Below are positions 1-35,029 of a DNA stretch of 35,029 nt, piece by piece. This DNA comes from Hyphomicrobiales bacterium (lineage in GTDB: Bacteria > Pseudomonadota > Alphaproteobacteria > Rhizobiales > Aestuariivirgaceae), in contig JAHFPK010000003.1 in the NCBI GenBank assembly GCA_023266715.1, positions 1 through 35,029 on the forward strand. The letters run 5' to 3'. Below the pieces are notes generated by a model. It saw only the letters and a list, made by a program, of their open reading frames with translations, searched no databases and was not told the origin of the DNA. The translations under genes and the position numbers were made by a program. Position 1 is the stretch's first letter. The number at the start of each line of letters is the position of its first letter.

Positions 1-755
1 ATTGCAAACATCAGCGCAATGTTTCGCGGCGTAGCGGCAAACGCTTCGCGTAAAATTGGCGCCAGGTAACTCACGACGGCGAACTGTCCCGACATGCTGA
101 GAAGTGTCACCGCCATGATACACAGCAACATGGGATTCTTGAAAACCGCGACCCAGGATGAAAATTGCAATGGTTGAACGCGCAAGCCCCGGCTGAGAGA
201 CACCGTTACCCAGACACAAGACACAACCGAGAGAGCGGCCATGGCAAGGAACGTGGCGCGCCAGCCAAACTCGGAACCCATTATGCTTCCCAGCGGGATG
301 CCCACGACCGAAGCCAGTGACCAGCCAATGAAGATGAAAGCTATGGCCTCGGACCGCCTTTCCGGCGGCACCATGAGCCCCACAGTTGCCGCAGCCTGGG
401 GCGTAAACAGGGCAGCTGAAACCATGGTTAGGGTGCGAATGAAGAGCAGGGACCAAAATTCTGGCGCAACGGCTGCCAGACCATGGCCAACCGCGTAAAG
501 TGCCGCCGTTGCAGCTAACAACATGCGGCGATCAAAGCGGCTGGTAAGACCCGCCAGCACCGGCGCGCCGATACCCACAACCAACCCGCCAGCAAACAGC
601 AGCAGCCCTGCTGTGGTCGGCGGTACCTGGAGATCCGCCGCCAAAACGTTCAAAAGCCCGGCCGGCAGCAAAACACCGGTGCCGACAACAAAATTGCCAA
701 ACAGCAGGGACCACAGCGCCATGGGTTGGGCAGTCCGGTCGGAAATGGCTGTCAT
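1..755 (-). CDS. MFS transporter (partial, runs off the window start)
   Basis: Reverse-strand reading from ATG at 755 gives MTAISDRTAQPMALWSLLFGNFVVGTGVLLPAGLLNVLAADLQVPPTTAGLLLFAGG..., hydrophobic multi-span with an MFS-like N-terminus; open to base 1. Absent from the ORF track because it is truncated. Confidence 0.85.
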   Translation of the reverse strand, partial: MTAISDRTAQPMALWSLLFGNFVVGTGVLLPAGLLNVLAADLQVPPTTAGLLLFAGGLVVGIGAPVLAGLTSRFDRRMLLAATAALYAVGHGLAAVAPEFWSLLFIRTLTMVSAALFTPQAAATVGLMVPPERRSEAIAFIFIGWSLASVVGIPLGSIMGSEFGWRATFLAMAALSVVSCVWVTVSLSRGLRVQPLQFSSWVAVFKNPMLLCIMAVTLLSMSGQFAVVSYLAPILREAFAATPRNIALMFA

Positions 756-922
756 GGGGCCTCCTATCACAAACCAAAAAAAGAAAGCAGCCCGCTCCGG
801 ACCTGTCCAACGCCCATTAAGCATGGGCCTTTGCTATTATGTTGCACCTGCGAAATGCGCTTGCTCTAAAGCATTACGCGTTATAGGCTTAGCGGCTGAA
901 TTCAAGCGAGTTACGAGCGGAC

Positions 923-1798
923 ATGAAGATCAAGAAAGTCGGCATCATTGGTGCTGGGCAAATGGGCAGTGGCATTGCGCATGTCTGCGCCCTCGCCGGA
1001 TTTGATGTGGGTGTTAACGATGTCAGCAAGGACCGCATCGATGCGGGCCTCGCCACCATCAACGGAAATCTCGGGCGGCAGCTGAAATCGGGCAAAATCA
1101 CCGAAGCTGACCGGGCCGCTGCCTTGAAGCGCATTACCCCTGTCATGAGTTTCGAAGGTTTTGCGGATTACGATCTCGTCATCGAATCGGCAATCGAAGA
1201 CGAGCAGATCAAGCGCAAGATTTTCCAGGCCCTCTGTCCCCACTTGAAACCAGACACGATTGTGGCCTCCAACACCTCTTCAATCTCCATCACGCGCCTT
1301 GCATCGGTAACCGGCAGGCCCGAAAAATTCATGGGCATCCACTTCATGAATCCCGTACCGTTGATGGAACTCGTGGAACTTATCCGCGGCATCGCCACGG
1401 AAGAGGCGACCTTTGCCACCGTGAAAGAATTTACCCTTGCTCTTCACAAGACCATTGCCGTTGCCGAAGATTTCCCGGCCTTTATCGTGAACCGCATCCT
1501 GCTCCCCATGATCAACGAAGCGATCTATACGCTTTATGAAGGCGTGGGCGGTGTGGAAGCCATTGACACCGCCATGAAACTGGGCGCCCATCACCCCATG
1601 GGGCCACTGGAGCTTGCCGACTTCATCGGCCTTGATACCTGTCTTTCCGTAATGCAGGTGCTTTATGAAGGCTTGGCCGATTCAAAATATCGCCCATGCC
1701 CGCTTCTGGTGAAATATGTAGAAGCCGGATGGCTGGGACGCAAAGCCAATCGCGGCTTCTATGACTATCGCGGCGAAAAGCCGGTTCCCACCCGTTAA
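923..1798 (+). CDS. 3-hydroxybutyryl-CoA dehydrogenase family protein
   Basis: N-terminal Rossmann motif VGIIGAGQMGSGIAHVCALAG, plus FMGIHFMNPVPLMELVE and HPMGPLELADFIGLD typical of HBD. Confidence 0.93.
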   Translation: MKIKKVGIIGAGQMGSGIAHVCALAGFDVGVNDVSKDRIDAGLATINGNLGRQLKSGKITEADRAAALKRITPVMSFEGFADYDLVIESAIEDEQIKRKIFQALCPHLKPDTIVASNTSSISITRLASVTGRPEKFMGIHFMNPVPLMELVELIRGIATEEATFATVKEFTLALHKTIAVAEDFPAFIVNRILLPMINEAIYTLYEGVGGVEAIDTAMKLGAHHPMGPLELADFIGLDTCLSVMQVLYEGLADSKYRPCPLLVKYVEAGWLGRKANRGFYDYRGEKPVPTR

Positions 1799-2115
1799 AT
1801 TTTCAGGGTTTTAGGCGCAACATTCCGCCACGCCGTCTGCAAGGCGCTTCTGAGGGTTGTTTCGTCCGCCTTGGCAAGAATAACTTTGGTCCAGCCCTTG
1901 CGCCCCCAGCCGCCTTGGAGAACTTGAAAAATCTCCGGTTCGGCGTCTGCCATCATGGACTGCTGTTCGGGCAACAGCTTGATCACCCCCGTCGCATCAT
2001 CCTTCAAAGACGCGAAGATCTTGTTGCGGACCCGGAAATCAGCTTTGTCAAAATGGGATTTTTCTTCCGCACCGGAAAGAGCGAGAGCGAGGCGGCGGAG
2101 ATCTTCTTTGGTCAT
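1795..2115 (-). CDS. MmcQ/YjbR family protein
   Basis: Translation MTKEDLRRLALALSGAEEKSHFDKADFRVRNKIFASL...GWTKVILAKADETTLRSALQTAWRNVAPK fits the YjbR fold family. Confidence 0.85.
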   Translation of the reverse strand: MTKEDLRRLALALSGAEEKSHFDKADFRVRNKIFASLKDDATGVIKLLPEQQSMMADAEPEIFQVLQGGWGRKGWTKVILAKADETTLRSALQTAWRNVAPKTLKI

Positions 2116-2726
2116 GGCGTTTCCGCGATTGCGGCGTTTATCAGGGTGATGGCTTCCGCACTATTCCATTCAGCTGGCCCCAGCAAGCGCCCAATCTCAC
2201 GACCCTTGCGGTCAATGAGAAGGGTCACTGGCAATCCCAACGCCTGCAAATCATCAAGGGATTTGGTCGTATCATCCACATAAAGACCAAGGTAGACCGC
2301 CCCGGTATCCTTCAAGAAAGCCGAGGAAGCCTCTATCCCCTTGCGGTCAACGCTCAGGGCCACAACTTCAAAATCCTTGGAACCAAGTTGCTTCTGCACA
2401 TCGTTCAAAGTGGGCATTTCCTTGCGGCAGGGTGCGCACCATGTGGCCCAAAGGTTGAGCAGAACCACGCGGCCCTGCCATTTGCTCAGCTTTACTTCTG
2501 TACCCAATGAATCCTTGAAAGCAAGATCAGGCACCAGCGGGCGGTCGGCTTTGACCAGAAAAGCGGCCATCGGGCCCACGGCAAAGTCCCTGAACCCACC
2601 CCCCTTGCTTACAACCTCGACCTTGCGTGGGGTCTCACCGGAAAGGTAAACGCCAATCCCGCCGGCAATGAAAGCAAGCAGGGCGACATAGATAAGAGAA
2701 TTTCGATTTCGCTTCGGGTCATTCAT
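2112..2726 (-). CDS. TlpA family disulfide reductase (thioredoxin-like, membrane anchored)
   Basis: N-terminal TM segment, then VVLLNLWATWCAPCRKEMPTLNDVQ (WCAPC active site). 4-nt overlap with the YjbR gene. Confidence 0.93.
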   Translation of the reverse strand: MNDPKRNRNSLIYVALLAFIAGGIGVYLSGETPRKVEVVSKGGGFRDFAVGPMAAFLVKADRPLVPDLAFKDSLGTEVKLSKWQGRVVLLNLWATWCAPCRKEMPTLNDVQKQLGSKDFEVVALSVDRKGIEASSAFLKDTGAVYLGLYVDDTTKSLDDLQALGLPVTLLIDRKGREIGRLLGPAEWNSAEAITLINAAIAETP

Positions 2727-2763
2727 GGCTAAAAGGCTTACACGTTCGCATTAAGGATTTTCA

Positions 2764-4143
2764 ATGACCAATAAAATGTGGGGTGGCAGGTTCAAATCCG
2801 GGCCTGACGCCATCATGCTGGAGATCAATGCTTCCATCGGCTTCGACAAGCGCTTGTATGCCCAGGATATTGCAGGCTCGAAAGCCCATGCCGCAATGCT
2901 GGCCCAGCAAGGCATCATCTCAAAGTCCGACGCCCGCGAAATTACCCGGGGCCTGGACCAGGTACAAGCCGAGATCGATCAGGGCAAGTTCACGTTTTCG
3001 ACAGCGCTCGAGGACATTCACATGAATGTCGAGCAGCGCCTGAAGGATATTATTGGCGAACCGGCCGGAAGGCTCCATACGGCGCGCTCGCGCAACGACC
3101 AGATTGCCACTGATTTCCGCCTCTACATCCGGGACACGGTTGATCATCTCGATGGACAGCTCAAAGACCTGCAATTGGCGCTCGCCGAAAAGGCCCTGGC
3201 CCATGCCAAAACCATCATGCCGGGCTTCACCCATTTGCAGGTGGCCCAGCCCATCACCTTTGGACACCATTGCCTCGCCTATGTAGAAATGCTGGCGCGC
3301 GACCGTTCACGGCTTGCAGACGCCAGAGCGCGCATGAATGAAAGTCCCTTGGGGGCCGCGGCACTGGCTGGAACTTCATTTCCCATCGACCGCACCCTAA
3401 CGGCCAAAGCCCTGGGGTTTGACCGGCCCATGCGCAATTCACTGGATGCCGTGGCCGACCGTGATTTTGTCCTCGAGCTTCTTTCGGCGACAGCAATCTG
3501 CGCAACCCATCTCTCGCGTCTTGCCGAAGAGATTGTCTTGTGGTCGACCACGCAATTCCGCTTCGTGAAACTCTCCGACAAGTTCACCACGGGCTCCTCC
3601 ATCATGCCGCAGAAACGAAATGCCGACGCGGCGGAACTGGTGCGGGCAAAACCCGGAAGAATTTTGGGGGCGCTCACGTCACTGCTTGTCGTCATGAAGG
3701 GCCTGCCGCTCACCTATTCAAAGGACATGCAGGAAGACAAGGAACCGGCCTTTGATGCCATCGACAATCTGTCGCTGGCCCTCGCGGCAACCGCAGGCAT
3801 GGTGCGCGACATGACGCCTAACGCGGACGTGATGCGTGAAGCCGCCGCCAGCGGATTTTCCACCGCGACGGACTTGGCCGACTGGCTTGTCCGTACACTG
3901 AAGATGCCGTTCCGCGAAGCCCATCACGTGGCAGGTTCATTGGTAGCTCTGGCGGAGAAACAAGGTTGCGATTTGCCAGACCTGAAATTGGCCGATATGC
4001 AAAAAGTTGAACCGCAGATTACAAAGGACGTTTACAAGGTGCTAACCGTTGAATCCTCTGTGGCCTCGCGCACAAGTTTTGGCGGCACCGCACCCTCAAA
4101 TGTTGCGCGCGAAGCCAAGCGCTGGCTGAAATTGTTGAAGTAA
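2764..4143 (+). CDS. argH: Argininosuccinate lyase
   Basis: [37 protein letters not shown] and the lyase signature [16 protein letters not shown]. Confidence 0.98.
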
Positions 4144-4153
4144 GGAATATTCC

Positions 4154-4261
4154 ATGAAACTCATCATCACCCTGCTCCTGCTCATTGGCATCACCACTTC
4201 GCTTAACGCCTGCGGTCGTCGTGGCGATCCGGAAGCACCCAAATTGCAGCAGGCCCAATAA
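4154..4261 (+). CDS. Small lipoprotein, LptM/YifL-like (35 aa)
   Basis: ATG at 4154: MKLIITLLLLIGITTSLNACGRRGDPEAPKLQQAQ*. Signal peptide with lipobox-like SLNAC followed by CGRRGDPEAP, between argH and lysA. Below the ORF-track length cut-off. Confidence 0.85.
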   Translation: MKLIITLLLLIGITTSLNACGRRGDPEAPKLQQAQ

Positions 4262-4264
4262 TTC

Positions 4265-5539
4265 ATGCATCACTTCTCCTATCGTGAAGGGACGCTCCAT
4301 GCCGAGGATGTTGACCTCAACATCATCGCCGAGGAAATTGGCACGCCCTTTTATTGCTATTCCACAGCCACTTTGGAGCGCCATTACCGCGTGATGACCG
4401 ATGCGTTCAAAGGAAGCGAACACTTCATCTGTTATGCCATGAAAGCCAATTCCAATCAGGCCGTGATCAAAACCATGGCCGATTTGGGAGCAGGCATGGA
4501 TGTGGTCTCTGAAGGCGAATTGCGAAGAGCACTCGCCGCAGGCGTTCCCGGCCGCAAGATTGTCTTTTCAGGCGTTGGCAAAACTGCCCGTGAAATGGCC
4601 CTTGCTTTGAAGGAGGGGGTTTCCTGCTTCAATGTGGAATCGGAGTCGGAGCTGGAATTGTTATCGCTTGTGGCCCAACGCACCGGCCAGCGCGCCACCA
4701 TTTCAATCCGCGTCAATCCGGACGTCGATGCCAAAACTCATGCTAAAATAACAACGGGCAAAGCCGACAATAAATTCGGCATTTCCTTTAATCGCGCCTC
4801 GGAGGTTTATGCCCGCGCCGCTGCACTGCCGGGTCTCGATATCGCTGGCATAGACATGCACATCGGCAGTCAGATCACCGACATTGAACCCTTCGAACAG
4901 GCCTTCCGGCTGATGGCCGAACTTGCCACCAGACTGCGTTCCGAAGGTCACAACATTCGCCATCTCGATTTGGGCGGAGGCCTTGGCGTGCCCTATCGCG
5001 GCACCAATGATGTGCCGCCCCACCCCGATGAATATGCGGCCATGGTTCGCCGCACGCTTGGCCATCTCGGACTGAAATATGTGCTCGAACCCGGCCGCAT
5101 GATTGCCGGCAATGCCGGAATTCTGGTGTCCCGTGTGATCTATATGAAAGAAAACGACGGGAATTATTTCATCATTCAGGATGGCGCGATGAATGACCTC
5201 ATCAGACCAACGCTCTATGACGCCTACCATGACATCCTTCCGGTGAAGGAGGCTGCGGACAATACGCAAGTCTTTATCGCCGACGTGGTAGGCCCCGTAT
5301 GCGAGAGCGGTGACTACCTGGCGAAGGCCAGGCGCTTGCCTAAGCCCGAACCGGGTGATCTTCTGGCCACCATGACTGCCGGCGCCTATGGCGCTGTTCA
5401 ATCGGGAACGTACAACACAAGACCACTCGTTGCCGAAGTCCTCGTGAAGGGTGACAAGTGGTCACTGGTCAGGCCGCGCCAAACCTATGAAGACCTTATT
5501 GGCCTAGACCGGCTGGCGCTTTGGCAGGCCAAGAACTGA
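4265..5539 (+). CDS. lysA: Diaminopimelate decarboxylase
   Basis: YAMKANSNQAVIKTMADLGAGMDVVSEGEL (PLP lysine), MHIGSQI, LDLGGGLGVPY, EPGRMIAGNAG, GPVCESGD. Confidence 0.98.
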   Translation: MHHFSYREGTLHAEDVDLNIIAEEIGTPFYCYSTATLERHYRVMTDAFKGSEHFICYAMKANSNQAVIKTMADLGAGMDVVSEGELRRALAAGVPGRKIVFSGVGKTAREMALALKEGVSCFNVESESELELLSLVAQRTGQRATISIRVNPDVDAKTHAKITTGKADNKFGISFNRASEVYARAAALPGLDIAGIDMHIGSQITDIEPFEQAFRLMAELATRLRSEGHNIRHLDLGGGLGVPYRGTNDVPPHPDEYAAMVRRTLGHLGLKYVLEPGRMIAGNAGILVSRVIYMKENDGNYFIIQDGAMNDLIRPTLYDAYHDILPVKEAADNTQVFIADVVGPVCESGDYLAKARRLPKPEPGDLLATMTAGAYGAVQSGTYNTRPLVAEVLVKGDKWSLVRPRQTYEDLIGLDRLALWQAKN

Positions 5540-5557
5540 AGTAACTGCTCTTAACAT

Positions 5558-5573
5558 TGTGATCGAAATCACT
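5558..5573. promoter_or_regulatory. Candidate CRP/FNR-family binding site
   Basis: TGTGATCGAAATCACT fits TGTGA-N6-TCAC(A) and contains the perfect inverted repeat GTGAT-N4-ATCAC; intergenic, 41 nt upstream of the TIGR02302 start. Confidence 0.45.
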
Positions 5574-5613
5574 GGGCATAATTTCGCCGATCTGTGTTAA
5601 TATCAGTGACAGC

Positions 5614-8127
5614 ATGGCTGAACTCACATTGGCAAGAATCGAGCGGAATATAGCGGGCGCGCGTCTGGCCCTTGCCTGGGAGTGCCTGTGGGATGCTCTG
5701 TGCTGGCCCTTCATATTAATCATGGTATTGGCAGCAACGGCGCTGTCCGGCCTGTTGCCCCTGCTCCCCGATGCCTTGCGCTATGGAATTTTGGCTGTCT
5801 TGGTTGTTGCCATTGCCTGGTCATTCCGTTCAGTTTGGAAAATCAATTGGCCCAGTACCTATGCCGCCATGCGCCGGATTGAAGCCCAGTCCAATCTTTT
5901 TAATCGGCCCCTGTCGACAGGCAATGACACGCTTGCCGGAGACCGCCTTGACGAAAGAAGCCTGGCCCTTTGGGAAGAGCATAAACGCCGCCAATGGGCG
6001 AAGCTCGCCGACTTGAAGGTCGGAACACCTCAGTCAAGGTGGCGTGACCTTGATTCCCGGTCCTTAAGGGTGCCCGCCAGCATTGCCTTGATCGCTACTC
6101 TTTTTCTGGCCGAGGGTGACGGCGTCTCAAATTTCAAAACCGCTTTTCAGGTGGGTCCGGTTATCGCTCAAAAATCATTAAGTCTTGATGCCTGGTTGAA
6201 ACCTCCAGCCTATACCGGAAAACCGCCCCTGCTGCTCACCAGCCCCGCGCAGATTGAGAAACTGAAAACTGACCCTGACATTCTCGTCGCTGAAAATAGC
6301 GGTCTTGTGCTTCGCGTCGACGGGGCCAGGAATCCGCGCCTTGCCTTCTTTGACTTGTCAAAAACAGCGACTGAATTAAAAAATCAAGCCGCAACAACCA
6401 AATTCGCAAATGGCCTGTTCGAAGCAGAAGCCAAACTCAATATCCCCGCTCTCATCAAGGTTCTTGACGGTGGAAATGAACTGGCGGCCTGGCACGTCTC
6501 GCTCATTCCCGACAAACCGCCGAGCATCACCATTATGGGAGAGCCGAAAGCGGAAAGTCTTGGCTCACTCACGGTGAAATGGAAAGCTGCCGATGATTAC
6601 GGCGTATCCGCTGTCACTTCGCAAATCGATTTGTCCGACGCCCAGGAAGATGGCGTTGGCTTCACCAGCAATGGCGTGTTTCTATTTGATCCACCAAAAT
6701 TTCCGGTGAGCCTGCACAAATCCGCACCAAAGGAAGAGCAGGGTTCCTCCAGTGCCGATCTCACGGCCCATCCATGGGCTGGCCTCATGGTAGATTTGAC
6801 TCTCGAAGCCACTGACGCCGCAAAGCAAAGTACGAAAAGTGAAGTGAAATCCTTCAAGCTTCCGGAACGGTTTTTCACCAAACCCCTGGCCCAGGCCCTA
6901 ATCGAACAGCGCAAAACCCTGATCATGGATCCCGATGAAGCGGAAACTGTAGGAAAATTGCTGGCAGCTCTCCTGATTTATCCCGACGGCCTGATTGAAA
7001 ACAGCGGAACCCATGTCGCAATCGCAACGATAATCTCGCGCATACAAAACTTGCGCGACCACAGCGACGTGGAGGAAGCCATCGATCTTTTGTGGCAAGC
7101 GGCCTTGAGCATTGAGGAAGGTGACCTCTCCGATGCCCGCGCTGAACTTGAGGCGGCCCGCAAGGCACTCGAAAGAGCCTTGGCTGAAGGCGCATCGCCA
7201 GAACGTTTGCAAGAATTGATGAAGAACCTGCGTGGCGCCATGGACCGCTACATGCAGTCCATGAAAAAAGAGGCCGAAAAGCGCCAGGCGCAGGGTCAAA
7301 ACAACAAGAACCGGCGCTCGCCAAACAGCAAGACCATTACCCAGCAGGACTTGCAGGAGATGCTGGATACGATCGAGAAATTGACTCAAAACGGTGCCAA
7401 CGAGGCAGCCCAGGAACTGCTCGCGCAACTCGACGAAATCCTGAAAAATCTTGAACCCGGCATGGCCGAACAGGGTTCTTCTGGTGATTCTGCAACGACT
7501 GAAATGCTCAACGAACTTTCAGAGCTCATGCGCCGCCAGCAGAATCTGATGGACCAGACCCAGCGCATGCAGCCAGGAGATAATGGTGAACCGCTTGATC
7601 AGGAGGGTGATGATCCCGGCAACCGCAGTGGCGACAAAGGATCCAATGGACTCGCCGGGGAGCAAGGTAACCTTGCCCGACGGCTTGAGCAATTCATGAG
7701 GCAATTGGGCCAGAACGGCCTGCAATCGCCCCCATCCCTCGGTGAGGCAGGCAGGCAGATGGGCGAAGCGGAACAATCGCTCCAGCAACAGGAACGTGAA
7801 CAGGCCCTGGGCCAACAGGGTAAAGCCCTGAGCGAACTGCGCCAGGGTGCCCAGGAGATGGCCCGCCAAATTCAGCAGCAGGGCCAATCCGGCCGCGACA
7901 ACACCGGCAGGGATGGCGAGGCCAGGGGCGAAACCCATGACCCCCTGGGTCGGCCAATGCCCAGTAGCGGTGACAATTACGGGCCCAAGGAAAACATGTT
8001 GCCGTCAGAGCTCGCCATTCGCCGTGCCCGGGAAATTCTGGAAATTCTGCGCTCGCGCGCCAACACGCCTGACCTTCCGCGCATTGACAAGGATTATATT
8101 GAGCGCCTGCTGCGCGGTCTCTATTGA
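5614..8127 (+). CDS. TIGR02302/DUF4175 family membrane protein
   Basis: 837 aa; N-terminal TM segments, coiled/low-complexity Gln/Gly-rich C-terminal region, C-terminal PSELAIRRAREILEILRSRANTPDLPRIDKDYIERLLRGLY typical of this alphaproteobacterial family. Confidence 0.85.
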   Translation: MAELTLARIERNIAGARLALAWECLWDALCWPFILIMVLAATALSGLLPLLPDALRYGILAVLVVAIAWSFRSVWKINWPSTYAAMRRIEAQSNLFNRPLSTGNDTLAGDRLDERSLALWEEHKRRQWAKLADLKVGTPQSRWRDLDSRSLRVPASIALIATLFLAEGDGVSNFKTAFQVGPVIAQKSLSLDAWLKPPAYTGKPPLLLTSPAQIEKLKTDPDILVAENSGLVLRVDGARNPRLAFFDLSKTATELKNQAATTKFANGLFEAEAKLNIPALIKVLDGGNELAAWHVSLIPDKPPSITIMGEPKAESLGSLTVKWKAADDYGVSAVTSQIDLSDAQEDGVGFTSNGVFLFDPPKFPVSLHKSAPKEEQGSSSADLTAHPWAGLMVDLTLEATDAAKQSTKSEVKSFKLPERFFTKPLAQALIEQRKTLIMDPDEAETVGKLLAALLIYPDGLIENSGTHVAIATIISRIQNLRDHSDVEEAIDLLWQAALSIEEGDLSDARAELEAARKALERALAEGASPERLQELMKNLRGAMDRYMQSMKKEAEKRQAQGQNNKNRRSPNSKTITQQDLQEMLDTIEKLTQNGANEAAQELLAQLDEILKNLEPGMAEQGSSGDSATTEMLNELSELMRRQQNLMDQTQRMQPGDNGEPLDQEGDDPGNRSGDKGSNGLAGEQGNLARRLEQFMRQLGQNGLQSPPSLGEAGRQMGEAEQSLQQQEREQALGQQGKALSELRQGAQEMARQIQQQGQSGRDNTGRDGEARGETHDPLGRPMPSSGDNYGPKENMLPSELAIRRAREILEILRSRANTPDLPRIDKDYIERLLRGLY

Positions 8128-8675
8128 GCCACAGTTACGACATGGCCCACAAAGGGCAGCTCGCGAAACTGGTGGGCCATATCCATGCCGTAGCCCACCA
8201 CAAATTTGTCCGGGCACACAAAGCCGCAGAAATCTGCCTTGATATTGGCCGCAAGATGCCCCGGTTTTTCCAGGAGGACAGTGGTCATCACGCTTGAAGC
8301 GCCGCGCGCCATCAACAAATCCTTGGCAAAGGCAAGCGTGCGGCCCGATTCCAGAATATCATCGACCAGCATGACATCCCGGTTCACAATCGGCGATTCG
8401 ATGTCACGCAACACTTCAACTTGCCCTGATGATGTCGTTGCCGCCCGGTAGCTCGCCAAAATCATGAAATCGACTTCCGGCGAAAGCCCCGCATGATGCA
8501 TGGCACGTATCAGGTCCGCGGCAAAAATGAAGCTGCCCTTCAGCACCGGAATAACCAGCAGGTTCTTTGGTTTTCGTGCCGCAATTTCCTGGGCAAGAAC
8601 GCTGATCCGTTTGGCAATTTCAGCTTCTGAGAAGAGGACTGAAATGTGGTGGCCGTCGATGGTAATGTTGCTCAT
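8121..8675 (-). CDS. hpt: Hypoxanthine phosphoribosyltransferase
   Basis: PRPP motif VMLVDDILESGRTLAFAKDLL; LLVIPVLKGSFIFAADLIRAM; DKFVVGYGMD. Confidence 0.96.
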   Translation of the reverse strand: MSNITIDGHHISVLFSEAEIAKRISVLAQEIAARKPKNLLVIPVLKGSFIFAADLIRAMHHAGLSPEVDFMILASYRAATTSSGQVEVLRDIESPIVNRDVMLVDDILESGRTLAFAKDLLMARGASSVMTTVLLEKPGHLAANIKADFCGFVCPDKFVVGYGMDMAHQFRELPFVGHVVTVAQ

Positions 8676-9382
8676 GGACTAGGGTTTGAGCCGATTTCAT
8701 CCCTATGTGCAAAGCGAATTTGCAGATTTTTCGCAGTTTCCGGAGGAGACGCAACCCGGGTTACAAAACTGGTGGATTCGCCCGCCCGCAAAGGCCGGGC
8801 CCCCGTATCCAGTGTCCAGTTGTAAACTTCCAGGTTCTGCCCGTCCTTCAGGCCAAAGCGAAGCCATGGTATTTTCTGGGTGCTGTCAGAAATATTGCTG
8901 ATCTCCCCTTTGATGGTGAGCACGCGTACGCCATCAACAACGGCATGTTGCTGCTCAACCCGGCGCACTTCGAGCCCGTAAATATTGATGCTGTAGCCCA
9001 CGGCGTCATAGGCGCGCACCGTAACCGGCGCCAGGCCGACAACAATTTCAGGAAATGCGGCGGCGGCGGCCATCGGGGCAAGCACACAAGCGCCCAATAT
9101 GGCCCAACCCCGCAGGCGGCTAAGTCTTTGCCGCCTTTTCACGGCAAAGGCTTCCCGCGCCCGGCGCGAAGCCTCGACCAGCCGTTTCACTTCACTGTCC
9201 GGCTCAAATCCATGTTCAATGACGGCAGGCATTTTACGTGGAGAAATATCGACGATTTCGATGGCCCGGCTTTCAATCCAGCTATGCCCGCAGGCAGCGC
9301 AGCTGATGGCCATGCCATCGCCGGAAAGGCGTTGCTCGGGAAAATTGTAATGCGTAGAACAGGAAGGACAAGAAATTATCAT
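8672..9382 (-). CDS. MJ0042-type zinc-ribbon / DUF3426 domain protein
   Basis: N-terminal MIISCPSCSTHYNFPEQRLSGDGMAISCAACGHSW (two CxxC), one TM segment, C-terminal DUF3426-like region. ATGA overlap with hpt. Confidence 0.85.
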   Translation of the reverse strand: MIISCPSCSTHYNFPEQRLSGDGMAISCAACGHSWIESRAIEIVDISPRKMPAVIEHGFEPDSEVKRLVEASRRAREAFAVKRRQRLSRLRGWAILGACVLAPMAAAAAFPEIVVGLAPVTVRAYDAVGYSINIYGLEVRRVEQQHAVVDGVRVLTIKGEISNISDSTQKIPWLRFGLKDGQNLEVYNWTLDTGARPLRAGESTSFVTRVASPPETAKNLQIRFAHRDEIGSNPSP

Positions 9383-9464
9383 TTTAAAATCATATCATCC
9401 GTTGATTCGCCCGGGCCCACCGCTTAAAGCCCCAGCACCCTTGAATTGTTAACAACCATCGGGG

Positions 9465-9479
9465 TTAATGGGGCGTTAA
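9465..9479. promoter_or_regulatory. Candidate CtrA binding site TTAA-N7-TTAA
   Basis: Exact TTAATGGGGCGTTAA; on the minus strand it extends to TTAA-CGCCCCA-TTAAC. Lies in the 127-bp divergent region between the zinc-ribbon gene and ftsE. Confidence 0.5.
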
Positions 9480-9509
9480 GGCCGGGTGTGGTGTGACAGC
9501 TATTTCGAC

Positions 9510-10181
9510 ATGGAGTTCGATTTCGTGGTTCGTCTAGACAGCGTGGGCCTGCGTTACGGTGATGGGCCTGAAATTTTGAGGGATATCAGTTTCCACCTGA
9601 GGCCCGGGTCCCTGTGCTTTCTCACCGGGCCATCGGGAGCGGGCAAGACGTCCCTTCTCCGCCTGTTGTTTCTGGCCCTCAAGCCGACCCGCGGGCTCAT
9701 CAATATTTTCGACAAGGATGTTTCCCAGGTGAACCGCTGGGAGTTGCCGCTTCTGCGCCGCCGCATCGGCGTGGTGTTTCAGGAATTCCGCCTTCTCGAC
9801 CACCTCACCACTTTTGACAATGTGGCTTTGCCTTTGCGTGTCATGGGGCAGCGCGAAGACAGTTACCGGGCTGATGTCATGGACCTGTTGAATTGGGTGG
9901 GACTTTCCGATCAGGCCCAGGCCTATCCTCCCGTATTGTCAGGCGGTGAAAAGCAGCGCGCGGCAATCGCCCGTGCCGTCATTTCCAAACCGGAACTTCT
10001 GCTCGCCGATGAGCCCACGGGAAACGTGGACCCCGTGCTCGCAAAAAGATTGCTTCATCTCTTCATGGAACTGAACCGCCTGGGCACCACGGTGTTTCTG
10101 GCAACCCATGACCTCAAACTCGTCTCGCAAGGCAAAGGCGCTGTGCTTCATTTGGAAAAAGGAATATTGAAAGCCGCATGA
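9510..10181 (+). CDS. ftsE: Cell division ATP-binding protein FtsE
   Basis: Walker A GPSGAGKTSLLRLL; signature LSGGEKQRAAIARAV; Walker B LLLADEPTGNVDP; followed immediately by ftsX. Start uncertain: GTG 9525 preceded by GGAG is also plausible. Confidence 0.95.
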   Translation: MEFDFVVRLDSVGLRYGDGPEILRDISFHLRPGSLCFLTGPSGAGKTSLLRLLFLALKPTRGLINIFDKDVSQVNRWELPLLRRRIGVVFQEFRLLDHLTTFDNVALPLRVMGQREDSYRADVMDLLNWVGLSDQAQAYPPVLSGGEKQRAAIARAVISKPELLLADEPTGNVDPVLAKRLLHLFMELNRLGTTVFLATHDLKLVSQGKGAVLHLEKGILKAA

Positions 10182-11089
10182 CGCGCCAGAAAAAATTCCG
10201 CGCAGGACCCATTATCCCCCCGGAAGCTGCCCCCCTGAAAGCCTTGACCGTTACCATGGCCGTGATGTGCTATCTCGCCTGCCTGGCGATCGGCGCATTG
10301 ATCCTGATTGACCGTGCGGTTGAAAGCTGGACCAGCGGGCTGTCGCGCGAAGTCACCGTGCAGGTGCGGCTCATGCAGGACGCCGACATTGAAAAGGAAC
10401 TGTCAAAAGCAAAGATCCTGCTTGAGACGACGGTGGGTGTTGTCAACGTTGCGGTTCTTGAGCGCGATGCCGGGGCAAAATTATTGGAGCCCTGGCTTGG
10501 CACAAGCAATCTCGATGATTTGCCGATCCCACGCCTCATCCGGGTAACCGTCAATGAAGCAGCGCCACCTGATTTTGTAGCGTTGGAAAAACAGCTTAAA
10601 AAATCGGTCAAGGGCGCAAGCCTTGATACCCACAGGAGGTGGGAAGCTGAACTCACCCGCATGGCCAGGGCCCTGTCTACTCTCTCCTATGCCATCCTTG
10701 TCCTCATTTGCATTTCGGCAATTGCCATGGTGATATTTGCCACGCGCACGGTACTTGATGCCAATCGCCAGGTGGTGGACGTGCTCCATCTCGTCGGCGC
10801 CAAGGACAGCTATATCGCCCGTCAGATTGACAGCCGCTTCTTGAAAACCGGCTTTATGGCTGGACTGTTGGGCGTAGGCCTTGGCGTTGCAACTTTTTTT
10901 CTCCTCGGCCTTTCAGGAACGATTGGCGCTGATGGCGTTGCTGATGCCAGCCGCGGACTATTGTTTGCGCCTCCAGAAATTGCCGTGTGGAGTTATGGCA
11001 TTCTCCTAAGCGTGCCCATCATCGCGACAGTAATTTGCCTGGTCACCTCGCGCATGGCACTCATTCGCATGTTGAGAAGCGTATTGTGA
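10178..11089 (+). CDS. ftsX: Cell division protein FtsX
   Basis: 4-nt overlap with ftsE; four-TM topology; VTVQVRLMQDADIEKELSKAKILLETTVGVVNV ECD and VVDVLHLVGAKDSYIARQIDSRFLKTGF. Confidence 0.93.
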   Translation: MTRQKKFRAGPIIPPEAAPLKALTVTMAVMCYLACLAIGALILIDRAVESWTSGLSREVTVQVRLMQDADIEKELSKAKILLETTVGVVNVAVLERDAGAKLLEPWLGTSNLDDLPIPRLIRVTVNEAAPPDFVALEKQLKKSVKGASLDTHRRWEAELTRMARALSTLSYAILVLICISAIAMVIFATRTVLDANRQVVDVLHLVGAKDSYIARQIDSRFLKTGFMAGLLGVGLGVATFFLLGLSGTIGADGVADASRGLLFAPPEIAVWSYGILLSVPIIATVICLVTSRMALIRMLRSVL

Positions 11090-11838
11090 TTGTCCTGCGT
11101 TCGCTCATTTTCAACATTGCCTTCTATGTGAACCTCACGCTCTTCCTTGTATTGGGTTCCGAGTTTTATTTAACTCCGCGTAAATGGTCGGTTCGTGCAC
11201 TCCAGGCTTGGGCACGCTCTTCCCTGTGGTTGTTGCGGGTGATTTGCGGAACCCACATTGAGGTGCGGGGACTTAAAAATATTCCGCGTGGCGCTGTTCT
11301 GGTGGCGGGCAAGCATCAATCCCTGTGGGAAACCTTCGCCATTCTTCCTTATCTCGACGACCCCTGCATGGTCTTGAAAAGGGAACTATCGTGGATCCCG
11401 TTTTTTGGCTGGTTCATTTTCAAATTTCGCATGATCCGGTTGGAACGCGGGGCGGGCCCGGCGGCCCTGCGCAAGCTTTTGGCAAGGGGAGTTGAGGAAC
11501 TGGCGGCGGGCAGACAGATCGTCATCATGCCGGAAGGAACCAGGCGGGCCCCCGATGCCCCGCCATCCTACAAGCCCGGTGCCGCAGCCCTCTACGGCAC
11601 GCTTGGCTGCGCCTGCCTGCCCTTTGCTTTGAACTCGGGCCTGTTCTGGCCCCGCCGAAAGTTCCTGCGCTTTCCCGGCACCGTCATTTTGGAGTTTCTG
11701 CCGCTCATTCCGGCAGGCCTTCCGCGCAAGGATTTTCAGGAACGGCTGCAAAATGACATCGAAACGGCCACGGCAAGGCTGGTAGCCGAGGGTCGCGAGG
11801 CGGTACGAATCAAGAACAAATTCTCGACTTTGACCTGA
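11086..11838 (+). CDS. 1-acyl-sn-glycerol-3-phosphate acyltransferase (PlsC family)
   Basis: Acyltransferase motif VAGKHQSLWETFAI (HxxxxE-like HQSLWE) and IVIMPEGTRRAPD. GTG start at 11086 overlaps the ftsX stop (GTGA). Confidence 0.92.
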   Translation: MIVLRSLIFNIAFYVNLTLFLVLGSEFYLTPRKWSVRALQAWARSSLWLLRVICGTHIEVRGLKNIPRGAVLVAGKHQSLWETFAILPYLDDPCMVLKRELSWIPFFGWFIFKFRMIRLERGAGPAALRKLLARGVEELAAGRQIVIMPEGTRRAPDAPPSYKPGAAALYGTLGCACLPFALNSGLFWPRRKFLRFPGTVILEFLPLIPAGLPRKDFQERLQNDIETATARLVAEGREAVRIKNKFSTLT

Positions 11839-11874
11839 CTTTGCGATATCATCGCGTCAGGAGTGGCCTGGTTC

Positions 11875-14103
11875 ATGATGGATCAAAGCGTAGGTATTCT
11901 CGATCCCATCTCGCAAGAGATTTGGGACATGAAATATCGGTTCAAGGAGGCCGATGGCGCAATCCATGACCAGACCATTGAAGATACCTGGTGGCGGGTG
12001 GCCCGTGCCGTGGCCGCCGCCGAAGAACCATCCCTTCGGGAAACCTGGGCCGCTTCGTTTTATGAGGCTCTCTCGGATTTCCGGTTTTTGCCCGCCGGGC
12101 GAATTGTGGCGGGTGCCGGCACGAAGCGCAGCGTCACCCTGTTCAACTGCTTTGTCATGGGCGCCATTGATGATTCCATGGTGGGCATATTTGCTGGCCT
12201 GAAGGAGGCAGCCCTCACCCTGCAACAGGGCGGCGGAATCGGCCATGATTTTTCAACCCTCAGGCCCAAAGGAGCCCCGGTCAAAGGTGTGGGTGCCGAT
12301 GCTTCCGGACCCTTAAGTTTCATGGATGTGTGGGACGCCATGTGCCGCACCATCATGTCGGCAGGCGCCAGGCGCGGCGCCATGATGGGAACCATGCGCT
12401 GCGACCATCCAGATATAGAGGCTTTCATTGCGGCCAAGCGCGACCCCCTGCGCTTGCGCAATTTCAATTTGTCGGTGCTGGTGACGGACGCCTTCATGGC
12501 GGCGGTGAAGGCCGATGGACCCTGGACCCTGCGCTTTGCCGGTCAAGATTACCGCACTGTCTCCGCGCGCGGCTTGTGGGACCAGATCATGCAGTCAACC
12601 TATGACTACGCCGAACCCGGTGTCATTTTCATTGACCGCATCAACGCACAAAACAATCTCGGTTATTGCGAAGAGATTCACTGCACCAACCCCTGCGGTG
12701 AACAACCCTTGCCCAACTATGGCGCCTGTCTTCTGGGTTCGATCAATCTCACGCGTTTTGTAAAATATCCTTTTGAAGCCAATGCGAGCATCGATGAAGC
12801 GGCCTTGAGCAAGACAGTGGGTGTTGCCGTTCGCTTTTTGGATGATGTTGTCGAAATTTCAAATTATCCCCTCGAAGAGCAGGCGCAGGAAGCCCGCGCC
12901 AAGCGTCGTATTGGTTTGGGTGTTACCGGTCTCGCCGATGCCCTGGCCATGTGTGGCTTGCGCTATGGTTCAGGCCCTGCCGCAGAAGCCGCGAGCGCCT
13001 GGACAAAAATCGTGGAAGGTGCCGCTTATAAAATGAGTTCGAGGCTTGCCGCCGAAAAGGGTTCCTTTCCCCTCTTTGATGCGGAAGCCTATTTGAAAGG
13101 CGGCCACGCCGGCATACTTTCCAAAACCATTCGACAGGACATAAAATCGTCCGGTCTGCGCAATGGCCTGCTCACCTCGATTGCACCTACGGGGACCATT
13201 TCGCTTTTCGCCGGAAATGTTTCGAGCGGCATCGAACCCATTTTCAGTGTGAGTTATGAGCGTAAGGTAAGGCTCGCTGACAACAGCCGCATGACGCTGC
13301 GCGTGGATGACTATGCGGCACGGCTGTGGTGGCACCTCAAGGGCGCCGATACACCGCTGCCTCCCGCTTTTGTAACCGCCGATGATCTTACCCCCCATGA
13401 GCATCTGGTCATGCAGGCTGCCGTGCAAAAGCACATCGACAGTTCCATATCGAAAACCATCAACGTGCCTGAGGACTGCAACTTCGAAACCTTCAAGGAT
13501 GTCTATAGCGAGGCCTATGACCTGGGGTTGAAGGGTTGCACGACGTTCCGCCCCAACGAAGTGACGGGGTCAGTGCTTTCGACTGCCTCAGTGAGCGAAG
13601 ACAAGGACGTTACCGTCATGGAACGCCACCCCGCACTGAGCGGCATCACCTACAAATTGAAATGGCCTGAATCCAACCATGCCATCTACATCACCATGAA
13701 TGACATCATGAAGGACGGCAAACGCCGGCCTTTCGAAATATTCATTAATTCAAAAAACATGGAACATTTTGCCTGGACCGTGGCCCTGACCCGGATGATT
13801 TCAGCGGTCTTCCGGCGAGGCGGCGACGTTTCTTTTGTCGTTGAGGAATTGAAGGCGGTTTTCGATCCCCGCGGCGGGCAGTGGATGGAGGGCCATTACG
13901 TGCCGAGCCTGCTCGCAGCCATAGGCGAAATCATTGAAAAGCACATGATTGAAATTGGCTTTTTGGAACCCCGGCAGAAGGCTGATTTTTCCCTGACGGC
14001 AACCACCAAAAGGGCCTCCTGCCCGCACTGCGGTGAACTCGCCCTGGTTTTCCAGGAAGGCTGCGCCACCTGCCTCTCCTGTGGTTTTTCAAAATGCAGC
14101 TAA
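11875..14103 (+). CDS. Adenosylcobalamin-dependent (class II) ribonucleoside-diphosphate reductase
   Basis: RNR motifs NPCGEQPLPNYGACLLGSINLTRFV, RRIGLGVTGLADAL, SIAPTGTISLFAGNVSSGIEP; C-terminal CPHCGELALVFQEGCATCLSCGFSKCS. AGGAG precedes ATG 11875; the ORF-track GTG 11863 overlaps that SD. Confidence 0.95.
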   Translation: MMDQSVGILDPISQEIWDMKYRFKEADGAIHDQTIEDTWWRVARAVAAAEEPSLRETWAASFYEALSDFRFLPAGRIVAGAGTKRSVTLFNCFVMGAIDDSMVGIFAGLKEAALTLQQGGGIGHDFSTLRPKGAPVKGVGADASGPLSFMDVWDAMCRTIMSAGARRGAMMGTMRCDHPDIEAFIAAKRDPLRLRNFNLSVLVTDAFMAAVKADGPWTLRFAGQDYRTVSARGLWDQIMQSTYDYAEPGVIFIDRINAQNNLGYCEEIHCTNPCGEQPLPNYGACLLGSINLTRFVKYPFEANASIDEAALSKTVGVAVRFLDDVVEISNYPLEEQAQEARAKRRIGLGVTGLADALAMCGLRYGSGPAAEAASAWTKIVEGAAYKMSSRLAAEKGSFPLFDAEAYLKGGHAGILSKTIRQDIKSSGLRNGLLTSIAPTGTISLFAGNVSSGIEPIFSVSYERKVRLADNSRMTLRVDDYAARLWWHLKGADTPLPPAFVTADDLTPHEHLVMQAAVQKHIDSSISKTINVPEDCNFETFKDVYSEAYDLGLKGCTTFRPNEVTGSVLSTASVSEDKDVTVMERHPALSGITYKLKWPESNHAIYITMNDIMKDGKRRPFEIFINSKNMEHFAWTVALTRMISAVFRRGGDVSFVVEELKAVFDPRGGQWMEGHYVPSLLAAIGEIIEKHMIEIGFLEPRQKADFSLTATTKRASCPHCGELALVFQEGCATCLSCGFSKCS

Positions 14104-14129
14104 TTAGGGCTTGCATTTCATTTCAGCTT

Positions 14130-14144
14130 GTTCTACATTTGTTC
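14130..14144 (+). promoter_or_regulatory. LexA/SOS box GTTC-N7-GTTC
   Basis: Exact GTTC TACATTT GTTC direct repeat in the 43-bp gap upstream of ATG 14147; matches the known alphaproteobacterial LexA operator. Confidence 0.75.
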
Positions 14145-14146
14145 TC

Positions 14147-14515
14147 ATGCAGATACAAGGTTCCCCTCTCTCGATAGATTTCCCCGCCCACTTCGGTGAC
14201 AACGAGCGTTTCTGGTACTGGCGTGGGGTTTCTGGCAAGAAATACATTCATTCCATTTACGCGGCCGATGCCTGCCCGCCGCTTCCCGGCGCCATCTATG
14301 TAGCCGTACGGCGTATTGGCCATTTGCGAACCGCCGTTGCGGTTGGCAGGTTTTCCCCCTTCTGGGATGGCACATTTTCTGAATTCGCCGATATGACTGC
14401 CGATGAGATTCATGTTCATCTTCTGGCGCGCGATAATTCCGCGGCGGACGCTGTCCTGGGCGACCTCAAGGCGGCGTTCGGCGAAGCCAGTCAGGCTTTA
14501 AGTCTGGCCGCCTAG
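14147..14515 (+). CDS. Uncharacterised small protein, predicted SOS-regulated
   Basis: ATG 14147: MQIQGSPLSIDFPAHFGDNERFWYWRGVSGKKYIHSIYAADACPPLPGAIYVAVRRIGHLRTAVAVGRFSPFWDGTFSEFADMTADEIHVHLLARDNSAADAVLGDLKAAFGEASQALSLAA. No domain recognised; the ORF-track TTG at 14111 would read through the operator. Confidence 0.8.
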   Translation: MQIQGSPLSIDFPAHFGDNERFWYWRGVSGKKYIHSIYAADACPPLPGAIYVAVRRIGHLRTAVAVGRFSPFWDGTFSEFADMTADEIHVHLLARDNSAADAVLGDLKAAFGEASQALSLAA

Positions 14516-15034
14516 AAGTTTCAACTCGACGCCGAGGGCTTCAAGCGTTTTGTCGTGGATATTCATCTGCCGCAGATGTTCAACTGTGTTGGTGACATAA
14601 TCCCGGCAATGGCCCATTTTGCCCTCGCCCTGCAAAACATGCTTCAGAAGGCTTTTATGCGATAGCTTTCCGGCGTATTGGGCATGGGCCCGGTCAACCA
14701 CATAGGTCACCACCTCGATTTTCTTCTGGCTTTCCAAGATTTCTACTCCCCTGGTCATTTCCAGATAGACCATGCTGACCTGCTCGCGCTCGCGCAAATA
14801 CGCAAGCGTCGCCTCCCATTTTGCTGGTTCGATTTGGAAAGCAACCCCCACACACGAGCCACCGCGATCAAGGCCGAGCACAAGGCCGGGAAGTTCCTCC
14901 GTGCCACGGTGATGGAATGAATAGACACAAAGGCTGCGATGATAGCCCCTGATGCGCGCATGAGCTTGCGACACAAACTCAAAGCCCGGCCTCCACATTA
15001 GGGAACCGTAGCCAAATATCCACCGCTGCTGCAT
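14498..15034 (-). CDS. Gamma-glutamylcyclotransferase (ChaC-like)
   Basis: FGYGSLMWRPGFEF, RRSLCVYSFHHRGT-like segment, PGLVLGLDRGGSCVGVAFQI, YVTNTVEHL. Confidence 0.92.
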   Translation of the reverse strand: MQQRWIFGYGSLMWRPGFEFVSQAHARIRGYHRSLCVYSFHHRGTEELPGLVLGLDRGGSCVGVAFQIEPAKWEATLAYLREREQVSMVYLEMTRGVEILESQKKIEVVTYVVDRAHAQYAGKLSHKSLLKHVLQGEGKMGHCRDYVTNTVEHLRQMNIHDKTLEALGVELKLLGGQT

Positions 15035-15077
15035 GCTTGTCCCGCTTCAATCCAACCCCAGAGAATCACCAAATCAT

Positions 15078-16031
15078 ATGGCCTCTTCGACAAAACGCCC
15101 ATGGCACATGTTTTACCCTCTCCTGGGCGTGCTCCTTCTCTGCGCCATCTGGTGCGCTTACTGGTATATTGCATTCCTGAGCGCCAAAGAACTTGTTCAG
15201 GCAAAGCGCCCGGAGTTTGCAGGCAAAGGTTTGCACCTCGGCTGCGCCCGGGAAAGTTGGGGCGGCTTTCCCTTTCGCTTTGAATTTCAATGCAAGGCGG
15301 CTTTACTGCAATTCACTCAAGGCAACGAATCCATCAGCTTCCAATCGATGAAATTATTGGCCGTTGCCCAAGTCTACAATCCTTTTCATATCCTTCTTCT
15401 CATCGATGGCCCAAGCTCGGTTAACGGAGTTAAACTCACCCATGGGCGTGCCCTTGTTTCAATAGCCGCCAGCCGCAATGGCGATTGGGACATGAGTTCA
15501 GAAGCAGCAGGGGTTAATGCCAGCGGTTTGTTTTCAACCGACCAATTAAAACTGTTCGCCAGAAAGACAAACGGCAGATTGGATCTCGCGGCCAATGCCG
15601 AAACACTCATTGTTCCCATTCCCGATCATTCGATCACGTCCATTTCTCATGCCGAAATTGTCGCCCAGACCGGCGCATCTCTCCTCGCCCAGCCATTTCA
15701 CGGCCCCACCGTGGAACAACCTCTCGAAATCAAATCACTTAAAATTTCACAAGGCCCCGTTGATTTCGCAGCTCAGGGCAAAATTTTTCTCAATCCCCAA
15801 CACCGCCTGGCAGGCAGGATGTCCAGCCAGACCAATGATATCGACTGGCTTATGCCGATCATTGCGCCCATCTTTTCTTTGAATGAACAGGACAGCGTAT
15901 CGATAAAAAACCTGCTCAACCTGACCGGCAGGGATCCCGCAACCAACACCACAAAGGCAGACTTCAACGCAAATGAGGGCGTACTCTATTGGGGACCCCT
16001 CAAACTCGTTGACCTTATCCCGCTTTATTAG
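15078..16031 (+). CDS. DUF2125 domain-containing protein
   Basis: N-terminal TM; CARESWGGFPFRFEFQC and downstream beta-rich region typical of DUF2125. ATG 15078 preferred to 15033. Confidence 0.82.
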   Translation: MASSTKRPWHMFYPLLGVLLLCAIWCAYWYIAFLSAKELVQAKRPEFAGKGLHLGCARESWGGFPFRFEFQCKAALLQFTQGNESISFQSMKLLAVAQVYNPFHILLLIDGPSSVNGVKLTHGRALVSIAASRNGDWDMSSEAAGVNASGLFSTDQLKLFARKTNGRLDLAANAETLIVPIPDHSITSISHAEIVAQTGASLLAQPFHGPTVEQPLEIKSLKISQGPVDFAAQGKIFLNPQHRLAGRMSSQTNDIDWLMPIIAPIFSLNEQDSVSIKNLLNLTGRDPATNTTKADFNANEGVLYWGPLKLVDLIPLY

Positions 16032-16948
16032 CGGTGCTTGGGATCGCGTCCGAAATCCGGGGCCGCGGTTTCCTGGCCTGCCGCGATAATATTCCGGCGT
16101 ACCTCCCGTGCGCGGGTAAACAAATTGAACAACGTCTCGCCATCGCCCCAGCGAATGGCCCGCTGCAATGCCGACAGGTCCTCCGAAAACCGCCCCAGCA
16201 TTTCCAGGACAGCTTCGCGATTGTTCAAAAACACATCGCGCCACATCGTGGGATCGGACGCCGCAATGCGGGTGAAATCGCGAAAGCCGCCGGCGGAATA
16301 CTTGATTACTTCTGAATCGGTCACTTCCTCAAGATCAGCCGCGGTTGCCACGGTGTTGTAGGCAATGAGATGCGGTAAATGGCTGGTGATCGCCAGAACG
16401 AGATCGTGATGCTCGGGCGTCATCAATTCCACTTCGGAGCCGCAGGCGTGCCAGAATTTTTCAAGCCGTGTGACGGCAGCAAGATCGCTGGTGGGCAGCG
16501 GTGTCAGAATGCACCAACGCTTCACGAACAGGTCGGCAAAGCCGGAAGCAGGCCCCGACTGTTCCGTGCCGGCGATGGGGTGGCCGGGAATAAAATGAAC
16601 GCCCTGCGGAACATGAGGCAGAACATCGCGCACAACGGCGGCCTTGACCGATCCCACATCCGTTAGAATGGCGTCCGGCTTCAATGCAGCGCTAATTCCC
16701 TTGGCAATCTCGCCGCAGGCTCCAACGGGGACACACATAATGACGAGATCAGCATCCTTGACTGCAACCGCCGCCGTATCATGTATGCTGTCAACCAAAC
16801 CCAGCTGCACTGCCGCTTTCCGGGTTTCAGCACTCTTTGCATAGCCCGCAATATGGCTCGCAATTTTTTCCCGCCTGATAACGTGCGCCAATGACGATCC
16901 AATGAGGCCGATCCCGATAAGTGCCACGCGCCCGAATTGCTGGTTCAT
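16028..16948 (-). CDS. Prephenate/arogenate dehydrogenase family protein
   Basis: [61 protein letters not shown]. Confidence 0.95.
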
Positions 16949-18048
16949 TTCAGGAAATCCGACAGGGCTGAAATCACCGCCCGGTTGGCTTCTTCATCGC
17001 CAACTGTCATGCGGAGGCAAGTGGGCAGTCCGTAGGCCTCCATGCGCCGCAGGATGATGCCGTGGTCAATAAGATAGGCATCGGCCCGTGCTGCCGTTTT
17101 TTCACCTTTCGATGCAAAATGAATCAGGATAAAATTTCCCACACTTGGCGTCACGCGCAAGCCGAGCGCTTCTATTTGTTTGGTCAGCAGGCCCAGCCAC
17201 TTCTCATTGTGAGCGACGGCGGTTTCCACAAATTTCTGGTCCCCAATGGCCGCAACACCCGCAGCCAAAGCAGCGTCACTTACGTTGAACGGGCCCCGGA
17301 TGCGATTGAGCACATCGGCGACATGGGCAGGGCAATAGGCCCAGCCCAAGCGAAGCCCCGCCAGCCCATAGATTTTTGAGAAGGTGCGCGTCATCACCAC
17401 ATTGTCGGAAGTTGCCACGAGTTCGAGGCCTGACTCATAATCATTGCGCCTGACATATTCCGCATAGGCAGCATCAAGCACCAGCAAAGTGGTCTTAGGC
17501 AAACCCTCATGCAGCCGCTTCACCTCATTGAAGGGCAAATAAGTTCCCGTCGGATTGTTGGGATTGGCGAGAAAGACCATCTTCGTCCGTGGGCTCACGC
17601 ATTTCAGCATTTCGTCAACGCTTGCCGTGTGATTCACTTCCGGAGCTACGACGGCTTTGGCACCATTGGATGCTATCGCAATGGGGTAAACCAGAAAGCC
17701 ATATTGTGAATAAATTGCCTCATCTCCGGGCCCCAAATAACCATGCGCCAGGAGCTGCAACAGCTCGTCCGACCCCGCGCCACAAACAATGAAGGCTGCA
17801 TTCAGGCCGTAGCGCGCAGCAATTGCCTCACGCAAAGCCGTGGCGGAACCATCGGGATAAAGCGCCAGTGAACTGCCTTTTGAAACATAGGCCGCCAAGG
17901 CTTGTTTTGATGCCCCAAATGGCGATTCATTTGATGAAAGCTTATAGATCTTCGCGCCCTTGGCGGCGCTTTTGCCGGGCACATAGGGTGAAATATCAAG
18001 GATTCCCGCTTTGGGAAGCGGGTGAATGACGTCCTGTTTCAAACTCAT
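16945..18048 (-). CDS. hisC: Histidinol-phosphate aminotransferase
   Basis: [33 protein letters not shown] lysine region [20 protein letters not shown]. Confidence 0.95.
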
Positions 18049-18842
18049 GATTTGATCTCAAACGGCGAGGGATAGCGCCCGGCAACTTTCAGTCCCAGCT
18101 GGGCGTTTGAGCGGTTGAGGCCTACAAGCGGACTTTCATGATCTGACAGAAAACCTGGCAAACACGATACCCGTCGCGCGCCCTGCTTGATCTGCCAAAG
18201 CGGCGCAGGTGAAAAATCCCGAGGCAATTTTCCATCGCTGACAATGAGCGTTTCATCATCTCCTGTAGGCTCCGGCGGCGAATGCCCGAAGACCAGAAGT
18301 TTCGGAACGATGTCATCGCGCAGGAACGGCAGGCACGCAACGACCCTTGCCTGACCAGCCTTGCCCTGAACGAATGCATCCACCCAGGGAGATTCCGTTT
18401 CGACAATGCAGATATCGCCGGGGCTTGCATTGACCTGCATCAGGGCCTGCGCCTCGTCGCGGTATTCCTCTACGGGAAATGTGCCGAAATGGTCTCGGAT
18501 GCGAAGTCGTAATCCCATCGAAGTGCTGAGCTTCTTGCTGATGTGAATGGAAATCTGCGCCTGATTTTGCATCGACACCGAAAAAATCGATCGCCAAAGA
18601 CGCACCATAAGTTCCGCTGGCACAAGGCTGTCGGTCCGTGACAGGAGACGGCGCAAGATGGTGGCTTCCCGCGCAGGCCTGAAGGCCGAACTGCCAAGGG
18701 CGCCATTTTTTGACTTGATCGCCCGCACATGTCCCGTGGCCGCAAAGCGCCGCTCCAGCAGATTCAAGAGGCCGTCATCAATGGCATCCATTTCGCGGCG
18801 AATGTCTTCAAGCTCAATGTCTGAAACAGCTGGTTCACTCAT
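18045..18842 (-). CDS. Chorismate mutase with C-terminal prephenate-dehydratase-like extension
   Basis: N-terminal CM II fold [33 protein letters not shown]-terminal [26 protein letters not shown] resembles the end of PDT domains. ATG 18842 preferred to TTG 18851. Confidence 0.85.
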
Positions 18843-18941
18843 GTTCTTCAATCTCTATCGTACTCCGGCAGCCCTACTGGCGCCGCTCCAACAGGATTGG
18901 ACCTTCATACTGGTAGCCGTCACAAAAGCAAAGACTTCCCG

Positions 18942-19676
18942 TTATTTCCGCTCAAAGCGGACGGGAGAGGGCAACAGGACCGGCCTGAACCGCGGCATCA
19001 GGCGCCTGACCCGTTTTCCCGATGAAAAAGCATAAACCTGCTTCACCGCCTCAACGATAATGACCCCTGAAAATCGGGACGTAACCCAGTCCCCCACCCG
19101 TTCAATGGCGCTGGCGCCCGAAAGAACGAACCCCCTGGTTATTGGCGGCATTTGCAGTGCGTGGCTCCAGGAAACCGCTGAAAACTGCGCCTCCTTGAGC
19201 AGACCACTCAGCTGGGTGCGGGAAAATGGCTGGCCATAGCCAAAGGGCGAGGAATCAAAAGCCGCCCACAGGCCCCTGCGGTTAGGCACCACCAAAATCA
19301 GCCGGGCCTGCGGAGCCATGACCCGCCAGACCTCCTGCAGCATCTCGATAGGGCTGTCGGTCAATTCCAGCCCATGAATCACAAGAGCCAGATCCACCGT
19401 GCTTTCAAGCAGCGGCAGGTCAAACTCGTCGATCAGAGCCGATTTTACCTGACCCTCCAATGGCCAATGAATAACTCCCTGGCGCGCCATCATGAATGCA
19501 ATGCTGCGCCCGGTCTCGGACGGCAGATCATCAAGATAAGGAGTCGCAAATCCCATGCCCATCACACAGGCGTCACCCAGCGAGCCCAGCTGTGGTTTCA
19601 GCTTCGCGGAGATCAGGCGGCGAGTAGCATTTCCCAAAGGACTCGCGTAGAATTCACGTAGTTCAACAACATCCAT
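18942..19676 (-). CDS. Class I SAM-dependent methyltransferase
   Basis: MDVVELREFYASPLGNATRRLISAKL...VMGMGFATPYLDD; VDLALVIHGLELTDSPIEMLQEVWRVMAPQARLILVVPNR typical of Methyltransf_11. Confidence 0.88.
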   Translation of the reverse strand: MDVVELREFYASPLGNATRRLISAKLKPQLGSLGDACVMGMGFATPYLDDLPSETGRSIAFMMARQGVIHWPLEGQVKSALIDEFDLPLLESTVDLALVIHGLELTDSPIEMLQEVWRVMAPQARLILVVPNRRGLWAAFDSSPFGYGQPFSRTQLSGLLKEAQFSAVSWSHALQMPPITRGFVLSGASAIERVGDWVTSRFSGVIIVEAVKQVYAFSSGKRVRRLMPRFRPVLLPSPVRFERK

Positions 19677-19743
19677 GATGGCAACTTTTATCGTTTAACG
19701 CGCGATCGGTCATCAACGAAGAAAAACAGGGTTAGCAAATCAT

Positions 19744-20517
19744 ATGTCCCATCTCGACATGCGCCAGTTCATGTGCCGCTCCGACAATTACGGCGTCATT
19801 GTCCATGATTCCAAAACCGGGGCCACCGCCTCTATCGACGCCCCCGACGCGGAAGCGGTGGAGAGGGAACTAAGGAAATTTGGCCGGCAACTCACCCATA
19901 TTTTTACCACTCACCATCATGAAGATCATGTGGCGGGAAACCTCCGGCTCAAGGAGCTTTTCGGCTGCAAGATCATTGGGCCAAAGAACGAAGCGGAAAA
20001 AATTCCAGGCATCGATATACGCGTGGCCGGTGGCGATAAATTCAGTTGGGCCGACCGTGACGTGAATATCTTTGATTGTCCTGGCCACACAAGAGGCCAC
20101 ATCGCATTTCACATTCCGTCGGAATATTCGCTGTTCGTAGGCGATACCATATTTGCCATGGGGTGTGGCCGGGTCAACGAAGGCAGCATGGAAGAGATGT
20201 GGAATTCCGTTAACCAGTTCCGCACACTTTCTCCCGTCAATTATATTTATTGCGGCCATGAATATACGGAAGCCAATTGCCGCTTTGCGCTTTCTATTGA
20301 GCCGGCAAACCGCGCCCTGCAACAGCGCGCTAACGTCGTTTCGGCCCAGCGCGCGCGCGGCGAAATGACTTGCCCGACCAACATTGCCGATGAACTGAAG
20401 ACCAACCCTTTCATGCGCTGCGACAGCCCCGAGATCAGAAAATTTCTGAAGCTCGAGACGGCAACTGACGCTGAAGTGTTTGCCGAACTCAGAACCCGCA
20501 AGAATAACTTCAAGTGA
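19744..20517 (+). CDS. gloB: Hydroxyacylglutathione hydrolase (glyoxalase II)
   Basis: Metallo-beta-lactamase motif TTHHHEDHVAGN; FDCPGHTRGHIAFH; YCGHEYTEANCRFA. Confidence 0.95.
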   Translation: MSHLDMRQFMCRSDNYGVIVHDSKTGATASIDAPDAEAVERELRKFGRQLTHIFTTHHHEDHVAGNLRLKELFGCKIIGPKNEAEKIPGIDIRVAGGDKFSWADRDVNIFDCPGHTRGHIAFHIPSEYSLFVGDTIFAMGCGRVNEGSMEEMWNSVNQFRTLSPVNYIYCGHEYTEANCRFALSIEPANRALQQRANVVSAQRARGEMTCPTNIADELKTNPFMRCDSPEIRKFLKLETATDAEVFAELRTRKNNFK

Positions 20518-20527
20518 AGAGAAGAAC

Positions 20528-21250
20528 ATGAAGCTCGGCGACTTCAAGGCCCTGACGTTCGACTGCTATGGGACGTTGATCGATTGGGAAAGCGGCATGG
20601 TCGAAGCGCTCAAGCCGCTGACCTCGCGGATGAAGAAGCCGCTTCCACGCAACAACATTCTGGAAGCCCACGCGCGCCATGAATCCTCGCAGCAACTATA
20701 CACGCCGGCCATGAAATACAGCGAGCTGCTTGCCGTGGTTTACAAGCGCCTCGCCGAAGAGTGGGGTCTTGCCGCGCCCCATGACGAGTGCCAGGCCTAT
20801 GGCAACTCAATTAAGGACTGGCCTGCCTTTCCAGATTCCGTCGAGGCCCTGGCCTTTCTCAAGAAACACTACAAGCTCGTTATCCTGTCGAACGTTGATA
20901 ACGCCAGCTTCGCCCATAGCAACCAGCGCCTGCAGGTCGCGTTCGATGCGATCTATACGGCGCAGGATATTGGCTCCTACAAGCCGAGCGATCGCAATTT
21001 CGATTACATGATTGCCAAGCTGCAAGGCCTTGGTGTGGCAAAGTCTGAAATTCTTCACACCGCCGAAAGCCTGTTTCACGACCATGCCCCGGCCAACAAG
21101 CACGGACTGGCCTCCTGCTGGATATATCGGCGCCATGATCAAAAGGGTTTTGGCGCGACGATAAATCCAGGTGTTGTGCCCAAGCACAATTTTCGCTTCA
21201 ACAGCATGGCCGATTTGGTCGCAGCATATCGGAAGGAAGCCGGCGGGTAA
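20528..21250 (+). CDS. Haloacid dehalogenase type II (HAD family)
   Basis: FDCYGTLIDWESGM motif I; LVILSNVDNASF motif II; YKPSDRNFDYMIAKL motif III. Confidence 0.9.
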   Translation: MKLGDFKALTFDCYGTLIDWESGMVEALKPLTSRMKKPLPRNNILEAHARHESSQQLYTPAMKYSELLAVVYKRLAEEWGLAAPHDECQAYGNSIKDWPAFPDSVEALAFLKKHYKLVILSNVDNASFAHSNQRLQVAFDAIYTAQDIGSYKPSDRNFDYMIAKLQGLGVAKSEILHTAESLFHDHAPANKHGLASCWIYRRHDQKGFGATINPGVVPKHNFRFNSMADLVAAYRKEAGG

Positions 21251-21279
21251 TTCTTAACACCTCAATTCGTGGCTCGCGA

Positions 21280-22215
21280 TCAAGCCGGTTTTTCACTAAT
21301 AACAAGCTCCGTCGTAGTGAGTCTTGAATTGAGAAATTTGCGCCCGAAAACGCTGATCAATACGGCACCCACAATAATGCTGCCCCCGATGAAGGCTGCG
21401 CGTCCCGGTTGCTCACCGACAAAAATCCAGGGCCACATCGGGTTGATAACAGCATCCAGCATGGCGATAAGGGTAAGCGTCACGGCAGGAACCGAGCGGG
21501 CTCCCCTGATATAGAAAACCAAAGGAATGGCGAGCTGCAGGGTTGCCATGGCCGCCAGCAGAAGAACTTCCCGAAAGCCAACATTGAAGCCGCCGCCCAC
21601 ATGTCCCGCAGTAAACCCTAAAGCTCCCGCAATAAAGAACGATAGAACGCCCCCGAGGCAAATGGCCGGAACCATGTCCACATTGCGGTACCTGCGCAGC
21701 GCGAGAGTTTGCCCGGCAAATGCCATGGGAACACAGATGGAGAGAAGCAAGCCCGTCGACCGGCCGGCATCAAGTCCCTCCCACGCGATAACGCCCACGC
21801 CAAGAAGCGCCAGCCCCGCTGCAATCCACGCCTCAAACCCAGGCTTCTCGCCCGTCACCCACGGGCTGAGGAGTGCCGCAAACAAGGGCGAGGTGGCGCC
21901 AATGACCGAAACCGTAGCCGTGCTGACCATCGTGAGAGAAGACACATAAAGCGTTGATCCCAAGGCAAAGAAAAGGGCTGAGGCGAGCATCGCCACTATT
22001 GGTATGTCTGTAAATTTCCGGAGAGCGCCGCGGCCATAGACGGCGATGAGATAAATCATGAGGGCAACGGCCATCCAGTAACCGCGCCAGCAATTGAGTT
22101 GCCAGCCGTCGAGTCCCGGCATGATACGAACAAAGACGCCCGACAGACTCCACCCTAGGGTGGCTAAAAACACAAAGAATACGCCCGATCCGTAACTTGG
22201 TGCAGATGTCCCCAA
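21280..22215 (-). CDS. DMT/EamA family transporter
   Basis: ~10 hydrophobic segments, e.g. FVFLATLGWSLSGVFVRIMPG and EamA-like repeat with ATSPLFAALLSPWVTGEKPG. Confidence 0.9.
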   Translation of the reverse strand: MGTSAPSYGSGVFFVFLATLGWSLSGVFVRIMPGLDGWQLNCWRGYWMAVALMIYLIAVYGRGALRKFTDIPIVAMLASALFFALGSTLYVSSLTMVSTATVSVIGATSPLFAALLSPWVTGEKPGFEAWIAAGLALLGVGVIAWEGLDAGRSTGLLLSICVPMAFAGQTLALRRYRNVDMVPAICLGGVLSFFIAGALGFTAGHVGGGFNVGFREVLLLAAMATLQLAIPLVFYIRGARSVPAVTLTLIAMLDAVINPMWPWIFVGEQPGRAAFIGGSIIVGAVLISVFGRKFLNSRLTTTELVISEKPA

Positions 22216-22289
22216 TATTGCCCTCGCCGCCGTTCAACTCCAGCCAACATTAAAATACGCGCACGGAATAAAAACTTCGACTCGCAGAA

Positions 22290-24806
22290 TCAAGCGCGCA
22301 ACTTCAGATTGTCGGCATCATAAGGGCTTTCCGCGATAACGCTAGCCTTGAACATTTTATCGAGGATTTTGATCTCCAGCTCCGTATCCAGAGTTGCAAA
22401 CTCCGGCTTGACCATACCAAGCGCCAGGGACTTGTTCACCCGCCAGCCAAAGCCGCCATTGGTGGCACGGCCCACTAGTTTGTCCTTGGCGTAAATCGGT
22501 TCAGAGCCCCGCGTGTCCGAGTCCGCATCGGTCACGCCATGAACTTCCATCGTGACAAAATTCCAGTTCAGGCCCTTTTCGCGGCCCGCAACCAGCGCAT
22601 CACGGCCAATGAATTGGCCCTTGTTGGGGTGCACGAAACGGTCAAGACCCGACTCGAAAGCCGAATACTCGATGGAAAGTTCGCGCGGAACCAGACGATA
22701 ACTCTTTTCAATGGAAAGCGACGACATGGCCTTGATGCCATAGGGCTTGATCCCAAATTCGTGGCCTGCTTCCATAAGCAAGTCAAACAAAGCAACCTGC
22801 TGCTCGATTGGATGATGGAACTCAAAGCCCAATTCGCCGACAAAGTTTACACGCAATGCGTGGCAGCTTGTGTGACCCACCGAAATTGATTTTCCCGAAA
22901 GCCACGGGAAGGCCTCGTTGGAGAGATCGGTTGTTGTCAGCTTCTGCAAAACTTTTCTTGCATTGGGACCCGCCAACACGAGAACGCCAAATCGCGTTGT
23001 GATTGGATTAAGTTTCACCGAACCATCCTTCGGCAATAATTTGTAGAGCGTGTCATGGTCATGGCGCTCAAAGGCGCCGGCGGACACGAGATAGAAGCGG
23101 CCCGGCGCCCATTCATAGACCGTGAATTCAGCCCGAACCCCGCCCAGCTTGGTCAAGAGATGGCACAGTGCGATGCGGCCCATCTTTTTGGGAATGCGGT
23201 TGGCCAGAATTGAATCCAGCCATTCCCTAGCACCCGGGCCCGACACTTCCATCTTGGCAAAGGCCGACATGTCTTGGAGGGCGACATTCTCCATCACATT
23301 GCGGCATTCTTCACCCACGAAGCGGAATGCGTTGGAGCGGCGGAACGACCATTTCTCAACAATGCGCCCATCATCGGTAGGTGCCGCGTGATTGTGGTTG
23401 AGCAGCACATCCGGCCGGTTCAAATCCTTTTTTGAAAGCGCATAGCCCTTTGGTGCAAACCAGCCCGGCCGCTCCCAGCCATAGACAGAACCAAACACCG
23501 CGCCCAAATCCCTCATCCGGTCATAGCACGGCGTACGCTTCAAGGGACGTGCGGCGGCGCGCTCTTCTTCCGGATAATGCATGGTGAAGACATTGGCATA
23601 GGCTTCTTCATTCTTCTCCTTGAGATAGCCCTTCGAGGCATAGGGGCCGAAGCGTCGGGGATCGACACCCATCATGTCAATGGTGGGTTCACCATCCACA
23701 ATCCACTCCGCCAATTGCCAGCCCGCACCACCAGCCGCCGTCACGCCAAAGGAATGGCCTTCATTCAGCCAGAAATTTTTCCGGTCCCAGGCCGGGCCGA
23801 TGATTGGCGAGCCATCCGGCGTATAGGCAATAGCGCCATTGTAGACTTTCTTGATGCCCAATTCGCCAAAGGCGGGGACCCGCGCAATAGCCGTTTCGAT
23901 ATAGGGTTCCAAACGCTCAAGCTCGCCCTGGAACAATTCATACTCGCTCTGTTCCGAAGGACCGTCCATATAACAGCAGGGCGCACCCTTTTCATAAATG
24001 CCGAGAACAAAGCCGCCATTCTCTTCGCGCAAATACCAGGATGAATCGGCTTCACGCAAAACCCCCATCTCAGGCAGGCCCTTGGCCTGGCGCTCTCTGA
24101 TCAGGGGTGATTGCTCGGTGACGATATATTGATGCTCAACCGGAATGACCGGAATATCGAGGCCCACCATGGCGCCCGTCTTGCGCGCGAAATTGCCTGA
24201 GCACGAAACAACATGCTCACAGGTAATGTCGCCCTTGTCCGTCTTCACCAGCCATTCGCCTGAAGGCAATTGCTCGATAGCAATCACCGTGGTGTTGCGA
24301 TAAATCTCTGCGCCCCGGTTGCGGGCACCCTTGGCCAGCGCCTGGGTCAAATCAGCGGGCTGGATATAGCCATCGTCGGGATGCTGTATGGCGCCGATGA
24401 TTCCATCAATCTCGCACAGCGGCCAGAGTTCCTTCAATTGCTGCGGCGTGAGCTTGTTGACCCTGACACCTATGGTTTCGGCAATGCCGGCATAATACAT
24501 GAATTCGTCCCAACGGTCCTTGGTGCGTGCCACACGTATGTTGGAAACCTTGCTGAAGCCCACATGCTGGCCCGTTTCCGCTTCAAGCTCGCCGTAGAGC
24601 TTGACCGAATATTTGTGAATCTGGCCCACCGAATAGGACAGGTTGAACAGCGGCAGGAGGCCGGCCGCATGCCAGGTGGAACCGGAGGTAAGTTCCTTGC
24701 GCTCAACCAGCACAACATCGCTCCAGCCCTTTTTGGCGAGGTGATAGAGCGTTGAAACGCCAACCACGCCGCCACCAACAACAATCACCCGCGCCTGCGT
24801 TTTCAT
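22290..24806 (-). CDS. FAD-dependent oxidoreductase fused to GcvT/aminomethyltransferase domain (dimethylglycine/sarcosine dehydrogenase-like)
   Basis: VIVVGGGVVGVSTLYHLAKKGWSDVVLVERKELTSGSTWHAAGLLP (DAO fold) and C-terminal GELGFEFHHPIEQQVALFDLLMEAGHEFGIKPYGIKAMSSLSIEKSYRL (GcvT). AAGGA SD before ATG 24806. Confidence 0.93.
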   Translation of the reverse strand: MKTQARVIVVGGGVVGVSTLYHLAKKGWSDVVLVERKELTSGSTWHAAGLLPLFNLSYSVGQIHKYSVKLYGELEAETGQHVGFSKVSNIRVARTKDRWDEFMYYAGIAETIGVRVNKLTPQQLKELWPLCEIDGIIGAIQHPDDGYIQPADLTQALAKGARNRGAEIYRNTTVIAIEQLPSGEWLVKTDKGDITCEHVVSCSGNFARKTGAMVGLDIPVIPVEHQYIVTEQSPLIRERQAKGLPEMGVLREADSSWYLREENGGFVLGIYEKGAPCCYMDGPSEQSEYELFQGELERLEPYIETAIARVPAFGELGIKKVYNGAIAYTPDGSPIIGPAWDRKNFWLNEGHSFGVTAAGGAGWQLAEWIVDGEPTIDMMGVDPRRFGPYASKGYLKEKNEEAYANVFTMHYPEEERAAARPLKRTPCYDRMRDLGAVFGSVYGWERPGWFAPKGYALSKKDLNRPDVLLNHNHAAPTDDGRIVEKWSFRRSNAFRFVGEECRNVMENVALQDMSAFAKMEVSGPGAREWLDSILANRIPKKMGRIALCHLLTKLGGVRAEFTVYEWAPGRFYLVSAGAFERHDHDTLYKLLPKDGSVKLNPITTRFGVLVLAGPNARKVLQKLTTTDLSNEAFPWLSGKSISVGHTSCHALRVNFVGELGFEFHHPIEQQVALFDLLMEAGHEFGIKPYGIKAMSSLSIEKSYRLVPRELSIEYSAFESGLDRFVHPNKGQFIGRDALVAGREKGLNWNFVTMEVHGVTDADSDTRGSEPIYAKDKLVGRATNGGFGWRVNKSLALGMVKPEFATLDTELEIKILDKMFKASVIAESPYDADNLKLRA

Positions 24807-24911
24807 GGAAAATCCTTTGGACCTGGAAACTGAATTTTGGTCACATTAGTGAGAGAAATTCAACAGACGTGAAGTGGAGCGACGGGGGCAGGGCGGAATC
24901 CGACACTGGGA

Positions 24912-25421
24912 TTAGCCCTTGGCAAGTTCCATGTGGCTGACAATGAAGGAACTGAGCGCCGTCACATCATCCCGATCAAAGACCGGAACCGGTGAACCCG
25001 CGATAGCTCCCGTGGCCGCAATGGCCACAATCGTCGGATCGTCGCCAGCAAGCGGCGGATGGTCAAGGCTGAGATTGCGGACTTCGATCTTGTCGTGGGT
25101 GTCGCGTTTGTAGCCTTCAACGATGACGAGATCGCAGGGTGCCAGCTTCATAAGGATATCTTCGAGATAGGGCTCCGTTTCGTTTCGCAGCTCGTGAATG
25201 AGGGCCCAGCGTCCGCTCGACACAACCGCCACTTCCGTAGCGCCCGCCTTGCGGTGCCTGAAGCTGTCGCGTCCCTCGTGGTCGATATCGAAGGAATGAT
25301 GGGCATGCTTCACTGTTGAAATGCGAAACCCGCGTTGGGTGAGATCGACCACCAGTTTTTCAACCAGCGTTGTTTTGCCCGCGTTCTTGAATCCGGCAAC
25401 GCCAATGACTTTTTGTGTCAT
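24912..25421 (-). CDS. mobB: Molybdopterin-guanine dinucleotide biosynthesis protein B
   Basis: P-loop VIGVAGFKNAGKTTLVEKLV; TVKHAHHSFDIDHEGRDSFRHRKAGA; DLVIVEGYK. Confidence 0.95.
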   Translation of the reverse strand: MTQKVIGVAGFKNAGKTTLVEKLVVDLTQRGFRISTVKHAHHSFDIDHEGRDSFRHRKAGATEVAVVSSGRWALIHELRNETEPYLEDILMKLAPCDLVIVEGYKRDTHDKIEVRNLSLDHPPLAGDDPTIVAIAATGAIAGSPVPVFDRDDVTALSSFIVSHMELAKG

Positions 25422-26014
25422 GCTGCACTCACAATCTGTTCTGCAATCCGCAAATCCTCTGGCGTATTCACATTGAAGAAAGGATCATGGGGCTCAACTG
25501 GCCATTCCACCTTTTGCGCCGATACTCGGGCAGCCCAATCCTTGACGCGGAACAAATTATCCTTTGCAATGGCGCGCTCAAGATCATCCAGCAGTTCCAT
25601 TTTCCATGCCCCGACGATGTAGTGTTCCTGTCCGCCTGAAGAGGCAATCACGGCACCTCCTGAAGGGATTTTTTCCATAAGTCCAACCACAAGGTCAGGA
25701 GGCAGGAATGGGGTGTCGGAGGGAACTGTCACCAGCACATCCGCCTTGGCACCCCTCGCAAAAGTAAGAGTGGCATGAAGGCCGGCAAGCGGCGTGGTCA
25801 GTCGCGTCAAGACGTCAGGCACAATCTTCAAATCAAATCTCGCAAATCGCCTGAGATCGCCATTGGCGTTGATGACAAGCTGATCAACTTGCGGTTCAAG
25901 GTGTTCAATCACGTGGGTGACAACAGATTTTCCATTCAATTCGAGAAAGGCTTTTTCGCGGCCCCCCATGCGATGGGAATGTCCGCCCGCAATGATGGCG
26001 CCAATGATTTTCAT
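25418..26014 (-). CDS. mobA: Molybdenum cofactor guanylyltransferase
   Basis: MKIIGAIIAGGHSHRMGGREKAFLELNGK; VTVPSDTPFLPPDLV. ATG 26014 overlaps the MOSC gene stop; the ORF-track extension to 26053 lies inside the MOSC gene. Confidence 0.95.
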   Translation of the reverse strand: MKIIGAIIAGGHSHRMGGREKAFLELNGKSVVTHVIEHLEPQVDQLVINANGDLRRFARFDLKIVPDVLTRLTTPLAGLHATLTFARGAKADVLVTVPSDTPFLPPDLVVGLMEKIPSGGAVIASSGGQEHYIVGAWKMELLDDLERAIAKDNLFRVKDWAARVSAQKVEWPVEPHDPFFNVNTPEDLRIAEQIVSAA

Positions 26015-26637
26015 GAACCCATGTGGGCATAGAGCCGCTGCTGCGGCACCCACAGAACTATTTCATCACCCGCAGTGATAACACCTTCGCGCTCAACCCA
26101 GGCTGTCAGGCCGCGCTTATGGATGGCAGAAACCACAAGCCCTGCATTTGGCTCAGGATGGTGTTGTGCAACCACGTCAGCCACTTGGCGGCAGGGGAAA
26201 TTTTCCATATCAATCACAATGGTCGCACCCGATGAAAACTGCATGCGGGTGGAAGGCGTCAGCATCGTCAGATCAGGAATTCCAGCAGTCACAACATTTG
26301 CCCCCAGCCACTCCGCTTTCATTTCAGGAATTCCCATAAGGCTGGCAATTTCGGCAAGCTCTTCCTCGGAAACAATTGTCAGCTGCCTGACATTGCGAAT
26401 ATCCGTATCCCGTGGATACTGCTTGATGGTGCGCACATCCGATTTCCGCGTCAGCCCTCCATGAAAATCGCTCTTGATGCCTGAAAACAGCAGCTCAAGG
26501 CGGGTCACTTCCGCTTTTTCCAAGCTCTTCTCACGATCGGCGCTGAGAAGCAGTTTTTTGGCCCGGCCCACGAATGGCGCTTTCGACAAAGGGTGTGGCA
26601 AGGGTGGCTCCCATTCCTGTGATTTAGGCCTATACAA
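26011..26637 (-). CDS. MOSC domain-containing protein
   Basis: FHGGLTRKSDVRTIKQYPRDTDIRNVRQLTIVSEEELAEIA, EWLGANVVTAGIPDLTMLTPSTRMQF, GLTAWVEREGVITAGDEI. 5' end uncertain: TTG 26637 or GTG 26571. Confidence 0.87.
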   Translation of the reverse strand: MYRPKSQEWEPPLPHPLSKAPFVGRAKKLLLSADREKSLEKAEVTRLELLFSGIKSDFHGGLTRKSDVRTIKQYPRDTDIRNVRQLTIVSEEELAEIASLMGIPEMKAEWLGANVVTAGIPDLTMLTPSTRMQFSSGATIVIDMENFPCRQVADVVAQHHPEPNAGLVVSAIHKRGLTAWVEREGVITAGDEIVLWVPQQRLYAHMGS

Positions 26638-26642
26638 TAACC

Positions 26643-26879
26643 ATGTCCGACGTTAATTTCGAAGAGCTCATTGACCTTACGGGGCTTCTCTGCCCCTTGC
26701 CAGTGTTGAAAGCGCGAAAGCGCCTGGAGTCCATGCAATCCGGCCATGTCCTGAAGGTGCTTGCCACTGACCCCATGTCGGCCATAGACATGTCGCACTT
26801 CTGCAATGAGCAGGGCCATGTCCTTCTCAGCAACACCAAAAATGGCGATCTGTTCACCTTCAGGATCAAACGCAAATGA
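26643..26879 (+). CDS. TusA-family sulfurtransferase
   Basis: LIDLTGLLCPLPVLKARKRLESMQSGHVLKVLATDPMSAIDMSHFCNEQGH: CPxPVLKARK motif of TusA/SirA. Confidence 0.93.
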   Translation: MSDVNFEELIDLTGLLCPLPVLKARKRLESMQSGHVLKVLATDPMSAIDMSHFCNEQGHVLLSNTKNGDLFTFRIKRK

Positions 26880-27754
26880 CCTATGATTTCGGCAGTTTCA
26901 ACAATTGGGGTAGCCTTAAAAAAGTGGCTCTGCGCACCCCCGATGTTGCCTTTCACAGCGACGCCCGAATTGATGCCGAATGGGAAAAGCTCAACTATCA
27001 TTCAAGGCCCGACCTCGCTTCCGCAAAACAGGAATTTACCCAAGTCGAGGCAATCCTCGGCAAGACCGGTGCCGACGTGATCAGGCTGCCCGAAGGCGAA
27101 GGCCTAACCCTCGATTCCCTTTACACCCATGACGCCCTGGTCGTCACACCCCGCGGCCTCGTTCGCCCCCATATGGGCAAGCCCGCCCGCCGCCTTGAAC
27201 CTAGGATCAACGGCGCCCATCTCGAAACTCTGGGATTTCCTGTTATTGGCGAAATTACCGCACCCGGCCTCCTTGAAGGTGGCGATCTCATCTGGATTGA
27301 CCGTCACACGCTGCTCGCCGGCAACGGCTACCGCACCAATCAGGAGGGCATCCGACAGCTTTCAAAGCTCTCCGGCTCCGATGTGGAAATTCTTGCTTTC
27401 GACATGCCCCACTACAAGGGCAAATCCGATGTCTTTCATCTCATGTCCTGCTTCAGCCCGCTTGATGCCGATTTGGCCGTTGTCTATCTGCCTCTCATGG
27501 CGGCACGGCTGGTCGAGTTTCTGGAATCGCGCGGCATCACGTTTGTTCATGTGCCCGACGATGAGTTTGAGACGATGGGCTGCAATGTGCTGGCCCTAGG
27601 TCCTCGTCACGCCATGATGGTGGAAGGAAATCCCGAAACCGAAAGACGCATGCGCGCCGCCGGCGTGAATGTCGAAGTGATCAAGGGCTATGACATTTGC
27701 CGCAAAGGCGAGGGCGGCCCTACCTGCATGACAAGACCATTGGTTAGGGCTTGA
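26876..27754 (+). CDS. Amidinotransferase / dimethylarginine dimethylaminohydrolase (DDAH)-like protein
   Basis: TAPGLLEGGDLIWI, KSDVFHLMSCFSPLD, C-terminal EGGPTCMTRPLVRA with putative catalytic Cys. Confidence 0.88.
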   Translation: MTYDFGSFNNWGSLKKVALRTPDVAFHSDARIDAEWEKLNYHSRPDLASAKQEFTQVEAILGKTGADVIRLPEGEGLTLDSLYTHDALVVTPRGLVRPHMGKPARRLEPRINGAHLETLGFPVIGEITAPGLLEGGDLIWIDRHTLLAGNGYRTNQEGIRQLSKLSGSDVEILAFDMPHYKGKSDVFHLMSCFSPLDADLAVVYLPLMAARLVEFLESRGITFVHVPDDEFETMGCNVLALGPRHAMMVEGNPETERRMRAAGVNVEVIKGYDICRKGEGGPTCMTRPLVRA

Positions 27755-28097
27755 GCTGCGAGCGGACTTTTTCTGAAAATCCAACCGTCACTGACCCATC
27801 GGCATGTTCAATCAATGGGCGGCGGATGAGCGAAAGATAGCGCAGTGCGAGTGCAATGGCTTTCTTTTCGGTAAGATTTGCTGTGTCTGCCGGTGACAGA
27901 CCACGCCAGGTATAACCAGCACGATTGATCATTTTCTCCCAGCCGCCCAGCGCGCTGGACCATTTGGAAACCTGCGTGGAATTTAAGGGAGACTCTTTCA
28001 CATCAGTGAAATGATGACTGATATTATAGTCATCAAACCATGCGATGGCCTTGAGGCAGGTTGAACACTTGTTTAGCCCAAAAACCTTGAGTTTCAC
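27744..28097 (-). CDS. ArsC/Spx/YffB family thioredoxin-fold protein
   Basis: MKLKVFGLNKCSTCLKAIAWFDDYNISHHFTDVKESPLN (CxxC) and YLSLIRRPLIEHADGSVTVGFSE. Confidence 0.9.
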   Translation of the reverse strand: MKLKVFGLNKCSTCLKAIAWFDDYNISHHFTDVKESPLNSTQVSKWSSALGGWEKMINRAGYTWRGLSPADTANLTEKKAIALALRYLSLIRRPLIEHADGSVTVGFSEKVRSQLKP

Positions 28098-28100
28098 GAC

Positions 28101-29198
28101 TCACCTATTGAGAGAAAGCGTCTTGTCGGTAAAGGCCCCGGCCCCACCGGTAAGCTGATCGGTGAAAGCCTTGAACAGGCCTTCGATCATGGCTTTTTCA
28201 ATGTCTTTCACGATGAACACCATGCGCGTGGTTTCATCTCCATCGGGCCAGTTGGGCAGACGCACCGGGGGATGGAAAACATGTTGCACCCCATGCAACA
28301 CGATGGGTCTTGCGGGTTCATCGGTCATTTTCACGATGGCCTTCATGCGCAGCATGTTGGCGCCATGATAGGATTTCAAAAGCTCCATGAAGAGTTCAAG
28401 CCCAGCAGGACTGATAGGCTGCGTCTCGGTAAAACTGAATGAGCGGATATGCGCGTCATGGCGTGACACATTATGATGGTGGTGATGATGGCGGTGACGC
28501 TTTCCGGCAGTCTCATAGGCCTCGGCAGCCAGCCACTTCCGCACATCGACAGTTTTCTTTTCCGGATCGAACAGGCCCATGTTGAAAAGCCGTGGCGCGG
28601 TCGCCTCATTGCGGTGCGTTGTGAGCAGCCGTGCCGCCGGATTGAGCTTCCGCAAGCGCGCGATGATTTCGAACAGCATATCCTCGCCCTCCCGGCCGGA
28701 GAGAAGATCGACTTTTGTCAGGACGATGCGATCAGCGACAGATACCTGCTTGACGGCTTCCGCGTGGGCATTGAGCGTTGCCCAGCCATTGAAAGCATCA
28801 ACAACCGTCACCACACCTTCCAAACGGCAGTGTTCAAGGAGTGCCGGCTCGCTCATCACCGAATGCAGAACGGGTGCCGGATCTGCAAGGCCCGTCGTTT
28901 CGATAACGATGCGGTCAAAGGCTTTTATCTCACCCCGGTCGCGCTTGTCCAGCAGATCGTTCATCGTGTCAATGAGGTCGCCCCGGATGGTGCAGCACAG
29001 GCAACCCGAGGCTAGCTCGATGATGTTTTCGTCGGATTTTTCGACCAGCAAGTGATCCAGCGGAACATCGCCAAACTCATTGATGATGACGGCCGCGTTG
29101 GACAGCATCTCGTCTTTCAGGAGCGAATTGAGCAGCGAGGTTTTACCCGCACCGAGGAATCCTGTGAGCACCGCGACAGGGATTGGAAAGTCTTTCAT
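28101..29198 (-). CDS. CobW/COG0523 family GTP-binding metallochaperone
   Basis: P-loop LTGFLGAGKTSLLNSLL; ELASGCLCCTIRGDL (GCxCC); HRHHHHHHN His tract; C-terminal GVQHVFHPP. Confidence 0.95.
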   Translation of the reverse strand: MKDFPIPVAVLTGFLGAGKTSLLNSLLKDEMLSNAAVIINEFGDVPLDHLLVEKSDENIIELASGCLCCTIRGDLIDTMNDLLDKRDRGEIKAFDRIVIETTGLADPAPVLHSVMSEPALLEHCRLEGVVTVVDAFNGWATLNAHAEAVKQVSVADRIVLTKVDLLSGREGEDMLFEIIARLRKLNPAARLLTTHRNEATAPRLFNMGLFDPEKKTVDVRKWLAAEAYETAGKRHRHHHHHHNVSRHDAHIRSFSFTETQPISPAGLELFMELLKSYHGANMLRMKAIVKMTDEPARPIVLHGVQHVFHPPVRLPNWPDGDETTRMVFIVKDIEKAMIEGLFKAFTDQLTGGAGAFTDKTLSLNR

Positions 29199-30095
29199 GC
29201 CCTAGTTTCCCGGCTTCCCAACAGGCTTGATACAACAAGAGCGGCAAGAACAATGCCGCCTCCGGCATATTGGTTAAAAGTCAGGCGTTCTCCAAACAAC
29301 AGGCCAGCACAGATTGTGGTGACAATGGGTTCCAAATTGTAAAATGGCGCAACGGTTGATGCCGGCGCAAAACGCAAAGAAGACATTTGCAGCATATAGG
29401 CCGCAACGTAGACGGCGGCCACACCGAAGAGGAAATAGAGCCCCCCTGCCGCGCCAGCGCCACCAGGCATCATTTGCAACGCTCCCTCACCAAAATAAAG
29501 CGCAACCAGCAGGGTCGCAGGCCATATTGCCATATGTACCAGACTTCCGAACACGGCAGGGGTGAGATAGCGCGAAATGGAACGTCCGGTAAAAAAACTG
29601 CACCACGCCGCCAAGGGCTGCAACTGTCGCAAGCCCAATGCCGCGAATATCGAGAATGCCAAAACTTGGGCCTATGGCAACCACCAGTCCGGCAAAGGCA
29701 AAAATCGCAATGACGATCCGCCAAAATCCGGGGAATTGCCCTTCAACTAAGGGAGACGCAAGCATGATGAGAACCGGGAAGGTGAAAAAGATAATGACCG
29801 CAAGGCCTATGGGAATGAATTGGACGGATGCCAGATAGGCCACCGAAATCACCAGGGTTGCAAAGGCCTGCCCGGCGAAAGCGCCCCAGGCTGCGCGGGG
29901 AATTCTAAAATTTTCGCCCTGCGCTACAGCGACGAGTGCAAATGCAATGACTGAGGTCCTGAAGAAAGTGGCCTCAACGGGAGGAATTCCATTTTCAAAA
30001 GCCCCCCGGACAAAATTTGGAACCAGGCCATAGATGCTTGCGGCCGCCAAGGCGCAACCAATTCCAAGCCTGACCCGACTGATCATTCCTTCCAA
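29195..30095 (-). pseudogene. EamA/DMT transporter gene interrupted by a 1-nt frameshift
   Basis: ORFs 29487..30095 and 29195..29662 are the N- and C-terminal parts of one EamA protein in different frames; removing one T from the T7 tract (plus-strand A7 at 29591-29597) joins them as ...ALGGVVQFFTGRSISRYLTPAVFGSLVHM.... Confidence 0.8.
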
Positions 30096-30097
30096 AC

Positions 30098-31384
30098 TCA
30101 GTGGGCCGTTTTCTTGGTAATTTTCTTATTGTCTATTTTTTGCGCATCAGATCCTTGCGCCACCGGAGCTTGCGCCTTGGCTTTGGGCTCAGGCTCCTTT
30201 GACAAGACTGCAATCTGCGCAAAGGCTTCAGGTGCCATTACATCGCATGTCGCGTTTTGCGAACGGTAGTCATTGCACAGCGCCTGGCTCGTGGATTGAT
30301 CGATATTCCAGAGCATCGCCGCAAAACCAAGTTTGTTTGGCATGCGGACAACGCCAACCTTGCCTGGCGCATCCATGCCTGTTGGGTTGATCAGCCTTCC
30401 GCGAAGCGCCATGTCGGCTTTTTGCAGGGTTTCATAATTTCCAAAAGAGATGCCCCATCCGGCGAGGTCCTTGGCGCGAACCACATTTACGGGCGGCTTC
30501 TTCTTGCACACCGTGCCTGTCATGTCGGCAGGCACAATTTCCCCCAATGCGACGTCAGAAATTTGCGCCAAACGGGGACGGTTCGGCAACGATCCCAACG
30601 CAAAACCATCTGCTAAAAGCGTCCGTGCAATTTCTGCCCGGCTTCCCGAATTGGGGGCGCCGAGAACGACAGCGATCAGTTTGCGCCCGCCGCGTGTGGC
30701 CGAGGCCACAAGATTAAATCCTGAATTGCACACAAAGCCCGTCTTCATTCCGTCAGCTTCCGGCATCGTTCGGATCAGGCTATTGCGATTTAATAATTTG
30801 CGCTTGCCAATCGCCACGTGCTGCTGGGAGAAGTAGTGGCTGTTCTCCGGAAATTCCGAGATGATGACAGCAGCCAAGGCACCGATATCACGCGCCGATG
30901 TAAGTTGGCGCGGATCAAAAAGCCCATTGGGATTCACAAAATGCGTGGCATTCAATCCCAGCTTCTGCGCCGTGGCATTCATCTCCTGGACAAAATTGAA
31001 GACGGTTCCATTTGCGGCTTCGGCAAGCACATAGGCCATGTCGTTGGCGGAATAGACAAGAAGGGTCTGCAAGGCCAGGTCAACCGTGATAGTACCGCCA
31101 GCCCTAATGCCGACTTTGCTTGGCTCCTGCGAGGCTGCCAGGGGCGACACCAGGATTTTCTGGTCGAGACGCAAGGTGCCCGCTTTCAATTTCTTGAAAA
31201 CAATATAGGCGGTCATCAGCTTCGTCAGGGAAGCTGGATACCAGGGTTCACCCGCACGCTCATGGGAAATAACCTCGCCTGTTGCCGCATCAAACAGGAT
31301 GGAAGGTCCGGCATTGGCGGCAGGTGCAATTAAGAGGCCTAAAAGCCCCAACATAAGCAACGGTTTTCGAATATGCGCCGCCAA
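30098..31384 (-). CDS. Serine-type D-alanyl-D-alanine carboxypeptidase (peptidase S11)
   Basis: Signal peptide; SxxK in YPASLTKLMTAY, SxN in VYSANDMAYVLAE, KTG in EADGMKTGFVCNSGFNLVASA. TTG start preceded by AGGGA. Confidence 0.94.
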   Translation of the reverse strand: MAAHIRKPLLMLGLLGLLIAPAANAGPSILFDAATGEVISHERAGEPWYPASLTKLMTAYIVFKKLKAGTLRLDQKILVSPLAASQEPSKVGIRAGGTITVDLALQTLLVYSANDMAYVLAEAANGTVFNFVQEMNATAQKLGLNATHFVNPNGLFDPRQLTSARDIGALAAVIISEFPENSHYFSQQHVAIGKRKLLNRNSLIRTMPEADGMKTGFVCNSGFNLVASATRGGRKLIAVVLGAPNSGSRAEIARTLLADGFALGSLPNRPRLAQISDVALGEIVPADMTGTVCKKKPPVNVVRAKDLAGWGISFGNYETLQKADMALRGRLINPTGMDAPGKVGVVRMPNKLGFAAMLWNIDQSTSQALCNDYRSQNATCDVMAPEAFAQIAVLSKEPEPKAKAQAPVAQGSDAQKIDNKKITKKTAH

Positions 31385-31495
31385 GTTATGTTCCCTGCCT
31401 GCCTACCACGATTATCGCCTCGGAGTTCGGTGCAAACCGATCACTGCCAACCCACCATTAACACCCGGAATGCGATAAAAGTGCGGCCACAGTTC

Positions 31496-31579
31496 TGGTG
31501 CCCTTGGAGGGACTTGAACCCCCACCTCTTTCGAGAGCGGATTTTGAGTCCGCCGCGTCTACCATTCCACCACAAGGGC
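31496..31579 (-). tRNA. tRNA-Leu (anticodon CAA), CCA encoded
   Basis: Reverse complement GCCCTTGTGGTGGAATGGTAGACGCGGCGGACTCAAAATCCGCTCTCGAAAGAGGTGGGGGTTCAAGTCCCTCCAAGGGCACCA: paired acceptor GCCCTTG/CAAGGGC, anticodon loop CTCAAAA, T-arm GGTTCAAGTCC. Confidence 0.96.
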
Positions 31580-31648
31580 ATGCCAGCGCATTCCTCTAAA
31601 GCTTCGAGGCTTGCGCCGTCAACCGGAAAGGCGCTTAAACCAAAAATC

Positions 31649-32068
31649 ATGATCCGAATCTCGAATTCCATATGCATCGATGAGCGTGATATCTCCTTGT
31701 CCTTCATTCGCGCTTCTGGCCCCGGTGGACAGAATGTGAACAAGGTTTCCACTGCAGTGGAACTGCGCTTTGACGTGGCCAAGGCCGTGCTGCCCCACGA
31801 GTTGAAGCGCCGGTTGGAGACCATCGCGGGACGGCAGTTGTCCCAAGACGGGATTCTTATTGTTACCTCGCAGGAGCATCGCTCCCAGGACCGCAACCGT
31901 GCCACCGCTCTCGAAAAATTGATAGAACTCTTGCGCAGGGCTTCGGTTCGACCAAAAAGACGCATTGCAACCAAACCCACGAGGGCTTCAAAGACACGGC
32001 GTCTCGATTCAAAATCAAAACGCTCGACGACAAAGAATTTGAGACGCAGCAAACCATCTTTTGATTAA
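31649..32068 (+). CDS. arfB: Peptidyl-tRNA hydrolase ArfB/YaeJ-like ribosome rescue factor
   Basis: GGQ motif in FIRASGPGGQNVNKVSTAVELRFD; basic C-terminal tail RRIATKPTRASKTRRLDSKSKRSTTKNLRRSKPSFD. ATG 31649 preferred; the upstream ORF extension reads through the tRNA. Confidence 0.92.
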   Translation: MIRISNSICIDERDISLSFIRASGPGGQNVNKVSTAVELRFDVAKAVLPHELKRRLETIAGRQLSQDGILIVTSQEHRSQDRNRATALEKLIELLRRASVRPKRRIATKPTRASKTRRLDSKSKRSTTKNLRRSKPSFD

Positions 32069-32079
32069 GCAGTTCAGCC

Positions 32080-32691
32080 ATGCTCCGCCGACTTTACGAT
32101 TGGACCATTTCGCTCGCAGCACGAAAAACTGCTGAAATCTGGCTCGCCGTTATCGCATTTATTGAAAGCTCGATTTTCCTCGTGCCCGCCGATGTGCTCT
32201 TCCTGCCCATGGCGCTGGCGCGGCCCGAACGCGCCTACCGCCTTGCCCTTGTCGCAACCGCCGCGTCCGTGTTAGGTGGCATTGCCGGATATTTTCTGGG
32301 CTACTTCGCTTACGAAACCGTAGCCCAACCAATCTTGAATTTTTACGGCAAGCTTGCCGCATTTGAGTCGCTGCGGGCCTGCACCGATGAAAATACCATT
32401 GCCTTGCTTCTGGTGACTTCGGGTCTGGCCCATCTTCCTCCCATCAAGGTCGTGACAATTCTTGCCGGCGTTGCTCATGCAAGCTTTTTCATTTTTGTTG
32501 CTTCCTGCATCCTGGCCCGCGGCGCACGGTTTTTTGCCCTGGCCTGGGCCTTAAAAAAATATGGCGAGCCCATCCGGACATTTATCGAAAAGCGCTTGAG
32601 CCTTATTGCCACAATTGCAGCAGCGGCCCTCATTGGCCTTTATTTCATGTTTAAATATTTCAGCGCATCAGGATTTGGAACAACATGCTAG
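32080..32691 (+). CDS. YqaA family (DedA/SNARE-associated) membrane protein
   Basis: AVIAFIESSIFLVPADVLFLPMALARPERAYRLALVATAASVLGGIAGYFLGYF. Confidence 0.88.
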   Translation: MLRRLYDWTISLAARKTAEIWLAVIAFIESSIFLVPADVLFLPMALARPERAYRLALVATAASVLGGIAGYFLGYFAYETVAQPILNFYGKLAAFESLRACTDENTIALLLVTSGLAHLPPIKVVTILAGVAHASFFIFVASCILARGARFFALAWALKKYGEPIRTFIEKRLSLIATIAAAALIGLYFMFKYFSASGFGTTC

Positions 32692-33170
32692 AAAAACTGA
32701 ACCCGCAAAAAGCAGCACTTGTCGTTCTTGTGGTTGCCTTCGCAACCATCGCGGGCGCGTGGATTTTTCAGTTCGCAGGCTATGACCCCTGCCATCTCTG
32801 CCTTTTGCAGCGCTGGGCCTATTACTTTGCGGTTCCTTTTTCCCTGCTGCTGTCAGTCAGCGCAGGAGCCAATCCCAAGGGAGCCCGGCGCGGACTTTAC
32901 CTTCTCGCAGTTGTCATGCTCGGCAGTGCCATTTTTGGTGCCTATCATGCCGGCGTCGAATGGAGGTGGTGGCAGGGACCCGATACCTGCAGTGGGGACA
33001 TCTCGGGCGGGCTTCCCGATCTCACTAAAAAAGTCGTTGCCTGCAACGAGGCGGCAATCCGCATTTTTGGGCTTTCGCTTGCAGGATGGAATGCGGTGAT
33101 CTCACTGGCACTGGCCGGCGTTGCCTTGGCAGGCGCCCGCCATCAAGGATCAAGTTCCGTATCCCAATAG
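32685..33170 (+). CDS. Disulfide bond formation protein B
   Basis: Four TM segments; DPCHLCLLQRWAYY (CxxC) and second cysteine loop with DTCSG. Confidence 0.92.
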   Translation: MLEKLNPQKAALVVLVVAFATIAGAWIFQFAGYDPCHLCLLQRWAYYFAVPFSLLLSVSAGANPKGARRGLYLLAVVMLGSAIFGAYHAGVEWRWWQGPDTCSGDISGGLPDLTKKVVACNEAAIRIFGLSLAGWNAVISLALAGVALAGARHQGSSSVSQ

Positions 33171-33703
33171 AGATAGTCCTGCCAGCTCTCATGCAAATAA
33201 TTGGGCGGGAAATGCCGCCCATTGCTGTGAAGCTGGTTGACGGTGGGGCAGTGCGGTTTGTGGGCAGGATACATTTTGACTTCATGGGGCAGATATCCGC
33301 CCTTGGCCAAATTGCACGGAGAGCAGGCCGCCACCACATTGTCCCAAGTCGTATGGCCGCCCTTTGACCTGGGGGTAACGTGATCAAAGGTGAGATCGTC
33401 ATGGGCCCCGCAATATTGGCAGGTAAAGCGATCCCGTAGAAAAACATTGAACCGGGTGAAGGCCGGCGTCCGCGACGGCTTCACATATGTCTTGAGAGAG
33501 ACAACACTGGGCAGCTTGAATTCAAATGAAGGGCTGCGCACGATCCGGTCATATTCGGAAACAATATTGACGCGCTCAAGAAACACCGCCTTGATCGCAT
33601 CCTGCCAGCTCCACAGGGACAAGGGATAGTAACTCAACGGCCGGTAATCGGCGTTGAGGACCAACGCAGGGCAGGCTTCCAGTGCGACGGCTTCGTGATA
33701 CAC
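33143..33703 (-). CDS. HNH endonuclease family protein
   Basis: RFTCQYCGAHDDLTFDHVTPRSKGGHTTWDNVVAACSPCNLAKGG. GTG 33703 with GAGG upstream preferred to ATG 33736. Confidence 0.92.
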   Translation of the reverse strand: MYHEAVALEACPALVLNADYRPLSYYPLSLWSWQDAIKAVFLERVNIVSEYDRIVRSPSFEFKLPSVVSLKTYVKPSRTPAFTRFNVFLRDRFTCQYCGAHDDLTFDHVTPRSKGGHTTWDNVVAACSPCNLAKGGYLPHEVKMYPAHKPHCPTVNQLHSNGRHFPPNYLHESWQDYLYWDTELDP

Positions 33704-33769
33704 CCTTAACCTCTTGAGGTTTGTCTTTAAAGGCATACTATATATCGTGCAACAATCCTGTGAAGGGCC

Positions 33770-34438
33770 TCAATTTATTCGCTGGGAAAGGCCCCTTAAG
33801 CCCCGGTAATGGCTCCACAACAATCGTGCAGCGACCGAACGCCACGGCTTCCAGTTTTGAGCCCTTTCAAGAAACGCCTTGGGCGTGGGCCTGCCTTCCA
33901 ATGCAAACAGATCTTGTGCCGCCACCTGTAAGGCTAAATCTTCGGCGGGACAGGCATCCGCCCGCCCAAGCGCGCTCAGCAGGTAAATATCTGCCGTCCA
34001 CGGACCAATTCCAGGCAGTGCCACCAATTTATCAAGTACGCCCTGATCCGACACCTGATGCAGTGATTCGAAATCCAGGGCTCCGCTTTGGATTGCTTCC
34101 GCAATGGCATGAAAGCTCCTGGCCTTGGCACGGGTCAGCCCGAGATTTCGTAAGGCATCAAGATCAAGTTTCAGAATCTCCGTTGGCTCGAAGGGATGGA
34201 GGCTGGTTTCAATGCGTTGCCAGATTGCATCCGCAGCCTTGAGCGAAATTAACTGTTCGGTAATAATTTTCAAAAGGCTTGCCAGGCCGTTTTCAACCCG
34301 CCGCGGGGAAGGCAGGCCGTGGACCGTTATGACCCCAGCAAAATCCGGCTCGCGTTCCACCAGAAAATCAGCACCCCGGGCAATATCCTTGTCAGTCTCA
34401 ATGACAAGAGATCTGTAGACATCAGAAGTCAGAGGCAA
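33770..34438 (-). CDS. DNA-3-methyladenine glycosylase II family (AlkA-like)
   Basis: HhH-GPD region LVALPGIGPWTADIYLLSALGRADACPAEDLALQ; start uncertain (ATG 34492, GTG 34459 or TTG 34438). Confidence 0.9.
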   Translation of the reverse strand: MPLTSDVYRSLVIETDKDIARGADFLVEREPDFAGVITVHGLPSPRRVENGLASLLKIITEQLISLKAADAIWQRIETSLHPFEPTEILKLDLDALRNLGLTRAKARSFHAIAEAIQSGALDFESLHQVSDQGVLDKLVALPGIGPWTADIYLLSALGRADACPAEDLALQVAAQDLFALEGRPTPKAFLERAQNWKPWRSVAARLLWSHYRGLRGLSQRIN

Positions 34439-34619
34439 TCCCTTTGTACTCCCAATCACCAAAACGCGTAGGCTCTGGCCCCTTGGGCCCATTTATTTCC
34501 TTTGGTTGTTCCACTTTCAAGGCAGCGGCACGACGCTGTTCTGCTTCTGCCAGGGCCCGAGCGGCCGCGGAACCTAAATCACGTCTTTCCATCTTGTCGA
34601 AACTCCTGCTCAACACCAT
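34422..34619 (-). CDS. DUF1674 (SDHAF4-like) small protein
   Basis: C-terminal signature EINGPKGPEPTRFGDWEYKGIASDF. Confidence 0.88.
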   Translation of the reverse strand: MVLSRSFDKMERRDLGSAAARALAEAEQRRAAALKVEQPKEINGPKGPEPTRFGDWEYKGIASDF

Positions 34620-34651
34620 TTTAAGCCCGGACAAAGGAAAAGTCTCGACCC

Positions 34652-35029
34652 ATGAATACATTTCGTACCGGACTCCTGCTGGCAGGACTTACCGGCCTTT
34701 TTCTTGCCATTGGCTACCTCATGGGTGGTCAGAGCGGCATGATTGTAGCCTTCCTGTTCGCGGCAGGCACCAATCTATTTGCCTATTGGAACGCCGATAA
34801 AATGGTTCTGCGCATGCAGGGCGCCCGACAAATTGACCGGTCTTACGCACCTGAATTCTATGACATCATTGCCAACCTGTCGGCGCGCGCCAATCTGCCC
34901 ATGCCCAAAGTCTATATCATGGACAATCCGCAACCCAACGCCTTTGCCACGGGCCGCAATCCCGAGAATGCGGCAGTTGCCGCCACAACGGGGCTCTTGC
35001 AACTTCTGTCGCCCGCTGAAATTGCCGGC
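34652..35029 (+). CDS. htpX: Zinc metalloprotease HtpX (partial, runs off the window end)
   Basis: [62 protein letters not shown]...[36 protein letters not shown]. Confidence 0.95.

Follow-up and report, generated by a model that had tools for sequence, protein, structure and literature searches.

We describe a small gene of a Hyphomicrobiales bacterium that is probably a single-gene SOS unit, transcribed into a leaderless mRNA and encoding a degenerate relative of the GIY-YIG nucleases; we favor this as the explanation of the locus as a whole. The gene lies in a 35,029-nt stretch of DNA, referred to below as the window, from a host that is closest, among named organisms, to Aestuariivirga sp. 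and other Hyphomicrobiales. The features with which we are concerned are as follows.

11863-14103, + strand: nrdJ, B12-dependent ribonucleotide reductase, upstream (TIGR02504, 569.7 bits)
14111-14116, + strand: putative -35 element TTGCAT, assigned from the sequence and from TTGACA in most relatives
14130-14144, + strand: LexA operator (SOS box) GTTC-TACATTT-GTTC, assigned from an exact match and from conservation
14134-14139, + strand: putative -10 element TACATT, inside the operator, with a 17-nt spacer from the -35 element
14147-14149, + strand: start codon ATG and predicted (leaderless) transcription start, the latter placed by spacing
14147-14515, + strand: SOS gene, 122 aa, putative degenerate GIY-YIG-like product (alignments A1 and A3, bridge sequences, structure model)
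14219-14236, + strand: WxGxSG signature, residues 25-30, N-terminal hairpin (family alignment)
14297-14347, + strand: putative GIY-YIG-equivalent hairpin, GAIYV (Tyr51) ... AVG (65-67) (alignment to L253, L252 and P0001; hhalign register)
14405-14419, + strand: ExHxH strand, Glu87, His89 and His91 (family alignment)
14456-14467, + strand: last helix, with Leu104 in the catalytic-Glu column and Asp106-Leu107 kept (aligned to IE[ST]D[LI] of the bridges)
14498-15034, - strand: ChaC-like gene, downstream and convergent (PF04752, 143 bits)

The segment from 14130 to 14144 reads GTTCTACATTTGTTC, and 2 nt (TC) separate it from the ATG at 14147; inspection of the sequence revealed no Shine-Dalgarno element between the box and this ATG. 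The putative -10 element is about 7-8 nt from the ATG, and the -35 element of the window gene, TTGCAT, is weaker than the TTGACA of its relatives. In each of these respects (position of the box, 2-nt gap, absence of a Shine-Dalgarno sequence, and a TTGCAT-N17-TACATT pair) the locus is as the original prediction had described it. An in-frame TTG at 14111, upstream of the ATG, would give a protein of 134 aa. It should be noted that GTTC-N7-GTTC occurs in the window at chance level (1 match vs 1.02 expected), and that its 52 matches genome-wide are fewer than the 134 obtained for a reversed control pattern. The significance ascribed to the operator therefore derives from its conservation and not from the frequency of the motif.

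When the upstream regions of orthologues were aligned, a comparison that had been suggested along with the original prediction, three features were seen to be kept through the genus and the family and in a large part of the order: the box, the interval separating it from the ATG, and a TTGACA in the -35 position. An exact GTTC-N7-GTTC was present in 52 of 53 family-level loci, the sole exception (L070) being near a contig end. The eight GTTC columns of the aligned family loci are invariant, at 2.0 bits each, and most of the 7 bases between the GTTC halves are also strongly conserved, the core being kept as TAT-N-TTT, whereas most bases beyond the -35 element are near random (<0.3 bits). This near-random flank controls for relatedness in the observed conservation of the operator. 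The best match to TTGACA, usually with 0-1 mismatch, ends 12-14 nt before the box in 46/52 family loci, a position which places the -10 element within the operator at a spacer of ~17 nt.

At the level of the order, about 110 of 149 loci carried the box in either orientation: a forward box lay within 300 nt in 104/149 and a reversed box in 11, three of the latter probably by chance. The same box was found in many loci of more distant families, and none was found in the subclades L074, L076-L080, L163-L165 and L167-L169. In one other family, f42 (L141, L142, L135, L182-L184), a reversed box, GAAC-N7-GAAC, lies between a TTGACG promoter and the start, just 3' of TTGACG-N17. GAAC-N7-GAAC was also seen ~200 nt upstream of three active-type bridge sequences (L249, L251 and L256, see below), where we judged it not to be promoter-associated. 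A second exact box is located 23-35 nt upstream of the first in L023, L025, L031, L035, L038 and L052, and this upstream copy, in several genus genomes, is possibly a tandem LexA operator.

GTTCN7GTTC is the published LexA motif of Caulobacter (PMC12700426), and the genome that contains the window has the elements expected of such a regulon: one lexA above cut-off, at C398, with a reversed-orientation box upstream, and boxes 51 nt upstream of ruvA (TIGR00084) and 15 nt upstream of radA (TIGR00416). Taken with the 52 box-bearing family loci, these observations bear out the earlier reading of the motif as a LexA operator, and we regard control of the window gene by LexA, as deduced from sequence comparison, as well supported and close to certain. 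The operator sequence and the boxes at ruvA, radA and lexA thus liken this system to the alphaproteobacterial LexA regulon as described for Caulobacter (PMC12700426). In contrast to that regulon as published, the operator of the window gene overlaps a promoter whose start is predicted to lie at the ATG, and we found no characterized counterpart of such an operator-at-ATG promoter in the literature searched. Elsewhere in the same genome (L088, C290:12046-12060), a box reading GTTCTTGTTATGTTC is located at the start of a ~380-aa ORF; the same sequence has been reported at two early SOS genes of Caulobacter (PMC12700426).

The arrangement of nrdJ, the small SOS gene and a convergent chaC (11863-15034 of the window) is conserved in many Hyphomicrobiales families. 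Among 149 homologous loci, some on contigs that end too early to tell, nrdJ was found upstream in 75 and chaC nearby downstream in 84. This neighborhood bears on two other ways of reading the locus. The first denies the gene an SOS role, taking GTTC-N7-GTTC to be a chance match and transcription to come by read-through from nrdJ; the frequency of the motif in the window and in the genome is what chance would give or lower, and 43 nt separate the end of nrdJ from the ATG. However, chance would hardly account for a near-perfectly conserved operator beside a near-random flank, and the box also occurs at loci for which no upstream nrdJ was found, so that we consider this reading extremely improbable. 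The other supposes that the product works with NrdJ, perhaps by modulating ribonucleotide reductase upon SOS induction so that dNTPs are supplied for repair. It draws on the position of nrdJ directly upstream in those 75 loci and on the nrdJ-like genes that precede some distant homologues from beyond the order (L133, L134, L136). Yet the small gene has a promoter of its own, many homologues lie away from nrdJ, and the convergent chaC is equally conserved, so that the linkage may reflect a stable neighborhood; we give a partnership with NrdJ only a small chance of being correct. A LexA-controlled gene with its own promoter is the reading that we carry forward.

We examined the spacing between the box and the initiator codon in relatives of the gene. 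The ATG follows the box by 1-2 nt in 43/52 family loci; of the first set of loci taken from other families, 9 have a box, and 7 of these show the same spacing. A gap of 1 nt and one of 2 nt set the box in different frames with respect to the ATG, and an in-frame stop closely precedes the ATG in 38 of 61 loci; these two observations argue that the conservation of the box is not that of coding sequence and that initiation at the TTG at 14111 is unlikely. Each of the 8 family-level relatives whose leader is 12-25 nt long has a Shine-Dalgarno-like sequence, a pattern that fits a transcription start at the edge of the box throughout; the one relative with a 7-nt leader has none. From these comparisons the mRNA of the window gene is very probably leaderless. 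A near-zero 5' UTR is an accepted class in the order: in Methylorubrum, 7% of mRNAs are leaderless (PMC9320726). The window gene is unlike the leaderless mRNAs of Hyphomicrobiales in general (PMC9320726) in that a LexA operator forms part of its layout, which is conserved over many genera.

GTTC-N7-GTTC-N1-2-ATG was present in 37/37 genus genomes searched, mostly at the orthologue of the window gene. In one genome of the genus (G013, L278:1497-2788, + strand), GTTC-N7-GTTC ends 1 nt before the ATG of a DinB-like gene, the product of which reads as DNA polymerase IV (DinB; IAHIDCDAFYAAVEKRD, motif assigned by eye). The leaderless SOS layout is therefore not unique to the window gene. Also, the variant GTTC[TGA]CTATA[TC]GTTC recurs 1-2 nt before an ATG at G003:C46, G012:C104, G021:C61, G022:C210 and G002:C53; possibly, these loci represent a second conserved leaderless SOS gene.

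Comparison of the window gene with three close relatives gave dN/dS values of 0.13-0.21, indicative of purifying selection, and on this basis we judge the gene to be real. A profile search found the protein family in 222 of 398 Hyphomicrobiales genomes (~56% of those sampled) and, in a class-wide draw, in 7/385 genomes, two of the 7 being from Hyphomicrobiales; it was found in no genome from outside Hyphomicrobiales among 399 drawn across the phylum. The family signature consists of RFWYWxGASGxxYIHSVY, CPPLPGAVYVxVRR, DEIHVHLLA and DL. Within it, the WxGxSG residues are nearly invariant (W in 132/133, G in 133/133, S in 130/133 and G in 129/134 sequences), as are those of ExHxH (E in 128/134, H in 130/134, H in 128/134).

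The window protein gave no Pfam match above cut-off and no NCBIfam match, and none of 52 family members matched Pfam or PHROGs at 0.01. A sub-threshold resemblance to the C2 domain (PF00168, E 0.062) was rejected as chance. Sequence searches of the PDB were empty or insignificant, a phage collection searched with the homologue L073 contained no homologue, and plasmid searches with L155 and L251 were empty; one plasmid search returned a single useful match, P0001, from Bradyrhizobium barranii. We found no description of the family or of its promoter in open-licence literature, and older LexA-regulon papers may mention the family. The earlier assertion that the product matches no family thus holds for Pfam, NCBIfam and PHROGs, but must be amended in that bridging sequences place it as a likely degenerate relative of GIY-YIG proteins.

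A GIY-YIG relationship was suggested by motif spacing. P0001, which is annotated as 'GIY-YIG nuclease family protein', scored 91.7 bits against the family HMM and 19.3 bits against an HMM made from GIY-YIG sequences of Hyphomicrobiales, and a search seeded with it recovered the window gene (E 6e-7) together with a graded series of paralogues. The bridges linking the family to GIY-YIG proteins include, in addition to P0001, L228/L254, L249, L251, L252, L253, L255 and L256, and over the domain, between the WxGxSG region and PPLN, several distinct ones are collinear. One of the bridges, L253, reads SGIYIF...LYIGEANDLSSRFQRH...GATHFHI...RIESDLIKNYYPPLN and has the canonical Tyr, Tyr, Arg and Glu; its match to PF01541 (E 0.0026) is below the curated cut-off. 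Neither the window protein nor any member of alignment A1 matched PF01541. An hhalign comparison with GIY-YIG gave E 0.0012 in the expected register when the bridges were included, and was not significant for A1.

The AlphaFold model of the window protein (model 2; pLDDT 82.6, pTM 0.76) was compared with known structures by means of Foldseek. The PDB match with by far the highest probability (0.82; TM 0.48) was 2LWF, which was fifth by E-value (E 0.52) in a search in which the E-values were above 0.1 and thus not significant. 2LWF appears in a published comparison as the GIY-YIG protein AtGRXS16, and the hallmark of GIY-YIG proteins is a hairpin followed by an Arg and a Glu (PMC9071465). A viral structure library yielded no significant match, the weak ones including a phage endonuclease and a GIY-YIG domain protein. 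In the aggregate, the window protein resembles the GIY-YIG superfamily (PF01541; UvrC N-domain, SLX1, AtGRXS16 N-domain 2LWF) in its predicted order of hairpin, strand and helix, in the register of the GAIY...VG hairpin, in the D-L of the last helix and in being linked to bridges with intact motifs. It differs in that there is no significant direct match, in that the YIG Tyr, Arg and Glu are no longer present in the window clade, and in that the family adds an N-terminal WxGxSG hairpin and the ExHxH strand.

Relative to the bridges, the window protein retains Tyr51 of GIY and has Ala65 in place of the YIG Tyr, Gly75 in place of the Arg and Leu104 in place of the metal-binding Glu. In the family at large, the Asp106 column is D in 132/134 sequences, the catalytic Glu survives at its old position in 41/149 and the canonical Arg in 17/149. 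The canonical Arg is lost in nearly all sequences and the Glu in most, those of the window clade included. In a family tree with the bridges as outgroup, poorly resolved owing to few columns and with many open forks, the outgroup showed the full YYRE state, as did L133 and L187, which branch early; L228 (YFRE: Tyr, Phe, Arg, Glu) carries the box. Raw counts linked loss of the box to retention of the Glu, an association that was unsupported once relatedness was considered on the tree.

These observations may be read in more than one way. The resemblance in fold could be convergent, the family being a novel alpha/beta one that P0001-like proteins resemble, as they do GIY-YIG proteins, by chance. 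Such a view would fit the lack of significance of the Foldseek E-values and of the direct profile tests; it is difficult to reconcile with several bridge sequences that are collinear from the WxGxSG region to PPLN, and we think it quite unlikely. Descent of the family from GIY-YIG nucleases, with a divergent GIY-YIG fold, is in our judgment highly likely from the sequences and the model taken together, no single direct test being significant. Given such descent, the protein might still be an active nuclease, with its metal site relocated to Glu87, His89, His91 and Asp106, and act as an SOS-induced incision enzyme in the manner of E. coli Cho, a UvrC-like GIY-YIG endonuclease that is inducible by the SOS response and active in incision. 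ExHxH and Asp106 are nearly invariant, the alternating residues of ExHxH would face one way on the predicted strand, and 41 of 149 relatives keep a Glu at the old position; Glu87, His89, His91 and Asp106 may make up a new metal site. Against retained activity stands the near-universal loss of the canonical Arg and the frequent loss of the Glu, in the window clade as well, and we regard an active nuclease as unlikely, if less so than convergence.

On balance, then, the sequence favors a window protein that is not a GIY-YIG nuclease, a view we hold with some reserve, and a role in binding DNA or a partner is a plausible suggestion that falls just short of an even chance. The protein would resemble Cho in being a GIY-YIG-type protein under LexA control, and would differ from that active incision nuclease in being without the catalytic residues. 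GIY-YIG proteins under SOS control have been described before, one being a GIY-YIG domain exonuclease in Bacteroidetes (PMC8565304).

We propose the following sequence of events. LexA bound to GTTC-N7-GTTC would cover the -10 element and repress the promoter, as its position and conservation suggest. Upon DNA damage, LexA would be cleaved and RNA polymerase would start at, or within ~2 nt of, the ATG, to yield a leaderless mRNA that would be translated from its 5' AUG, as indicated by the spacing and by the Shine-Dalgarno sequences in the longer leaders of relatives. The product would be a compact protein of GIY-YIG nuclease descent, no longer possessing the YIG tyrosine, the arginine of the helix or the metal-binding glutamate, but with the WxGxSG hairpin, the ExHxH strand and an invariant Asp either gained or kept. 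It would most likely no longer cut DNA as a GIY-YIG nuclease, and may bind damaged or branched DNA, or act as partner or regulator of another repair nuclease. More tentatively, at somewhat less than an even chance, we suggest an order-wide, LexA-controlled, leaderless pseudo-nuclease, in which a GIY-YIG fold has been turned into a damage sensor, a protector or a regulator of a repair nuclease, and in which the LexA operator fixes the 5' end of the mRNA.

The gene is apparently present in about half of the Hyphomicrobiales genomes sampled, in many of them behind an SOS box. It allows one to ask what a GIY-YIG domain does in the damage response after its active site has been lost, and whether SOS induction makes use of leaderless translation by design. 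The conserved spacing between box and ATG would also provide a convenient reporter for LexA-controlled leaderless expression.
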